DNA of 64,000 nucleotides from the NCBI RefSeq assembly GCF_008330225.1, contig NZ_CP042466.1, positions 1,560,501-1,624,500 on the forward strand, given 5' to 3'. Source of the stretch: Geobacter sp. FeAm09 (lineage in GTDB: Bacteria > Desulfobacterota > Desulfuromonadia > Geobacterales > Pseudopelobacteraceae). Each line of letters opens with the position of its first letter. Within the stretch, counting starts at the first letter, position 1. The notes below the pieces were generated by a model, which did not search any database, was not told the DNA's origin, and worked only from the letters and a program-made list of their open reading frames with translations. This document shows, in pieces, positions 1 through 64,000 of the stretch. Position numbers and translations under genes: made by a program.

Positions 1-150
1 GCAGATGACGGCCGGCCGGTTGCCGCGGATCTCCTCCCGGAGGTCCCGGATGTCCGCCGTCACGCCGATTTCCAGTTTGAGCGACGGCTGGAGCAGAGCC
101 CTGATCTGCTCCACCTTGGGGTTGTCGGATATGAATAACAAGTCTGGCAT
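1..150 (-). CDS. N-terminal fragment of a receiver-like (pseudo-response-regulator) protein, cut by the window edge
   Basis: This reading frame begins with ATG at 150 and runs off the left edge, leaving 50 codons. It starts MPDLLFISDNPKVEQIR and continues through a predicted beta-alpha-beta pattern typical of a response-regulator receiver fold. The usual acidic pair after the first strand is replaced by SDNP. The first 50 residues align by eye with the start of the protein at 36937-38433 (LVIISNSPKTEYIKQYL, then a V-x-AD-I element and a R-P-x-V-x-C element), so the two are probably paralogues. It lies 60 bp downstream of sucA on the same strand and could be co-transcribed with it. The function and C-terminal part cannot be seen. 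Confidence 0.6.
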   Translation of the reverse strand, partial: MPDLLFISDNPKVEQIRALLQPSLKLEIGVTADIRDLREEIRGNRPAVIC

Positions 151-209
151 AGGATTCCTGGGCAATCGATGGGGTGATGTCGCGCCGGGCGCTGCCCGGT
201 GCGTGGCGG

Positions 210-2909
<2,700 letters not shown>

Positions 2910-3045
2910 GTCTGCCTCGTAAGATGTGATGAATGTTCCGCTGCGCACACGCGCCTTGGGGAGCCTACCACAAAATCACCCGTTCAGAGCAGAAAATCGT
3001 TGCGGCGCCACTAAGTGCCCCGCAAAGCGGCACCCGGGCCGTGCC

Positions 3046-3777
3046 TCACGGGTCCGCTTCGGGCGCCGCCTCCCTGGCGCCGTTGCGCAGGTAGAGCAGG
3101 AGTATGTTCCCGGCCATGAACAGCAGGGCACCGGCCAGGGCCGCTGCCGCCCCCGGCTCGCGGTGTATCTCCAGCAATGCCCGCCGGTGGGGAACCGCCT
3201 CGGCCTGTTTGAGGTAGACGCCGTAACCGCCGGACAGCCAGGGATGGTTGGGGGTGATGGTGACCCGCGCGGCGGCGTCGTTGGGTGCGGTGAACAGCTC
3301 GCTGCTGATGCCGGTCGGCATCCCTTGGGGAGACATGATAACACCGATGCTGCCGATTGCAAAAGGCCTGCCGTCCGGCAGGCGGATCACGTCCCCCTCG
3401 AAGGCCACCACCTGTTCCATGAAGCCGCCGGTGGCGCTCAAGAGGTGGGCGATCATGATCAGCAGGAAGCCGGCATGGAGCATCTGCGGCGCCAGCAGGG
3501 GCACAAGGCCCGCCCGGCCCCGGCGTGCGCCGACGGTGGCAATGGAGCAGAACACGGTATTGACTGCCAGCAGGGCCAGAAGCGCCAGGCAGAGCCAGAG
3601 CCACCAGGAGACCGGGAACGGCGCCCGGCGCAGCCATGCCAGGAGCGGCATGGCGTTGATGGCCGCGGCGTATTCCCCCGAGAGCCGGAACGATCCCGCG
3701 GCCATGGCGCCGCAGACCGCGGCAAGCAGCACCAGGCACAGTTCGAGTGATATGCACAGTCGCCAGAACGATTTCAT
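3046..3777 (-). CDS. ResB-like cytochrome c biogenesis membrane protein
   Basis: This 243-residue membrane protein starts MKSFWRLCISLELCLVLL. It has hydrophobic segments near residues 8-30, 55-80, 100-120 and a C-terminal one near 205-228, with a periplasmic-type region (residues about 125-200) between the last two. The arrangement, with a conserved SLELCLVLL-like first helix, resembles the ResB/Ccs1 proteins that hold haem and apocytochrome during c-type cytochrome assembly. It is shorter than a full ResB of about 450 residues and resembles the short form found in Geobacter-type genomes. No ResC partner is adjacent. The divergent tRNA-His promoter overlaps its upstream region. The family assignment is by pattern and the role is inferred. 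Confidence 0.75.
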   Translation of the reverse strand: MKSFWRLCISLELCLVLLAAVCGAMAAGSFRLSGEYAAAINAMPLLAWLRRAPFPVSWWLWLCLALLALLAVNTVFCSIATVGARRGRAGLVPLLAPQMLHAGFLLIMIAHLLSATGGFMEQVVAFEGDVIRLPDGRPFAIGSIGVIMSPQGMPTGISSELFTAPNDAAARVTITPNHPWLSGGYGVYLKQAEAVPHRRALLEIHREPGAAAALAGALLFMAGNILLLYLRNGAREAAPEADP

Positions 3778-3788
3778 GATTTTTAGGC

Positions 3789-3817
3789 TTGACGATTTTT
3801 CCGTTTCAGGATATATA
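3789..3817 (+). promoter_or_regulatory. sigma-70-type promoter of tRNA-His
   Basis: TTGACG at 3789-3794 and TATATA at 3812-3817 are separated by exactly 17 bp, and the tRNA begins 15 bp after the -10 element. Confidence 0.75.
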
Positions 3818-3831
3818 AACTAACTCTTTAT

Positions 3832-3908
3832 GGTGGCTATGGTGAAGCGGTTAACACTTACGACTGTGACTCGTACATACGTGGGTTCAAATCCCACTAG
3901 CCACCCCA
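3832..3908 (+). tRNA. tRNA-His (anticodon GTG)
   Basis: The sequence folds as a cloverleaf. The acceptor GTGGCTA (3833-3839) pairs with TAGCCAC (3898-3904), with the extra G(-1) at 3832 that is diagnostic of tRNA-His pairing opposite C73 at 3905. The anticodon stem TACGA/TCGTA encloses the loop CTGTGAC with anticodon GTG at 3866-3868. The T-arm contains GGTTCAAATCC. CCA is encoded at 3906-3908. Confidence 0.97.
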
Positions 3909-4513
3909 TTTAATTTTTAACTACTTCAGGTAGTTATCGAGTGCAGCCCCTGGCATTGCCCAACGCTTCGACCACAAGCGATGGCCATGACAGGGGCTTT
4001 TGTCATTTCTGGCCGGCATGGCCGGCCGCGCCGCCCTGTGCCGGGATCGCCCGGGAAATGCCGTCCGTAACTCCTCAAGCACCGGAAAAACCTCTCCGTG
4101 GCGTTGGAAAAATCGTCTGCCGTTCGCTCGCCCCTATACATACTCCCTTAAGGCTCCATAGTCAAAGGGACTGCCGCTTCGGCACAGTCGGGAGCCCCTC
4201 GGGGAGCTCCCGGTGCCGCCGGCCGGGCGGGGGAAAATTAGGTGAATTCAGGCCGATGCAGCCGAAGATTGCGGTGGCGCCCGTTGCGGGCGCTACGGAG
4301 GAGGCTGCGGGAGTCTGTTCGGCCGCCTGGTGCGGGGCGGCTTGACGAGGCGGGTCGGGACGGCACAGCCGGTACAGGTGGACATGGTGCGGTCTGTCGC
4401 CGCAAACGACAAGAGGCCGGGGGAATGGTTCCCCCGGCCTCCGGTTTATCCGGTCGGCGCGGCAAAGGTGGTGCCGTCTTCAGCGGCAAGCAATCCCCGG
4501 TACGGATGCGGGC
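3909..4513. other. 605-bp intergenic stretch with no supported gene
   Basis: I see no protein-like reading frame here; the open frames are arginine/proline-rich and have no ribosome-binding site. The only structured elements are a GC-rich imperfect hairpin at about 4190-4211 and the strong hairpin at 4414-4440, annotated separately. The stretch separates the tRNA-His transcript from the convergent cysK-yezD unit. Confidence 0.6.
4414..4440 (-). terminator. Terminator-like hairpin downstream of cysK-yezD
   Basis: A perfect 12-bp stem AGGCCGGGGGAA / TTCCCCCGGCCT encloses a 3-nt loop. On the minus strand it lies about 75 bp beyond the yezD stop and is followed by CTTGTCGTTTG, a weak U-tract. 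Confidence 0.6.
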
Positions 4514-4693
4514 TCAGATCCCGCCGCCGTCCACGTAGCCCACCTTGTTGAGACGGATCTTCTCGCTCTTGTCCACCTGAATCACCCGGCCGTCCTGCAC
4601 CACAAGCGTCACCGTACCGAAACGGATCGCAGACAGCGCCTCGCGCACCACCAGTTCCAGGTCACGGGTCCATGGCTCGGTCGGGGCGGCCAT
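4514..4693 (-). CDS. YezD-like small protein (DUF2292 family)
   Basis: This is a 59-residue protein beginning [16 protein letters not shown]. It has a central I-R-F-G-T-V-T-L-V-V-Q-D-G-R-V-I-Q-V-D segment and a following K-S-E-K-I-R-L motif, characteristic of the small YezD/DUF2292 family that often sits beside sulfur-assimilation and cysteine-synthesis genes. Its ATG shares one base with the cysK stop codon (TGATG), so translation is probably coupled and the two genes form one operon. The biochemical role of the family is not established to my knowledge. The start is fixed by the overlap and the family N-terminus. Confidence 0.8.
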   Translation of the reverse strand: MAAPTEPWTRDLELVVREALSAIRFGTVTLVVQDGRVIQVDKSEKIRLNKVGYVDGGGI

Positions 4694-5646
4694 CAGATCC
4701 CCTCGAACAGCGGCGTGGACAGGTAGCGCTCCGCTGCGTCCGGCAGGATCGCCACGATGGTCTTGCCCGCAAATTCGTCCAGCTTGGCCAACCGGACCGC
4801 AGCAGCAGCGGCGGCGCCGCTGGAAATACCCACCAGGAGACCCTCTTCCCGGGAAAGGCGCTTGGCGAATTCGATGGCCTCGTTGCTCTCCACCGGTTCC
4901 ACCCGATCGATCACGCTCAGGTCAAGGGTGTCGGGGATGAAACCGGCGCCGATCCCCTGGATCTTGTGGGGGGCCGGCTTCAATTCCTGGCCGGCCAGCT
5001 TCTGGGTGATCACCGGGCTCTCCTTGGGCTCCACCGCCACCGAGACGATCTTCTTGCCCCGGGTGTTCTTGATGTACCGGGAAATCCCGGTGATGGTGCC
5101 GCCGGTGCCCACGCCAGCCACCACCACGTCCACCGCCCCGTCCGTGTCGTTCCAGATCTCCGGCCCGGTGGTCTTCTCGTGGATCTCGGGGTTGGCCGGG
5201 TTCTTGAACTGCTGGGGGATGAAGTACTTCTTCGGGTCGGAGGCGGCGATCTCCTCGGCCTTGGCGATGGCTCCCTTCATCCCTTCGGCACCAGGGGTGA
5301 GGATCAGGTTGGCGCCCAGGGCGGCCAGCACCCGGCGCCGCTCGATGCTCATGGTCTCCGGCATGGTCAGGGTCAGCTTGTAGCCGCGGGCCGCAGCCAC
5401 GTAGGCCAGGGCGATGCCGGTGTTGCCGCTGGTCGGCTCGATGATCTCCACGCCGGGCTTGAGCACCCCGCGCTTCTCCGCATCCCAGATCAGGTTGGCC
5501 CCGATGCGGCATTTGACCGAGTAGGCCGGGTTGCGACCCTCGACCTTCACCAGGACCGTGGCCTTGGCACCCTCTGTAACGTGGTTCAGTTTGATCAGCG
5601 GTGTGTTGCCGATGGATTGGGAGTTGTCTGCGTAGATGCTGCTCAT
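4693..5646 (-). CDS. cysK: Cysteine synthase A (O-acetylserine sulfhydrylase)
   Basis: The enzyme makes L-cysteine from O-acetylserine and sulfide using pyridoxal phosphate. The 317-residue length is standard. The PLP-binding lysine is K45 in YSVKCRIG. The substrate-loop motif TSGNTG is at 72-77, the glycine-rich phosphate-binding loop GVGTGGT is near 175-181, and GISSGAAAA lies near the C-terminus. A good AAAGGAG ribosome-binding site precedes the ATG. A palindromic site shared with the upstream Rrf2 gene overlaps its probable promoter, so expression is probably controlled by that regulator. It is followed by the coupled YezD-like gene. Confidence 0.97.
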
Positions 5647-5674
5647 GGGTAGTCTCCTTTCAGGTGTTTGCTGC

Positions 5675-5690
5675 CTATAGAAATACTAGA
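5675..5690. promoter_or_regulatory. Putative Rrf2-family operator in front of cysK
   Basis: The sequence CTATAG-AAAT-ACTAGA lies in the 62-bp gap between the Rrf2 stop and the cysK start. The same half-sites, with the same 4-bp spacer, occur over the Rrf2 gene's own promoter at 6172-6187. On the minus strand a TTGCCC-N17-TATAGG promoter can be drawn so that the site covers its -10 region. Confidence 0.55.
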
Positions 5691-5708
5691 TTAAAAGGGC
5701 AAAAAAAT

Positions 5709-6170
5709 TCAGATGCTGAAGTCCAGCACGTTCGCCAGCTTGCTCCGCTCGGTTTCGCTCCGTTCAAGCATATCAGCCAGGGTCAGGCTGTCCAGCACCC
5801 GAATCAAAGCCTTGTTGACATCCACCATCACCAGCCGGATGCCGCAGGTCGCCTCGTCGTCGCATTCGTCGCACTTGGCGTAGTTGGTCTCGCTGAGGCA
5901 CTGCACCGGCGCCAGGTCCCCCTCCAGGATCCGCACCACACTCCCCAGGGTGATCCTGGCGGGCGGGGAGGCCAGGTAGTAGCCGCCCCCCTTGCCGATC
6001 CGGCTCTGGAGGATGCCCCCTTTGCGCAGCGACAGGAGGATGAACTCCAGGAACTTCTTGGGGATGTTCCCCGCCTTGGCCAACTCGGAGATCAGCACCG
6101 GCTGCGAACTGGGCTGCCCGGCCAGGTGATAGAGCGCCTTGAGCGCGTATTTGGTCTTTTTCGATATCAT
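5709..6170 (-). CDS. Rrf2-family transcriptional regulator, probably Fe-S dependent, likely cysteine/Fe-S regulator
   Basis: This 153-residue protein starts MISKKTKYALKALYHLA, the usual N-terminal helix of Rrf2 regulators, followed by the winged helix (IPKKFLEFILLSLRKGG, then RIGKGGGYYL). Four cysteines at 91, 100, 103 and 109 lie where IscR/NsrR-type members bind an iron-sulfur cluster. The ATG at 6170 is preferred over one at 6197 because it gives the family N-terminus and because promoter elements lie between the two. It precedes cysK-yezD in the same orientation. A palindromic site occurs at its own promoter and before cysK, so it probably regulates itself and cysK. Whether it senses Fe-S status, cysteine or both is not decided. 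Confidence 0.9.
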   Translation of the reverse strand: MISKKTKYALKALYHLAGQPSSQPVLISELAKAGNIPKKFLEFILLSLRKGGILQSRIGKGGGYYLASPPARITLGSVVRILEGDLAPVQCLSETNYAKCDECDDEATCGIRLVMVDVNKALIRVLDSLTLADMLERSETERSKLANVLDFSI

Positions 6171-6171
6171 G

Positions 6172-6187
6172 TCTAGTTGAACTATAG
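6172..6187. promoter_or_regulatory. Putative Rrf2 autoregulatory operator
   Basis: TCTAGT-TGAA-CTATAG is the inverted form of the site before cysK. It lies immediately upstream of the start codon at 6170 and overlaps the -10 hexamer and the probable transcription start. Confidence 0.55.
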
Positions 6188-6213
6188 ATAAAGCCAATAA
6201 GCATTGCTGTCAA
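6185..6213 (-). promoter_or_regulatory. sigma-70-type promoter of the Rrf2 gene
   Basis: On the minus strand TTGACA (6213-6208) is followed after 17 bp by TATCTA (6190-6185). The resulting transcript would have a very short leader before the ATG at 6170. Confidence 0.65.
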
Positions 6214-6625
6214 GATTTTTTTATCATGGCTCTCTCCGCATGTGTGAATAAGTGCGCTCGCCGCCCCTTCGGCAACCCCGAACAGCGCCGGCTGTTTCCG
6301 CAGCTTGCCCCGCGCGGCGGCAGTTCGCACTATTTGTTATACAGCACACAGTTTAGAGGGAATGTCGAAATAATTAGTAATTACACACTGTTGCTTGTTC
6401 TTGATTGTTTTGATAGGTATTTGGCGGGTATTCACCCCGCGGGACGAGCGGAGGAGGCGATGGGCATTTATTCCGGTAATATCGGCAGGTTGAAAAGGAT
6501 GTGCCCCCGGAGGGCTCTTGGCATGTCAAATGCTTCCTGTTCCGGAGGGGAACCGGATTTTGCCGTAGAAGGAAACACGTCTCGGAGCTCGTTGACGCTA
6601 CTGCGCGATAAAGGTAGGCACGACA
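6214..6625. other. Intergenic stretch, possible long leader of the small membrane protein
   Basis: No convincing gene is visible in these 412 bp. The open frames have no family resemblance. A short hairpin (TCCGG-AGGGGAA-CCGGA near 6540-6557) is the only local structure noticed, and I could not match the stretch to a known riboswitch class. Confidence 0.5.
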
Positions 6626-6868
6626 ATGAAATCTGACAAATACAAAACCATATTCCACTGGTTGATCCTGAACTCCATCATCACCATGTGCATCGGTCTC
6701 TACCTCTCGACCATCTGTCTCATCCCTTCCTGCGCACCCGACCTGCGCAGCATGTTTTTCGATACGAACATAGATATTGTCGTGCCGTATATCATCGCGG
6801 CCCTGATCGCGATCCCCATGATTTCGCTTTTGTTTTATTGGAAATGGTACGCGGGACGCAAGCGCTGA
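6626..6868 (+). CDS. Small two-helix membrane protein of unknown function
   Basis: This 80-residue protein begins MKSDKYKTIFHWLILNSII. It has two hydrophobic segments, residues about 10-32 and 51-72, and ends in the basic tail WKWYAGRKR, so it probably sits in the inner membrane with both ends in the cytoplasm. A purine-rich AAGGTAGG precedes the start. It stands alone, convergent with the lipoprotein gene at 6877. I do not recognise a family. Confidence 0.65.
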   Translation: MKSDKYKTIFHWLILNSIITMCIGLYLSTICLIPSCAPDLRSMFFDTNIDIVVPYIIAALIAIPMISLLFYWKWYAGRKR

Positions 6869-6876
6869 CGCGGGCA

Positions 6877-7272
6877 TTACCTGGGGAGCAGGGTGGGGGA
6901 GGGCTGTTGCGGCTTTTTCGGGAGCGGGCCGGCCGAGGTGGCGTTGGTAAAGGCATAGGACGATACGATCCCCTTGTCGTTGAACAGGATGCGCAAGGTT
7001 TCCTGTTCAACGATGTCGAGCATCCCCAGATAGTGGATGTGGTAGAGCCAGGTTTCGCCCCCCGCGTGGAGCAGGTATTCCTTTGTGCCCGATGACATGG
7101 ACATGCCCGGGGTCTTGTACCTCAGGTAGGGGGCGCCGTAGAGCTTCACCACCTCCTGCTTGGTGGTCCTGCCCGCGACGATCTGCTGCTCGACCCTTTC
7201 AGGGGTGAGCCGGTAGACGCAGCCGGCGAAGAAGATGACGGCTGCCGTCACTATAAATACGGTATGGCGCAT
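6877..7272 (-). CDS. Small lipoprotein with a BamE/SmpA-like fold
   Basis: This 131-residue protein starts MRHTVFIVTAAVIFFAGC, a lipoprotein signal peptide with lipobox FAGC, so it should be lipid-anchored after cleavage. The following region reads VEQQIVAGRTTKQEVVKLYGAPYLRYKTPG. This is the pattern of SmpA/OmlA/BamE-type domains (a helix with a T-K-x-E-V turn, then a strand pair). The C-terminus is proline-rich. The start at 7272 is chosen because it opens the signal peptide; upstream in-frame codons give arginine-rich sequence unlike a real N-terminus. It stands alone; a role in the outer membrane is only inferred. Confidence 0.75.
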   Translation of the reverse strand: MRHTVFIVTAAVIFFAGCVYRLTPERVEQQIVAGRTTKQEVVKLYGAPYLRYKTPGMSMSSGTKEYLLHAGGETWLYHIHYLGMLDIVEQETLRILFNDKGIVSSYAFTNATSAGPLPKKPQQPSPTLLPR

Positions 7273-7572
7273 GACGTCTCCTTGTCGTGTGGTTCTAAGT
7301 ATAGCAGGACCATGCCGGCGTTCAAGGGGCAAGACGGCGGGGCGCGGGTGAGGTGGCCGCACCGCCGGTCGATGCCGCCGGCAGATGCTTGTAAGACAAC
7401 GGCATACCAGGGGATTCCGCACAATCTTCGTGTCTCATTCGCCCCATGCCGACGCCCGCTTTGGTACATTTCCCGTCTGGCTGCGCTCCGGCCGCCCTTG
7501 CATCGCCGCAATCATCTGTTACAGTTCTTGGCAATACTATCGACGTGTCGATACCGCCAAGGGGCCGCTTCC
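7273..7572. other. 300-bp divergent intergenic region
   Basis: This stretch separates the divergent lipoprotein and sensor kinase genes. No gene, hairpin or repeat stands out. Confidence 0.5.
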
Positions 7573-9822
7573 ATGCATGATCAATCGAGCCTGCCGGCCG
7601 GTGCCGTTGAACCGGGCGGCGCCGCGCACATCTCACCAGAACCGAAGGACGACCGGCAGGAGAACCGCCAGGCCAGGCAGGACTGGGAACAGACCTTCGA
7701 CGCCGTTCCCGACCTCATGACGATCATCGACGCCCAGTACACCATACGGCGTGTCAACCGGGCCATGGCGGAGCGGTGCGGCCTGCGGCCGGAGGAGTTG
7801 ATCGGGCGGAAGTGCCATGAGGTGATGCATGCCTCGCCCGATGCGGCGGGGGTCTGTCCCCATGTCATGATGATGCGGGACGGGTGCGGTCATACGGAAC
7901 AGGTTGAAGAAAAGAGGCTGAACGGCATTTTCGAGGTGACGGTGTCGCCGATCTACGATGCCGAAGGGCGCTTGACCTCCTGCGTCCACATTGCGCGCGA
8001 CATCACGGCCCGCAAGAGATCGGAAGCCTATCGCAGCATGGGGCAGGACATACTGCGGGCGTTGAACGAAGAAGGGGACCAGAAAGAGGCCATCCAGAAG
8101 GTCATCGGCCTGGTGAAGACGGCAACCGGGGTCGATGCCGTGGGGATTCGTCTACAGGACGAGGACGACTTCCCCTATTTCTACCAGGAAGGCTTCTCCC
8201 GGGAGTTCCTGCACAAGGAAAATTCGCTTCTGGCCAGGACGCGGGACGGGGGCATTTGCCGGGACGAATGCGGTGAGGTCTGTCTGGAATGCACCTGCGG
8301 CCTGGTGATTACCGGGAAGACGGATGCCGCGGACACCGGTTTCACCAAAGGAGGCAGTTGCTGGACCAATGATTCCTTTCCCGTTCTCCATGTCCCTGCT
8401 GCCGAAGACCCCCGGGACAACCCCCGCAATGAGTGCATACACCAGGGGTTCGCCTCCATCGCCCTGATTCCCATTCGGGCCAAAGGCCGCATTGTCGGCC
8501 TGCTGCAACTGAACGACCATCGGAAGGGGTGCTTTACCCTTGAGGCCATAGAAACCCTCGAAGGTATCGCCGAGAATATCGGCGAGGCCATGCTGCGCAA
8601 GCAGGCGGAAGAAAAACTGGTTGCCAGCGAGAGGTTCCTTCGGACGCTGAACGACCAACTCCCCGGCATGGTCAGCTACTGGACCGACGAACTGCGTTGC
8701 CGGTTCGCCAACAGGGCGTATCTGGAGTGGTTCGGCAAGGGGCCGGAAGAGATGATGGGGATTGCCCTGCAGGACCTGATGGGCGAAACGGAATTTTGCA
8801 AGTATGAACCCCGCATTCGCGGCGTCCTGCGGGGAGAACCGCAGCATTTCGAAAGGCCCCTGGTAAAGCCGAACGGCGAGACCGGCTACACCTGGACCCA
8901 TTATATCCCGGATCTGGTGGAGGGTAAGGCGCAGGGGTTCTTCGTGCTGGTCTCCGATTTTACGGAACTCAAGCGGACCGAGGCGGAAAAGGCCAACCTG
9001 GAGGCCCAGCTCCAGCAGGCCCAGAAGATGGAGTCGGTGGGGCGGCTGGCCGGCGGCGTGGCCCATGACTTCAACAACCTGCTGACGGTCATCCTGGGCT
9101 ATACCCAGATGGGGATCACCGAATTGGGGCCAGCGCACCCGCTCCAGGCCAACCTGGAGGAGATCCGCAAGGCCGCCCAGAAGTCCGCCGACCTCACGCA
9201 GCAGTTGCTGGCCTTTGCCCGCAAGCAGACCATCGCGCCCAAGGTGCTGAATGTGAATGAGGCCGTGGAGAACACCCTCAAGATGCTGCGGCGCCTCATC
9301 GGCGAGGATATCAACTTGGCGTGGAAGCCGGCAGCCGGCCTGTGGCCCGTTCGTGTCGATCCGTCCCAGATCGACCAGATCCTGGCAAACCTGTGCGTCA
9401 ACGCCCGCGATGCCATCGCCGATGTGGGCAGGATCACCATCGAGACCGGCAACCGCTTTTTCGATCGGGAATATTGTGCCACCCATGTGGGCTTTATCCC
9501 GGGAGAGTACGTCGCGCTTGCCGTGAGCGACGACGGCTGCGGCATGGACAAGGAAACGCTGACACACATCTTCGAGCCGTTCTTCACAACCAAGGGGGGC
9601 GGCCAAGGCACCGGCCTGGGGCTGGCGACGGTCTACGGCATCGTCAGGCAGAACAACGGTTTCATCACTATCTACAGCGAGCCGGGCCATGGGACGACGC
9701 TCAGGATCTACCTGCCCCGTCACGAAGGCGGGGTGGGACGGTCCCGATGGAAGGTGTTGCGCAGCCGCTCTCCGGGGGGCAGGAGACCATTCTGCTGGTC
9801 GAGGACGATTCGAGCATTCTGA
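7573..9822 (+). CDS. PAS-GAF-PAS sensor histidine kinase, C-terminal receiver lost by frameshift
   Basis: The 749-residue product has a PAS domain (about 38-150), a GAF domain (about 165-340), a second PAS (about 350-470), a HisKA domain with phospho-accepting His498 in AHDFNNLLT, and an HATPase domain (DDGCGMD, then GTGLGLATVYGIV). No membrane segment is seen, so it is probably cytoplasmic. After TLRIYLPRHEG the frame goes out of register into RSRWKVLRSRSPGG and stops at 9822. A normal receiver domain follows in the frame one base earlier (9747-10145). Geobacter hybrids commonly have this join in one frame, so one base appears to be missing at about 9728-9742. The start at 7573 has AAGGGG upstream. 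Confidence 0.85.
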   Translation: MHDQSSLPAGAVEPGGAAHISPEPKDDRQENRQARQDWEQTFDAVPDLMTIIDAQYTIRRVNRAMAERCGLRPEELIGRKCHEVMHASPDAAGVCPHVMMMRDGCGHTEQVEEKRLNGIFEVTVSPIYDAEGRLTSCVHIARDITARKRSEAYRSMGQDILRALNEEGDQKEAIQKVIGLVKTATGVDAVGIRLQDEDDFPYFYQEGFSREFLHKENSLLARTRDGGICRDECGEVCLECTCGLVITGKTDAADTGFTKGGSCWTNDSFPVLHVPAAEDPRDNPRNECIHQGFASIALIPIRAKGRIVGLLQLNDHRKGCFTLEAIETLEGIAENIGEAMLRKQAEEKLVASERFLRTLNDQLPGMVSYWTDELRCRFANRAYLEWFGKGPEEMMGIALQDLMGETEFCKYEPRIRGVLRGEPQHFERPLVKPNGETGYTWTHYIPDLVEGKAQGFFVLVSDFTELKRTEAEKANLEAQLQQAQKMESVGRLAGGVAHDFNNLLTVILGYTQMGITELGPAHPLQANLEEIRKAAQKSADLTQQLLAFARKQTIAPKVLNVNEAVENTLKMLRRLIGEDINLAWKPAAGLWPVRVDPSQIDQILANLCVNARDAIADVGRITIETGNRFFDREYCATHVGFIPGEYVALAVSDDGCGMDKETLTHIFEPFFTTKGGGQGTGLGLATVYGIVRQNNGFITIYSEPGHGTTLRIYLPRHEGGVGRSRWKVLRSRSPGGRRPFCWSRTIRAF

Positions 9823-10145
9823 CCATGACAAAGATCTTGCTGGAAAGGCAGGGATACCGCGTGCTGGCGGCAAACAGCCCAAGCGAGGCGCTCCGGCTCG
9901 CCCAGGAACACGCCGCCGACATCCGGCTCCTTATGACCGATGTGGTCATGCCCGGGATGAACGGGCGGGAACTGGCGAAAAATCTGGCGCCGCTCTGCCC
10001 GAAGGTGAAGTGCCTCTTCATGTCCGGATATACGGCCAACGTCATCGCCCATCACGGTGTGCTGGATGAGGGGGTATACTTTATCTCGAAGCCGTTTTCC
10101 CTGCCCGATTTGGCGGCCAAGGTGCGTGAGGTGCTGGATCGGTGA
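9747..10145 (+). CDS. Receiver domain, detached C-terminal part of the preceding hybrid kinase
   Basis: This frame encodes QETILLVEDDSSIL, the phospho-acceptor segment LLMTDVVMPGMNG, and the conserved threonine/lysine region FISKPFSLPDLAAKV, i.e. a complete CheY-like receiver. It overlaps the kinase frame and is shifted by -1 relative to it. An ATG at 9747 could start it separately (132 residues) but has no clear ribosome-binding site, so I think it belonged to one hybrid kinase. If both frames are expressed as separate proteins, they would still make a cognate kinase-receiver pair. Confidence 0.75.
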   Translation: MEGVAQPLSGGQETILLVEDDSSILTMTKILLERQGYRVLAANSPSEALRLAQEHAADIRLLMTDVVMPGMNGRELAKNLAPLCPKVKCLFMSGYTANVIAHHGVLDEGVYFISKPFSLPDLAAKVREVLDR

Positions 10146-10227
10146 GGGAAAGGCGGGGAACCTGCGAAGGTGACGCGTGTTTGCCCCTGCCGGCTGGCTG
10201 GGGCAATGGGGGAAAGGCTGACACGTC

Positions 10228-11331
10228 ATGAGCAAAATGATCGGCATCTTGACTTCCGGGGGCGACAGCCCCGGATTGAACGCGGCGATCCGGGGGGTCG
10301 GCAAGGCGCTCCTGGGACGGTACGGCATGAAGGTGATCGGGTTCCGCGACGGCTTTCGCGGCATGATGGAAAACCGGACCCAATTGCTGGATTCGGCCGC
10401 GCTCTCGGGCATTCTTACCCTGGGCGGCACGATCCTGGGCACGAGCCGTGACAAGCCCTACGCCATGCCGGTTGCCGGCAAGCTGATGGATATGACCGAC
10501 GTTATTGTGGAAAACTACCGCAAGCACCACTTGGATGCGTTGGTTTGCCTGGGCGGCGGCGGCACGCAGAAGAACGCCTATCATCTGATGAAGCAGGGGC
10601 TGAATGTGATTACCCTGCCCAAGACCATCGACAACGACGTGGTCCTGACCGATGTCTCCTTTGGCTACGACACCGCACTCGGCATTGCCACGGAAGCGGT
10701 GGATCGGTTGCACAGTACCGCCCACAGCCACCATCGCATCCTCGTCCTGGAGCTGATGGGCAACAAGGCGGGGTGGCTGGCCTTGGGGGCCGGCATTGCC
10801 GGCGGCGCCGATGTCATCCTGATTCCGGAAATACCCTATGATGTGAAGCAGGTTGCCGCGGCAATCATGCGCCGCAGTCACAGCGGGCAGGGGTTCAGCA
10901 TCGTTGCCGTGGCCGAAGGCGCCGTTTCCCGGGAAGATGCCGCCAAACTGGCCGAAGGGGGCAAGGACAAAAAGAAAAAAGAGCAAAAACAGCAGGCCCA
11001 GGAACGGATTGCCGACAGCAAGCCGGGCAACAGCCTGCAATTGGCCCGGCAACTGGAAGAACTCACCGGCCTGGAATCGCGCCTCACGATTCTGGGCTAC
11101 CTTCAGCGCGGCGGGACGCCTTCGGCTGGCGACCGTCTCTTGGCCACGCGCCTGGGCACGGTCTGCGCCGACCTCATCCATAAAGGCGAATTCGGCGTCA
11201 TGGTGGCGGCGCGGGGCGATGGCGTCAAGCCGGTGCCGCTCAAGGACGTGGTGGGGAAGCGCAAGACCGTGCCGCTGGATCACGACTGGGTTAAGAGCGC
11301 CAGGAGTGTGCATACCTGTTTTGGGGATTAG
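10228..11331 (+). CDS. pfkA: 6-phosphofructokinase (PfkA family, group III-like)
   Basis: The enzyme phosphorylates fructose 6-phosphate in glycolysis. The 367-residue protein has the N-terminal loop [12 protein letters not shown], the catalytic segment PKTIDNDV at 131-138, MGNKAGW, and [10 protein letters not shown] near the C-terminus. The phosphoryl-donor loop reads GGGGT at about 108-112, where classical ATP enzymes have GGDGS. The lysine in PKTIDND is a feature of PPi-type and mixed-type enzymes. Donor specificity (ATP or PPi) therefore cannot be fixed from sequence. A highly charged insert [11 protein letters not shown] is near 247-257. The start has GGAAAGG upstream. It is monocistronic with a terminator at 11430. 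Confidence 0.93.
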
Positions 11332-11700
11332 GACAGGGGAGGGGGAACTCGTCATACGCAAAGACTCACACCGGTTGCAAAGCACCAGGCCGGTATGAGT
11401 TATTTTTGTAGCAAAATGATACAAATTGCGGCGCCCGAGGGGATTTCAGGCGCCGTTTTTCGTTTGATAATAAGGTGATAAGGCTCTTGCTCTGTTTGTG
11501 TTAATTTTATCAACAATTTGAAATTGCGTTGAAATTTGGGCTTGGGTGGGGTAGAAGGAGGCGTGGGTGGAAAAAAGTGACGAGCTGAATTGCCCTTGGT
11601 CAGGTATCCATTCTATATATAATGAAAAATATAGACGCGCCCCCTCTATTCTTTTTGGCCTGTTTCTTGTCCTCTCAGATAAAATAAATGGAAATACTAA
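11332..11700. other. Intergenic stretch marking the switch from GC-rich to AT-rich DNA
   Basis: This stretch holds the pfkA terminator (11430-11464). At 11499-11515 there is an imperfect copy of the TGTTAA-N5-TTAACA dyad (TGTTAA-TTTTA-TCAACA), and then the AT-rich upstream region of the next gene. No gene is visible. Confidence 0.55.
11430..11464 (+). terminator. Rho-independent terminator of pfkA
   Basis: The stem CGGCGCC / GGCGCCG (11430-11436 / 11450-11456) is followed by TTTTCGTT. It lies about 100 bp after the pfkA stop. Confidence 0.75.
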
Positions 11701-12744
11701 ATGAGTTCATGTCTTCATAAAAATAATAAAAGAGCAATACAAGTTACTGATAAATATTTGAGAAATAAAAGATACTCATGCCTATTTCCTGGATGTAATG
11801 AGACAGCGATTCAATCACATGCTATCCAACGTGCTTCGTGTGCTGAAGCTCTAGCCACTAATGGTGTTGTTTACTCTCTGCAACAATCATATAACATGGC
11901 GATTAAGAATAATTCAGCCACTGATCCGCTACATGTCGTAAAAGTTGGTATTAATGACGCTAGTGTGTTCAAGGGTTTCTGCCCTGCCCATGATACGATG
12001 CTCTTCGCACCGGCAGAAGCTCCGCCTATGGGCAAAAATGACGGAATGTATATTTCACTTCATCTGCGCGCACTTGCTTTAGAATACTGTCGAAAAAGAC
12101 GACACGCTGATTTTTTAAGAAAGATGGCTGGATTTATTGTTAATCCAGAAGGACGACAATCATATCTTTCTGTCGCCGATATGCATGATAGATTTTGTAG
12201 TAACTTTATGGCGTTATATTTAGGCAGTACATTTAATATTATTCTTGGCTCCAGTATTGATAGTATTGAATATTTTGTAATAAATTTCTCTCAAAATTTG
12301 TTAGTTTCATGCTGTGGCTGCTTCAATGTTGAGCCAGATGAATTTGAATCAGTAGTCGCTTACAATCTAATTTCCTACTCAGAAGGTTCGTTACTTGTGC
12401 TCACAGTATTTAAGGCCGTTGAGAGGTTTTTGGATGCCTTTCTGGAAAATTATAATCAGCCTCAGAGGATAGAGCAACTAGTCAACGATATTGCCTTTTT
12501 TAGGTGCGAGGAACCACTCATTTCTCCTCGGCTGTGGTTGTCGCTGAATGATGAAGAGAGACTTGCTGTACGACGTTCCCTTCGACATCCTGATTATAGG
12601 GATGAAATTGAGGCCCCAAGAATTATCAAGCTCACAAAAGCCGACTCTGAGCAATTTGCAGTGCCAAAAGTGCTGGCACGAACGCCCCACTACACAGCAA
12701 TAATGAACGATCTGGGAAAACTTGTGTGTCCTAACAAATTGTAA
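11701..12744 (+). CDS. AT-rich accessory gene encoding a Cys/His zinc-binding protein of unknown function
   Basis: The 347-residue product has no match I can name. Its N-terminal third carries spaced ligands C27-x4-C32, S39-H40 and later C93-x2-H96-D97 in FKGFCPAHDTMLF. Together these look like a zinc-stabilised HNH-type or related motif. The rest is mixed helical with no signal peptide or clear membrane helix. Base composition and codon use are far more AT-rich than all neighbours, and the gene ends about 105 bp before the 3' end of tRNA-Leu. Both points suggest horizontal transfer. Proteins of this general appearance occur among uncharacterised defence-island genes, but that is an impression from memory. 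The ribosome-binding site is weak (GGAAATACTAA). Confidence 0.7.
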   Translation: MSSCLHKNNKRAIQVTDKYLRNKRYSCLFPGCNETAIQSHAIQRASCAEALATNGVVYSLQQSYNMAIKNNSATDPLHVVKVGINDASVFKGFCPAHDTMLFAPAEAPPMGKNDGMYISLHLRALALEYCRKRRHADFLRKMAGFIVNPEGRQSYLSVADMHDRFCSNFMALYLGSTFNIILGSSIDSIEYFVINFSQNLLVSCCGCFNVEPDEFESVVAYNLISYSEGSLLVLTVFKAVERFLDAFLENYNQPQRIEQLVNDIAFFRCEEPLISPRLWLSLNDEERLAVRRSLRHPDYRDEIEAPRIIKLTKADSEQFAVPKVLARTPHYTAIMNDLGKLVCPNKL

Positions 12745-12801
12745 ATGGGTAATTCCAGGGACATCATACTTAATTCCAAACTATGATTTGTGTTATTTGC
12801 C

Positions 12802-12838
12802 AAAGAAAAAGGCTTTGCAGGAAAAACCCGCAAAGCCC
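12802..12838 (-). terminator. Rho-independent terminator of tRNA-Leu
   Basis: On the minus strand the stem GGCTTTGC / GCAAAGCC (12811-12837) is followed by TTTTTCTTT (12810-12802), 12 bp after the tRNA. Confidence 0.85.
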
Positions 12839-12849
12839 TTATTTATCTG

Positions 12850-12936
12850 TGGTGCCGGAGGCCGGGGTCGAACCGGCATGGGGTTGCCCCCGCTGGATTT
12901 TGAGTCCAGTGCGTCTACCAATTTCACCACTCCGGC
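12850..12936 (-). tRNA. tRNA-Leu (anticodon CAA)
   Basis: On the minus strand the acceptor GCCGGAG pairs with CTCCGGC. The anticodon stem CTGGA/TCCAG encloses the loop CTCAAAA with anticodon CAA. A long variable arm (GCGGGGGCAACCCCAT) is present, as expected for leucine, and GGTTCGACCCC forms the T-arm. CCA is encoded at 12852-12850. The 3' end faces the AT-rich island. Confidence 0.97.
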
Positions 12937-12946
12937 AGGTCTCGGC

Positions 12947-12975
12947 ACTATACTGTAACCATACGTGCCCGTCAA
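12947..12975 (-). promoter_or_regulatory. sigma-70-type promoter of tRNA-Leu
   Basis: On the minus strand TTGACG (12975-12970), a 17-bp spacer and TATAGT (12952-12947) lie just upstream of the tRNA. Confidence 0.75.
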
Positions 12976-13056
12976 GGGTAAATAGCCTTGTTCCCCGTTG
13001 CCGGGGGGCAGGGGATGGGGGTGTCGAGAAAAACGTAAAAAAGTTTCAAAATAATA

Positions 13057-13085
13057 TTGACAGCGACGGCGTCATCTGGTAGTTA
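13057..13085 (+). promoter_or_regulatory. sigma-70-type promoter of tRNA-Ala
   Basis: TTGACA (13057-13062), a 17-bp spacer and TAGTTA (13080-13085) are placed 18 bp before the tRNA. Confidence 0.75.
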
Positions 13086-13103
13086 ATTACTTCCTTAGTC
13101 AAT

Positions 13104-13179
<76 letters not shown>

Positions 13180-13188
13180 GAAATTCAA

Positions 13189-13218
13189 GGGGTTAGGCGA
13201 TACGCCTAACCCCTTTTT
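13189..13218 (+). terminator. Rho-independent terminator of tRNA-Ala
   Basis: An 11-bp perfect stem GGGGTTAGGCG / CGCCTAACCCC with a 3-nt loop is followed by TTTTT, 9 bp after the tRNA. Confidence 0.9.
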
Positions 13219-13282
13219 CTGTTCCGATTTGGCGCTTTTGCCACCTGGTGACAAAAGCGCCTCCATTCCACGAGGTAGTGCC

Positions 13283-14425
13283 ATGTCCGTATCCGCCGAA
13301 CGTACCGATCTGGCCGGCTATGCCTGCATCAGCGCCAACTCGCGCGGCCGGAAGCATGCCGAGGAGTTTCGCGACGATCGCCCGGCCTTCGAGCGGGACC
13401 GGGACCGTATCATCCACTGCGCCGCCTTCCGGCGCCTGGAGTACAAGACCCAGGTGTTCGTCAACCACGAAGGGGACTATTACCGTACCCGCCTGACCCA
13501 TTCCCTGGAGGTGGCCCAGATCGGCCGCGCCATCGCGCGCCGCCTGCACCTGAACGAGGAATTGACCGAGGCGCTGGCCCTGGCCCACGACCTGGGGCAC
13601 ACCCCTTTCGGGCATACCGGCGAGGAGGTGCTGAATCGCCTCATGGTGGGGCACGGCGGGTTCGAGCACAACCTGCAGTCCTTCCGCACGGTGGACGAGC
13701 TGGAGGAGCGCTACCCGGAATTCAACGGCCTGAACCTGACCTGGGAACTGCGCGAGGGGATCATCAAGCATTCCAGCCCCTACGACGCCCCGTCGGAGAT
13801 CATGGCCGGGTTTCTGCCGGGCGTGGTGCCCTCCCTGGAAGCCCAGATCATCAACTATGCCGACGAGATCGCCTACAACAACCACGATATCGACGACGGC
13901 CTCAAGTCCGGGTACATCACCCTGGAGATGCTGGAGCATATCGAAATCTGGCGTCAGGCCAGCGACGGGATACGCCGGAAGTACCCGGCAATCGACACCA
14001 AACGCCTGATTTTCCAAACCATCAGCACCCTGATCGGCCTGTTGATCGGCGATATCTGCGCCACCGTCGCCGCCAACCTGGAGCGGTACGCCATCGTGTC
14101 GCAGGACGACCTGCGGCGGGTCAACCGGCCCATGGTGCATTTCAGCGAAGCCATTACGCTGCAGAACATGGAGCTGAAGCGCTTCCTCTTCGAACACCTG
14201 TATCGCCATCACAAGGTCGACAAGATGCGGGTCAAGGCGGAGATCTTCATCACCCGGCTGTTCGAGACCTATCTCCGTTTTCCGAACCTGCTGCCCCCCA
14301 AATACCGGGCGCGGTTCGACCGTTTCGGCCTGGAACGGGTGGTCTGCGATTATATTGCCGGCATGACCGACCGGTTTGCGCTGGATGAATACAAGCGGCT
14401 CTTCGAGCCGTACGAGCGGGGCTAA
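13283..14425 (+). CDS. Deoxyguanosinetriphosphate triphosphohydrolase-like protein (HD domain)
   Basis: This 380-residue dGTPase-family protein hydrolyses deoxynucleoside triphosphates to the nucleoside and triphosphate. The family signature RDRDRIIHCAAFRRLEYKTQV precedes the metal-binding residues: a His in RLTHSLEV, the HD pair at H102-D103 in LAHDLGHTPFGHTGE, and a later Asp in NYADEIAYNNHDIDDGL. The start MSVSAERTD at 13283 is chosen because GAGGT lies 6 bp upstream; a longer in-frame start at 13229 falls next to the tRNA-Ala terminator. It is followed 3 bp later by another HD-type nucleotidase, forming a nucleotide-pool pair. Confidence 0.93.
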   Translation: MSVSAERTDLAGYACISANSRGRKHAEEFRDDRPAFERDRDRIIHCAAFRRLEYKTQVFVNHEGDYYRTRLTHSLEVAQIGRAIARRLHLNEELTEALALAHDLGHTPFGHTGEEVLNRLMVGHGGFEHNLQSFRTVDELEERYPEFNGLNLTWELREGIIKHSSPYDAPSEIMAGFLPGVVPSLEAQIINYADEIAYNNHDIDDGLKSGYITLEMLEHIEIWRQASDGIRRKYPAIDTKRLIFQTISTLIGLLIGDICATVAANLERYAIVSQDDLRRVNRPMVHFSEAITLQNMELKRFLFEHLYRHHKVDKMRVKAEIFITRLFETYLRFPNLLPPKYRARFDRFGLERVVCDYIAGMTDRFALDEYKRLFEPYERG

Positions 14426-14428
14426 GAG

Positions 14429-15037
14429 ATGCAGCAGGCAGAGAAGCAGGACGGCACCTACGATTTTTACGCCTTTCTGGCGCGCATGCGCTACATCAGC
14501 CGCTGGGGCCTGATGCGCAATACCGTGCCGGAGAATATCCAGGAGCACAGCCTGGATGTGGCGGTGATCGCCCACGCCCTGGCCATGATCCGCAAGACCT
14601 ATTTCGACGGCAACCTGGACCCGTCACGGGCCGCGTTGTACGGCATCTTCCACGACGCCAGCGAGATCTTCACCGGCGACATGCCCACCCCGGTCAAGCA
14701 CTTCAACCCCAATTTCAAGCGTTCCTTCCACCAGTTGGAGGATCGGGCGCGCCGCAAGCTGTTGGCCATGCTGCCGCCCGAGCTGGCCAGGGAATACGAG
14801 CCGCTCTTCTTTTTCGAGGGGGACGAGGAGTACCGTGCCCTGATCAAGGCGGCCGACAAGATCGCGGCCCTGGTCAAGTGCATCGAAGAGGGAAAATCCG
14901 GCAATGTGGAGTTCCGGCGGGCCGGAGCCGAACATTTTGAGAGTCTTTCCGCCAGCCCGCTCCCCGAGGTGCGCTATTTCCTGGAGAAGTTCCTGCCCGG
15001 TTACCGGCTGTCGCTGGACGAGTTGCGCCTGGGGTAG
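14429..15037 (+). CDS. HD-domain 5'-deoxynucleotidase, YfbR-like
   Basis: This 202-residue protein resembles YfbR, which removes phosphate from deoxyribonucleoside 5'-monophosphates. The metal-binding motif is spread over the N-terminal half: H in IQEHSLDVAVIAHAL, HD in YGIFHDASEIFTGDMPTPVK, and an Asp in AADKIAALVKC. N-terminal FYAFLARMRYISRWGLMRN matches the substrate-binding pattern of the family. The gene begins 3 bp after the dGTPase-like gene, so the two are probably co-transcribed and act on the deoxynucleotide pool. A bidirectional terminator follows. Confidence 0.9.
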   Translation: MQQAEKQDGTYDFYAFLARMRYISRWGLMRNTVPENIQEHSLDVAVIAHALAMIRKTYFDGNLDPSRAALYGIFHDASEIFTGDMPTPVKHFNPNFKRSFHQLEDRARRKLLAMLPPELAREYEPLFFFEGDEEYRALIKAADKIAALVKCIEEGKSGNVEFRRAGAEHFESLSASPLPEVRYFLEKFLPGYRLSLDELRLG

Positions 15038-15105
15038 CGACCGGCGTGCCGCAATGTTTCCCCTCCCCGGCTTTTCTCCGCAAGGGGGGAGAGGGCGATA
15101 TCCAT

Positions 15106-15145
15106 AAAAAACGCGCCCGGCAGACCTGCCGGACGCGTTTTTTTT
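15106..15145. terminator. Bidirectional rho-independent terminator
   Basis: An imperfect stem (AACGCGCCCGGCAG / TGCCGGACGCGTT) has A residues on its left flank and eight T residues on its right. It separates the yfbR-like gene from the convergent cytochrome gene. Confidence 0.85.
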
Positions 15146-15171
15146 GTCGAACTCAATGAGCTTGCTGCGGA

Positions 15172-15618
15172 TCAGCGGGTGGCTGAACCCTTCATGGTGG
15201 CCATAAGGCCCTGGAGCAACGCCTTTCGGGTGGCGTCATCCATCCGGGCATGGGGATGGGCGATGCGGTACTGGAAGGGGGGCATGTCCCCCGACTCCAC
15301 CTCCCTGGTCACCCTGTCGGGTTTCTCGCCCTTGGCCGCACCCCCCTGCCACTGGGAAAAGTTCAGGTGTTCCCGCGCTTCCGCAACATCGCGGTAGACC
15401 AGCCAGGAGGCCGGGGCGATCCGCGAATACCAGGGCCACACGGTTTCGTTGCTGTGGCAATCGAAGCAGGCCTGCTTTACGAGGTCGCGCGTGGCGGGGC
15501 TGTCCCAGGCAGGTTCGCGCACCACCGGCGGATTCGTGTGGTCTTTCCCGTAAGGGACCAATTGGCTGGCCGCGGCCAGGATGATGATCATGGCCAGCGA
15601 TTTGCGGACGATGCTCAT
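15172..15618 (-). CDS. Small c-type cytochrome with haem-binding domain
   Basis: The 148-residue protein has an N-terminal signal-like hydrophobic segment (residues about 8-20) and one CxxCH haem attachment site in QACFDCHSNETVWPWYS. The following pattern (WYSRIAPASWLV, then ARREHLNFSQW-like, then ESGDMPPFQYR) is that of the haem-binding domain family found in periplasmic cytochromes of Geobacter and Bacteroidota. It probably acts in the periplasm as an electron carrier or haem-dependent sensor. It is 53 bp downstream of the thiouridylase-like gene on the same strand. No other ligand or redox partner can be named. Confidence 0.85.
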   Translation of the reverse strand: MSIVRKSLAMIIILAAASQLVPYGKDHTNPPVVREPAWDSPATRDLVKQACFDCHSNETVWPWYSRIAPASWLVYRDVAEAREHLNFSQWQGGAAKGEKPDRVTREVESGDMPPFQYRIAHPHARMDDATRKALLQGLMATMKGSATR

Positions 15619-15670
15619 GGCTATGCTCCTTTCCGGTGCAGGATCGCCCGGCGGGTGCAGCGGCCCGGAA

Positions 15671-16678
15671 TCAGGCGATCAGGTACGGGGTGACGGCCCC
15701 CTCGTTCATGTCGTTTGCGACGGTGATGATCTCTTCGCTCCCGCTGCAGCGGACCTTGATCCGGCAGGCGGCCGCCTGCTCGGCTTTGGTGTAGCGCAGC
15801 AGGATGCGCGCCGCCAGCTCGATGCCGGCCGGGTCCTGGGCACCGACGATGACCCCTGCCGGTGTGTTGCCGTCCATCCAGGTAAGGGCCGTCTCGCCCG
15901 CCTGCATGACGTTTTCCAGCAGGTTGTTATCCGCTTCGTTGCGGCCGATGATGACCTTGGTGCGCGCCCCGATGCGGAAGTGGCGGCCGATCTTGAGCAG
16001 GCGGCAATCCCGCAGGTTGAGCTCGTCGCTGTGGTCGAAGACGTCCCGGACCTTGGGGACGAAGGAAAGCTCGGTCAAAAGACAGCCGCCGGCGGGGCAG
16101 GGGTAGTTTTTCACGTCCATCTCGTCGGCCAGTTCGATCTGATCCTTGCGGGAACGCCCCTTGATGGCGAGGAGCTTTTCCCGGTCAATCCACCCCTCGC
16201 GCTCGGGGAGGGTCGGAGCGAAGAACTGGGCCGACAACGGCCGCAGCAGCAGGTCTTCCAGGCCGCTCTCCCGTTCGATCACCCGCATGGCGTCGCGGCG
16301 CTGGCTCATGGGGCGCTGCCCGAGCACTTCGCCGGTGATGACGAAGTCGGCGCCGCTCTCGGCCATATATTCCTTTGCCTTGCGCAGCAGGTAGATGCGG
16401 CAGTCGATGCAGGGATTGATCCCCTTGCCGTATCCGTGGCGCGGGTTGCGCACTACCTCCAGGTAGTCGAGCCCCTTGTTCATTACCTTGATGGGGATCT
16501 GGAACTCCTCGGCCACGCGGACCGCCTCGGATTTGCAGCCGGCGTTCTTGCCGGTGCAGGTGCAGAAGGGAGAGGTGAAGTTGAGGGCCTCGACGTCGAT
16601 GCCCAGGTCGAGCATCAGTTTGACGGCCAGGGTGGAATCGAGCCCCCCGGAGAGGAGGGCCAGTGCTTTGCGTTTCAT
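15671..16678 (-). CDS. PP-loop ATPase of the tRNA-thiouridylase type, with C-terminal DUF814-like domain
   Basis: This 335-residue protein starts MKRKALALLSGGLDSTLA, with the PP-loop SGGLDS at 10-15 that adenylates a tRNA uridine in ThiI/MnmA-type enzymes. Cysteine motifs CTCTGKNAGC (near 40-50), NPCIDCR and CPAGGCLLTE (about 195-204) may carry sulfur or bind a metal. The C-terminal third (IIGRNEADNNLLENVMQAGETAL) resembles DUF814 found in RNA-binding NFACT proteins. Annotation in related genomes is usually 'thiouridylase-like'; the exact modified nucleoside is unknown to me. A perfect AGGAG precedes the ATG at 16678. Confidence 0.8.
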   Translation of the reverse strand: MKRKALALLSGGLDSTLAVKLMLDLGIDVEALNFTSPFCTCTGKNAGCKSEAVRVAEEFQIPIKVMNKGLDYLEVVRNPRHGYGKGINPCIDCRIYLLRKAKEYMAESGADFVITGEVLGQRPMSQRRDAMRVIERESGLEDLLLRPLSAQFFAPTLPEREGWIDREKLLAIKGRSRKDQIELADEMDVKNYPCPAGGCLLTELSFVPKVRDVFDHSDELNLRDCRLLKIGRHFRIGARTKVIIGRNEADNNLLENVMQAGETALTWMDGNTPAGVIVGAQDPAGIELAARILLRYTKAEQAAACRIKVRCSGSEEIITVANDMNEGAVTPYLIA

Positions 16679-16892
16679 CGTGAACTCCTGGGGCTCCATG
16701 ATACGGCCTATCGTGAGCGGAAGGCGCCGTATTACGGGACCGGTGATGTTGGCTTGGATAAACTGCCGGCAGGCAATGGTGTTTTTATAACCCTTCAATT
16801 TACCCTGTCACAATTTGAATTTCAAGCATAAAGCAAATATAATCTTTTAGTGCTGTGTTCATGCCGCGGTCAGGGATGGAAACTACCGTTTC

Positions 16893-17045
16893 ATGCCGGA
16901 AAATGTGGTTACCTCCACCGCTAGCTGCAATGATTGGGTCGTTTATCTCATACAGCCGGGAACGTTGTGCGAAGGGACCATCGGGTGGATGGTGGACCAT
17001 GAGGTGGTATGGCGATGGCGGTCGTTGCGACCAGACGGAGAGTAA
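16893..17045 (+). CDS. Possible small ORF or gene remnant, 50 residues
   Basis: The frame reads MPENVVTSTASCNDWVV and ends RSLRPDGE. It looks more like a protein than the other frames here, but no ribosome-binding site is evident and the frame is open upstream without a start. It stops one base before the end of the first dyad's left flank. No family is recognised. Confidence 0.2.
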   Translation: MPENVVTSTASCNDWVVYLIQPGTLCEGTIGWMVDHEVVWRWRSLRPDGE

Positions 17046-17068
17046 GAGTGTTAATTTTTTTAACACTC
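17046..17068. repeat. Palindromic dyad 1 (TGTTAA-TTTTT-TTAACA)
   Basis: A perfect 9-bp arm GAGTGTTAA and its complement TTAACACTC flank five T residues. It is the first of three such dyads here, and three more lie at 56.6-56.8 kb. Confidence 0.7.
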
Positions 17069-17101
17069 TTAAAAATGTGTTGTTGTTGCAGGTAGTTGTG
17101 T

Positions 17102-17122
17102 AGTGTTAATTTTTTTAACACT
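17102..17122. repeat. Palindromic dyad 2 (TGTTAA-TTTTT-TTAACA)
   Basis: Arms AGTGTTAA / TTAACACT flank five T residues. Its centre is 55 bp from dyad 1. Confidence 0.7.
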
Positions 17123-17164
17123 TTTGAATTTGTTTAATAATATCAAATTATTATGGCTGTCATC

Positions 17165-17189
17165 AAAATGTTAATTTTATTAACATTTT
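17165..17189. repeat. Palindromic dyad 3 (TGTTAA-TTTTA-TTAACA)
   Basis: A perfect 10-bp arm AAAATGTTAA and its complement flank TTTTA. Its centre is 65 bp from dyad 2 and it is 36 bp from the end of the NtrC-type gene. It might also serve as that gene's terminator, but the outer flanks are not conserved as terminator U-tracts in the other copies. Confidence 0.7.
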
Positions 17190-17225
17190 GGGTAAGCCCA
17201 GAGGGCCATGGCGGGAACAACATCT

Positions 17226-18599
17226 CTACATATTGAGGCGTTTCATCTTTTCGACCAGGGTTGTCCGGTTGATGCCAAGCAGTGCCGCGGCCTTTGCCTT
17301 CACCCCGCCGGCCATGGCCAGGGCCTGCGCGATCAACGATTTCTCGATGGTGGCGAGGGAGGCAGCCATGTCGATCCCCTGTTCGGTCAACTCGACGCAC
17401 GGTCCGCCGGAAGTCCTCATCTGGCCGCCGATCCCTGGCGGCAGGTCCTCATAGCGGATGACATCCCCCTCCGTCAGGGCCACCAGCCGCTCCACCATGT
17501 TTTCCAGCTCCCGTACGTTGCCCGGCCAGCCGTACTCTTCCAGCGCCTCCAGGGCTTGCTTGTTGATGGTCATGGGAGCACGCGCCATCACCCGGCAGCA
17601 CTTTGAGAGAAAATGTTCCACCAGCGCCATGATGTCGTGACGGCGTTCCCGCAGGGGAGGGAGGTGGAGGGGGATGACGTTGAGGCGGTAGAAGAGGTCC
17701 TCGCGGAACCTGTTCTGGCGGACCTCTTGTTCCAGGTCCAGGTTGGTGGCCGAGATGATCCGCACGTCCAGCTTGACCGGCTTGTTCGAGCCGACCCGTT
17801 CCAGTTCCTGCTCCTGGATGACGCGCAAAAGCTTGGTCTGCAGGTGCTGGGGCATGGTCCCGATCTCGTCCAGGAAGATGGTCCCGTGGTTGGCTGCCTC
17901 GAATTTGCCCGCCTTATCCCTGATGGCGCCGGTGAAGGCGCCGCGCACATGGCCGAACAGCTCGCTCTCCAGCAAGGCTTCCGGAATGGCGCTGCAGTTG
18001 ACGGCGATGAACGGCTTGTCCCGGCGGTTGCCGTTATAATGGAGAGCCCGGGCGACTAGCTCCTTGCCGGTGCCCGATTCCCCGCTGATCAATACGCTCG
18101 AATCGGTCTTGACGATGCGGGCCATCCGTTCGAAGACCAGGGTCATGGCCGGGGAGGTGCCGATGATGTTGCTGAATTCGAAACGCTTCTGGAGTTGCTT
18201 GCGCAGGTAGATGTTTTCGGAGAGAAGCTGCTGCTTTTCCAGCGCCTTGCCGATAACCAGCTTCAGTTCGTCGAAGTTGACCGGCTTGGTTATGTAGTCG
18301 CAGGCCCCTTCCTTCATGGCCCGCACCGCTGTTTCGGCGGAGGCGTGGCCGGTGATGACGATGACCTCGGTGGAAGGGGAGAGGGCGCGGGCGGTCTGCA
18401 GGATGTCGAACCCGCTTTTGTCCGGCAGGAACAGGTCGGAGACGATCAGCTTGAACGGCTCCTGGGTCATGAGGCCAAGGGCCGCTTCGCCGGTGGCTGC
18501 CGAAGCGACGCTGTACCCGACCGATTTGAGGAGCAGTTCCAGGGCCTCGCGCCCCGAGTCGTCGTCGTCGATCAGGAGGATGCGGGTGTCATGTGTCAT
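17226..18599 (-). CDS. Sigma-54-dependent response regulator (NtrC family)
   Basis: This 457-residue protein has a receiver domain with phospho-acceptor Asp about residue 55 in [13 protein letters not shown]. Its AAA+ domain carries Walker A GESGTGKE, an intact GAFTGA loop for contacting sigma-54 and the segment [10 protein letters not shown] Fis-type helix-turn-helix ends the protein ([21 protein letters not shown]). It should activate sigma-54 promoters after phosphorylation. The ATG at 18599 opens the receiver; longer in-frame sequence falls in the repeat upstream. No kinase is adjacent. The target genes are unknown. Confidence 0.93.
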
Positions 18600-18644
18600 C
18601 GTGCGCACCTCAACTAAACCTTCTAACAGGCTATTGAACCCCCT

Positions 18645-18766
18645 AGGTTGTTCAAAAATAGTCAGATCGTCGCACCCGGAGAAAGTCTTGCGGAGGCGTA
18701 GCAAGCGCTACGCCGCACGAAAGGGCTTTCGAGGACGGCGGCGAGATGGCTGTTTTTCAACAACCT
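18645..18766. repeat. 122-bp inverted-repeat element (REP/MITE-like)
   Basis: The ends are inverted copies (AGGTTGTTCAAAAATAGTC and, on the other strand, AGGTTGTTGAAAAACAGCC). An inner palindrome GGCGTAGC-AAGC-GCTACGCC lies in the middle. The right end stops 2 bp before the ychF stop codon and the left end is 46 bp upstream of the NtrC-type gene. It contains no ORF. It could act as a terminator for ychF or be a small non-autonomous mobile element. Confidence 0.65.
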
Positions 18767-18767
18767 T

Positions 18768-19862
18768 TTAAACGTTGAAGCGGAAATGCATCACATCCCC
18801 GTCCTTTACCACATATTCCTTGCCCTCCAGGCGCATGAGCCCCTTCTCCTTGGCCCCGGCCTCGCCGTTGCAGGAGAGGAAGTCGGCGTAGGCGATCACC
18901 TCGGCCCGGATAAACCCCTTTTCAAAGTCGGAGTGGATCACGCCGGCAGCCTGGGGGGCCTTGGTGCCGTTGACGATGGTCCAGGCCCGCACCTCCTTGA
19001 CGCCGGCGGTGAAATAGGTGATCAGTCCCAGGAGTTCGTAGCCGCTGCGGATCAGGCGGTCCAGGCCCGCTTCCGCCAGCCCCATGTCGTGGAGGAACGC
19101 CTGTTTCTCCTCGCCCTCCAGTTCCGAGATCTCCGCTTCGAGCTTGCCGCAGATCACTACCGAGCCGGCGCTTTCCGCCGCGGCGATCTCCCGGACCTGG
19201 GCCACAAAGGGGTGCTCGCCCCCCAAGTCGTCCTCGGCCACGTTGGCCACGTACAGTACCGGTTTGTCGGTCAGAAGGTGCAGGTCGCGCAGCCAGAGCC
19301 GCTCATCCTCATTTTCCGCCACGCCGTGGAGCTTTTTCACCTGCTCCAGGAGCCCTTTGACCCGCTGGTAGAAGGCAACCTCGTCCTTGGCCTTCTTGTC
19401 CCCGCTGCGCGCCATCTTGTCGGCCCGCAGGATCTTCTTGTCCACCGTGTCCAGATCGGCCAGGGCCAACTCGGTATTGATCACCTCGATGTCGTCGGCC
19501 GGCGAGACGCGGCCGCTGACATGCACCACATTCTCGTCGTCGAAACAGCGCACCACGTGGACGATGGCGTCCACGCTCCGGATATGCCCCAGGAACTGGT
19601 TGCCGAGCCCCTCACCCGAACTGGCGCCCTTGACCAGGCCGGCGATGTCCACGAACTCGATGGTGGTCGGTTGGATCTTCTGCGGCTTGACGATGGCCGA
19701 GAGCTGATCCATGCGCGGGTCGGGCACCTGGACGATCCCCACGTTGGGGTCGATGGTGCAGAAGGGGTAGTTGGCCGATTCGGCACCGGCCGAGGTCAGT
19801 GCGTTGAAGATGGTGGATTTGCCCACGTTGGGCAGCCCGACGATACCGCAGTTAAAACCCAT
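18768..19862 (-). CDS. ychF: Redox-regulated ribosome-binding ATPase YchF
   Basis: This 364-residue Obg-family P-loop protein binds ribosomes and prefers ATP. The G1 motif GLPNVGKST is at about 8-16 and the switch region [17 protein letters not shown] follows. The G4 position reads NVAE (in YVANVAEDD) rather than NKxD, which is the known basis of ATP preference in YchF. The C-terminal TGS domain ends [15 protein letters not shown]. It follows pth, rplY and prs in the same orientation, a common bacterial order. A palindromic repeat sits in the gap to pth, which may break the transcript. Confidence 0.97.
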
Positions 19863-19925
19863 GATTTCACCCTTAATAAAGTACTATTCAAACGTCGATT
19901 CTTCCACAATATTGAAAATCATAAT

Positions 19926-20051
19926 CTGCCACAGAGACACAGAGACTCAGAGAAAACCAAAATCAGAGATAAGACTAAAAAACAACAATACCATTTCTAT
20001 TTATCAAAAGACGGTTGTGTTTTTCTCTGTGTCTCTGTGTCTCTGTGGCAG
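19926..20051. repeat. Inverted-repeat element, family 'GCCACAGAGACACAGAG', copy A
   Basis: The left end CTGCCACAGAGACACAGAG is the complement of the right end CTCTGTGTCTCTGTGGCAG. The 126-bp element is AT-richer inside and has no ORF. Related copies lie at 40657-40800 and 45513-45636, always between genes. Confidence 0.8.
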
Positions 20052-20065
20052 GTCTTGTCATGATT

Positions 20066-20647
20066 TCAGCCTTCCAGAAAGTTGCGGTTGTTGAACATGC
20101 TCATGGCCTTGGGCAGGCCTTCGTCCAGCATCATCTCCAGCATGTCCAGGCCGCCGTCGATGATGTTGGGGAGGGTCTCCATCTGGTCCGGCGGGATGGT
20201 GCCCAGGACATAGTTGCTCGTATCGCCGTGGACCGGTTTGCCGATGCCGATACGCAACCGGACGAAATCACCCTTGCCGAGCTGTTCCATGATGGAGCGC
20301 AGGCCGTTGTGGCCGCCATGTCCGCCCCCCTGTTTGAAGCGCGCCGTTCCGAACGGCAGGTCGAGTTCGTCATGGACCACGATCAGGTGCGACAGGGGGA
20401 GCTTGTAAAACTGGAGCGCCTGCATGACCGACTTTCCCGAGAGGTTCATGAAGGTCTGGGGCTTGAGCAGGATCAGGCGGTTGTCGCCGTGGTTCCATTC
20501 GCCCGCGAGCCCTGAAAATGTCTTGCGGGTTATGGAGATGTTTTCCCGGTGGGCCAGGCGGTCCAAAAAAAGGAAACCCGCATTGTGGCGGGTCCATTGA
20601 TACGTGGGGCCGGGATTGCCCAGCCCCGCTATGAGTAATGTCTTCAT
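20066..20647 (-). CDS. pth: Peptidyl-tRNA hydrolase
   Basis: The enzyme cleaves the ester bond of peptidyl-tRNAs released from stalled ribosomes. The 193-residue length is normal. The N-terminus LLIAGLGNPGPTY, the catalytic histidine in WTRHNAGF (about residue 21), the segment LLKPQTFMNLSG, VVHDELDLPFG and GGGHGGHNGLRS are all family hallmarks. It lies 18 bp downstream of rplY, consistent with a prs-rplY-pth transcription unit. Confidence 0.97.
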   Translation of the reverse strand: MKTLLIAGLGNPGPTYQWTRHNAGFLFLDRLAHRENISITRKTFSGLAGEWNHGDNRLILLKPQTFMNLSGKSVMQALQFYKLPLSHLIVVHDELDLPFGTARFKQGGGHGGHNGLRSIMEQLGKGDFVRLRIGIGKPVHGDTSNYVLGTIPPDQMETLPNIIDGGLDMLEMMLDEGLPKAMSMFNNRNFLEG

Positions 20648-20665
20648 GCGATGAAACGGATCCGG

Positions 20666-21265
20666 TTAGGCGGCCGGTTCGGCGGGGGCGGCCTCTTCTT
20701 CTTCCTTGGCCCTGCCGAGGACGCTGACCACGGGGGTCTTGGGGTTTTCGAGCAGTTTGACCCCTTCCGGAAGGGGAATCTCGCTGATGTGGATCGAGTG
20801 GGCGATCTGCAGCTCGGTAATGTCGATCTCAATGTGGTCGGGGATGTTGCCCGGCAGACATTCCACGTGCAGTTCGTGATGGGCCAGGTCCAGCAGGCCG
20901 CCTTCCTTGACCCCGGCGGCGGTGCCCTTCAGGGTGACCGGGACCGTGACGCGGAGTTTTTCGTTCATGTTGACGCGGTGGAGGTCAACGTGGCGATAGG
21001 TGCCCTTGAGGGCGTCACGCTGCATATCGGCAATGATGGCCATGCTCTGGTCCAGGCTGCCGCCTCCCACCAGGGTGATCAGGTTGTTCTGGCCGCCTTC
21101 GCCCGCCAGGGCGCTCTGAAGATCGCGATATTTGATGCTTACCGCAACCGGATCCATCCCCTTGCCGTACACGACGCCGGGGACCATGTCGGCATTCCTC
21201 AACTGGCGGCTGATGCCCTTGCCGGTCTTCGATCTCAGCTCGATGTTCATCTGTTTCTGTTGCAT
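20666..21265 (-). CDS. rplY: 50S ribosomal protein L25 (general stress protein CTC type)
   Basis: This 199-residue protein binds 5S rRNA. The N-terminal L25 domain includes [13 protein letters not shown] and VPGVVYGKG. The longer C-terminal beta domain is typical of the CTC form, and the protein ends in the acidic/alanine tail [12 protein letters not shown]. The start at 21265 has GGAGGA upstream and is preferred over an in-frame ATG at 21301. The neighbours prs and pth form the usual context. Confidence 0.96.
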
Positions 21266-21376
21266 ACTGTTCCTCCCATGTAGTGATGGGGCGGGCCCCA
21301 CCCTGTACAGTTATAAAAATATGTCCTTATTGTTCAGAACCCTTAATTCGAAGCAGCCGCACAGAATACTATACCA

Positions 21377-22321
21377 CTATACAAAGAGTGAGCTGACGGA
21401 TTCTTCCTCATGGATGCGGCGGATCGCCTCCGCCAGAAGCCCCGACACGGACAGCGTCGTGATCTTCGATGTCATGCTTTCCTTGTCTCCCAGAGGGAGG
21501 GTATCGGTCAATACGACCTCGGCGATCTCCGAGTTGTTGATGCGTTCGATGGCCGGACCGGAGAGCACGCCATGGGTGGCGCAGGCATAGACGGCGGTGG
21601 CGCCGTTGTCCTTGAGCGCCTTGGCCGCCTGGGTCAGCGTTCCGGCGGTGTCGATCATGTCGTCCAGGATGATGGCGATCTTGCCGCGCACATCGCCGAT
21701 CAGGTGCATGACCTCGGCAACGTTGGGGCCGGTGCGGCGTTTGTCGATCACCGCCAGGGAGCATTCGAGCCGTTTGGCGAAGGCCCGGGCGCGTTCGGTG
21801 CCGCCCGCATCCGGGGTTACCATCACGATCGGCTGGCCGTCGAAACGGTTCTTCAGATGGTTGAGGATGACGGGCGCAGCATAGAGGTTGTCCACCGGGA
21901 TATCAAAGAATCCCTGGATCTGGCCGGCATGCAGGTCAACCGTCACCACCCGGTCGATCCCGGCCGTGGTGATCAGGTCGGCCACCAGTTTGGCGGTGAT
22001 CGGGGTGCGCGGCGCCGCCTTGCGGTCCTGGCGGGCGTAGCCGTAATAGGGAACCACGGCGGTGATGGTCGCGGCAGAGGCCCGTTTGAGGGCGTCGGTC
22101 ATGACCAGCAGTTCCATCAGGTTGTCGTTGGTCGGGGCACAGGTGGACTGGATGACATAGACATCGCGGCCACGGACGTTTTCGTTGATTTCAACCATGA
22201 CCTCGCCGTCCGAAAACCTGCGGACACGGGCCGCGCCCAGCGGCACCTTGAGGGCCTCGCAAATTTTCTGGGCAAGGGTGGGGTTGGAGTTGCCGGAAAA
22301 GACTTTGATCTTGTCGAGCAT
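21377..22321 (-). CDS. prs: Ribose-phosphate pyrophosphokinase
   Basis: The enzyme makes PRPP from ribose 5-phosphate and ATP for nucleotide, histidine and tryptophan synthesis. The 314-residue protein starts [18 protein letters not shown]. It has the [17 protein letters not shown] segment, the ATP-binding flexible loop ([17 protein letters not shown]) and the PRPP-binding loop [12 protein letters not shown]. In many proteobacteria it lies directly after ispE and a tRNA-Gln. Here those two are about 10 kb away at 32.3-33.2 kb, on the same strand. Confidence 0.97.
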
Positions 22322-22518
22322 AATGGTTTGTCTGCCTCTCAGCCGAAAAGGACCATGCCGGGCTTTACGCGCGGAAATCCCTGAATTTCCAAAAAGGAAA
22401 TAAAAGATATACTAAAACGACCGCCAAAATGCAACCTCTTTCGATCATGAATCGCTTATTCCCTGCCGGCGACCCAAAATCAGGCCCGGACACGCATCGG
22501 TCCTGCCATGGGCGGGGG

Positions 22519-24366
22519 TCAACCCCGCAATACGATCCCCTCGGCCAGGGCGAACAGGAGAAACCGGGCCGCCTCGTCGGCCTCAAGCCCCAGGCCGGCA
22601 GCGATGCGCCCGGCCGGGTCCCTGCCGTTCAGGCGTTCCAGGAGGCGGAAATAGGGCTCGGCCAGGGATTCGGTGCAGACGCCGTCGCGGCTTGGATAGA
22701 TGGCGGCACAGGAACCGGCCGGAGCCAGGGTGTCGGCCAGGCGGCGGATGTCCGGCACGCCGGCATCCAGTATCTCCAGGATCTCGTAGTGGAATTCCGC
22801 CAGGCGGACCGATCCCGCCAGCCGCAGGGGGGCACGCAGGAGCTTCCCCCCGTCCGTGGTCCGTCCCGGCCGTTTTTCCGGCGGGGTCAGGAGCGCGGCG
22901 GCATAGTGATAGTGGTAGTCCACGAGGTCGAGAACCACCGGCAGGAGCCGTTTCAGGCCGGGCCTGCGGAACGCGCTGTCCAGAAAGTCCCGCTGGAGCC
23001 GCCAGACTGCACGGTCGTCCAGGTCCTTCTCGTCGATCTGCGGGCCGTGCACGGTCGGCAGCCATTGGGCGAACCGGTGCAGAAAACCGCTGGGGGATAC
23101 CTTGAGTGCCTTGGCCGCCTCGTTGAACCAGGCTACGGCTTTGCCCCGGGTGTAGAAGATGTCGCAGGCCGTTGCCAGGCGTTGCGCCTCGGCCATGTCG
23201 CCGGCCGTGAACGAGGGGGAGGAGAGGAGGGTGTAGGGTGGGTGGGGCAGGTGGTCGAGGCCGATGGCGGCGCTTCGGTCGGCAAGTGCTGTGCCGGGCA
23301 GCACCGCCAGGGGGAAGATGTCCAGATGGTTGGGGTAGAGCGCCAGGGCGAAGTCCAGGCTGCGGCGGAAACCGGCCAGGGTGTCGCCGGGCAGGCCGTA
23401 GATGAGGTCGAAGCCGAAGGTGGCCCCGCTTTCGTTGAGCAGCCCGACCCGGGCGGCAAAGTCGTCGGGGCGGAAGGAACGCCCCACCCCGTGCAGGACG
23501 CGGCTGTCGGCGCTTTGCAGGCCGATCTGCAGTGAACAGGTGATGTGGGCGAAGAGATCGGCCAGTTCCCGGTCGATGAATTCGCTGCGGACTTCGAAGT
23601 GGAAATGGATGTGGGGCGCGATTTTTCCGATCAGCTTCAGGATGCTCTTGGCCCTTTTCACATCCTGATTGAACGTGGAGTCGAGCACGAAGACCTGGGC
23701 AACCCCCCCCTTGGCGAAACAACGCAACTCGGATTCGATCCGCTCCAGGGAAAAACGCCGCACGCCGTGCTGGCCGCGGGAATCGAAGCAAAAATCGCAG
23801 GTAAAGCCGCACCCGCGGGAAAGCTGCCACAGGATGCCCGGGTAACGGCCGAAATCCAGGATGCCCTCCAGGTAGGGGGAGGGGATGGCGTCCAGGCCGG
23901 GCAGGGGCGTGGCGGGGGTAAACCGCGGTGCCGCGCCCGGCAGGAGTATGCCGGGAATTCCCTCCAGGGGGGCGCCAGCGGCAAGCCGCGTACAGAGGGT
24001 CCTGAAAGGCTGCTCCCCTTCACCCGTAATGACCAGGTTCAGAGGGGACCCGTCGAGGACGCCGTGGGGGTCGGCCGTTGCCTCCGGTCCGCCGGCGAAG
24101 AGCAGCACCCGGGGCATGCTGCGGCGCACTTCGGCCGCGATTGCCAGGCAGGCGGCGCGGTTCCACACATACAGCGAAAAGCCGATGGCCGCCGGCTGCC
24201 TCTCCAGCAGCTTCTGGGCGCATGCGCGGGGGTCGTCACCGGCAAAAAAGTCCTCCAGGCCGATTGCCACGCCTGTTTCAGCCGCATAGCCTTTCAAAAA
24301 GGCGGTGGCAAGGGGGAGCGCCTGGGGAGAGGGGGCGGTATGAAGTGAGACAAGGGTGATGCGCAC
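22519..24366 (-). CDS. B12-binding-domain radical SAM protein with DUF4080-type C-terminus
   Basis: The 615-residue protein has an N-terminal cobalamin-binding-like Rossmann domain (residues about 1-140; FAGGPEATADP). The radical SAM core has cluster motif C-x3-C-x2-C in RGCGFTCDFCFDSRGQ (about 187-200). The long C-terminal region resembles DUF4080 of related proteins. The B12-type histidine loop is not obvious, so cobalamin may not bind. Members are widespread in Geobacter and Clostridia and their reaction is not known to me. It stands between prs and the divergent HU gene. Confidence 0.85.
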   Translation of the reverse strand: MRITLVSLHTAPSPQALPLATAFLKGYAAETGVAIGLEDFFAGDDPRACAQKLLERQPAAIGFSLYVWNRAACLAIAAEVRRSMPRVLLFAGGPEATADPHGVLDGSPLNLVITGEGEQPFRTLCTRLAAGAPLEGIPGILLPGAAPRFTPATPLPGLDAIPSPYLEGILDFGRYPGILWQLSRGCGFTCDFCFDSRGQHGVRRFSLERIESELRCFAKGGVAQVFVLDSTFNQDVKRAKSILKLIGKIAPHIHFHFEVRSEFIDRELADLFAHITCSLQIGLQSADSRVLHGVGRSFRPDDFAARVGLLNESGATFGFDLIYGLPGDTLAGFRRSLDFALALYPNHLDIFPLAVLPGTALADRSAAIGLDHLPHPPYTLLSSPSFTAGDMAEAQRLATACDIFYTRGKAVAWFNEAAKALKVSPSGFLHRFAQWLPTVHGPQIDEKDLDDRAVWRLQRDFLDSAFRRPGLKRLLPVVLDLVDYHYHYAAALLTPPEKRPGRTTDGGKLLRAPLRLAGSVRLAEFHYEILEILDAGVPDIRRLADTLAPAGSCAAIYPSRDGVCTESLAEPYFRLLERLNGRDPAGRIAAGLGLEADEAARFLLFALAEGIVLRG

Positions 24367-24822
24367 TGGTGCGAATCCTTTCCAAGGGGCGTCTCGTGTA
24401 TGACGCGGCGGTGTGCGGCCGAAACAATGAAAAAGGGCTAGCTTGGCAAGCTAACCCTTCATGATGACGTTCACGGTAGATACTGTGTGAGGATTACTAT
24501 GGTCTTTGGTAAAAGTCAATAACAAAATCAATATGTTTGCGTGATGTGGCGAAGCGTGCCGGAGGTCGTCGGCTCTCTGCTTGCCCTGTCTGCGTTGTTG
24601 TATACCGGCAAATAATGTGCGTAAGTCGTCGTCAAGCCGCATTTTTATTGGCAATTTGTCAATGGTTTGTGATATGTGTATGAAAAATAGCAAGAAGTAG
24701 CGCATAAACCTGAAAGCGGTCGTGGCAAGAATCTCGTCTGATCTACAAGAAGCAATGCTCTGATTCATGTACGGATGCCTTCATTGCGGAGGCTAATTCA
24801 TAGAGCTCGAAAGGAGAGCACA
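24367..24822. other. 456-bp divergent intergenic region with an orphan minus-strand terminator
   Basis: Between the divergent radical SAM and HU genes, a hairpin at 24433-24459 is followed on the minus strand by a U-tract although no gene is visible upstream of it on that strand. The remaining sequence has no supported gene; one 105-codon minus-strand frame (24451-24768) ends inside the hairpin and lacks a convincing start. Confidence 0.5.
24427..24459 (-). terminator. Orphan rho-independent terminator
   Basis: The stem AAGGGTTAGCTT / AAGCTAGCCCTT with a 3-nt loop is followed by TTTCATTG on the minus strand (24434-24425). There is no recognised gene on that strand between it and HU, so it may end a small RNA. 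Confidence 0.55.
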
Positions 24823-25170
24823 ATGACCAAGGCAGAGCTGGCAGTAAAGATCGCAGAGGCGGCAGGAATCACCAAGACGCAGGCTGAAAAGGCCCTCAAG
24901 GGGTTCATCGATGCTACGACCGCAGCACTCAGGAGTGGCGAGAAGGTCACCCTGATCGGCTTCGGCACCTTCAGTGCGGTCACGCGAAAGGCTCGTACCG
25001 GAAGAAACCCCCAGACCGGCAAGGCGCTCAAGATTCCGGCCAAGACCGTTGGCAAGTTCTCCGCGGGCAAACCCTTGAAAGACCTCAAGGCTTCTGCGCC
25101 CAAGAAAGCTGCTCCCAAGAAGGCGGCGGCTCCCAAGAAAGCCGCTCCCAAAAAGGCAAAAAAGAAATAG
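24823..25170 (+). CDS. HU-family DNA-binding protein with histone-H1-like C-terminal tail
   Basis: This 115-residue protein has a complete HU domain (residues 1-90). MTKAELAVKIAEAAGITKTQ opens it, the DNA-binding arm is around GRNPQTGKALKIPAKTVGKF, and GKPLKDL closes it. It is followed by a tail of repeated lysine-proline-alanine units (APKKAAPKKAAAPKK type) ending KKAKKK. Such tails resemble eukaryotic linker histone H1 and should add non-specific DNA compaction. The start has AAGGAG 7 bp upstream. A strong terminator follows at 25221. Confidence 0.95.
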   Translation: MTKAELAVKIAEAAGITKTQAEKALKGFIDATTAALRSGEKVTLIGFGTFSAVTRKARTGRNPQTGKALKIPAKTVGKFSAGKPLKDLKASAPKKAAPKKAAAPKKAAPKKAKKK

Positions 25171-25220
25171 CTCCGCATTGCGGGCGCCTTCGGGGGCCCA
25201 CGATGGCCGGGCACCACACT

Positions 25221-25259
25221 CTGCAAAGGCCGTTTTCGCATGGGAAACGGCCTTTGCAG
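25221..25259 (+). terminator. Hairpin terminator of the HU gene
   Basis: A perfect 15-bp stem CTGCAAAGGCCGTTT / AAACGGCCTTTGCAG has a 9-nt loop. The U-tract is weak, so pausing or processing is also possible. Confidence 0.65.
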
Positions 25260-25316
25260 TAAATTTCCCCCGGAGTTCTCTTTCCCGCGACCGCAGCAGA
25301 CGAGGGGCACGAGCCT

Positions 25317-25646
25317 ATGGACGAGCAACACCCTCCCGACGTAACCACATTCGGCCCCCGGCTTGCCGGGATTCGCAGGCGGCGCCGTTTTTTTTTCGGG
25401 ACGGTCGCCATCTACATACCGGCCATGTGGATCATCCATTCGATTTCACCCACCTACCGCACCATGGGCACCGCCATCGGGATATGGGTCGTCATCCTCG
25501 TCATCGCTATGTTCCGGTCGGCTGTTTGCGTCTGTCCACGCTGCGGCAACCTTTTCCATGTCAATGGCATGACCCTGCTCTATTTGCGCAAATGTCTCCA
25601 TTGCCAGCTCCACATAAACGCCGACAAAAAACCCGCGAATAGCTGA
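25317..25646 (+). CDS. Small membrane protein with C-terminal zinc ribbon
   Basis: The 109-residue protein has two hydrophobic segments (about 27-42 and 50-65). These are followed by two CxxC knuckles (CPRCGNLFHVNGMTLLYLRKCLHC) that would form a zinc ribbon, presumably on the cytoplasmic side. It is a plausible gene because the cysteine pairs are spaced as in genuine zinc ribbons. I do not recognise the family. It lies between HU and the flagellar genes, about 160 bp upstream of flgN. Confidence 0.65.
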   Translation: MDEQHPPDVTTFGPRLAGIRRRRRFFFGTVAIYIPAMWIIHSISPTYRTMGTAIGIWVVILVIAMFRSAVCVCPRCGNLFHVNGMTLLYLRKCLHCQLHINADKKPANS

Positions 25647-25677
25647 AAATACTGCATCGGCCCCTTCTTTCATCACC

Positions 25678-25717
25678 GCATTTCCTTATTTCCTTCGCAT
25701 TTCTTCCATATTTTACA
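25678..25717 (+). promoter_or_regulatory. Shared flagellar upstream motif, copy before flgN-flgK-flgL
   Basis: CGCATTTCCTTATTT is followed by CGCATTTCTTCC starting 19 bp downstream. Without gaps this aligns to the elements at 30343-30380 and 31819-31856 (minus strand), which precede flagellin and the TPR gene. The copy is about 95-130 bp before flgN. Confidence 0.5.
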
Positions 25718-25809
25718 ATTACCCTCGCCCTGACAGCAACAGCCGTACTGTGAGCCCGGAGACGTATGAGCGTCTCCCGATGTCATGAGCGTGAAGGGGT
25801 CGTAAGGTC

Positions 25810-26295
25810 ATGGAGACGAAATTACTCGAAGAAACCCTGGTGCAGCAGCTGCAGCTGTTTGAGGAACTGCACGCCCTCCTTGAGCAGGAAACCGATGAAC
25901 TCGCCCGGATGAATCTTGATGCCATGGAGGACGTGAATCGGCAGAAGAAGGATCTTGCGGAGCGCGTCGAGGCCCATAACGGTTCGCTGCGCCGCATGAT
26001 CGCCATGATTGCGTCGGAGCAGGGGCTGGCATCGGGCGTCACGCTGGGGAGCATCGCCGCTGCCATGGGCCACAAGGGGGACCTCGTCCGGTTGCGCCAC
26101 AAGCTCACCGTGGCGGCGCAGCGCGTCCAGGACACCGCCGCCGTGAACAGCACGATTTCGGAACGTTTCGCCAGGACTGCGAGCATGACGCTCGGCCATC
26201 TGAGCCGCCAGATCAACCGGTCGAGCGTCTACGGTGCATCGGGGGGCTATCAGCAGAGATCGTCCGTGGCGGTCATGATCAATAGGGAGGCATGA
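25810..26295 (+). CDS. flgN: FlgN-family flagellar export chaperone
   Basis: This 161-residue, largely coiled-coil protein (METKLLEETLVQQLQLFEELHALLEQE) matches FlgN, the cytoplasmic chaperone that delivers the hook-filament junction proteins FlgK and FlgL to the flagellar export gate. Placement directly before flgK and flgL confirms it. Its stop codon overlaps the flgK start (ATGA), indicating translational coupling. A shared flagellar motif lies upstream. Confidence 0.88.
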   Translation: METKLLEETLVQQLQLFEELHALLEQETDELARMNLDAMEDVNRQKKDLAERVEAHNGSLRRMIAMIASEQGLASGVTLGSIAAAMGHKGDLVRLRHKLTVAAQRVQDTAAVNSTISERFARTASMTLGHLSRQINRSSVYGASGGYQQRSSVAVMINREA

Positions 26296-27683
26296 ATATG
26301 AGCCTTAGTTCGGCGCTGCAAATAGGAAGGAGTGGTCTCGGTGCGTACCAGACCGCCATTGACGTAACCGGTGAAAATATCGCCAATGTCAATACCGCCG
26401 GCTATTCCCGCCAGACGGCGGAGCTCGAAACGGCCCCCCAGACAACCACGAGCGGCCTGTCCTTGGGGAACGGCGTGAGCGTCGCTTCCATAGCGCGCTC
26501 TTACGATGCCCTGCTGCAGAGTGAGATCGTGGGCGCCCAGACCGAGCAGGGATACGACACCACCACGTATACCGCGCTCCAGGCGGTTGAACCCTCCTTC
26601 AATGAGGTCTCCACCGACGGGTTGGGGGCGGCGATCAGCGACTTTTTCGGGTCATGGCAGGATCTGACCAACAACCCCACCGGCACGGCCGAGCGGCAAT
26701 CGGTTCTGACCGCCGCCCAGAACCTGGTGGACAACTTCAATTCCGTCAGCAAGACCCTTTCGGACAGCATCACGGGGGAAAATACCTCCCTGGTGACGTT
26801 GACGGACAGCATCAATCAGAATCTGACGAGTATCGCCGACCTCAACGGCCAGATCAGGACCATCGAGCAGGCCGGCGGCAACGCCAACGAGCTGAAGGAC
26901 CAGCGGGATCAGAAGATTCAGGATCTTTCCCAGCAGATCGGGATTACCTATACGGAAAACAGCGACGGCACCACGGATGTGAACTTTGCCGATAGCGGCG
27001 CAGCCCTGGTGAGCGGGACCAAGGCCGGTTCGTTTTCCCTGGTCACCAATGCCGCAACCGGGCTCTACGATGTCAGCCTGACCGCAGCCGGGGACACCGC
27101 TGCCGTCCAGGTCACGCCGGCATCGGGCAAGCTCGGCGCAACCATCGACCTGCGCGACTCCATACTACCGGAGTACCAGAGCAAGATCGACGCCTTGGCG
27201 ACCGGCATCGCCACGGCGGTCAATGCCCAGCAGCAGGCCGGCTACGACCTGACCGGCGCGGCCGGGATCGCCCTGTTCAGCCCCGCAACGAGCGGGGCGA
27301 CCATTGCCGTCAACGCAGCCATAACCAGCACGGACCAGATTGCCGCTTCGTCGAGCGCCTCCGCGAAAGGGGACAGCGGCAATGCCCTGCTGCTTGCGGA
27401 CCTGGCCAACGATACCTCGGCCATGTCCGGTTCGACCTTCGGCGGTTATTACAACAACCTGGTCACCCAGGTCGGCCAGGATGTGCAGAACAGCAAGAAC
27501 AACGTCACCCAGGACGAAGCCTATACCACCCAGTTGAGCACGCTGCGCGAATCGAACTCGGGCGTATCCCTGGACGAAGAGCTGATCAATCTCACCAAGT
27601 ACCAGAAATCGTATGCGGCTTCGGCCAAGTTGATCACGACGGTATCCGATATGATGGATACGGTTTTGGGACTCATCCGGTAG
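26292..27683 (+). CDS. flgK: Flagellar hook-associated protein 1
   Basis: This protein joins the hook to the filament. The 463-residue protein has the conserved N-terminal D0/D1 segment (ALQIGRSGLGAYQTAIDVTGENIANVNTAGYSRQ) and the matching C-terminal helix (LDEELINLTKYQKSYAASAKLITTVSDMMDTVLGLIR). The middle is shorter than in enterobacterial FlgK of about 550 residues, a normal place for length variation. The start ATG at 26292 overlaps the flgN stop; a second ATG two codons later is an alternative. Confidence 0.95.
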   Translation: MNMSLSSALQIGRSGLGAYQTAIDVTGENIANVNTAGYSRQTAELETAPQTTTSGLSLGNGVSVASIARSYDALLQSEIVGAQTEQGYDTTTYTALQAVEPSFNEVSTDGLGAAISDFFGSWQDLTNNPTGTAERQSVLTAAQNLVDNFNSVSKTLSDSITGENTSLVTLTDSINQNLTSIADLNGQIRTIEQAGGNANELKDQRDQKIQDLSQQIGITYTENSDGTTDVNFADSGAALVSGTKAGSFSLVTNAATGLYDVSLTAAGDTAAVQVTPASGKLGATIDLRDSILPEYQSKIDALATGIATAVNAQQQAGYDLTGAAGIALFSPATSGATIAVNAAITSTDQIAASSSASAKGDSGNALLLADLANDTSAMSGSTFGGYYNNLVTQVGQDVQNSKNNVTQDEAYTTQLSTLRESNSGVSLDEELINLTKYQKSYAASAKLITTVSDMMDTVLGLIR

Positions 27684-27695
27684 GAAGGGAATGTC

Positions 27696-28610
27696 ATGAG
27701 AATTTCGTCGAACACGTCGGCTATCAATTCAATCTACAATTTGCAGAAGGGGCAGGCGACCTTCAACAGGCTGACCGAGTTGACGACATCGGAGCAGAAT
27801 GTCAACCGGCCGAGCGACGACCCCACGGCCACGAGCACCCTGCTCAATATCGGCGATACGCTCAAGGCCATCGACAAGTACTCCACCAACATAACCAAGG
27901 CCACCACCTTCCTTACCATCACGAATAACGCCCTGACCGGAATCTCGGACACCATTTCCCAGGCCAAGGAACTCGTCGCTTCCATTTCCGACGGCAGCGA
28001 CAGCGCAACGGAACGGCAGAGCGTCCATGACCAGTTGGTTTCCCTGAAAAAGCAGATCATCGATTATGCCAATACCCAGTCGGGCGATAATACCTACGTG
28101 TTCGGCGGCACCAGCAATTCAACGGCGCCGTTCAGTTACACGAGCAACTCCTACGGCGGGGACGGCAACCAGTCCCAGGTGGAGATCGCCGAGAACTCAT
28201 ACCAGAGCCTGACGGTGACGGGAGATCGCCTCCTGAAGGGGGCCGGTTCCAATCCCAGCTACGGCTCGACGGATATTCTGCAAACGCTGGACAACCTGAT
28301 CAGCGCCGTGGGGGACAGCACCACCGCGAGCGATGCCACGGCCATCCAGCAGGGGGCCAAGGATTTGGAGGCCGGGGCCTCCCAGATCAACAATGCCCAG
28401 ATCGATGTGGCCGCCCGGATGAAACGCCTCGAAACGATGGCCACCATGAACACCAATAGCAAGAACACCCTGGAAAACGTCGTCAGCGACATCCAGAACG
28501 TGGATCTGACGACGGTGGGCGTCCAGTTGAGCCAGCAACAGAGCGCATACGAAGCGGCCCTGGCCGCAACGGCCAAGATATCTTCCCTGTCGCTCCTGGA
28601 TTACCTGTAA
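27696..28610 (+). CDS. flgL: Flagellar hook-associated protein 3
   Basis: This is the second hook-filament junction protein, 304 residues. It has the flagellin-like N-terminus (MRISSNTSAINSIYNLQKG, then NRPSDDPTATSTLLNIGDTLKAID) and the C-terminal helix (VQLSQQQSAYEAALAATAKISSLSLLDYL). It follows flgK by 12 bp in the flgN-flgK-flgL operon, with its own GGAAGGGAATG ribosome-binding region. Confidence 0.95.
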   Translation: MRISSNTSAINSIYNLQKGQATFNRLTELTTSEQNVNRPSDDPTATSTLLNIGDTLKAIDKYSTNITKATTFLTITNNALTGISDTISQAKELVASISDGSDSATERQSVHDQLVSLKKQIIDYANTQSGDNTYVFGGTSNSTAPFSYTSNSYGGDGNQSQVEIAENSYQSLTVTGDRLLKGAGSNPSYGSTDILQTLDNLISAVGDSTTASDATAIQQGAKDLEAGASQINNAQIDVAARMKRLETMATMNTNSKNTLENVVSDIQNVDLTTVGVQLSQQQSAYEAALAATAKISSLSLLDYL

Positions 28611-28707
28611 CTGCTCGGTGCTGCCCTGATTGTGGTGTTGGTGAGAAACGCAAGGCCCGGCCTCGGCGTTTCTGGCGAGGCCGCATGAATGCCGGAGAAA
28701 GCTGAAC

Positions 28708-29172
28708 CTACGGGGAAACTGCCGAAGCGAGCGGTGCGCCGAATGCCGGTTGATGGGAGGCGGGGGTAGTCAAGCCTTTGTCTGCCTGTGCCACGAGTTG
28801 TCCTTCATAGCCGATCAGTTCCTGGGCCGTCTTCAACGCCTTGTAAAGCCTGCCTGATGCAATGCAATCCCTGATCTCGACAAAATAGCGCCGGCTGCTG
28901 GGAGCGGCCGCGGCCATCTCCTGCTCCAACTCCGCAAACGCCTCCAGGTATTTCGGGCTGCGGGCATCGTTATCGATGTACATGAGTTGCAGGATGAAGT
29001 AGATCCGGCGCGCCGGGGTCGTGGCGCCGGCCTCCGTCATGATGTCTTTCTGGCGGAGTATGGCGACGCTGTTGTTCTCCACGATGAAGTTGACCGGTGT
29101 ACCGCCGCATTTGATGACGGCCCCGCCCAGGATGATCTTTTCATACGGCTTGAGATGGAGTTTCAGCGACAT
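28708..29172 (-). CDS. flbT: FlbT-family post-transcriptional regulator of flagellin
   Basis: This 154-residue protein starts MSLKLHLKPYEKIILGGAVIK and contains VAILRQKDIMTEAGATTPARRIYFILQLMYID. This is the FlbT pattern known from Caulobacter and other Alphaproteobacteria, where FlbT binds the 5' leader of flagellin mRNA and controls its stability. The C-terminal 25 residues extend beyond the usual family end. It lies directly downstream of flagellin on the same strand. No csrA or fliW is in the window. Confidence 0.85.
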   Translation of the reverse strand: MSLKLHLKPYEKIILGGAVIKCGGTPVNFIVENNSVAILRQKDIMTEAGATTPARRIYFILQLMYIDNDARSPKYLEAFAELEQEMAAAAPSSRRYFVEIRDCIASGRLYKALKTAQELIGYEGQLVAQADKGLTTPASHQPAFGAPLASAVSP

Positions 29173-29208
29173 CGATTCGCCCCGTGTGGTCGTTGTGTGA
29201 AATTACGG

Positions 29209-29243
29209 ATGGAGGGGAGATTCTCTCCCCTCCATTCTTTTTG
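29209..29243. terminator. Hairpin between flagellin and flbT
   Basis: The stem GGAGGGGAGA / TCTCCCCTCC (29211-29220 / 29224-29233) sits in the 85-bp gap after the flagellin stop. The U-rich side (ATTCTTTTTG) is on the plus strand. On the minus strand, where flagellin is read, it is at most an attenuating hairpin or an mRNA 3' stabiliser. Confidence 0.55.
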
Positions 29244-29257
29244 TATCGAGGTACCTT

Positions 29258-30127
29258 TTAGAACAGTTTCAGGACAGCCTGTGCTGCCTGGGAAGCGAGG
29301 CTGAGCGACGTGATGCCCAGGCTCTGGCGGGTCTGCAGCATCAGCAGGTTGGCGCCTTCCTGGTTGGTGTCGGCCAGGGTCAGGTTGTCGGCGCCGGTCT
29401 GGAGCGTGTTGACCATGTTGTCGGTGAAGGTCTGACGGGTGGTGACAACGCTCAGGTTGGCGGACAGCGAAGACGACTGGCTGCGCAGGGTGTTGAGTGC
29501 ATTTTCGAGCTGGGTGGCCGAAGACTGGATGTTGCTGGTGCCGGCGGTTGCGTCCGTATTGCCCCAGTCGAGGTCGCCGCTGACGGCGGTGCCGCCGCTG
29601 GTGGCGGAAGCGGTGCTCAGGCCCAGGCCGGTTGCCGTGGCGTCGAAGCCCTTGATCTGCAGGGTGGCGGCGGCGGTGGCGGGGGCGAATTCAACGGTCT
29701 GGTTCTGGCCGTTGAGGAAGTTGGTGCCGCGGTAGCCGGAGTCGCTGGCCAACTCGGTGATCTGGGTCATCAGGGTGTTGAAGGTGGTTGCGTAGGTGTT
29801 GCGGTCGGTAACGTTGCTGGTTGCCAATGCGGCCTGGGCGACACCCTGGGCGGACTCGATCAGGGAGGTGATGCCGGTGATGCCTGCGTTGGCGGCGGAA
29901 ACCATCTGCACGGCCTCGCTCATGCCGTCCTTGCGGGACGACAGGTCGGTGGCGCGGGCGGTAGCGGTCTGGGCGGCAAAGAAGTTGGTCGGGTTGTCGA
30001 GAGCGGTGTTGACCTGTTTGCCGGTGGACAGCCTGGTCTGGGTCCTGCTGATCAGTTTGGTGGTGTCCTGGAGGGACAGCAGGTTGTTGCGCATGCCGCT
30101 GGTGAGGGAAATGTCATTGATTGCCAT
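29258..30127 (-). CDS. fliC: Flagellin
   Basis: This is the major filament protein, 289 residues, which is short because the variable central domain is reduced. The N-terminal D0/D1 region (MAINDISLTSGMRNNLLSLQ, then RLSTGKQVNTALDNPTNFF) and the C-terminal region (LTLADTNQEGANLLMLQTRQSLGITSLSLASQAAQAVLKLF) are conserved. It has a leader of about 200 nt counting from the shared motif and possible -10 element at 30334-30340. That fits control by the downstream FlbT. It contains no cysteine. Confidence 0.95.
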   Translation of the reverse strand: MAINDISLTSGMRNNLLSLQDTTKLISRTQTRLSTGKQVNTALDNPTNFFAAQTATARATDLSSRKDGMSEAVQMVSAANAGITGITSLIESAQGVAQAALATSNVTDRNTYATTFNTLMTQITELASDSGYRGTNFLNGQNQTVEFAPATAAATLQIKGFDATATGLGLSTASATSGGTAVSGDLDWGNTDATAGTSNIQSSATQLENALNTLRSQSSSLSANLSVVTTRQTFTDNMVNTLQTGADNLTLADTNQEGANLLMLQTRQSLGITSLSLASQAAQAVLKLF

Positions 30128-30500
30128 GGTTACTACTCCTTTCTAGGGTGTGTGCGGTAATTCTTACCGCGTGGTGCGGATTGAATCCGGTTGTTCTGCG
30201 TCGTGCCGGTACGGCCTGTTCTTCACCCCCTTTCGCGATAGAATGGGATAACCGGATCGACACCGGAAAAAGGTGGCTTTCGGGCTCCCGGCATCCGTAG
30301 AGAACATGAAGTCCCATTGGCATTTTCAGTATCTATCGGCCCTAAATGAGGAGGAAATGTGGCCAAAATAAGGAAACGTGAAACAATCTCGAACAGCGTT
30401 GCGATATTCGGGAGGATCGTGAACCAAGGCGCGGGCCGAGCCGCCATTTTTTGCACATTTCGGGATGCCGGCCGTGCGATGGTGCGACATCGTCATGAAG
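30128..30500 (-). promoter_or_regulatory. Flagellin leader and promoter region
   Basis: This 373-bp region holds a leader of about 200 nt, the upstream motif (30334-30380) and the tail of the TPR transcript. The start codon is preceded by GAAAGGAGTAGTAACC. Several short GC hairpins are possible in the leader, but I could not assign it to a known riboswitch class. Confidence 0.5.
30334..30380 (-). promoter_or_regulatory. Shared flagellar upstream motif before flagellin, with sigma-28-like -10
   Basis: On the minus strand CACGTTTCCTTATTT is followed, 19 bp after its start, by CACATTTCCTCC, then CATTTA and GCCGATAG. The last resembles the sigma-28 -10 element GCCGATAA. The upstream part does not match the canonical sigma-28 -35 (TAAAG). 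Confidence 0.6.
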
Positions 30501-31712
30501 CTAAAATCCCTCCCCGGCAAAGCCGTCTATCTGGTTGGCGCTGGGGTCCATGGTCTTGCCGCTGCTGTCCGTGCCGTTGAAGCTGAAGACGATCCGGGAG
30601 GTATCGATGGTTCCCGTCGACGTGCTGTTCTGCCTGATGGAAAAGAAGATCGTTGCCTCCTGGGTGGTCGCGTCGTACATAACCCGGGTGGGCAGGGGCG
30701 AGACGACGGTATCCGTGGAGCGATAGGCGCCGTTGTCGTACAGCCCGGTATCCTTGTTGATGGTCGCCCCCCGGGCCTTGGTGATGCTCCAGTTGCTGAT
30801 GTCCATGACCGAGCCGGCGTCCATCTCGGAGTCGAACAGAAAGGTCACCGAGACCTCTTTGGCGGCGTCCGGCTGAACGAAATCCGTGTCGATGGCCAGA
30901 AGCGGCACCGCGCCGAGGGTTGTGTTGAGGGTGCTTTTCGATGTGTCTATGGCGGTGATCTTGGGCTGGCTGACCATGTTTTCGAGATCGGTGGCATAGG
31001 TGGTCGCCTCGGTCGTATCCAGATTGGTCAATGCCGTAATCTGGGCTTCCACCTGGTCTTTCTGGCCGTTTTTGTAGTAGGCGTTGCCCAGTTCGTAGAT
31101 TGCGGCGGCAAAGCCGGATTTAAGTTCAATGGCCTTTTGCAGTACCGGGATGGCGTCGCTTGACTTCCCCTGTTCGTTAAGGCTCAGGCCCAAACCGTAG
31201 TAGGCGTTGCCGTCCTCGGGCGACAGCTTGATGGTCGTCCTGAAGTAGGTTTCAGCCTCTTGCGGTTTGCCTTCCTTGGTGAGGAGCTGCCCGAGGGTAT
31301 AGGGTGCCACGACATTCGAGGGATCGGCGTTCATGGCCGCCTTCAGTTCCTTTTCGGCGGCGTCGTTCTGGTTGTCCTGTATATAGATATTGGCCAGGGC
31401 CACGTGAATGTCGTCCTGGGTGTTGTCCAGCTTGAGCGACTGCTTATAGGCGGCAATCGCCTCCTTGTCCTTGCCCAGGGCCGCATAGGCTTTGGCCAGA
31501 TAGTTATAGGCGGTCTTGTTGTTTCCCGTGCCGTTGTCGGCGTTGTAGGAGATGGCCATCCTGAAGGAGTTGACCGCCTGCTGGTATTTGCCGTTCTGAT
31601 AGAAGGTCAGGCCGTTGTTCAGCGCCGTATTGGAGGCGCTCTGGCGATTCGTCGTGTCCACCATGGCGGCAAATATGGAGCTGAGGCTGTCAGAACCGAT
31701 GACCGATGCCAT
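30501..31712 (-). CDS. TPR-repeat protein with C-terminal beta-sandwich-like domain
   Basis: This 403-residue protein starts MASVIGSDSLSSIFAAMVDTTN. It then has about six tetratricopeptide repeats (for example YYGLGLSLNEQGKSSDAIP, YELGNAYYKNGQKDQVEAQ). The C-terminal region (about 250-403; LFDSEMDAGSVMDISNWSI) looks like an Ig-like/beta-sandwich domain. There is no signal peptide, so it could be exported by the flagellar system or remain cytoplasmic. It is placed with the flagellar genes because its upstream region carries the same motif as flagellin. Its exact role is unknown. Confidence 0.8.
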   Translation of the reverse strand: MASVIGSDSLSSIFAAMVDTTNRQSASNTALNNGLTFYQNGKYQQAVNSFRMAISYNADNGTGNNKTAYNYLAKAYAALGKDKEAIAAYKQSLKLDNTQDDIHVALANIYIQDNQNDAAEKELKAAMNADPSNVVAPYTLGQLLTKEGKPQEAETYFRTTIKLSPEDGNAYYGLGLSLNEQGKSSDAIPVLQKAIELKSGFAAAIYELGNAYYKNGQKDQVEAQITALTNLDTTEATTYATDLENMVSQPKITAIDTSKSTLNTTLGAVPLLAIDTDFVQPDAAKEVSVTFLFDSEMDAGSVMDISNWSITKARGATINKDTGLYDNGAYRSTDTVVSPLPTRVMYDATTQEATIFFSIRQNSTSTGTIDTSRIVFSFNGTDSSGKTMDPSANQIDGFAGEGF

Positions 31713-31809
31713 AGCAGAAACTCCTTCCCCTGTGTGTGGTTGTGCGCATTGTTTGCACTGTCGGTTGATTGAGTCGCATTTGTGGCGAATGGCGACACAT
31801 TTGCTTCTA

Positions 31810-31856
31810 TATCGACTGTAAATGAGGAGGAAATGTGGCTTAAATAAGGAAACGTG
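31810..31856 (-). promoter_or_regulatory. Shared flagellar upstream motif before the TPR gene
   Basis: On the minus strand CACGTTTCCTTATTT, then CACATTTCCTCC, CATTTA and GTCGATAT match the flagellin copy almost perfectly, though the surrounding sequences differ. It lies about 100-140 bp before the start codon. Confidence 0.6.
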
Positions 31857-31886
31857 GCGTTCCTGGGTGGGGCTGGGGGGCGTGCG

Positions 31887-31930
31887 GCAAAAAAGGCACC
31901 TCCATCAGTCGATGGAAATGCCTTTTTGCC
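31887..31930. terminator. Terminator hairpin after the small zinc-ribbon gene
   Basis: The arms GGCAAAAAAGGCA and TGCCTTTTTGCC, with an inner stem TCCATC/GATGGA, form a long imperfect hairpin with a U-run on both sides. On the minus strand it follows the 51-residue gene by about 45 bp. Confidence 0.7.
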
Positions 31931-31975
31931 CGTTTTTATGACGTATATTCCACGGGGCATCCGATGCCCGGAGAT

Positions 31976-32131
31976 TCAATGATCCGGTTCGAACGGCACC
32001 GGTTCGCAGACGCTGGCGCTGCTATGGGTTTTGGCCCCGCACCGGGAGCAATAGAATGCAGGTTCGCTGCTCAGTTTGGCGCGTTGGCGGCTGTCGGTAA
32101 CGGCGCATATCTTCGCACTTTTGCTTGCCAT
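31976..32131 (-). CDS. Small Cys-rich (zinc-ribbon-like) protein, 51 residues
   Basis: The frame encodes MASKSAKICAVTDSRQRA followed by a CSRCG knuckle and a downstream cysteine (SASVCEPV), ending PFEPDH. AGGGGGATCAGGTC precedes the ATG and a terminator follows, so it has the layout of a real small gene. C28, C31 and C42 plus C9 could bind zinc. I do not recognise a named family. It lies between the tRNA-Gln terminator and the TPR gene. Confidence 0.5.
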   Translation of the reverse strand: MASKSAKICAVTDSRQRAKLSSEPAFYCSRCGAKTHSSASVCEPVPFEPDH

Positions 32132-32233
32132 GACCTGATCCCCCTTTCGGGACGATTGTCTATCTTACCACGTACCCCTATGATAAACCTTTTTGGGGGG
32201 AATGAGCGGCTTTTTAATTCCCGAATTTTGGTA

Positions 32234-32267
32234 CAAAAAAACGGCTTTGCAATCTCTGCAAAGCCGC
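32234..32267 (-). terminator. Rho-independent terminator of ispE-tRNA-Gln
   Basis: The perfect stem CGGCTTTGCA / TGCAAAGCCG (32242-32251 / 32257-32266) is followed by TTTTTTT on the minus strand, 9 bp beyond the tRNA. Confidence 0.9.
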
Positions 32268-32275
32268 ATATTTAT

Positions 32276-32350
32276 TGGCTGGGGCGCCAGGGATCGAACC
32301 TGGGAATGCCGGAATCAAAATCCGGTGCCTTACCGCTTGGCGACGCCCCA
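32276..32350 (-). tRNA. tRNA-Gln (anticodon TTG)
   Basis: On the minus strand the acceptor TGGGGCG pairs with CGCCCCA. The anticodon stem CCGGA/TCCGG encloses TTTTGAT with anticodon TTG. The T-arm has GGTTCGATCCC, and CCA is encoded at 32278-32276. It begins 26 bp after the ispE stop and may be processed from the ispE transcript. Confidence 0.97.
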
Positions 32351-32376
32351 ATAAAACTATGGCTGGATGAATCGTA

Positions 32377-33225
32377 TCAGATGGTCTCGGCAACGGCGGC
32401 AAACCAGCCGGTGCCGTCGGTCAGGACGGTGCGGGCCCGCTCGGCGCTTTCCCGGTCCCCGAAGAGGCCGAAGACCGTCGGGCCGCTGCCGGACATCATG
32501 GCCCCTGCCGCACCTTCGCGGAGCATGGCCTCCCTGATCTCGGCAATCACGGGGAAAGCGGGTATGGTTACCGATTCCAGGTCGTTGGAAAGGATCGAGC
32601 AGACATCCTCCATACTCCGGAAAAGCTCGGGGAGTTTAGCCAGACCTTCCCGGTTTGTCAACTGTAAACTTCGATAAACCCAGGCCGTGGAAACATGCAC
32701 GCCGGGGTTGACCAGCAACACCCAGGCGGCCGGCATGGCCGGCATGGGGGTGAGCTGCTCGCCGACGCCCTCCGCCAGGGCCGGTTTCTGGAAGATGAAG
32801 AAGGGCACGTCGGCGCCCAAGGTAAGGCCGATTTCCATGAGGCGCTGTTCCGAAAGCCCCAGGCCCAGGAGCTCGTTCATGCCCATGAGCACCGTGGCGG
32901 CATCGCTGCTGCCTCCGCCCAGCCCGGCCGCAACCGGGATGTTCTTGGCGATGTCGATGACCGCTCCCTCTCCCGGGTCCGCCAGGTCGAGCAGGGCCTT
33001 GGCCGCCTTCCAGGCGATGTTGCCCGGGCCGTCGGGTACGCCGTTCTTGCCGCAGGTTACGAGGATGCCGGGAGTCCCGGTCAGGGTAATGGTGATGGCA
33101 TCGCACAGGTTGACCCGCTGCATGACCATGCGCAGATCGTGGTAGCCATCGGGACGGCGCCGGATCACGTCCAGGCGGTAGTTGACCTTGGCTGGGGCTT
33201 GTAACGTCAGGCTCTTCACACGCAC
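32377..33225 (-). CDS. ispE: 4-diphosphocytidyl-2-C-methyl-D-erythritol kinase
   Basis: This GHMP-family kinase phosphorylates CDP-methylerythritol in the non-mevalonate isoprenoid pathway. The 282-residue protein has the catalytic lysine region [12 protein letters not shown] near the start, the ATP-binding loop [21 protein letters not shown] (about 93-113), and [14 protein letters not shown] at the C-terminus. A tRNA-Gln follows. In many genomes prs comes next, but here the next 10 kb are occupied by other genes, mostly flagellar. Confidence 0.95.
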
Positions 33226-33341
33226 TCCATGGTTGCGGGGCGTACCCCGCGGTTATGCCGGTTGAAAATCGGGAATATTTACTTAACGCAAGAGCCCCCT
33301 AAAGGCAAGCCCAAAGTGGCGTGCGGCACGCTTTCGTCCGC

Positions 33342-35279
33342 CTATTTGATACAGACCCGCCGGACCTCGTGGATATCGGTCAACCCCTGCAGCACCTTGA
33401 TGATGCCGTCCTGCTTGAGGCTGGACATGCCGTCCAGCACCCCTTGCTCGCAAACGGACTCCGTATGGGCCCGGCGCTTGATCAGGCCCTTCAGCGCGGG
33501 GGTGCAATCCAGTACCTCGTGGATGCCGAGTCTGCCGCGATACCCGCTATGGCCGCACCGCTCGCATCCCACGGCCCGGTAAAGGGACAGCCCCTCCCGC
33601 TTCAAACCGGCCAAGGCGAAATCCTCTTCGCCGTACTCGGCGATGAGCTCATCGACTTCCGATTCCAGGGGGCGATAGTTCTCCCGGCAATCGGGGCAGA
33701 GCCGGCGGGCCAGGCGCTGGGCCAGGACGCAGAGCAGGGAGTCGGAGAAACTGTAGGGGTCGAGTCCCATCTCCAGGAGCCGGGTGACCGTCTCGGGCGC
33801 TGAATTGGTGTGCAGGGTGGAAAAGACCAGGTGGCCGGTCAGGGATGCCTCCACGGCTATGCCGGCCGTTTCCTCGTCGCGCATCTCGCCGACCATGATC
33901 ACATCCGGGTCGAGCCGCAGGAAGGAGCGCAGGGCCGTGGCAAAGGTGAAGCCGATGCGCGGGTTGACCTGCACCTGGCGCAGGCCGGCCTGGGTGATCT
34001 CCACCGGATCTTCGGCCGTCCAGATCTTGCGGGTCGGCTGGTTGATCGTGGCCAGGGCCGAATGCAGGGTGGTGGTCTTGCCCGAGCCGGTGGGACCTAC
34101 GACCAGCACCAGGCCGTGGGGGGTCTTGAGCGCCTCCTCGAAGACACGCCGGTTGCGCTCGGTCAATCCCAGGTTGTCGAAGCTGATCGGCTCGCCGCTG
34201 GAGAGGACGCGGATGACGATGTCCTCCAGCCCGCCGACGGTCGGCATGGTGGCCACGCGCAACTCGATGTCCAACGGCCCGAACTTCTTGAATTCGATCT
34301 TGCCGTCCTGGGGCTTGCGACGTTCGGCGATATCCAGGTCCGCCATGATCTTGATGCGGGAGGGGAGGGCGAACTTGTATTTGTAGGGGATCTTCTGGTA
34401 GACGGCGCACTGGCCGTCGACGCGGGTGCGCACCACCACGTCCTTCTTGCCGGGATAGGGTTCGATGTGGATGTCGGAGGATTTGCTGGCGTAGGCGTCG
34501 TAGATGATCTTGTTGACCAGCTTGACGATGACGCTGTCCTTCTCGGTGACTTTTCGGGTTTCCTCCTCGATGTCCGGTTCGTCGCCGAGGGCGGTCTTGC
34601 TGAGCAGATCGACGATGCTGTCCGGCAGGATGTCCAGGTTTACCTCGTCGCTGGCACTGGTGGCAACAGCATTGCCGGTTATGTTGTAAAGATGGCGATG
34701 GGCCGCGCGGATATCGCTTTCGGTGGCGATGACGGCGATGATCCGCAGGCGGATGCTGTCCTCCAGTTCCCTGATGTCGATCTGCCGGAGGGGGGTGTCC
34801 ATGGCCAGTGTCAGGGTGTTGCCGATCTTGGAGATGGGGGCGATGCGGTGTTTCTGGGCATAAACGACGCTGATGTACTGGGAGAGGACCAGATCCAGAT
34901 CCTGGCAGTTGATGGAGACATAGGGCAGGTCGTACTGCAGCGCCACCGCCTGGGCAAGCTGCTCCTCGTCCGCATAGCGCAGCTTGATCAGCGCCTTTTC
35001 CAGGGAGATGTCGTACTGCCGGGCTATCTCGCGGGCGTGCCGCATCTTCTGCTGATCCACCCGGCCGTCTCTGATGAGGATTTCGGCCAGTTCCAGGCGC
35101 TTGTTTTTCTGGTCGAGCACGAAGCGCAGATCGCTTTCCCGGATAAAGCCGAGTTTGCAGAGCAGTTGGCCGATGGTCTGGTCCGGAATGTTTTTCTGCA
35201 GTTCCAGCGCCTGCTGCAACTGTTCCTGGGTGATCAGCTCCTGCTCGATCAGTATCTCGCCGACTTTTTTTACGATCAT
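33342..35279 (-). CDS. Type II secretion / type IV pilus assembly ATPase (GspE/PilB family)
   Basis: This 645-residue hexameric motor ATPase has two N-terminal MshEN/GspE-N-like modules (about 1-150). Its catalytic domain has Walker A GPTGSGKT (about 394-401), the Asp box, Walker B LDPDVIMVGEMRDEET (about 453-468) and a His box LTGHLVFSTLHTN. A tetracysteine zinc site (CPDC near 525 and CERCG near 570) is typical of GspE/PilB and absent from retraction ATPases. It ends a three-gene operon with a LysM protein (15 bp upstream) and a receiver-like/TM protein. The secretin, pseudopilin and inner-membrane partners are not in the window, so pilus or secretion cannot be decided. Confidence 0.9.
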   Translation of the reverse strand: MIVKKVGEILIEQELITQEQLQQALELQKNIPDQTIGQLLCKLGFIRESDLRFVLDQKNKRLELAEILIRDGRVDQQKMRHAREIARQYDISLEKALIKLRYADEEQLAQAVALQYDLPYVSINCQDLDLVLSQYISVVYAQKHRIAPISKIGNTLTLAMDTPLRQIDIRELEDSIRLRIIAVIATESDIRAAHRHLYNITGNAVATSASDEVNLDILPDSIVDLLSKTALGDEPDIEEETRKVTEKDSVIVKLVNKIIYDAYASKSSDIHIEPYPGKKDVVVRTRVDGQCAVYQKIPYKYKFALPSRIKIMADLDIAERRKPQDGKIEFKKFGPLDIELRVATMPTVGGLEDIVIRVLSSGEPISFDNLGLTERNRRVFEEALKTPHGLVLVVGPTGSGKTTTLHSALATINQPTRKIWTAEDPVEITQAGLRQVQVNPRIGFTFATALRSFLRLDPDVIMVGEMRDEETAGIAVEASLTGHLVFSTLHTNSAPETVTRLLEMGLDPYSFSDSLLCVLAQRLARRLCPDCRENYRPLESEVDELIAEYGEEDFALAGLKREGLSLYRAVGCERCGHSGYRGRLGIHEVLDCTPALKGLIKRRAHTESVCEQGVLDGMSSLKQDGIIKVLQGLTDIHEVRRVCIK

Positions 35280-35293
35280 GGGTGCTGGCGCCT

Positions 35294-36829
35294 CTATCGT
35301 GTTGGGATGTCGAAGCCGTGCTCCAGAAGAAGGGAGCGCACGACCCGGTCAACGGCGAGATCGGTGAGAAACAGGCTGCCGCCGGGCAGGGATGGGTCGT
35401 CCAGCCAGAACCCCGACATCTGCACCGAGTAGGGGAGCCCTTCCTCGCGGATCAGGTCATGCCGGTCGTAGCTGCCCCGGATCTTCATCCCGGCAAGGAT
35501 CTTCTCCGTGCTCCTGCGGAAGTCGTCCTGCCGGTCCAGGGTGATGACGCGGTATCCCTTGGCCTCCAGGAGACGGAAAAGGGTGTAGGTGACCGCATCG
35601 CCGTCAAAACGGTTGATCACATACCTCTGGCCGCCGCGGACGAACGACCTGTCGGCCCTGACGGACAGCGAGATGCCGCTGTTGTCCGCCCCGAATACGT
35701 CCAGGCTGCGGTCCCGCTCGGGCGCCACCGCCAGCGCCGCCAGGACGGCATCCACCAGCTCCGGCTGGGGCAAACCGCCCACCTGTCTGATGATGCGCGC
35801 CGGCCGCACAATGAGGGGGCGGGGCGCGGCAAAGGGCTCGAAGACCGTAAAGCCCTCGCTCCTGAGGAGCCCCCGCACGGCGGGCGACAAGGGCTGCCGT
35901 GCGTTGTTCAGCAGAACCGCATCCTGGTTGACCAGGCTGTCGGCAGTCTTTTCGATCTTGAAATCCGAGTGGACGGTCAGTTTCGGGTCGGCGCCGAACT
36001 CCAGGTCGAAGTTCTCCTCCACCGAGTAAAAGCCGCCCGCTTCAAGCATGGCGGCCCAAAGCTGCCCGGCGTTCGCCGGCGTTTCCGAGACGATCCTGAC
36101 CGATGGCTCCTTTTCCTCTATCAGCGTCCTGATCAAAGGCGGGATGCCGTTGGTACGGTCAACCACGATCCGGCCGCCGTCCATGGCGGCAAACATGGGG
36201 TAGCGCTGGGGATCGAGGGTCAGGGTGAAGTGGGGGGAATGGAGCGTGAGCGGCTTGGCCAGGTCGCTTTGGGGGGGTACGATCCTGTCCCATGCACCCT
36301 TGATCCGCCGCAGGGTTTCCTCCTCGTCGCGTGCCGCCGGAGATGGCATCGGCAGGCTAAAGGTCTTCCCCGCCACCGGCAGGGCAGGTGCGCCGGGCCC
36401 GCGGTCCGCCCCTGTCGCGCCCGAATCTTTCGCCGTGCTGCCCACAGCGGGAATCTCGATGCGCTGGCCGACCTTCAGGCGCCTGATGTCGCCGATGTTG
36501 TTCCTGCGGCAGATCTCGCCGATCAGCGCCTCGGCCTGGTTGACGGTGACGCCGAAACTGCGCACCAGGATCTTGTGCAGGTTGTCGCCGGCCTTGATGA
36601 CGTAGGTCGTGCCGTTGTGCGGCACGTGCCCGCCTCCGGGACGAGGGCGATGACGGGCGGCGTGCTTGCCGGTCCTGCCTGCCTCCTTGGGTGCCGACGC
36701 CTCCTCAAGGGCTTTGGGACTCAGCTCGAAACGGGGATCCATGGCGGCATGCAGCAGGTGCGCGGGCGCCGAAGCGGCAATGGCGAACAGGAAAACCAGG
36801 GTGCTGCGAGTACAGGTACATGAGAACAT
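35294..36829 (-). CDS. Exported LysM-domain protein of a secretion/pilus operon
   Basis: This 511-residue protein starts with a signal peptide (MFSCTCTRSTLVFLFAIAA, then ASAPAHLLHA). It has a LysM-type peptidoglycan-binding module near residues 75-128 (YVIKAGDNLHKILVRSFGV, then LKVGQRIEIP). The rest is a long region without a family I can name, including repeats of an alpha/beta type (about 160-500). It is located between the receiver-like membrane protein and the GspE/PilB-type ATPase with short gaps. It therefore probably anchors or aligns the envelope part of the same machine in the periplasm. Confidence 0.8.
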   Translation of the reverse strand: MFSCTCTRSTLVFLFAIAASAPAHLLHAAMDPRFELSPKALEEASAPKEAGRTGKHAARHRPRPGGGHVPHNGTTYVIKAGDNLHKILVRSFGVTVNQAEALIGEICRRNNIGDIRRLKVGQRIEIPAVGSTAKDSGATGADRGPGAPALPVAGKTFSLPMPSPAARDEEETLRRIKGAWDRIVPPQSDLAKPLTLHSPHFTLTLDPQRYPMFAAMDGGRIVVDRTNGIPPLIRTLIEEKEPSVRIVSETPANAGQLWAAMLEAGGFYSVEENFDLEFGADPKLTVHSDFKIEKTADSLVNQDAVLLNNARQPLSPAVRGLLRSEGFTVFEPFAAPRPLIVRPARIIRQVGGLPQPELVDAVLAALAVAPERDRSLDVFGADNSGISLSVRADRSFVRGGQRYVINRFDGDAVTYTLFRLLEAKGYRVITLDRQDDFRRSTEKILAGMKIRGSYDRHDLIREEGLPYSVQMSGFWLDDPSLPGGSLFLTDLAVDRVVRSLLLEHGFDIPTR

Positions 36830-36936
36830 TGCATCTCCATGGTCGGCCCGAATAAGGCGCCCTTTACGGGGCGGGGCCGATAAAATAATATTCCCGCACA
36901 GTGATGAAAAAGGTCCGCAACCGGTGCTTCCGGCGG

Positions 36937-38433
36937 CTAGTTCAGCGATACGACGATGGCGTTCAGTTTCGCGCCTCTCCGGTAGAGCAGCAGGTCGGCC
37001 CCGCCGTCCGCCTGGCCGCGCTCGACCTCGTACCCGGCGACACGCTCACGGGAGGTCACCCGGTAGGTGCCGCTGCCGGCCAGTTCCGTCAGCACCGTCT
37101 TCAACAATGCCTCGTCGAGGCGCGGCGCTTTGACCGCCAGGACCTGGACCGCCTTGATGCGGTCCTTTTCCCGGAATATCCGGCATTCGTAATGCGGTCC
37201 CGCATAGCGTTCCCACCCCGGATGCCGGGCGGCATACCGGCTGTCGCGGCCATGGGCCGGGACGAACGCCGGCAGCGGCGCAGCAGCCGGGCCGGCCGGG
37301 GAAGGGCGCGCGCTGGAAATCGCCGTCTGGGCGCCCGCCGGGCCAGGGGCCGGTTTGGGCTGCCCCGCGGAAGCAGGGGGGGAAGGGGGGCGCACAACAG
37401 CCAGGACCCCCGGATTCGGCCGCAGCAGATACCATGCTCCGGCAACGACACACGCCATGACGGCCAGGGCGATGCCTGCCCAGCGTTTCCGCCGTCTGCC
37501 CGGCAATTCGAAGCCCTCGATGAAAGGGGCGATATCGTTCCGGCTCTCCTCATCGGCCATCGCGGGCGTCGCGATGCGAAAGTCGCCCGGCGTCGATGCG
37601 GCGGAAGGCGCCAGGGCCGTGTGCGCCGGACGGTTGCCGCTTCGGGCCGTCTTGGGTACGGAAGGAGGGTGGGGCGGCCGGACCGCGGCAGGCGGCGGTG
37701 CTGGGGTCGGTGGCCCACCGGCAGCGGATAGTGCCGCGGGCATGTCCGGAGCGAGGGGGGCATGGCCGGCTGCCAGGTTGGCCGCCGTCTCGGGGACGGC
37801 CAAACGCCGGGACGATGCCGCCTTGGTGCGGGGGGGCGGGCTGGGCGCCTCCCGGACCGGGACAGCGCTCGCCACGGGGACGTCGCTTTCCTGTCCCGAG
37901 TCCCGGGCCCCGGGCATGGTGTTCATGAACTCGTCCAGCGACGTTACCAGCACGAACGGATCATCTGCTGGAGCCGCTGATTCGCGGGGAGGGGCCGGCG
38001 CGGCGCCGGCCGGTTCCCGGGGGTGGTCCTGTTGCGCGTGGAGTGGGCGGCAGATCTGCTCCCATTGGGGGCCGAGGATCGATTGGAGGGCAGCGGCTAA
38101 GGCTTCGGCCAGTTTCGGCTCGGGCAGGGTCAGGTCGAGCAGATGTTCGAAGAGCCCCGTGACCTGCCGGGCGCCGCCATCGCTTTCGTGCATCAGGATA
38201 AAGGCGGGCGCTCCGTTCCTGAGCAGCATCTGGATGTGCCGGGCAATCTCCTCGGCGTTGATGCCGGATATCCGGTTCTGGATACAGACGACCGTCGGGC
38301 GTTTTACGAAAATATCCTGCAGCGCCTGATCGATGTCGGCCACCACATCGATCGTGACCTTGATGGCCGCGTGGAGGTACTGCTTGATGTATTCCGTCTT
38401 GGGACTGTTGGAGATGATGACGAGGCTGACCAT
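36937..38433 (-). CDS. Receiver-like N-terminal domain fused through a membrane helix to a periplasmic domain
   Basis: This 498-residue protein has three parts. The N-terminal about 120 residues (MVSLVIISNSPKTEYIKQYL, then RPTVVCIQNRISGINAEEIARHI) are a pseudo-receiver lacking the phospho-acceptor aspartate. A long proline/alanine-rich linker follows, then one transmembrane helix (WAGIALAVMACVVAGAWYLL). A C-terminal periplasmic domain (about 410-498) ends the protein. The start at 38433 is chosen for the AAAAGG site; an ATG at 38451 is an alternative. The N-terminus is similar to the partial gene at the left window edge. It is first in an operon with the LysM protein and GspE/PilB-like ATPase. 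Confidence 0.75.
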   Translation of the reverse strand: MVSLVIISNSPKTEYIKQYLHAAIKVTIDVVADIDQALQDIFVKRPTVVCIQNRISGINAEEIARHIQMLLRNGAPAFILMHESDGGARQVTGLFEHLLDLTLPEPKLAEALAAALQSILGPQWEQICRPLHAQQDHPREPAGAAPAPPRESAAPADDPFVLVTSLDEFMNTMPGARDSGQESDVPVASAVPVREAPSPPPRTKAASSRRLAVPETAANLAAGHAPLAPDMPAALSAAGGPPTPAPPPAAVRPPHPPSVPKTARSGNRPAHTALAPSAASTPGDFRIATPAMADEESRNDIAPFIEGFELPGRRRKRWAGIALAVMACVVAGAWYLLRPNPGVLAVVRPPSPPASAGQPKPAPGPAGAQTAISSARPSPAGPAAAPLPAFVPAHGRDSRYAARHPGWERYAGPHYECRIFREKDRIKAVQVLAVKAPRLDEALLKTVLTELAGSGTYRVTSRERVAGYEVERGQADGGADLLLYRRGAKLNAIVVSLN

Positions 38434-38719
38434 TGGTGACCTTTTCGACATGATTGGTCTTGTTTTATCGCATGACGGCTCGGGGCTTGTCAATCTACCA
38501 TAACTAACACGACTTAAGGTGAAAGAAAATAGTCGTTTTTTGGTAAAAGCCACTCTCCTGCCGCCGGACATGGCCAGGCCGCCAGCGGCAGGCGGGAAGA
38601 TGGCGGCAGTTTTTCCTTCGTCTCGGAAAAGTGGGCTTGCGCGGCGAGGTTCCGCCATACTATACTGAATGCCGCTCCTGGCGACAGGGGCGAGATTTTG
38701 TTCAACAGGAGATGTGACC

Positions 38720-39745
38720 GTGAATCCGAGATTTCCCGCCGAATGGGAGGCGCAGGACGGCGTCCTGCTGGCCTGGCCCCACGAAGGCACCGATTGGGCC
38801 TACATGCTGGACGATGTCCGCCCGGTCTTTGCCGATATTATCCGCCGGATCACCCGGTTCGAACGGGTGGTGTTGACCGCGCCCAACGCCGCCTCGGCCC
38901 GGGAGTACCTGGCTGCCGCCGGCATCGGCCTGGAGCGGGTCGTTATCTGCGAGATGCCCAACAACGATACCTGGGCGCGGGACTTTGGCCCCATCACGGT
39001 GATCTTCAACGGCCAGCCGGTGCTGCTGGACTTCGGCTTCAACGGCTGGGGGCTCAAGTTCGCCGCCAACCATGACAATCTGATTTCCAAACGGCTCAAG
39101 GAACAAGGCGCGCTGGTGCCCAACCTCAAGACCGTCGGCCTGGTCCTGGAGGGAGGCAGCGTGGAGAGCGACGGCCTCGGCACCATCCTGACCACCGCGG
39201 AGTGCCTGCTTTCGCCCAACCGCAACCCCCAGTTGGACAAGGGGGAGGTCGAACTGGCCCTGGCTTCTCTCTTGGGGGCCGGGCGCGTGCTCTGGCTCAA
39301 CCACGGTTTCCTGGCCGGGGACGACACCGACTCCCATATCGACACCCTGGCGCGTATCTGCCCGGACAATACCATCGTCTATACGGCCTGCGACGACCCC
39401 CGGGACGAACATTACCCGGAACTGAAGCTGATGGAGGAGGAATTGAAGGCCTTCCGGGCGCCGGACGGCTCCCCCTACCGGCTGCTCCCGCTTCCCTGGC
39501 CCAGGGCCCGTTTCGATGAGCAGGCCCACCGCCTGCCGGCCACCTATGCCAATTTTCTGGTGATCAACGGCGCCGTGCTGGTACCCACCTACCGGGACCC
39601 GGAGAAGGACGGCCCGGCCATGGCGTGCATCGGCCAGGCATTTCCCGGCCGGGAGATCATCGGCATCGACTGCCTGCCGCTCCTGGAGCAGCACGGCTCG
39701 CTGCACTGCGTGACCATGCAGTTGCCCCAGGGGGTGCTGCCATGA
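38720..39745 (+). CDS. aguA: Agmatine deiminase
   Basis: The enzyme converts agmatine to N-carbamoylputrescine and ammonia. The 341-residue protein has the family start PRFPAEWEAQDGVLLAWPHEGTDW, NNDTWARDFGPI with the catalytic Asp/Arg, GGSVESDG, NHGFLAGDDTDSHIDTLAR with catalytic His, and nucleophile Cys330 in HGSLHCVTMQ. Start GTG at 38720 is chosen because AGGAG lies 8 bp before it. The next gene overlaps its stop (ATGA) and encodes the following enzyme of the pathway. Confidence 0.95.
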   Translation: MNPRFPAEWEAQDGVLLAWPHEGTDWAYMLDDVRPVFADIIRRITRFERVVLTAPNAASAREYLAAAGIGLERVVICEMPNNDTWARDFGPITVIFNGQPVLLDFGFNGWGLKFAANHDNLISKRLKEQGALVPNLKTVGLVLEGGSVESDGLGTILTTAECLLSPNRNPQLDKGEVELALASLLGAGRVLWLNHGFLAGDDTDSHIDTLARICPDNTIVYTACDDPRDEHYPELKLMEEELKAFRAPDGSPYRLLPLPWPRARFDEQAHRLPATYANFLVINGAVLVPTYRDPEKDGPAMACIGQAFPGREIIGIDCLPLLEQHGSLHCVTMQLPQGVLP

Positions 39746-40629
39746 CGCGCCTCCTCACGGCGGCATTGATCCAGCAGCGGTGCGGCAACGATAAAAAGGC
39801 GAACCTGGACGGAACGTGCGCCATGATCAGGCGTGCCGCGGCCGACGGAGCTGCGCTGGTGGTCCTGCAGGAGCTGCATGCCGGCCCCTACTTCTGCCAG
39901 GTGGAGGACCCGGCCCTGTTCGACATGGCCGAGCCGCTTCCCGGCCCCGCCAGCCGCGCCATTGCCGAGCTGGCCGGCGAACTGGGGGTGGTCGTCGTGG
40001 CCTCGCTCTTCGAACGCCGCGCCCCCGGCCTGTACCACAACACCGCCGTGGTCTTCGAAAAGGACGGTTCCACGGCCGGCATCTACCGCAAGATGCACAT
40101 CCCCGACGATCCCGGCTTTTACGAGAAGTTCTACTTCACCCCCGGCGATCTGGGGTTCAACCCGGTCAAGACCTCGGTCGGCACCCTCGGGGTCCTGGTC
40201 TGCTGGGACCAGTGGTATCCCGAGGCGGCCCGTCTCATGGCCCTGGCCGGGGCCGATCTTTTGATCTACCCCACCGCCATCGGCTGGGACCCGGCCGACA
40301 GCGCGGCGGAAAAGGAGCGCCAGCGCGATGCCTGGATTACCGTCCAGCGCGGCCATGCCGTGGCCAACGGTCTGCCGCTTCTGGCCGTCAACCGGGTCGG
40401 CTTCGAGCCGTCCCCCCTTCATCCGGAAACCGGTATTCAATTCTGGGGGAGCAGTTTTGCGGCCGGACCACAGGGGGAGTTGCTGGTGGAGGCCTCGCGG
40501 GAGAACGAGGAGATTCTCCTGGTGGATGTGGATATGGAGCGGAGCGAAACCGTGCGGCGCATCTGGCCGTTTCTCCGCGACCGGCGTATCGACGCCTACG
40601 GGGACCTGGTGAAGCGTTACCGGGATTGA
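39742..40629 (+). CDS. aguB: N-carbamoylputrescine amidohydrolase
   Basis: This nitrilase-family enzyme hydrolyses N-carbamoylputrescine to putrescine, CO2 and ammonia. The 295-residue protein has the catalytic triad Glu44 (LQELHAGPYF), Lys117 (YRKMHIPDDPGFYEK) and Cys154 (VLVCWDQWYPEAAR). It overlaps aguA by four bases, so the pair forms the arginine-derived agmatine route to putrescine. A palindromic repeat and a terminator follow. Confidence 0.95.
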   Translation: MTRLLTAALIQQRCGNDKKANLDGTCAMIRRAAADGAALVVLQELHAGPYFCQVEDPALFDMAEPLPGPASRAIAELAGELGVVVVASLFERRAPGLYHNTAVVFEKDGSTAGIYRKMHIPDDPGFYEKFYFTPGDLGFNPVKTSVGTLGVLVCWDQWYPEAARLMALAGADLLIYPTAIGWDPADSAAEKERQRDAWITVQRGHAVANGLPLLAVNRVGFEPSPLHPETGIQFWGSSFAAGPQGELLVEASRENEEILLVDVDMERSETVRRIWPFLRDRRIDAYGDLVKRYRD

Positions 40630-40656
40630 TGTGGCAGATCCAAATTTAAGTCAACA

Positions 40657-40800
40657 TCTGCCACGGAGACACAGAGGTACAGAGGTACAGAGGTACAGAG
40701 AGAAAAACGCAGTATCTATTTGGGGAAAACAACATCTGAATCCGTTGTTTATTTAGTTTTGCTCCCGCTTTTCTCCGTGTCTCTGCGTCTCTGTGGCAGA
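40657..40800. repeat. Inverted-repeat element, family 'GCCACAGAGACACAGAG', copy B
   Basis: The left end TCTGCCACGGAGACACAGAG is complementary, with one or two changes, to the right end CTCTGCGTCTCTGTGGCAGA. The left arm carries three tandem copies of an 8-bp unit (AGAGGTAC), absent from the other copies. No ORF is present. Confidence 0.8.
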
Positions 40801-40829
40801 CGTTTTCAGGGTGGTTAGTTGTGCCGAGC

Positions 40830-40877
40830 AAACGTCAGAGGCCCCAAAAGGCGAAATCCTTTGGGGCCTCTGACGTT
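40830..40877. terminator. Bidirectional terminator between aguB and the aminotransferase gene
   Basis: The long stem AAACGTCAGAGGCCCC / GGGGCCTCTGACGTTT is closed by an AAAAGG...CCTTT loop region and lies between convergent genes. Confidence 0.85.
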
Positions 40878-40905
40878 TCATTCCGGTGTGGTGCGGATAG
40901 CCCGG

Positions 40906-42099
40906 CTATCCCTTCAAGCCGGTCTCCCGGGCCAACTCCCGCCAGGCCGGCAGGCTCCGTTCGATCATGGCCATGTCCACGCAGTAGGCGATCCTGAAAA
41001 AGCCGGGCGCCCCGAAGCCGCTTCCCGGCACCAGGAGGATGCGGTGCTTCTGGGCCAGCTTGATGAACGCCACGTCGTCGGCCAGGGGGGAGGCGGGGAA
41101 AAGGTAAAAGGCGCCGTCCGGCTTGACCAGCTTGAACCCCATGGCGGTCAGTTCCCGTACCAGAAGATCGCGTTTCGCCCGGTACGGTTCGATGTCCACC
41201 GACTCGTCCTGCAGGTTGGTCACCAGCCGCTGCATGAGGGCCGGCGCGTTGACGAAGCCCAGGACCCGGTTGCAGTAGATGGCGCCCCCCATGAACTGCA
41301 TGGCGGTGGGCATGCGCGGGTTGATCGCCAGGTACCCGATCCGCTCGCCCGGCAGGGCCAGGTCCTTGCTGTGCGAGGTGACGATGACCGCATTCTCTAT
41401 CAGCGGAAAGATGTTGGGGACATGCTTGCCGTCATAGGCGATGCGGGCGTAGGGCTCGTCGGAGATGACGTAGATGTGGCGGCTGGTCTTCTGCTGCGTC
41501 CTGTCCAGGAGGTCGCCGAGCTTGCGCAGGCTTTCCGCCGGGTAGATCACCCCGGTGGGGTTGTTGGGGGAGCAGATGATGATGGCCCGCGTCTTCGGCG
41601 TGAGCGCTTTCTCAATGGCGTCCACGTCAAGCTGGAAGGTGTCGCGGTCGGTCCAGACCGGCACCGGAATGCCGCCGTGGTTGTCGATGTACGAGATGTA
41701 TTCCACAAAATAGGGGGCCAGGACGATGACCTCGTCCCCCGGATTGAGGATGGTCTTGAGCACCACATTGAGTGCGCCCCCCGCCCCGCAGGTCATGACC
41801 ACGTGCTCGAAGGTGACCGGCAGCCCGGAATCCCGGGCCAGTTTTGCCGCCACGGCGGCCCGGGTCTCGGGGTAGCCCGCGTTGTTCATGTAACTGTGCA
41901 TGCCGGGCAGGGGATGCTGGGCCAGGGCCAGAAGCTCCCGGTAAAAGGCCTCGGGCGGCTCCACATCCGGGTTCCCCAGGGTGAAGTCGTAGACGTTCTC
42001 GGCACCGAATTCCTGGCGCAGGGCCTCTCCCTCCTCGAACATCTTGCGAATCCAGGATGACCGCGAGATGAATCCTGCAATTTTGGTGGCGATGGCCAT
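40906..42099 (-). CDS. PLP-dependent aminotransferase, aspartate aminotransferase superfamily (class I/II)
   Basis: This 397-residue fold-type I aminotransferase has the N-terminal VYDFTLGNPDVEPPE, the substrate-binding YPETR region, the Asn-Pro-Thr-Gly motif in CSPNNPTGV, the Asp/Tyr pair in ISDEPYARI, and the PLP Schiff-base lysine about residue 242 in SHSKDLALPGERIGY. An arginine for the substrate carboxylate is in FFRIAYC. The amino donor cannot be decided from sequence. It lies alone, divergent from the DUF2156 gene and separated from aguB by a terminator, so a link to polyamine metabolism is not implied. Confidence 0.9.
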   Translation of the reverse strand: MAIATKIAGFISRSSWIRKMFEEGEALRQEFGAENVYDFTLGNPDVEPPEAFYRELLALAQHPLPGMHSYMNNAGYPETRAAVAAKLARDSGLPVTFEHVVMTCGAGGALNVVLKTILNPGDEVIVLAPYFVEYISYIDNHGGIPVPVWTDRDTFQLDVDAIEKALTPKTRAIIICSPNNPTGVIYPAESLRKLGDLLDRTQQKTSRHIYVISDEPYARIAYDGKHVPNIFPLIENAVIVTSHSKDLALPGERIGYLAINPRMPTAMQFMGGAIYCNRVLGFVNAPALMQRLVTNLQDESVDIEPYRAKRDLLVRELTAMGFKLVKPDGAFYLFPASPLADDVAFIKLAQKHRILLVPGSGFGAPGFFRIAYCVDMAMIERSLPAWRELARETGLKG

Positions 42100-42173
42100 G
42101 GCTGTTCCCTCCCCGGTGCCGTTTCTGATAAGATGATCTCATCATTATTACTACAACCGTTCCGGAGAACTCA

Positions 42174-43070
42174 ATGGAAATTCCATCCTACCCCGACTCG
42201 CGGCCCCTGGACCTTGCCGATAAGTCATTGCTGGATGGGCGCTTTTCCGTTCTTCAACCGCGCATCTCCGAGTTGACCTTTGCCGGCCTGTACCTGTTTC
42301 GCGCCGCCCACGACTATCGGCTGGCCATGGTGGGGGATGCGTTGCTGGTTCTGGGGCGCGGGTATTCGGGGGAACGTTACTGTCTCCCCCCCGTGGGAGG
42401 TGCGGTGGAAGCGGCGCTGGATGCGGTGTGGAACGACGGGCTGGAACTCTACGGCGCCGACGAGACGCTTGCGGCACAGTGCCTGAAGCGGGGAGGGGTG
42501 ACCGCGGCCGAAGATCGGGATTCCTTCGACTATCTCTATCTGCGGGAGGAACTGGCTACCCTGCCGGGCCACCGTTTTCACAAAAAAAAGAACCGTATCA
42601 GCTATTTTGCCGCCCGCCACGAATACCGGGTGGCGCTCTTCTCGGAACAGCACCGGGCAGGGTGCCACAGGCTGCTGGAGGTGTGGCGGGGGGTGAACGA
42701 CGACGGGGGCGCGGCCACTGCTCTCGGCGGGGAATTGGCGGCGGCGGCAGAGGCCCTTGAAATGGCGGAGCGGTTGGGCCTGGAGGGGGTGGTCGTGACG
42801 GTTGCCGGCGAGGTCACGGCCTTCAGCCTGGGGGAACGGCTCAACGCCGGGACCGCGGTCTGCCATTTCGAAAAGGCCGACCCCTTCATGGAGGGGGCGG
42901 CGCAGCTCGTCAACCGGGAATTCAGCCGGCTTCTTTTCACGGAGTGCCGTTTTGTGAATCGGGAGCAGGACCTGGGGGATGGGGGCTTGCGCAACGCCAA
43001 ACTTTCCTACCACCCGGCCGAGTTGATCAAAAAGTTCCGCATTCGCCGGACACCACAAATGAATGCCTGA
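42174..43070 (+). CDS. DUF2156 (phosphatidylglycerol lysyltransferase C-terminal-like) protein
   Basis: This 298-residue soluble protein matches the GNAT-like DUF2156 family. Seen features are LTFAGLYLFRAAHDYRLA, LPGHRFHKKKNRISYF, GEVTAFSLGERLN and the closing segment NREQDLGDGGLRNAKLSYHPAELIKKFRI. In multi-domain relatives this domain transfers aminoacyl groups from tRNA to lipid. The membrane flippase part of MprF is absent here, so the substrate is unknown. It lies upstream of and in the same direction as the ribosomal rpsF operon, about 195 bp away. Confidence 0.85.
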   Translation: MEIPSYPDSRPLDLADKSLLDGRFSVLQPRISELTFAGLYLFRAAHDYRLAMVGDALLVLGRGYSGERYCLPPVGGAVEAALDAVWNDGLELYGADETLAAQCLKRGGVTAAEDRDSFDYLYLREELATLPGHRFHKKKNRISYFAARHEYRVALFSEQHRAGCHRLLEVWRGVNDDGGAATALGGELAAAAEALEMAERLGLEGVVVTVAGEVTAFSLGERLNAGTAVCHFEKADPFMEGAAQLVNREFSRLLFTECRFVNREQDLGDGGLRNAKLSYHPAELIKKFRIRRTPQMNA

Positions 43071-43148
43071 ATCCGTGCGGACCCGCGGGTTCGGGTGAAA
43101 GAATTAATTCATGTCCTGCCCATGGCAATCGGTTTTCTGATAAATAGT

Positions 43149-43177
43149 TTGCAATCGCTGGAAAAATATTGTACATA
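43149..43177 (+). promoter_or_regulatory. sigma-70-type promoter of the rpsF operon
   Basis: TTGCAA (43149-43154), a 17-bp spacer and TACATA (43172-43177) are found about 88 bp before rpsF. Confidence 0.6.
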
Positions 43178-43264
43178 ACCTGTTCTTTTAAAGGCGGCAT
43201 CCGTGCCGTATCTCCTTGCTCCGGGCAGGACCGGGGCTTGAAAACCGTGAGGAGGAAACATCAC

Positions 43265-43651
43265 ATGAGGAAGTATGAAACGATTTTCATCCTCCAGCCG
43301 GAACTTGGCGAAGACGAGATCAAAAGCATCAGCGCCAAGGTTCAGGAAGTCATTTCGTCGTACAATGGCGAGTGCTTCAGGCTGGACGACTGGGGTGTCA
43401 GGAAGCTGGCATACCCCATCAGGAAGTTTGCCAGGGGGCGCTACTATTATCTGCGCTTTGATGGTGGGGCTGAGCTGATCGCCGAGTTGGAACGGCGTCT
43501 CAGGCTGAACGAGAAGGTGCTCCGGTACCAGAGCGTCAACATTACCGGGGAACCCGAAAAGGCTGTCGAGAAGAAGGCTCCCGCGGTCGAGGCGGAAGCG
43601 GTGGAGGCTGTTGAAGAGGCAGCCGGTACCGTTGAAGCGGCAAACGAATAA
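43265..43651 (+). CDS. rpsF: 30S ribosomal protein S6
   Basis: This 128-residue protein starts MRKYETIFILQPELGEDE and has DDWGVRKLAYPIRKFARGRYYYLRFDG, the S6 core that binds 16S rRNA with S18. The C-terminal tail (AVEAEAVEAVEEAAGTVEA) is acidic and alanine-rich. GAGGA lies 9 bp before the start. It heads an rpsF-rpsR-yybS-rplI operon. Confidence 0.97.
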   Translation: MRKYETIFILQPELGEDEIKSISAKVQEVISSYNGECFRLDDWGVRKLAYPIRKFARGRYYYLRFDGGAELIAELERRLRLNEKVLRYQSVNITGEPEKAVEKKAPAVEAEAVEAVEEAAGTVEAANE

Positions 43652-43672
43652 TTTCCTGGAGGATATACTATC

Positions 43673-43993
43673 ATGAGCGACGAAAGACCCAGCACCCCCT
43701 ATCAACGTCCGGCAGGCGGCCCCGGCCAGCGTCCGGCAGGCGGCCCCGGCGGCCCCCGCAAGCGTCGTCCGTTTCAGCGCAGGAAGGTATGCCGTTTTTG
43801 CGCCGAGAAGAACCTGACCATTGATTACAAAGAGCCCCGTACCCTGCGCTACTTCATCTCGGAGCGCGGCAAGATCGTTCCCCGCCGTATTTCCGGCAAC
43901 TGCGCGAAACACCAGCGGGAAATCACCGAGGCCATCAAGCGCGCCCGCAATCTGGCGCTTTTGCCGATCGCTTCGAACCACTCGCTGTCCTAG
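43673..43993 (+). CDS. rpsR: 30S ribosomal protein S18
   Basis: The 106-residue protein has the S18 core [46 protein letters not shown] and ends [14 protein letters not shown]. The N-terminal 35 residues are an unusual proline/glycine/arginine-rich extension with a duplicated RPAGGPG unit. Zinc-type cysteines (CRFC and C in GNCAKH) are kept, i.e. the C+ form. Confidence 0.97.
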
Positions 43994-44000
43994 GGGCGGA

Positions 44001-44960
44001 ATGAACCCGAACGCTCCGGCCGGCTCCGTCATGGCACGGCTTCTTGCAGTTATCCTGGGCACCGCAGCAACGTTCGCGTTGTTTGCGGTGTCCTTCGTAC
44101 TGCCGCCGCTCGGTTTTTTTACGGGGCTTCTGGCCCCTTTTCCGGTGGTGTACTACCGGCTGCGTCAGGGACGCGGCCCGGCTTTTGCCATCCTTGCGCT
44201 GGCTGGCGCCGCTTTGACGGCGGCGGTCAGCCCCAACGCGGGCGCCATCTATCTGCTGCAGTGCGGAGTTATCGCCCTGTTGCTGCCGGAACTGCTGCTG
44301 CGGGGGCATAGCGCGGCCCGGACCATCGCCTGGACCACGGGTGTGAGTGCGGCCGTCGTGGCTGTCGTCACCGGTATCCTTGCGCTGGTCAGCAATCAGG
44401 ATCTGCAGCAGGCCCTTTCCGGGGAGATTTCCACAAGCATCTCCCGGGCGCTCGCCCTGTACGAGAAGAGCGGCGTCAAAGGCGAGGAACTGTCCATGGT
44501 CAAGAAGTCCATGGACATGGCCGCCGCGCTGCTCATCAGGATTTATCCATCGTTGGTGACCATCCTGCTCGGGATTATGGCGGGATGCAATCTGGCACTC
44601 ATACGCCGTCCGGCATTCCTGATGGGATACCGGTTCAACCTGGGCAATTTCAAGGATCTCCGGCTGCCGGAGCCCTTGGTCTGGCTTCTGATTGCCGCCG
44701 GGTTCGCCATGCTGGTGCCCAATGAGTTCGTCACGATACCGGCTCTCAACGTGCTGGTCGTGACGGCAACGCTTTACTTTTTGCAGGGGCTGGCGGTTAT
44801 TCAGACCATCATTGCCCGCCAGGCCTTCTACAGCGTCATACGCCTGTTTTTCTGGGTGATGCTGCTGGTACAACCGTATCTCGCGGCCATTGTTGCCGTT
44901 CTTGGCATATTTGATCTGTGGGGAGACTTCCGTACCCCCAAAAAACAGGAAAACCTGTAA
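44001..44960 (+). CDS. YybS/DUF2232 family membrane protein
   Basis: This 319-residue polytopic membrane protein has about eight hydrophobic helices, for example TAATFALFAVSFVLPPLGFF and FAMLVPNEFVTIPALNVLV. YybS/DUF2232 proteins occupy exactly this position between rpsR and rplI in many bacteria, although their activity is not known to me. The start at 44001 is chosen because GGGGCGGA precedes it; a longer in-frame open region overlaps rpsR. Confidence 0.88.
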   Translation: MNPNAPAGSVMARLLAVILGTAATFALFAVSFVLPPLGFFTGLLAPFPVVYYRLRQGRGPAFAILALAGAALTAAVSPNAGAIYLLQCGVIALLLPELLLRGHSAARTIAWTTGVSAAVVAVVTGILALVSNQDLQQALSGEISTSISRALALYEKSGVKGEELSMVKKSMDMAAALLIRIYPSLVTILLGIMAGCNLALIRRPAFLMGYRFNLGNFKDLRLPEPLVWLLIAAGFAMLVPNEFVTIPALNVLVVTATLYFLQGLAVIQTIIARQAFYSVIRLFFWVMLLVQPYLAAIVAVLGIFDLWGDFRTPKKQENL

Positions 44961-44985
44961 TAATCAGGCTCGAAAGGAGAGAAGC

Positions 44986-45429
44986 ATGAAGGTCATTCTG
45001 AAGGAAAACATCGAAACCCTCGGCCACATCGGCGACATCGTCAAGGTTGCGCCCGGCTATGCCCGCAACTATCTGGTCCCCAAAGGGTTTGCCATCGAGG
45101 CGACCGAGAAGAACGCCAAGGCGCTGGAACACGCCAAACGCCAGTTGGCCTACAAGAAGAACAAATCCCTGGAGGCCGCCCGCGCCCTGGCCGCCAAACT
45201 GGAAGGGGTTGCCATCGAGCTGGTCCACCAGGCCGGCGAAGAAGGGAAACTCTTCGGTTCCGTCACCAACATGGAGATCGCCGCATTCCTCACCGAAAAA
45301 GGCTTTGACATCGACCGCAAGAAGATCGTTCTCGCCGAACCGATCAAGCAGGTGGGCGAGGTCAGCGTCCCGGTCAAGATCCACCCCGAAGTTGTGGCAA
45401 ACCTCAAGGTGACCGTCACGGCCGCCTGA
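44986..45429 (+). CDS. rplI: 50S ribosomal protein L9
   Basis: This 147-residue protein has the N-terminal rRNA-binding domain MKVILKENIETLGHIGDIVKVAPGYARNYLVPKG, a long connecting helix and the C-terminal domain ending NLKVTVTAA. AAAGGAG precedes the ATG by 6-7 bp. It is last in the operon and is followed by a strong terminator. The replicative helicase gene dnaB, often next in related genomes, is not here. Confidence 0.97.
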   Translation: MKVILKENIETLGHIGDIVKVAPGYARNYLVPKGFAIEATEKNAKALEHAKRQLAYKKNKSLEAARALAAKLEGVAIELVHQAGEEGKLFGSVTNMEIAAFLTEKGFDIDRKKIVLAEPIKQVGEVSVPVKIHPEVVANLKVTVTAA

Positions 45430-45453
45430 TCGCCGGATTCATAGCAGAACAGC

Positions 45454-45494
45454 AAAAGCCCGCCGGGGATTCTTTCCGGTGGGCTTTTTTTTTT
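45454..45494 (+). terminator. Rho-independent terminator of the rpsF-rplI operon
   Basis: The stem AAAGCCCGCCGG / CCGGTGGGCTTT is followed by nine T residues, about 25 bp after the rplI stop. Confidence 0.9.
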
Positions 45495-45512
45495 GTGATA
45501 AAAATATCAGAA

Positions 45513-45636
45513 TCTGCCACAGAGACACAGAGGTTCACAGAGAAAGGCGTAACACTTCAGGGGAGATTTGAATCCGATTTTCAGCGCCTGCCGTAATCTC
45601 TTGGTTTTCTTCGTGTCTCTGTGTCTCTGTGGTAGA
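45513..45636. repeat. Inverted-repeat element, family 'GCCACAGAGACACAGAG', copy C
   Basis: The left end TCTGCCACAGAGACACAGAG is complementary to the right end CTCTGTGTCTCTGTGGTAGA. It fills the gap between the rplI terminator and the convergent trpG gene. Confidence 0.8.
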
Positions 45637-45651
45637 TGTGTTTTTTACTCT

Positions 45652-46224
45652 TTACCGCCGGCTTATCTCCAGGAAGTTCTCCAAAAGCTTCATCCCCCCT
45701 TCGGTCAGGATCGATTCGGGATGGAACTGCACGCCCCACAGGGGGAGGGTCCGGTGCCGCATCCCCATGATCTCCCCGTTCTCGACCCATGCCGTGACCT
45801 CCAGGCACTCCGGCAGACTGCTCCGTTCCACCACCAGGGAATGGTAGCGGGTGGCCTGGAAAGGGTTCGGCAGCCCGGCAAAGATCTCCCGGCCGTCGTG
45901 GCTGATGGGCGAGGTCTTGCCGTGCATCAGGGATACGCTCCGGATCACGTTTCCCCCGAACGCCTCCCCGATGGCCTGGTGGCCGAGGCAGACGCCCAGG
46001 ATCGGAATCCGGCCGGCGAAATGTTTGATCGCCTGGACCGATATGCCCGCTTCGCCGGGGGAGCAGGGGCCGGGGGAGATCACGAGACGTTCCGGCTGGA
46101 GGGCCTCGATCTCTTCCACGGTGATCTTGTCGTTGCGGTAGACGCGCACGTCTTCGCCCAGTTGGCCGAAATATTGGACGATATTGAAGGTAAAGGAATC
46201 GTAGTTGTCGATCATCAGCAGCAT
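45652..46224 (-). CDS. trpG: Anthranilate synthase component II (glutamine amidotransferase)
   Basis: The 190-residue protein supplies ammonia from glutamine to TrpE; it may also serve aminodeoxychorismate synthase. It starts [19 protein letters not shown] and has the oxyanion element [13 protein letters not shown], nucleophile Cys in [16 protein letters not shown] and the His-Glu pair in [13 protein letters not shown]. The ATG lies 1 bp after the trpE stop, so the two are translationally coupled. A TTG three codons upstream is less likely. Confidence 0.93.
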
Positions 46225-46225
46225 G

Positions 46226-47707
46226 TTATTCAAGCCCTTTCTCGGCGATTTCCAGCGCCCTCCGGGCGGCCATGGCCTTGTTGACGGTTTCCTGCCACTC
46301 GGCAGCCGGGTCGGAATCGGCCACGACGCCGCCCCCGGCCTGGATGTGCACCATGCCGTCCTTGATTACCAGGGTGCGGATGGTGATGGCCAGGTCCATG
46401 TTGCCGGAAAAGGAGAAATAGCCCACGGCGCCGCCGTAGATCTCCCGGCGCACCGGTTCCAGTTCGTCGATGATCTCCATGGCCCTGATCTTGGGCGCAC
46501 CGGAGAGGGTGCCGGCCGGAAACGCGGCCCGCACGACGTCGAAGGCGTCATGGCCGCCGCCCAGGCGCCCCTGCACGTTGGAGACGATGTGCATGACGTG
46601 GGAGTAGCGTTCGATGACCATCAGTTCCGACACCGAGACCGTCCCCGTGGCGCAGACGCGCCCCAGGTCGTTGCGCCCCAGGTCCACCAGCATGACATGT
46701 TCGGCCCGTTCCTTGGGGTCGGCCAAGAGCTCCTCGGCCAGGCGGTCGTCCTCCTGGGGCGTGGCGCCCCGGGGGCGCGTGCCGGCGATGGGGCGGAGCT
46801 CGACCCGGTCCCCCTCCTTGCGCACCATGACCTCGGGCGAGGCACCGGCGATGACCGTGCCGTCCAGTTTCAGGAAGAACATATAGGGGGAGGGGTTGAG
46901 GGTGCGCAGTACGCGGTACACGTCGAACGGGTCGGCCGAGAGTCGCCCGCTGAAACGCTGGGAGGGGACGACCTGGATGATGTCCCCGGCCCGGACATAC
47001 TCCTTGGCCTTTTCCACGGCCGCCTCGTACGCCTCCCGGGTGACGTTGGAGTGCAGTTCGACCGGTCCGCCGGAGGGGGTGGCCGTGGCCGGCGGCAGCG
47101 GGGCGCGCAGCCGGCGGATGATGGCTTCTATCTTCTCCGTTGCCTGCCGGTAGGCCTCTTCCGGGGTGATGACGCCATCCAGGTGGGCATTGGAAACCAC
47201 CTTGATCTTCTGGGTCATGGTATCGAAGATGACGATGGTGTCGGTCACCAGAAAATAGGCTTCGTAGGCGTCCAGCACGGCCGGTTTTTCCGTGGGCAGA
47301 TGCTCGAAGTGACGCACCATGTCGTACCCCAGGTAGCCGACCGCGCCGCCGAAGAAACGGGGCAGTCCCTCCACCTCCACCGGGGTGAAGCGGGCTAGCA
47401 GGGTACGGATGGCGCCGAGCGGATCGTCGGTGGTTACGGCGGTCGTGACGTTGTTCTCGATGATCTCGACGGTATGCCCTTTCGAGCGGATGATGCACGA
47501 GGGACTGGAGCCGAGAAAGGAATAGCGGCCCCACTTCTCGCCCCCTTCGATACTTTCGAGCAGAAAGGAGAAACGCCCGTCGTCGAGCTTTTTAAAGGCA
47601 GTGACCGGCGTATCCATATCGGCCATGATTTCCCGGTAGACCGGGATCAGGTTGCCTTTTCGGGACAGGGTGCGAAAGGTGTCGATGGGGGGAAAAAACA
47701 TGTGCAT
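46226..47707 (-). CDS. trpE: Anthranilate synthase component I
   Basis: The 493-residue enzyme converts chorismate to anthranilate, the first step of tryptophan synthesis. The N-terminal tryptophan-feedback motif LLES ([21 protein letters not shown]) identifies TrpE rather than PabB. Catalytic-domain motifs include [41 protein letters not shown] and [19 protein letters not shown], and [11 protein letters not shown] closes the active site. It is followed by coupled trpG; other trp genes are not in view. I see no leader peptide for it. Confidence 0.95.
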
Positions 47708-47868
47708 GGCTCCGAAAATGTATCAGGATGATGGGAAAAGCTAGCACAGACCGTTGGGGGGAGTCAAGTTCAGCGGGGTTTGCCCGGCCTCGGGTTTGTT
47801 TTTAAACACTTCCCTTCATGGATTTTCATTGTTATACTGCCGAAAAAATTACCTCAAAGGGCCCGGAT

Positions 47869-48813
47869 ATGAAACAGACCAACATACTGCTGGAGAGCGA
47901 CACCAACGAGCTTGAGATCGTCGAGTTCAGGATCGACGAGATGGATGCCCACAATAATCTCGTACCCTGCCACTACGGCGTCAACGTCGCCAAGGTCCGG
48001 GAGATCATCCGCCTGCCCCAGATGTCGCGGGTCGTCAATGCCAAACCGGGCGTGGAGGGGATGATCAAGCTGCGGGACAAGGTCATCACCGTCATCAACC
48101 TCGCCAAGGTGCTCGGCAAGGATACGGGCGACCTGGTGGCGGACCGGGTGGTGGTCCTCGAGTTCAACAACCTGATGGTCGGGGTCCTGGTTCACTCCGT
48201 TTCCCGCATCTACCGGATCTCATGGAAAAATGTCGAGCCGCCGGCCCACTCGGTGCACAGCGATCAGGTCACCGGCCTGGTGAAGATGGACGACCGCATC
48301 ATCCTGGTGCTGGATTTCGAGAAGATCGTGGGAGAGCTCTGCTCGGAGAGCGCCTTGCGGCCGCTTTCCGAAAGCGCCCTGCTGCCATCCGAAGGTGACG
48401 CTACGGACCGCTCCCAAAAAACCATTCTGGTGGCCGACGACTCCCTGTTCATCCGCAATACCCTGTGCCAGGCCCTGCGCTCGGCCGGCTATGTCGTGAC
48501 CGAAGCGGAAAACGGGGCCGAGGCCTGGGACATCATTCAGGAGAGGCTCACCTGGTGCGGCCAGGACGGCAGCCCCTTCAGATCCCACATCAGCATGATG
48601 ATCACCGATGTGGAGATGCCGCAGATGGACGGCCTGCACCTCACCTCGCGCGTGCGCAAGGAAGAGACGCTGAAGGACCTGCCGGTCGTGATCTTCTCGT
48701 CCCTTGCCTCCGAGGACAACAAGCGCAAGTGGATCGGGCTGGGGGCCAATCATATCCTGACCAAGCCCGACCTGCCCAACCTCGTCAGGGTGGCGGACGA
48801 GTTGACCCGGTAG
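47869..48813 (+). CDS. cheV: Chemotaxis coupling protein CheV (CheW domain plus receiver)
   Basis: The 314-residue protein couples chemoreceptors to CheA and can be phosphorylated. The CheW-like domain (about 1-165) contains FRIDEMDAHNN, YGVNVAKVREIIRLPQMSRV and GMIKLRDKVITVINLAKVLG. The receiver domain (about 185-312) has acidic pair DD in VADDSLF, phospho-acceptor Asp247 in MMITDVEMPQMDG, and lysine in LTKPDLPNL. The start at 47869 has AAAGGGCCCGG upstream. No other chemotaxis gene is adjacent. Confidence 0.93.
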   Translation: MKQTNILLESDTNELEIVEFRIDEMDAHNNLVPCHYGVNVAKVREIIRLPQMSRVVNAKPGVEGMIKLRDKVITVINLAKVLGKDTGDLVADRVVVLEFNNLMVGVLVHSVSRIYRISWKNVEPPAHSVHSDQVTGLVKMDDRIILVLDFEKIVGELCSESALRPLSESALLPSEGDATDRSQKTILVADDSLFIRNTLCQALRSAGYVVTEAENGAEAWDIIQERLTWCGQDGSPFRSHISMMITDVEMPQMDGLHLTSRVRKEETLKDLPVVIFSSLASEDNKRKWIGLGANHILTKPDLPNLVRVADELTR

Positions 48814-49067
48814 CGTTCGCCGGGCCCTGCTTCCACCACGCTGGTTTCCTGCTCACGCTCCGCTCCGTGCGCACCGCCCTGTCCCGACTCCGGGCAGGGC
48901 GGCCGCGGGGCTTCCCCCCCCTTTCGGGCCAAGGCCCGTGCCCCGGCGGAAACGCCATCCTTCCGGCGACACTTTTTCCCGGTACCGGCGGATTGCTCCG
49001 TTTTTTTGTTGCCACACGTTTTTTTGGGCGGTAATTTTGCATTGTTCCGCAGCAGGAGGGAATCCCC

Positions 49068-50504
49068 ATGACCGATACGCAAAAAAACCAGAAAAACGGC
49101 AAGGCGCCCCTTGTTCTGTTTGTCGATGATAACGCCGACTTCCTGGAAGAGATCCGTTTCGTGCTCCTTTCCAACTCCATCTGCGAAATGGTGACGCTCA
49201 CCGACAGCAGCCAGGTGCTGGCGGAGCTGGAAAAGGGCATCTACTCGGCCGTGTTTCTCGACTGGATCATGCCGGGGGTTTCGGGTGCCGACCTGCTGCC
49301 GGTCATCGCCCAGAAGTACCCGGCCCTTCCGGTCATCATCATGACCGGGGTCAGCGATGTGGATACGGTGGTGAACTGCATGAAGCAGGGGGCCATGGAC
49401 TACATCACCAAGCCCCTGGATTCGTCCCGGCTCATCTCCAGTATCAACAACGCCTTCAAGATCCTCGAACTCTCGAACCAGAACCAGCAGCTCCAGAACT
49501 ATCTCCTGGGCGATCCCCTGGCCCAGCCCGATGCCTTCAAGGATCTCCTGACCCGCAGCGACAAGATGCTGTCCATTTTCAAGCTGGTGGAGACCATCGC
49601 CCCATCCCGCTACCCGGTGCTCATCACCGGCGAAACCGGGGTCGGCAAGGAGTTGATCGCCCGGGCCATCCACAAGGCCAGCGGCCTGCAGGGCAGTTTC
49701 ACCCCCCTGAACGTGGCCGGGCTCGACGCCCATATGTTCGAGGATACACTCTTCGGCCACAAACGGGGCGCGTTCACCGGCGCCAACGAGCTTCGCCAGG
49801 GGTTGATCGCCAAGGCCCAGGGGGGAACCCTGTTCCTCGACGAGATCGGCGATCTGGCTCCCGAATCCCAGATCAAGCTGCTGCGGCTCCTGCAGGAGAA
49901 CGAGTACTACCGCCTCGGCTCGGATGTCCTCCTGAAAAGCGACACCCGGATCATCGTCGCCTCCAACCGGGATTTCAAGAAGCTGGTCGCCGAGGGACAG
50001 TTCAGGGAAGATCTCTACCACCGGATCTGCTACCACAAACTGCACATCCCCCCCCTGCGGGAACGGCGCGAGGATATCCTGCCCCTGGTCAACCATTATA
50101 TCAACGTGGCGGCCAAGGCCATGGGCAAGAGGGCTCCCAGGATCGCCGCGGAACTGCGCTGGCTGCTGGAAGACTACGAATATCCCGGCAATGTCAGGGA
50201 ACTCATCAACAAGGTGAGCAGCGCGGTCGTCGTCAACAAGACCGGCCTCTTGGTGCAGGGCGACTTCCCGGACCTGGCGGTCAAGTCCAGAACCATGATC
50301 GATGCCGGAACCAAGGTTGCCAACAGCCAGTTCAGCCTGCATGTGGTCTTCCCCACGTTTCCCTCCATGGGACAGATCGAGAAACTGATGTTCGAAGAGG
50401 CCCTGAAGGTTACGGGAGGCAAGAAGGGGCCGGCCGCCGACCTGCTGGGCGTGTGCCGCCAGACGGTGCAGAAAAAGCTTACCGAACTGGAAAAGATGAA
50501 CTGA
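49068..50504 (+). CDS. Sigma-54-dependent response regulator (NtrC family)
   Basis: This 478-residue protein has a receiver domain with phospho-acceptor Asp65 (VFLDWIMPGVSG). A linker leads to an AAA+ domain with Walker A GETGVGKE, intact sigma-54 loop GAFTGA and Walker B GTLFLDEIGD, and a C-terminal Fis-type helix-turn-helix (KGPAADLLGVCRQTVQKKL). It is convergent with, and only 20 bp from, the interrupted histidine kinase gene, which is therefore a candidate partner. AGGAGGG precedes the ATG. Confidence 0.93.
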   Translation: MTDTQKNQKNGKAPLVLFVDDNADFLEEIRFVLLSNSICEMVTLTDSSQVLAELEKGIYSAVFLDWIMPGVSGADLLPVIAQKYPALPVIIMTGVSDVDTVVNCMKQGAMDYITKPLDSSRLISSINNAFKILELSNQNQQLQNYLLGDPLAQPDAFKDLLTRSDKMLSIFKLVETIAPSRYPVLITGETGVGKELIARAIHKASGLQGSFTPLNVAGLDAHMFEDTLFGHKRGAFTGANELRQGLIAKAQGGTLFLDEIGDLAPESQIKLLRLLQENEYYRLGSDVLLKSDTRIIVASNRDFKKLVAEGQFREDLYHRICYHKLHIPPLRERREDILPLVNHYINVAAKAMGKRAPRIAAELRWLLEDYEYPGNVRELINKVSSAVVVNKTGLLVQGDFPDLAVKSRTMIDAGTKVANSQFSLHVVFPTFPSMGQIEKLMFEEALKVTGGKKGPAADLLGVCRQTVQKKLTELEKMN

Positions 50505-50524
50505 GGCTGGTGCGCAAGGCCGCC

Positions 50525-52146
50525 TCAGGCGGCCTGGGGGCCGGGCGGCGCGTCGGGGCCGGGGCTTGGGGCGTCGTCTGCGGCGGGTATGCTGATGGTG
50601 ACGGTCGTGCCCTTGTCCGGTTCCGATTCGAACACCAGCTGCCCCCGGTGTTCGGTCACGATGAAGTTCGATATGTACAGGCCGAGGCCGCTGCCGCCGC
50701 TTTCCATGCGGGTCGAGAAGAACGGCTCCATGAGGCGGCCCATGATGTCCGGCTGAATCCCCTTCCCGTCATCCCTTACGACGAGGGAAACCATCCCCTT
50801 CATGCGGTCATGGCCCGTGGTGATCGTTATGACGCCGTCCCGTGATTCCGGGATGGCCTGGATGCTGTTCAGGATCAGGTTGATGATCACCTGCTCCAGT
50901 TGGTAGCGGTTGCCGGTCACCGGGGGGAGTTCCGGGCAGGGCTCCTTCTGGATGGTGATGTTGCCGTGGCGTCCGTGGGCGCGGATAATGGTCAGGGCGT
51001 CGGCGACCACCTGGTTCAGGTCCACCCGGTCCTTGGCGTCGCCCTGGCCGCCCACGTTGTAGGCCCGCATATCCTGCACGACCTTTTCGATGCGTTCCGA
51101 GCAGCGGGCGATGACCTCCGCCGCCTTGGTCACCTCATCCCGCACCAGGCTGAATACCGCCCCCCCAGCACGAAATCCCCTTCCTCCTCCGCAACCCGTT
51201 CCAGTATGGGTATCGCGCTCTTCCACGTTTTGGCGACCTGCTGCCCCGCAAGCTTGATGGCGCCGTTGGGCGTGTTGATCTCATGGGCCATGCTGGAGGC
51301 CAAAAGCCCCAGGGAGGTCATGCGGTTGGTCTGGATCAGCTTTGCCATGATCTGCTGCTTTTCCTTCTGGACTTCGAGGCGCATGGCATCCACCAGTTGC
51401 TGTTGCAAGCGGCGGTTTTCCTCTTCCCGCTGCTGGAGCGAGGCCGCCAGCAGGCTGACGGCCTCGGCGGCCCGGCCCGGTTCGTCGTTGCTGACCGGAG
51501 CGATCCTGACCGTGTAGTTCCCCGCCCGCATGGCCTCCAGGCCGCGCATGAGGGCGCTGAAGGAACGGGTTACCTGGCGGAGCGCCAGGTAGCAGATGGA
51601 CGATACGGAGAGCCAGAAGAGAAAGGCCGTGGCGCACGCCATCATGATCAGGCGCCGGGTCCGGGCCTTGAGTTCGGTGGTGTCCAGGTCCAGGCGCACG
51701 CTGCCGATCAGCGCGCCCATGGGGTCCCTGCCGCCGCTGATGGCCGACTCCGGGGAGGAGCCAAGGGGGGTGCTGCGCACCTCCACGGTCCTGCTCAACA
51801 ATTCGCCGGAACCGCGGGCAGCCGGTTTGCGTACCTCGGCCAGGACCCTGCCGTCAGCGGTGCGGACCGTCAGGCTGTGGAAGTCGGGGGTGCGGGCGGT
51901 TTCCTGCGCTATCTGCATGAGCACGTCGCGGTTTTCGGCGTACAGGGGGAGACGGACGGTATCGGCCAGATGCGCCGCAATCAGTTGGCAGCGGTTGTCG
52001 GCATAGGTGCTTTGCTCGCGGATTTCGGTGACGATGTAGGCGGAGCCGAACAAAGCGGCCATGAGGGCGGTCAGCAGGGTGAAGATGAGGAAGAGTTTGA
52101 ATTGGAAGCTGGCGCGGAACGTTATGAATTGGGTGCGGGGCGACAC
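50525..52146 (-). pseudogene. Membrane sensor histidine kinase interrupted by a frameshift at a G7 tract
   Basis: The N-terminal part (GTG start at 52146) encodes a transmembrane helix, a periplasmic sensor region, a second helix, a HAMP-like segment, a coiled coil and a HisKA-like region with His in SSMAHEINTPNGAIK. That frame ends at 51130. The rest of the kinase (AVFSLVRDEVTKAAEVIARCSERIEKVVQDMR, then NLILNSIQAIP and GGSGLGLYISNFIV) is in another frame ending at 50525. The switch is at the C7 run (G7 in the gene) at 51160-51166; eight G would restore one frame. It is last in an operon with a TonB receptor and a periplasmic binding protein. Confidence 0.8.
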
Positions 52147-52147
52147 G

Positions 52148-53026
52148 TTATTCTCGTTGGTTCAACATGGCCCGTTCGGCCGATATGCCCAGGTGTTTCA
52201 GGACGCTCGGATTGGTTTTGAGCTGAACCCGGCGCGGGTAGGCCAGCGGGATGTCCGAGGCGTCGGCCCCCTTGAGGATGGCCGATCCCATGTCGCCCGC
52301 CTGCCTGCCCAGTTCCGAGCGGTCGATCTCCAGGACCGCCGCCGCCCCCAGGCCCAGATAGGCGCTGGCAAAGGAGACGACCGGCACGTTGTGCTCCTGG
52401 GAAAAGCGGAAGTAGGCCTCCACCGTCTCCCGGGCCACGGCCGTGGTGTCGGGCAGCATCCAGAGCGCATCGACCCTGCCGGCCAGGCCCGCAAGCTGGG
52501 CCTGGGTGTCCCGCGGGGTGGAAACCTCGCGCACCACCAGCTCGATCCCCATGCGCTGGGCCGCCTGGCGGGCCTGTTGCACGTACCAGCCGCTCTTGGC
52601 GGGATGGTAGATCAGCCCCACGTGGCGTTTTTTCATCCCCTGGAACAGGGAAAGGTAGCGCTCCGGCGGCGCGAACATGCCGATGCCGGTCAGATTGGCG
52701 TGGCCAGCGTGGCGGTTGTGGATGCCGAGGGAGATCAGGGCGATGACCGGGGTCTGGCGCAGTTTGCGGGCCGCTTCCAGGGCCCGGTCTCCCAGGGCCA
52801 GGACCAGGGCGGGCTGGTCTTCGCGGACGATGCGGCTAATGTCCACGTCGGCGTAATCGGCGAGCACGACCACCCGCTCCGACAATCTGCGGTTGGCGCG
52901 GAATCCGGCAAGGGCCTCCTCGAAGGCCGGATCGCGGCGGCTCTGGAGCACCAGCACGTCGTAGGCGTCGGCCGCCAGGGGAAGCAGCAGGGCGAATGAG
53001 AATATGAAGGCGGTCAGTATCCTCAA
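52148..53026 (-). CDS. Periplasmic binding protein of the ABC-substrate-binding (TrpX/PF04392-like) family
   Basis: This 292-residue protein starts with a signal peptide (MRILTAFIFSFALLLPLAADA). It has the two-lobed binding fold typical of the family (VLVLQSRRDPAFEEALAGF, PVIALISLGIHNRHAG, NLTGIGMFAPPERYLSLF, KKRHVGLIYHP). The start is TTG, overlapping the TonB-receptor stop, with GAGGGTG upstream; it is the only start that opens the signal peptide. No ABC permease or ATPase is nearby. The next gene is a histidine kinase, and at 61885-63720 the same type of domain is fused to a kinase, so a role as a sensor ligand-binding protein is likely. Confidence 0.85.
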   Translation of the reverse strand: MRILTAFIFSFALLLPLAADAYDVLVLQSRRDPAFEEALAGFRANRRLSERVVVLADYADVDISRIVREDQPALVLALGDRALEAARKLRQTPVIALISLGIHNRHAGHANLTGIGMFAPPERYLSLFQGMKKRHVGLIYHPAKSGWYVQQARQAAQRMGIELVVREVSTPRDTQAQLAGLAGRVDALWMLPDTTAVARETVEAYFRFSQEHNVPVVSFASAYLGLGAAAVLEIDRSELGRQAGDMGSAILKGADASDIPLAYPRRVQLKTNPSVLKHLGISAERAMLNQRE

Positions 53027-54942
53027 AAGCGCACCCTCATGCCGCCCTCGAACCAGCGGGAAGGATTGGGAGTATAACTGTCGTTGAACTGGGCGCCATT
53101 GAACAGGTTGTGTCCTGAGAAGAACACCTCCACGGCATTTCTTTCACGCTTAAAGATTGTTGCTCCCAGATGGAGATCCCACACCAGCCCATAATAACGG
53201 GCCAGATAGGACGGGTCCTGGTTCCACCAGATATGGCGGCCGGTCAGCACACCGCGGAATGTCGTATCGTCGTAATGCAGGGACAGTTGGACGGTATGGC
53301 GCGGCAGGCCGTATACCTGGGAACCGTCGAGGCTACGGGTGGTTTCGGTAAAGGTGTAGCCGGCCCCCAGTGAGGTGTTCCAGACTGGAATGGTGCGGGC
53401 TTCGATTTCGGTCCCTAAGGCAACCTGTTTTTCCGCGTAATATGAATTCGTGGCGAAGTTGTAGGTTTGGATGTCCCATTTCTGGTTGCGGAACAGGGTG
53501 CCCTTCAGCCAGAGGTAGGGTACCGACTGGCTCTCGATGCCGATCTGTGTGGTCCAGATCCGCTCCACATTGGTATTGGCAATATCCCGCAGGCTGTACC
53601 CCAATCCGGTGTACCCGCGCAGTAGAGTTCCTTCCGTAAGTCGCCAAACGAGGCCGAGTGATGGGCTGAAAGTATCCGTGCGCCCTGTGGTCCGGTCGAA
53701 ACGGGCGCCGGGAATGATAGAGACAGTTCCTATGTTGAGCGTATCGTTGAGATAGAAACCATGGTGTTTGATTTTGACAAAGCTGGTATTGCTGCCGTAG
53801 GCTAGATCCGCCTCGGTCTGTTCGTACACTCCCCCTATGACCAGCAGGTTGTTCTCTTCGCGCCAAGTAAGTTTAATCTCGCCGCCGTAGACCCGGTCGC
53901 GAAAACTGCGTTGGGGGTCTGCTGCACCGGTGCTGATGGCGCTGGAAAGATAGTCGGAACCATGGTTTAAATGACGGACAACAGCCTCGAAATCAATGGC
54001 ACCCGTCAGGGCTTTGTGCAGTCCGACAGAAGCGGTGAGTTGTTTGGCGTTTTCTTTTTCCTGGGAATCGGCCTCGGGCACATAGAGGTCACCCCGGTTG
54101 TCAGTCTTGATGTAGCTGATATTCCCCCACATCTGTCCCTGGCCCGGAATGTCCCAAGTAAGGCGGCCGAAAATATTGCGGCTGTAAACGCTGTGGTAGG
54201 AAAGAAGGCCGCCGGACCCGAGGTAGCCGCCGGACAGGTAATACCCCACCGGCCCGCCGTTGCCGGAGAGGGAAAGGCCGGTATCGGTGGTCCCTCGCTC
54301 ACCCAGGGAAGCATCTGCCGTTCCCCCCAGCTTACGTCCCTGTTCCGGGGAGTGGGTGGTGACGCTGATTACCCCGCCCAATGCTTGGCCCCAGGACGAT
54401 GAACCTGCTCCTTTGACGATCTCAATCCGCTCGATAACCCGAGCAGGGATCAACGCCGTGTCGGCAAAGTTGCCGCTGGTGTTGATAGCTACGCCATCCA
54501 CCAGCACCAATACGTGGTTGTAGTCGGAACTTTGAATTAACGTGAAGGATTGTCCACCGGGACCGCCCCGTTGCTGTGTCTGAATGCCGGGAATGGTGGC
54601 AAGTACATCGGCCAGGGTGTGGGCATTGATGGCCTCGATATCAGCGCTGGTAATGACGGTGACGTTTTCGGCGGTCTGGGAGAGCGGCTTGGGGGCGCGG
54701 GAGGCAGTGGACGCCTCTTCCTGCCAGGCGCTGAAGAGCCCCAGGGTCTCGTCCGGTTCTTCCCCCCATGCTAGGTAGGGGAGGGCGCCGAGAACCAGGC
54801 AAAGAAACACCAAAAAGGTGCTGATGGTATGTTGAGGTTTGACGAGTGACATGTTAGGATTCCGTGCGCGGGATATTAACAGAAACAAAGACTGAATGTC
54901 CAGTAACTTGGAAAGCGTCTGTATATTTAAATGTTTGTTCAT
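53023..54942 (-). CDS. TonB-dependent outer-membrane receptor
   Basis: This 639-residue protein imports a scarce ligand (iron chelate, cobalamin or similar; not identifiable here) across the outer membrane using TonB. The plug domain (about 70-190) contains ENVTVITSADIEAINAHTLADVLATIPGIQ, VLVLVDGVAINTSG and RIEIVKGAGSSSWGQALGGVI. The rest is a beta-barrel ending GGMRVRF with the terminal Phe. The start at 54942 is chosen for AAGGAG just upstream; it places about 30 residues before the signal peptide, so ATG at 54852 (MSLVKPQHTIS) is a reasonable alternative. It overlaps the periplasmic binding protein gene and is divergent from the peptide/radical SAM cassette. Confidence 0.88.
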   Translation of the reverse strand: MNKHLNIQTLSKLLDIQSLFLLISRARNPNMSLVKPQHTISTFLVFLCLVLGALPYLAWGEEPDETLGLFSAWQEEASTASRAPKPLSQTAENVTVITSADIEAINAHTLADVLATIPGIQTQQRGGPGGQSFTLIQSSDYNHVLVLVDGVAINTSGNFADTALIPARVIERIEIVKGAGSSSWGQALGGVISVTTHSPEQGRKLGGTADASLGERGTTDTGLSLSGNGGPVGYYLSGGYLGSGGLLSYHSVYSRNIFGRLTWDIPGQGQMWGNISYIKTDNRGDLYVPEADSQEKENAKQLTASVGLHKALTGAIDFEAVVRHLNHGSDYLSSAISTGAADPQRSFRDRVYGGEIKLTWREENNLLVIGGVYEQTEADLAYGSNTSFVKIKHHGFYLNDTLNIGTVSIIPGARFDRTTGRTDTFSPSLGLVWRLTEGTLLRGYTGLGYSLRDIANTNVERIWTTQIGIESQSVPYLWLKGTLFRNQKWDIQTYNFATNSYYAEKQVALGTEIEARTIPVWNTSLGAGYTFTETTRSLDGSQVYGLPRHTVQLSLHYDDTTFRGVLTGRHIWWNQDPSYLARYYGLVWDLHLGATIFKRERNAVEVFFSGHNLFNGAQFNDSYTPNPSRWFEGGMRVRF

Positions 54943-54987
54943 GGATTGCTCCTTGCCTACCCCTGGAGAAAAGGACAAATTGGGTGC

Positions 54988-55016
54988 TTGACACCGGTTC
55001 TCTCAATTTTTTTGAT
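54988..55016 (+). promoter_or_regulatory. Possible sigma-70-type promoter of the peptide/radical SAM cassette
   Basis: TTGACA (54988-54993) is followed after 17 bp by TTTGAT (55011-55016), about 78 bp before the peptide gene. The -10 match is weak. Confidence 0.4.
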
Positions 55017-55093
55017 GGCGTGACGGGCTGAATATGTGCAAAAAGCCAGCCGGATAGCGTTGCAGCATACTAAAACGAAAGGTGGTGAGGCGA

Positions 55094-55192
55094 ATGCGTG
55101 AAGTTCAGGAAGATTTGATGGTATTGGAAGAGGGGCATGAGCAGGGAGTTGTAATGACATGCTGTTCCACAAATGCAGCTTCAGTCAGGTAG
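55094..55192 (+). CDS. Short precursor peptide (geopeptide-type RiPP precursor candidate), 32 residues
   Basis: The frame starts MREVQEDLMVLEEG, an acidic leader-like segment, and ends in VVMTCCSTN followed by a short tail to residue 32. Adjacent cysteines are at 23-24. A ribosome-binding site GGTGAGG lies immediately upstream of the ATG. The gene is followed by an intergenic hairpin and then a SPASM radical SAM enzyme, the standard layout of radical SAM-modified peptides. From memory, Geobacter genomes carry a family of such short peptides annotated 'geopeptide' beside their maturase. The modification and biological role are unknown to me. Confidence 0.7.
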   Translation: MREVQEDLMVLEEGHEQGVVMTCCSTNAASVR

Positions 55193-55203
55193 TAAACTAA
55201 GCA

Positions 55204-55237
55204 TGACGGGAAGGGGGCCCCCTTCCCGTCCTCTTTG
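55204..55237 (+). terminator. Hairpin between the peptide gene and the radical SAM gene
   Basis: The perfect 13-bp stem GACGGGAAGGGGG / CCCCCTTCCCGTC with essentially no loop is followed by CTCTTTGTTG. It lies 11 bp after the peptide stop and could end most transcripts there, giving much peptide and little enzyme. Confidence 0.75.
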
Positions 55238-55300
55238 TTGTAGAGCGCGTTGTTGAAAGTATTTTAAGTAGATAGAAATGGTGAGGGGACGGCTGCATTA

Positions 55301-56608
55301 ATGGAACTGACACACTATCTGAAAACCTATCCCTGTGCCGACAAACCGGGCCGGGTATTGGCCGTGGCCACCCGGCGCTGCGCGGTGCTGGAACTGTCCG
55401 AAGGCCTTCTGGAAAAGGCCCGCACGGGTGACCTGGGGGAGCGGGAGCGGGACACCCTGGCGCGCCTGGGGGTGCTGGTGCCGGACCGGGCCGGGGAGCG
55501 GGAGGAGATGCGGCGGACCTTCGAGACCATCAATGGGGAAAACCGCCACTTCGCCGCCCTGGTGACCCTGACCCTGGAGTGCAACCTGGCCTGCGGCTAC
55601 TGCTTCGAAGACCCCTTCCGGGGGCGGTTCGTCATGGCGGACGATACCGCCGGGATGCTGGTGCAGCGCCTGACGGAACAGATGGCGGCGGGGCGGGACG
55701 TGACCGTGGATTTCTACGGCGGCGAGGCCCTGATGGCCCTGCCGCTTTTGCAGCGCATCGCCGGCCGCCTGGGGGAGGCGGCCCGGACAGCGGGTGTGGT
55801 TTTCAGGTTCAACATCATCAGCAACGCCACCCTGCTGACCCGGCCGGTGGTGCAGGAACTTCTCCCCCTGGGGCTGGCCGCCGTGAAACTGACCCTGGAC
55901 GGCCCCCGGGACATCCACGACCGGCAGCGCCCCTTTGTCTCCGGCAAGGGGAGTTTCGACACCATCGTGGCCAACATCGGGGCGGTCCACGACCTGGTGC
56001 CGGTGGACCTGGGTGGGAACTACACCCGCGACAACTATCGGCGGTTCCCGGAGATGCTGGATTATCTCACGGCCCAGGGGATCGCCCCGGAGAAGCTGAA
56101 GACCGTGGGCTTTGCACCGGTCATCCCCAAGGCGGACGGTACCGTTTCCGGGGATTTCGGCACCGCCTGCGCCTCCACCAGCGAACCCTGGATGATCGAG
56201 GCCAGCCTGTTCCTGCGGCAGGAGACGATACGGCGGGGCTTCCCGGTGCCCAAGCTCAGGGCGGCCGCCTGCATGATCGAATTCGAGCACGACCTGGTGG
56301 TGGCCTATGACGGCTCCCTCTACAAATGCCCCGCTTTCATGGGGCGGGAGGAGTTGCGGATCGGCTCCCTGGCCGAGGGGGTAGGGGATTACGCCGCGTC
56401 CCACAACCTGGATGTGTGGAAGAACGACGAATGCCTGGAGTGCGCTTACCTGCCCATCTGCTTCGGCGGCTGCCGTTTCCTGAGCCTGCTGCGCTCCGGC
56501 GCCATCGAGGGTGTGGACTGTCGCCGTGCCTACCTGGATACGGCCCTGGAACAGCTCGTGCGCCAGGATCTGGCCATGGGACGGCCAAAGACCGAGAGCC
56601 GATGTTAA
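55301..56608 (+). CDS. Radical SAM/SPASM peptide maturase (geopeptide maturase type)
   Basis: This 435-residue enzyme probably modifies the upstream peptide using a radical generated from S-adenosylmethionine. The radical SAM cluster is held by C94, C98 and C101 (LECNLACGYCFED). A C-terminal SPASM region supplies further cysteines at about 324 and 343, then 378, 381, 387, 391 and 407 (CLECAYLPICFGGCRF) for auxiliary clusters. The N-terminal 90 residues may bind the precursor leader. The stop codon lies inside the first of three TGTTAA dyads. The family is recognised by architecture; the product is not known. Confidence 0.88.
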   Translation: MELTHYLKTYPCADKPGRVLAVATRRCAVLELSEGLLEKARTGDLGERERDTLARLGVLVPDRAGEREEMRRTFETINGENRHFAALVTLTLECNLACGYCFEDPFRGRFVMADDTAGMLVQRLTEQMAAGRDVTVDFYGGEALMALPLLQRIAGRLGEAARTAGVVFRFNIISNATLLTRPVVQELLPLGLAAVKLTLDGPRDIHDRQRPFVSGKGSFDTIVANIGAVHDLVPVDLGGNYTRDNYRRFPEMLDYLTAQGIAPEKLKTVGFAPVIPKADGTVSGDFGTACASTSEPWMIEASLFLRQETIRRGFPVPKLRAAACMIEFEHDLVVAYDGSLYKCPAFMGREELRIGSLAEGVGDYAASHNLDVWKNDECLECAYLPICFGGCRFLSLLRSGAIEGVDCRRAYLDTALEQLVRQDLAMGRPKTESRC

Positions 56609-56620
56609 TTTTGTTAACAT
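56602..56620. repeat. Palindromic dyad 4 (TGTTAA-TTTTG-TTAACA)
   Basis: ATGTTAA-TTTTG-TTAACAT spans the stop codon of the radical SAM gene. It has the same design as the dyads at 17.05-17.19 kb. Confidence 0.7.
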
Positions 56621-56666
56621 TTTTATCTCATGTATAACATATTGAAAATATTTTATATTTGTTGGC

Positions 56667-56687
56667 AGTGTTAAAAAAATTAACACT
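56667..56687. repeat. Palindromic dyad 5 (TGTTAA-AAAAA-TTAACA)
   Basis: Arms AGTGTTAA / TTAACACT flank five A residues. Apart from the spacer orientation it matches dyad 2. Its centre is 66 bp from dyad 4. Confidence 0.7.
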
Positions 56688-56747
56688 ATGTGGCTGTCCG
56701 TATTTTTTAAATCAATTCGATAGGTTGTCTAATTGTTTTGAAAGAGC

Positions 56748-56762
56748 GTTAAAAAAATTAAC
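56748..56762. repeat. Palindromic dyad 6 (shortened: GTTAA-AAAAA-TTAAC)
   Basis: Core GTTAA-AAAAA-TTAAC has imperfect outer arms. Its centre is 78 bp from dyad 5. Confidence 0.6.
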
Positions 56763-56943
56763 ATCCCCTCTCCATCGCCCCGTTTCCCCGCATAATGCTC
56801 CCTCCGAGGCCGCAGCCGGCCGGCATTGCGGTCCTGCTGCCGTGATTTTCTCCGCGCCTTTGTGGCTCTGTGGCCTATTTGCCGTGTTGTGGTAGTATTG
56901 CATAAACGGTCCACGGGGTGTCGCGGACAGGAGGAGGGACGTC

Positions 56944-58293
56944 ATGGGTGTTCTGATGCAGGCGTTTTACTGGGACTGCCCCCGTGAGGAGGCCCAGGAG
57001 TATACGTGGTGGAGGTTCCTTGCCACAAAGCTCGGCGAGCTTGAACAGGCCGGCTTCACCGCCCTCTGGCTCCCCCCTGCCGGCAAGGCCGCCAATATCG
57101 GCGGCATGTCCATGGGGTATGACGTGTACGATTATTACGACCTGGGAGCGTATCCGCAAAAGGCGCAGCGCCAGGTTGACGGCGCCGACGAGGTCCGGAC
57201 CTGGTTCGGTTCGGAGGAGGAGTTGCGCGCCCTGATCAGGGCGGCGCACGGGTGCAGCCTGAAGGTCTATGCCGACCTGGTGCTCAACCACAACAACGGC
57301 GCCGACCAGCAGGAGTTCAACCCGATCCTGCAGACATACCGCTGGACGAAATTCACCCCCCAGAGCAACCGCTTCACCCGCGACTGGAGCTGCTTCAATC
57401 CGTCGCCCTATACGGAGAGCGACCCCGCCGCCTTCGGCGACATGCCGGACCTGTGCCACATCAACCCCCGCGTCTCCACCGGCATCCTCAACCACGCCAA
57501 ATGGATGGTCGAGGAGATCGGCTTCGACGGTTTCCGCTACGATTTCGTCAAGGGGTTCGGCGCCTGGATCGTGCGGGCGATCCATGACCGCCAGTACACG
57601 CGGAAAGGCCAGCCGGTGCCGCTCTTCGGGGTAGGGGAGTGCTGGGCCGGCGACGCCTTCATCGACGGTTGGCTCGATTCGGTCAACAACTGGGCCGTGC
57701 ACCGGGTGGGGGCCTTTGACTTCCCGCTGCGCTACCGGTTGAAGGATCTGTGCGACACCTACGGCTTCAGCCTGCGGACCCTGGCGGAGGGGGGCGTGCT
57801 GGTCAGGGACCGTCCCCTGGAGGCGGTGACCTTTGTGGACAACCACGATTTCAGCGGCAACGACTGCGTGGTGAACGACAAGATGCTGGCCTACGCCTAC
57901 ATCCTCACCCACGAGGGGTACCCGTGCGTCTTCTGGAAGGACTATTTCAACTACGGCCTGGCCCGGCCCGGCCGGCCGGACGGGATCGAGCGGCTGGTCA
58001 GGGTGCACGAGAGCCACGCCGGGGGCGGGACCGTCATCCGCTACGTGGACGACGTGGCGTACGTCATGGAGCGTGCCGGCATCGCCGCTCAGCCGGGGCT
58101 GCTCTTTGTCCTGAACAATTCCGGGGAGCCTCTCGGCCGGCGGGTGCAGTCCGGTTTCAGGGGCGCCACCCTGAAGCCCCTGGCCTGGTGGGGCGGGGGC
58201 GCGGACCGGGAGCCGTCCGCGATCGTCACCGATGGCGACGGATGGTGCCAGGTGGAGGCCCCCGGACGGGGGTATGTGGTGTACGGTCCCTGA
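56944..58293 (+). CDS. Cytoplasmic alpha-amylase (GH13 family)
   Basis: The 449-residue enzyme hydrolyses alpha-1,4-glucans. The (beta/alpha)8 motifs are present: YADLVLNHNNG, nucleophile Asp200 in GFRYDFVKGF, acid/base Glu232 in GVGECWAG, and transition-state Asp302 in FVDNHDF. An all-beta C-terminal domain follows. There is no signal peptide, which suggests use of intracellular glycogen. It resembles the GH13_5-type liquefying enzymes. GGAGGAGGG precedes the ATG. It is about 180 bp downstream of the TGTTAA dyad array. Confidence 0.92.
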   Translation: MGVLMQAFYWDCPREEAQEYTWWRFLATKLGELEQAGFTALWLPPAGKAANIGGMSMGYDVYDYYDLGAYPQKAQRQVDGADEVRTWFGSEEELRALIRAAHGCSLKVYADLVLNHNNGADQQEFNPILQTYRWTKFTPQSNRFTRDWSCFNPSPYTESDPAAFGDMPDLCHINPRVSTGILNHAKWMVEEIGFDGFRYDFVKGFGAWIVRAIHDRQYTRKGQPVPLFGVGECWAGDAFIDGWLDSVNNWAVHRVGAFDFPLRYRLKDLCDTYGFSLRTLAEGGVLVRDRPLEAVTFVDNHDFSGNDCVVNDKMLAYAYILTHEGYPCVFWKDYFNYGLARPGRPDGIERLVRVHESHAGGGTVIRYVDDVAYVMERAGIAAQPGLLFVLNNSGEPLGRRVQSGFRGATLKPLAWWGGGADREPSAIVTDGDGWCQVEAPGRGYVVYGP

Positions 58294-58330
58294 CCGGATG
58301 CCGCCGGGGCGGCGGCGGCCAAATTTACTC

Positions 58331-58359
58331 TTGACAAATTCGCTGCGGCTGTGATTTAG
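58331..58359 (+). promoter_or_regulatory. sigma-70-type promoter of the aroF leader
   Basis: TTGACA (58331-58336), a 17-bp spacer and ATTTAG (58354-58359) lie directly before the leader peptide. The start codon follows the -10 by only 8 bp, so the leader mRNA would be very short at its 5' end or another -10 is used. Confidence 0.45.
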
Positions 58360-58367
58360 TACCAACC

Positions 58368-58454
58368 ATGAACTCTAATCGTTTCTTTAGCGCCTTTTAC
58401 TTTTTCTTTTGGTACGGCTTTTATTTCAGGCCGTCTGCCCAGGCAAAGGTGTAA
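58368..58454 (+). CDS. Phe/Tyr/Trp-rich leader peptide for attenuation of the DAHP synthase gene
   Basis: This 28-residue frame starts [14 protein letters not shown] and continues WYGFYF before RPSAQAKV. It contains nine Phe, three Tyr and one Trp in the first 20 residues. Such a run of control codons immediately before a terminator and an aromatic biosynthesis gene is the classic attenuation arrangement: shortage of charged tRNA-Phe or tRNA-Tyr stalls the ribosome and prevents terminator formation. Phe codons dominate, so phenylalanine is probably the main signal. Confidence 0.85.
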
Positions 58455-58484
58455 GCGCAAGGAAGCGAAACCATGACACACCAC

Positions 58485-58518
58485 AAGCCGGGCGGACAGA
58501 CAGTCCCCCCGGCTTTTT
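58485..58518 (+). terminator. Attenuator terminator upstream of aroF
   Basis: The stem AAGCCGGG-C-GGAC / GTCC-CC-CCGGCTT (58485-58514) is followed by TTTTT, 30 bp after the leader-peptide stop and 73 bp before the DAHP synthase start. Confidence 0.85.
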
Positions 58519-58591
58519 CATTCACGCACGAGATGCGGACAGGGCCGGGGGGAAACCTTCGGCCCTTTTGCTTGTGGGAAAGGAACAGGGG

Positions 58592-59611
58592 ATGATCATC
58601 GTAATGAAGGCAGGTGCCACCAAGAAGGACAAGGACGAAGTGCTCAAACGCATCAAGGAATTGGGCTACAAGCCCCATGTGATCCACGGCTCGACCCGGG
58701 ATGTCATCGGCGCGGTGGGGGACGAGCGCGGCAAGATGGTGCTGCACTCCCTGGATTCGCTGCACGGCGTCGAGAACGTCGTGCCTATCCTGCAGCCGTA
58801 CAAACTGGCCTCCAAGGAGGTCAAAAAGGAGTCGAGCGTCGTGCGCATCAACGATGAGGTGGCAATCGGGGGGGAACGGGTGATTATGATGGCCGGTCCC
58901 TGTTCCGTGGAAAACGAACGGCAGATCGTGGAAACGGCCGAGGCGGTGAAGAAGGCGGGGGCCCATATTCTGCGGGGCGGAGCCTTCAAGCCGCGCACGT
59001 CCCCCTATTCGTTCCAGGGGTTGGAGGAGGAAGGGCTCAAGCTGCTGGCCAAGGCCCGGGAGGTGACCGGTCTGCCGTTCGTCACCGAGGTGATCAACCC
59101 CGAGACGGCCGAACTGGTGGCCGAGTACTCGGACATCCTCCAGATCGGCGCCCGCAACTCCCAGAATTTCGCCCTCCTGAAGAAGGTCGGCCAGCTCGGC
59201 AGGCCGGTCCTTTTGAAGCGCGGCATGTCCATGACGATCCAGGAATTCCTCATGAGCGCCGAGTATGTCATGAGCGAGGGCAACCAGTCGGTGATCCTCT
59301 GCGAGCGCGGCATCCGCACCTTCGAGACCGCCACCCGCAACACCCTCGACCTGTCGGCCGTGCCGGTGCTCAAGGAAAAGACCCATCTGCCGGTGGTGGT
59401 GGACCCGTCCCACGGCACCGGCAACCACCACTATGTGGCCCCCATGTGTTTTGCCGCGGTGGCGTGCGGAGCCGACGGCCTGATCGTGGAGGTGCATCCC
59501 GACCCGGAGCACGCCTCCAGCGACGGGCCCCAATCGCTGAAACCGGCAAAATTCCAGGCATTGATGGACAAGCTGCGCCTGTTCGCCGAGGCGGCGGGCA
59601 GGTCGCTGTAG
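58592..59611 (+). CDS. aroF: 3-deoxy-7-phosphoheptulonate (DAHP) synthase
   Basis: This type I-beta DAHP synthase (339 residues) condenses phosphoenolpyruvate and erythrose 4-phosphate, the first step of the shikimate pathway. It has the N-terminal regulatory ferredoxin-like domain (about 1-70), then the barrel with [38 protein letters not shown], and [12 protein letters not shown] for metal binding. ATG at 58592 is chosen for AACAGGGG upstream. Expression is probably controlled by the leader peptide and attenuator immediately upstream, in addition to any feedback on the enzyme. Confidence 0.95.
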
Positions 59612-59671
59612 CGGAGGGTGGGGGTATCCCGTGCGGCAGACGGGCTGCGCGGGGCCCCCACGGCGTTATGC

Positions 59672-61381
59672 CTAATGGGTCAACGAGGTATAGGTGCGCA
59701 GCAGCGGGATGATGTCTTCCGGCAGCAGGGGGTGGCACATGAGGAAGCCCTGCAGCTCGTCGCATTTGCTGTCGTGGAGGAAGGCATACTGCTTTTCCTG
59801 CTCGACCCCTTCGGCCACCACGTTGAGCTTGAGGGAGTGGGCCATGAAGATGATCGCCTCGGCAATGGCCGCATTCTCCCCGTCGGGGGTGATGTCCCGT
59901 ACAAAGGTGCCGTCGATCTTGACCCGGTCGATGGGGAAGTGCTTCAGGTAGGAGAGGGAGGAATAGCCGGTGCCGAAGTCGTCGATGGCCAGGGAAACGC
60001 CCATTTCCTTCAATCTTCTCAGGATCGGGATGCTTTTCTCCCCCCGCTCGATGACGGTGCTCTCGTTCAGTTCCAGTTCCAGGCAGTGGGGCGGCAGTTC
60101 CGATTCCTTCAGGGCCGATGCCACGATGTCGGGGAAGCCGTCGTGCTTCAACTGGCTGGCCGAGATGTTGACCGAGATGCGCAGACCGTCCGAGCCGCCG
60201 TTGTGCCACTGCCGCGCCTGCCGGCATGCCGTCCGCAGCACCCATTCGCCGATGGCGACGATCATGCCGGTCTCTTCGGCAACGTTGATGAACTGGGGCG
60301 GGAGCATGTCCCCATGTTGGGGGTGCCGCCAGCGGATCAGCGCTTCGAAGCCGATGATCGTGCGGCTGGCGATGTCGAACAGCGGCTGGTAGACCAGGAA
60401 AAACTCGTTGCGCACCATGGCCTGGCGCAGGTTCGCTTCGATCACCTGCCGTGCGAGGGCCTGCCGGTTCATCTCTTCGGAGAAGAACTGATAGTTGTTG
60501 CGCCCCTTTTCCTTGGCCTGATACATGGAAATGTCGGCGTTTTTCAGCAGGTCATCGACCGTTGCGCCGTTTTCGGGGTGCAGGGCGATGCCGATGCTGG
60601 CGCTGGTGTAGATGGTGTGGTTCTCGAATTGCACCGGTTTCCTGAGGGTTTCGAGAATCTTGTCCGCCACCTTGGGCACGTCGTCGCCGCCGGAAAGCAG
60701 GGAGAGGATGATGACGAATTCGTCGCCGCCGATGCGGGCCACGGTGTCGGAACTGCGCAGGCATCCCTGGATGCGGTCGGCGCTGATTTTCAACAGGCGG
60801 TCACCGTAGGCGTGCCCCAAGGTGTCGTTGACATATTTGAACTGGTCGAGATCGAGGTACAGCAGCGCCAGGCTCTTTTGGTCCCGTTCCGCCATGACGA
60901 TGGCCTGTTTGAGGCGGTCACGGAACAGCACCCGGTTGGGAAGCCCGGTCAGGGTGTCGTAGTAGGCAAGTTTCTTGATCTCCGCCTCGGCCCGCTTGCG
61001 CTCGATGGTGTAACGAATGGCGCGGCTCAACAGGTTAATGTCGAACTGCCCCTTGAGCAGATAATCCTGAGCGCCGTGCCGCATGGCGGTGAGGGCCAGG
61101 GTGTCGTCGGACATGCCGGTGAGGACGATGATCGGGATGTCGGGGGCCTGGGTGTGCATGCGGTGCAGCGTATCCAGGCCGATGCTGTCGGGGAGCGAGA
61201 GGTCGAGGAGGATGACGTCGAAATGTTTTTCCGAGACGAGTTGCACCGCAGAGGCAACACTGTTGGCATCGTGGACCAGGAAGAGCACGTCGGAGAGTTC
61301 GGAGAAACACTCCCGCAGCAGCCGGACGTCGGCGGGGTTGTCTTCGATCAGGAGGACTCTGATTATTTCGGCGTAGGGCAT
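59672..61381 (-). CDS. Response regulator with GGDEF and EAL domains (c-di-GMP turnover)
   Basis: The 569-residue protein has an N-terminal receiver ([16 protein letters not shown]; phospho-acceptor in FDVILLDLSLPDS, residue about 59). A diguanylate cyclase domain with an intact GGDEF (about 217-221) follows. The phosphodiesterase domain has an intact FEALIRW (near 343), NESTVIE and DDFGTGYSSLSYL. Both catalytic motifs look intact, so the net activity cannot be predicted. It is last in an operon with a response regulator 10 bp upstream and two kinases. Confidence 0.95.
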   Translation of the reverse strand: MPYAEIIRVLLIEDNPADVRLLRECFSELSDVLFLVHDANSVASAVQLVSEKHFDVILLDLSLPDSIGLDTLHRMHTQAPDIPIIVLTGMSDDTLALTAMRHGAQDYLLKGQFDINLLSRAIRYTIERKRAEAEIKKLAYYDTLTGLPNRVLFRDRLKQAIVMAERDQKSLALLYLDLDQFKYVNDTLGHAYGDRLLKISADRIQGCLRSSDTVARIGGDEFVIILSLLSGGDDVPKVADKILETLRKPVQFENHTIYTSASIGIALHPENGATVDDLLKNADISMYQAKEKGRNNYQFFSEEMNRQALARQVIEANLRQAMVRNEFFLVYQPLFDIASRTIIGFEALIRWRHPQHGDMLPPQFINVAEETGMIVAIGEWVLRTACRQARQWHNGGSDGLRISVNISASQLKHDGFPDIVASALKESELPPHCLELELNESTVIERGEKSIPILRRLKEMGVSLAIDDFGTGYSSLSYLKHFPIDRVKIDGTFVRDITPDGENAAIAEAIIFMAHSLKLNVVAEGVEQEKQYAFLHDSKCDELQGFLMCHPLLPEDIIPLLRTYTSLTH

Positions 61382-61391
61382 GGCGGCGCGC

Positions 61392-61835
61392 TCACATTCC
61401 GGGAAGCTTCACAATGGAAAACCAGAACTCCTCGATGGATGTCACCACCTTCGTGAACTGTTCCAGGTCCACCGGTTTGGTGATGTAGCAGTTGGCGTGC
61501 AGGGCGTAGCTTTTGAGTATGTCCTGTTCGGCGCTGGAGGTCGTCAGAACCACCACCGGGATCTGTTTCAGGACCTCGTCGCCCTTGATCCGCTCCAGCA
61601 CCTCGCGCCCGTCCATGCGGGGCAGGTTGAGGTCGAGCAGGATGAGGTCGGGGCGGGGGGCGGAATCATACTCCCCCCGGCGATAGAGGAAGTCAAGCGC
61701 TTGGACGCCGTCATTGACGACACTGATGTTGTTGCAGAGTTTTACGTCTTTTAACACTTCCATTGTCAGACGGACATCGGCGGGATTGTCTTCTATCAGC
61801 AGTATTTCCGCTGGTTTAAGACTTGATGATGTCAT
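61392..61835 (-). CDS. Single-domain response regulator (Rcp1-like)
   Basis: This 147-residue receiver starts with [19 protein letters not shown]. It has the phospho-acceptor in [14 protein letters not shown], the Thr in [12 protein letters not shown] and Lys in [12 protein letters not shown]. The extended loop around [12 protein letters not shown] is typical of the Rcp1 subfamily that is phosphorylated by phytochrome-type and HisKA/HATPase sensor kinases. It sits between a sensor kinase and a GGDEF/EAL regulator, suggesting a phosphorelay within this operon. Confidence 0.92.
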
Positions 61836-61884
61836 ATTGCGGACCTCCAGGTTACGTCAATTGGCGAAAAACCGCTCACCCTCT

Positions 61885-63720
61885 TCACCTGGCCGGCAGG
61901 CTGAAAAAGAAGGTGGAGCCTTTATCCGGCTCCGATTCGAGCCAAATCCTTCCCCCGTGCAATTCCACAATCCGTTTGCAAACTGCAAGACCGATGCCGG
62001 TGCCGGGATATTCATCCCGGTTGTGCAGCTTTTTGAAGAGCGAGAAGATCTTTTCCCGGTACTCGGGGGCGATGCCGATGCCGTTATCCTGCACCGAAAT
62101 GATGTGCCGGTCTTCGACGCAGCGGCACTCGATGGCGATCACGGGCGTTTGTCGGGAAAATTTCAGCGCATTCTCCAGGAGGTGCCGCAGCAGCATGACC
62201 AGGAGCGCCCGGTCGCCGGTGATCTGCGGGAACGGGGCATGGGTGACGCTGGCGTCGCGCCGGGCGATCTGCTCCTGCAACCCGGCCAAGGCGCCCGTTA
62301 CGATCTCCGTGCCGTCCAGGGGGGCGCGCCGTATGGGGTGCCGGCCGAGGTTGAGGTAGGTCAGCAGGTCGTTGAACAGGTGTTTGAGATGGGAGACGTT
62401 GGCGACGATGATGCCGATGAATTCATCGGCGTCCCGGTCGAGCTTTCCCGCATAGCGTTTTTCCAGGAGCTGCACGAACCCGCCGATGACCCGCAGGGGC
62501 TCCTGCAGGTCATGATAGGCCAGCATGTTGAATTCCTTCAGTTCGGCGTTGCTCTTTTCCAGTTCCTGCGCCTTGACGGCCAGCTCCCGGGCCGCACGGC
62601 GGCTTTGGGTGATGTTCACCGCCAGCAGGGTGATGATCATGCCCAGGCTGGCTATGACGAAGATCGTCGTCCACACCAGCCTGGTGTACCTCTCGTAGAA
62701 CGACACCGGCTTGTTGACGATGGTGCAGCCGTAGGGAAGCAGGGACAGGGGGATATGGAAACGGGTGAGTTGGGTGTAGTCGAATACCACCCGCGTTGTC
62801 TGGCCGGTGTAGACCGGCAGGGTGGCGATATCCCGGCCATTGAGGATTTCCAGGGCCATTTCCGCGGCTTGCGCCCCGTGCTGCTTCCCCCCCAACAGGC
62901 ACCCGCCGATGATGCCGTGGCCGATGCGCTCCTCGTGGCCGCCGTACACCGGGACCGGGGAGCGTTCCCCCAAAAGCTGCGCTATTTTGGTATGGTCGAA
63001 TACCCGCCCATCCCGGTCCCGGCTGTAGGAGAGCGCCAGGACGAGACTGTCCGCCGGAAGTGACGACAGTTGCCGCAGCATATCGTCGGTCGTCAGGTTG
63101 TCCATATAGCGGATGGCAACCGGCTCCTTGAATCCCTTCAGATCCTCTTCCGCCTGTCTGCGGGTCGCCAGACCGGTTGAGGTGTAATCGTGGATGACGA
63201 AGATCTGCCGCGTCGCGGGATGCACCTTGAGCATCAACGCCACGGTACCCCTGACGTCGAGCCGTTCGGCAACGCCGGTCACCCTGCTTTGCCCCTTGAG
63301 CATCGCCGGCTCGAAGCCGTTGATCCCGCAGAAGACGAGCGGAGCGCCGGGAAAGATGGCGTCGCGGTATTTCAGGGCGAAATCCAGGGCCGGATTGTCC
63401 ACGGCGATGACCAGGGGGATGGTCACGTGCCGGTACTTCTGGATGAACAGGTCCCGGATTTTGCCGAAGTGTTCCATGTTCGGGAAGTATTTGCAGTCCA
63501 GGTACTCCACGGTCGGTTCGATGTCGGGCCGCGCCCGGCGCAGCGTCTCGACGATGCCGATGAGTTCGTTGTCCGACCAGCTGTAGTAGGGGTGATAGGA
63601 ATTGAGGATCAGGATGCGCGTCTTCTGCTCCGCGCTGCCGGCGGCATGGGCCGGGCCGGCAGCCGCCAGCGTCAGCGCCGTGAACAGGACGACGAGGTAT
63701 GCCGCGCCCAGGTGCCTCAT
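61885..63720 (-). CDS. Sensor histidine kinase with N-terminal periplasmic ABC-substrate-binding-like domain
   Basis: The 611-residue protein begins with a signal peptide ([26 protein letters not shown]). An ABC-substrate-binding-like periplasmic domain (about 35-315) follows, with [29 protein letters not shown] and [18 protein letters not shown]. Next are one transmembrane helix ([20 protein letters not shown]), a coiled coil, HisKA with His about 401 in [15 protein letters not shown], and HATPase with DNGIGI and [14 protein letters not shown]. Start ATG at 63720 overlaps the stop of the upstream kinase. It should sense a small periplasmic ligand and signal to the adjacent regulators. Confidence 0.92.
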
Positions 63721-64000
63721 GCCGCGTCCCCCTTTTCCGTAAGGTCCTTTTTTATGGTGAACGTGAAACAGCTGCCCCGGCCCGCTTCGGATGCCACCCC
63801 GATGCGGCCGCCGTGGCGCTCGACGATTTTCCTGCAGATCGCCAGCCCGATGCCGGTGCCGGGGTAGGCGTCCCGCCCGTGCAGCCGCTGGAAGATCTCG
63901 AAGATCCGGTCGAAGAATTGGCCGTCGATGCCGATGCCGTTGTCCGTGACGCGGAACTCCCATGCCACAGGGGTCTCGGCGCAGGCAACATGGATGCGGG
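63717..64000 (-). CDS. C-terminal fragment of another sensor histidine kinase, cut by the window edge
   Basis: The visible 94 codons encode the end of an HATPase domain ([20 protein letters not shown], then [20 protein letters not shown]) and finish ending EKGDAA. It overlaps the next kinase start by ATGA, so the two are coupled. Its sensor and HisKA domains lie beyond the right edge. Confidence 0.85.

Follow-up and report, generated by a model that had tools for sequence, protein, structure and literature searches.

The radical SAM peptide cassette in the window, the whole stretch of 64,000 nucleotides that was analysed, is one half of a recurrent locus whose other half encodes a TonB-dependent receptor, a periplasmic binding protein and a sensor kinase (Table 1). 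The peptide-enzyme pair had been proposed as an undescribed system; NCBIfam already names its family and, judged from sequence, the new part appears to be the coupling to an uptake-and-sensing module. We lean slightly towards a geopeptide-type RiPP locus coupled to such a module, in which the ligand would be the locus's own peptide, acting as a pheromone or a metallophore. If the ligand is the peptide, the locus would be a RiPP loop by which Gram-negative anaerobes take up and sense a product of their own. An orphan family also becomes testable, with linked genes that offer a candidate ligand for the receptor, a readout in kinase and regulator, and a reason for the peptide.

Table 1. Features of the geopeptide locus (positions in the window)
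Feature	Coordinates	Strand	Remarks
Sigma-54-dependent response regulator, NtrC type	49068..50504	+	tail-to-tail with the kinase
Sensor histidine kinase	50525..52146	-	split by a frameshift near 51157-51160
Periplasmic substrate-binding protein, ABC_sub_bind family	52148..53026	-	PF04392, E 4.6e-18
TonB-dependent outer-membrane receptor	53023..54978	-	Pfam Plug, E 8.8e-22; longest ORF, internal start likely
Possible sigma-54 -24/-12 element	55037..55052	-	CGGCTGGCTTTTTGCA, toward the TonB operon
Geopeptide precursor	55094..55192	+	32 aa, ATG start; homologues in family loci, purifying selection
Hairpin, G+C-rich, terminator/attenuator-like	55205..55230	+	between precursor and enzyme
Radical SAM/SPASM maturase, TIGR04280	55301..56608	+	435 aa; 656 bits against a cut-off of 400

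The maturase places the cassette in a known family. The NCBIfam model TIGR04280, 'geopeptide radical SAM maturase', matches residues 1-425 well above its curated cut-off; among the best 25 of the 71 families found at E<=10, the others fall far below their own cut-offs, except the general SPASM domain model. In a 25-sequence alignment the three cysteines of the CxxxCxxC motif at residues 94-101 (C94, C98, C101) are invariant, as are the SPASM cysteines C343, C381, C387 and C391, while C324, C378 and C407 are nearly so. The family score and these cysteines bear out the sequence-only reading of the pair as a SPASM-type radical SAM RiPP cassette resembling 'geopeptide' systems, and both the 32-residue frame and the enzyme frame are present where that reading had placed them. 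The nearest named relative by maturase is Oryzomonas japonica (87%).

An AlphaFold model of the maturase, built on a 25-row alignment, has a mean pLDDT of 89.8. Its N-terminus is predicted to form strands at residues 7-11, 18-23 and 28-33 followed by helices at 34-42, 47-55 and 63-71, with pLDDT of about 95. Three strands and then helices is the order of the PqqD-like RRE leader-binding domain, and the model suggests an RRE-like region here; a Pfam scan of the maturase matched no RRE model. The closest solved structures, 5why and 5wgg, are entitled thioether bond formation in sactipeptides, and we take them to be CteB. Nearly all of the model aligns with such CteB-type thioether-forming maturases (447-470 alignment columns, gaps included; TM-score 0.66; rmsd >9), at an identity of about 20%. 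Among PapB-type ranthipeptide maturases, the PapB model matches with E 3.4e-33, yet reaches 115 of its 340 bits, and the CX3D/E motif of PapB-type ranthipeptide precursors is absent from the present peptide, whose CCSTNAASVR end has no acidic residue after the cysteines.

Genomes with TIGR04280 above its cut-off number 46 of 76 in the host's family, 101 of 141 in its order and 31 of 395 drawn across the phylum; by similarity to the enzyme at E 1e-60 or better, 103 of the 141 genomes of the order carry it. The spread across the phylum contradicts the earlier view that such systems are restricted to Geobacter-like bacteria. A plasmid search for the maturase returned none. Geobacter-type bacteria are model metal reducers, and the present reading, if true, would describe a very common RiPP system among them. 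Neither 'geopeptide' nor 'TIGR04280' occurs in any of the 5.39 million openly searchable papers covered, and no description of the coupling of a geopeptide locus to uptake and sensing was found among them. The catalogued TIGR04280 pair has the same enzyme family and an adjoining short Cys-pair peptide, and its model describes the enzyme only. What the locus adds to this entry is the link to the TonB receptor, ABC_sub_bind protein and kinase, absent from the database results and the literature consulted, together with the spread across the phylum.

The precursor reads MREVQEDLMVLEEGHEQGVVMTCCSTNAASVR. The ORF list gives its frame 36 residues when counted from an upstream GTG, and a purine-rich GGTGGTGAG stands ahead of the ATG. 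An acidic leader with a conserved VLEEG precedes a core that ends in the cysteine-bearing segment named above. The 32-mer itself has no match among NCBIfam or Pfam models. TIGR04281, tried as a model for the precursor, was rejected, as it is the unrelated family peripla_PGF_1; its presence in 97 genomes is uninformative on the geopeptide precursor.

Precursor conservation was assessed at 66 loci, comprising 65 TIGR04280 places in the host's family and the window. A regular expression for the motif seeded an iterated peptide HMM, which was run on the 25,772 stop-to-stop frames of these loci and gave 60 matches at E<1e-3, a few of them one gene counted in two overlapping stretches. Every match lies on the strand of the radical SAM gene and upstream of a TIGR04280 gene, and no other frame among the 25,772 reached E 1e-3; the motif shared by the matches is partly built in by the seed, their strand and position are not. 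A precursor homologue stands within 1.3 kb upstream of 57 of the 66 TIGR04280 genes. All 57 carry an [VIL][LI]xxG leader, with CC near the end in 54 and CxC in 3. Counted from the leader glycine, the CC comes 6-11 residues on, and the end of the peptide is 7-10 residues further; the residues flanking the CC are very variable, with tails ranging from basic to hydrophobic.

Nine loci gave no HMM match. Four have less than 200 nt of upstream DNA (L172, L203, L205, L209), L207 has a CxC peptide at E 0.45, and L147 is a second maturase copy in its genome, without its own precursor. The upstream regions of the other three (L201, L202, L204), read by eye, hold no recognisable cysteine peptide; a promoter-like block is retained, as is a hairpin in L201 at least. 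These three are related TIGR04280 places that have a kinase and a sigma-54 regulator and lack a receptor, and by eye each is preceded by a sigma-54-like GGGCATACATGTTGCG box.

Uncorrected pN/pS is 0.13-0.55 in 11 close precursor pairs from three groups, and 0.20-0.31 in 7 of them; the window's precursor enters a single pair, over its first 18 codons. A short frame followed by a terminator-like hairpin could in principle be a chance ORF or merely a regulatory leader peptide. Because its amino acids are conserved with an excess of synonymous changes, and because the same enzyme adjoins it across the phylum, we give that explanation practically no weight. On this comparative evidence the 32-residue frame is a real precursor, and it may have a regulatory role as well. 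Both checks proposed with the initial reading, for a short ORF upstream of related enzymes and for conservation at the codon level in close relatives, therefore came out in favour of the precursor.

Between precursor and enzyme lies a hairpin that had been described as an almost loopless 13-bp structure. The hairpin stands, with three overlapping matches in a terminator scan against 0.4 expected; its geometry does not, as the best model has an 11-bp stem and a 4-nt loop. Over 55190-55300 as a whole, the predicted structure gains only modest stability over shuffled versions (z -1.94, equalled by 8 of 200). A stem of at least 8 pairs with at least 5 G-C pairs occurs between peptide and enzyme in 49 of the 57 loci, a count made without a shuffled control. 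Such a hairpin would leave more precursor mRNA than enzyme mRNA.

The receptor gene is divergent from the precursor, with 115 nt between the start of its longest ORF and the peptide. The modelled fold is closest to BtuB, which has no bearing on the peptide as a ligand, and siderophore, ZnuD and PQQ (PqqU) receptors are also among the structural matches. The host genome holds one partial paralogue of the receptor and three remote paralogues of the ABC_sub_bind protein. The first piece of the kinase gives a weak HAMP match (E 3e-4) below its cut-off; the frameshift was located by a two-piece tblastn comparison with an intact 540-aa relative in L152 (G002), and may be a real mutation or a sequencing error. 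Pfam recognised neither exporter nor peptidase among 16 proteins scanned between 43.1 and 64 kb of the window. The initial statement that no exporter or protease is adjacent agrees with this, and it overlooked the divergent TonB receptor. Elsewhere in the window, 61888-63963 on the minus strand encodes a 692-aa chain in which Pfam finds ABC_sub_bind, HisKA and HATPase_c. This natural fusion unites protein types that the geopeptide module encodes in separate genes, and indicates that ABC_sub_bind proteins can feed kinases directly.

The same partners recur in relatives. When ORFs of at least 90 aa from the 66 family stretches were clustered, only four further families occurred in more than 5 stretches: the TonB receptor in 57, ABC_sub_bind in 50, the histidine kinase in 48 and the sigma-54 regulator in 19, the kinase and regulator clusters having been formed by single linkage, so that they may include members foreign to the module. 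No gene family from outside the module reaches more than 5 of the 66. The smaller clusters that were inspected, which include the window's anthranilate synthase and DAHP synthase genes (Pfam), are presumably housekeeping genes or antisense artefacts. No linked exporter or peptidase (ABC, C39) was recognised among the families common to at least 4 of the 66 stretches. Greedy gene calling replaced the radical SAM gene by an antisense ORF in the window and four loci, and counts of that gene use search coordinates instead. By coordinates, a TonB homologue lies within 6 kb of 58 of the 66 radical SAM genes; of the 8 others, five are at contig ends and the rest are L201, L202 and L204.

The linkage extends beyond the family. 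Twenty hold-out loci, taken from the three remaining families of the order and not used in building any model, have the TonB receptor in 20, the binding protein in 20, the kinase in 17 and a precursor in 15 by HMM; the other 5 precursors were found by eye, four of them A/EVEILDEGNN...CC-like and one FEIIDEG...CC. A set of 24 further loci, which overlaps the family genome set and is not independent (L253 and the contigs of the hold-out loci L290, L300 and L305 are in it), has the receptor in 23 and the binding protein in 22. Outside the family, 29 genes above the cut-off were listed and 23 examined, mostly from other classes and two from the same order. Of these 23, 22 have the receptor nearby, the exception being on a contig of 4.3 kb; 20 have the binding protein and 22 a precursor, which the HMM detected at E 0.05 or better in 15 and inspection by eye in 7; in L283 the HMM places the precursor on the receptor's strand. 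Below the family cut-off the link fades, with TonB in 4 of 10 loci.

Gene order varies around this constant content. The divergent arrangement is the rule in the host's order, several distant families have a co-directional TonB-precursor-radical SAM series with a divergent binding protein and kinase, and a precursor subtype in the host's family (…CAFEGPLAACC…) has the receptor on the opposite side from kinases and a binding protein. That the linkage survives rearrangement argues for function. Pairwise distances of the radical SAM enzyme and the receptor correlate with r 0.765 (n=50); when paralogues were swapped within ten multi-copy genomes, the 500 trials averaged 0.396 and peaked at 0.696, and none reached the observed value. 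The corresponding correlations are 0.568 for the binding protein (n=44) and 0.496 for the kinase (n=39), each equalled by 1 of 500 shuffles. At the level of sequence distances this shows a unit inherited together, and is no proof of protein contact; co-inheritance of linked genes is enough by itself to produce such correlations. In L288 (G082), 17.7 kb hold the precursor in four copies and the maturase in two, alongside a single unit of receptor and binding protein.

Receptors also occur without a maturase. After merging of fragments, 59 of the 85 TonB homologues in the family adjoin a TIGR04280 gene and 26 are not near one; 20 of the 26 were examined. Eleven consist of receptor and binding protein with unrelated genes opposite (L236, L237, L239-L241, L246, L247 and L249-L252, of which L249 and L250 are remote and L251 has a broken receptor), and show that the receptor module can exist by itself. 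In L234 and, at a contig end, in L235, a precursor is present with the maturase not in view; L238 and L244 have a truncated maturase at a contig end, and L242, L243, L245 and L248 begin near a contig end. Receptor-only modules are found for example in G012, G053, G111 and the congener G004, a draft of 83% completeness; such loci may be cheaters or products of decay. In the G004 locus (L233), receptor, binding protein and kinase are kept, and an apparent short maturase remnant was seen by eye in an antisense ORF.

These loci bear on a rival account, in which the sensed compound comes from outside, as a nutrient, a metal complex or a molecule of another species, and the geopeptide is made in response, its genes being linked to those of receptor, binding protein and kinase by co-regulation. 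The ligand could be external because 11 of the 20 examined unlinked receptors keep their binding protein beside unrelated genes, and the lack of a conserved exporter in the family stretches agrees with this. Yet most receptors of this kind adjoin a maturase, the pairing follows paralogues within genomes, no other gene family accompanies the module in more than 5 of the 66 stretches, and receptor-only genomes fit piracy of a public product too. We consider external sensing rather unlikely. The recurrent linkage of receptor, binding protein and kinase suggests instead that the product is probably outside the cell, taken up and sensed, which shifts its likely fate away from the earlier suggestion that it may stay inside.

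Under the preferred reading, that the ligand is the locus's own peptide, the maturase would bind the VLEEG leader via its N-terminal RRE-like region and install a Cys-based, thioether-type crosslink at the CC pair, a crosslink suggested by the thioether-forming maturase to which the closest solved structures belong. The trimmed peptide would leave the cell by an unlinked route; secretion is an assumption, because no conserved exporter or leader peptidase was found. The TonB receptor would import the peptide, either free or carrying a metal. In the periplasm the binding protein would capture it, the sensor kinase would report the capture, and the sigma-54 regulator would adjust the receptor operon. 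This complete loop, from release through re-import and capture to a kinase-regulator signal, serving signalling or metal scavenging and leaving receptor-only genomes as eavesdroppers or cheaters, falls a little short of even chances in our estimate. The frameshifted kinase of the window counts against the preferred reading, as do L201, L202 and L204, which have neither receptor nor recognisable precursor, and L147, which lacks a precursor of its own.

Two readings of the product itself were weighed against this evidence. In a metallophore version of the preferred reading, the CC or CxC core would bind copper, zinc or another soft metal and be retrieved by the TonB receptor, as in methanobactin. 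TonB receptors classically carry metal chelates, all 57 precursors have CC or CxC, and the structural matches include siderophore and ZnuD receptors; however, no gene family recognisable as metal-linked is common to the loci, and the residues around CC vary widely, so that this version is doubtful. A bacteriocin-like antimicrobial or a PQQ-like cofactor precursor is improbable. A self-uptake receptor and a sensor kinase would be needless for an antimicrobial, neither a conserved exporter nor an immunity gene was seen, and the core seems too variable for a single cofactor, even though many radical SAM RiPPs are antimicrobials and the receptor's structural matches include PqqU, which binds PQQ.

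The proposed loop has partial parallels in known systems. LuxP/LuxQ-type systems place a periplasmic binding protein beside a sensor kinase, and methanobactin is a RiPP with a dedicated TonB receptor for uptake; the likeness to both is one of arrangement. The present locus is also comparable to the itf cluster of Bacteroides, which, in the available text of PMC11002830, comprises a radical SAM enzyme, a YcaO protein, a C39 transporter and the TonB transporter ItfF. The two share a radical SAM RiPP and a TonB-dependent transporter; the itf cluster differs in having its own YcaO and ABC/C39 exporter, and no binding protein-kinase pair is seen in that text. TonB-related proteins at graspetide loci are predicted to mediate export in the accessible part of PMC8939145, and in that of PMC4289311, on RiPP mining in anaerobes, Geobacter appears only for a lasso peptide.

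The gap between receptor and precursor holds candidate regulatory sites. The sigma-54 element of Table 1 scores 9.3 of 11.9 in a home-made matrix and is also found in three congeners. In loci that bear the regulator, this gap holds 9 sites at >=9.3, or 2.15 per kb against 0.385 elsewhere, four of the nine coming from one genus; in loci without the regulator there are 6, at 0.55 against 0.38 per kb. The greater density in the gap of regulator-bearing loci is suggestive. Likewise suggestive, as an element upstream of the precursor, is a bipartite T(A)RCA-N15/16-GTCYA, chosen after viewing the sequences, which occurs 58-90 nt upstream of the precursor in 28 of 57 family loci against a background of 0.25% of windows; it is absent before the precursors of the window's genus. 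A block of similar kind, seen by eye in L295-L298 and ahead of a second gene in L300, overlaps palindromes like GTGYTAA-TTARCAC. A sigma-70 promoter picked by eye (TTGACA at 54988, TTTGAT at 55011) fails the promoter scan's rule and was set aside.

Rfam gave one weak chance match around the window locus, and no riboswitch at its gathering thresholds before the precursors of nine chosen loci. The subtype-b precursors (LVVLEKGNDCAFEG...CC; L182, L184, L188, L189, L194, L198, L208 and L177) share a leader block like CCGACGGG..CGAGG.CGTCCCCYGCGG shortly ahead of the start. The one such leader searched in Rfam, that of L184, gave two chance matches only, and the consensus fold of ten leaders is weak. 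On the far side of the cassette, between the maturase and an alpha-amylase gene, lie three AT-rich palindromic GTTAA...TTAAC sites (56603-56618, 56667-56685 and 56745-56763). Two of them are near-identical copies of AGYGTTAAAAAAATTAACA, and they are operator-like in appearance.
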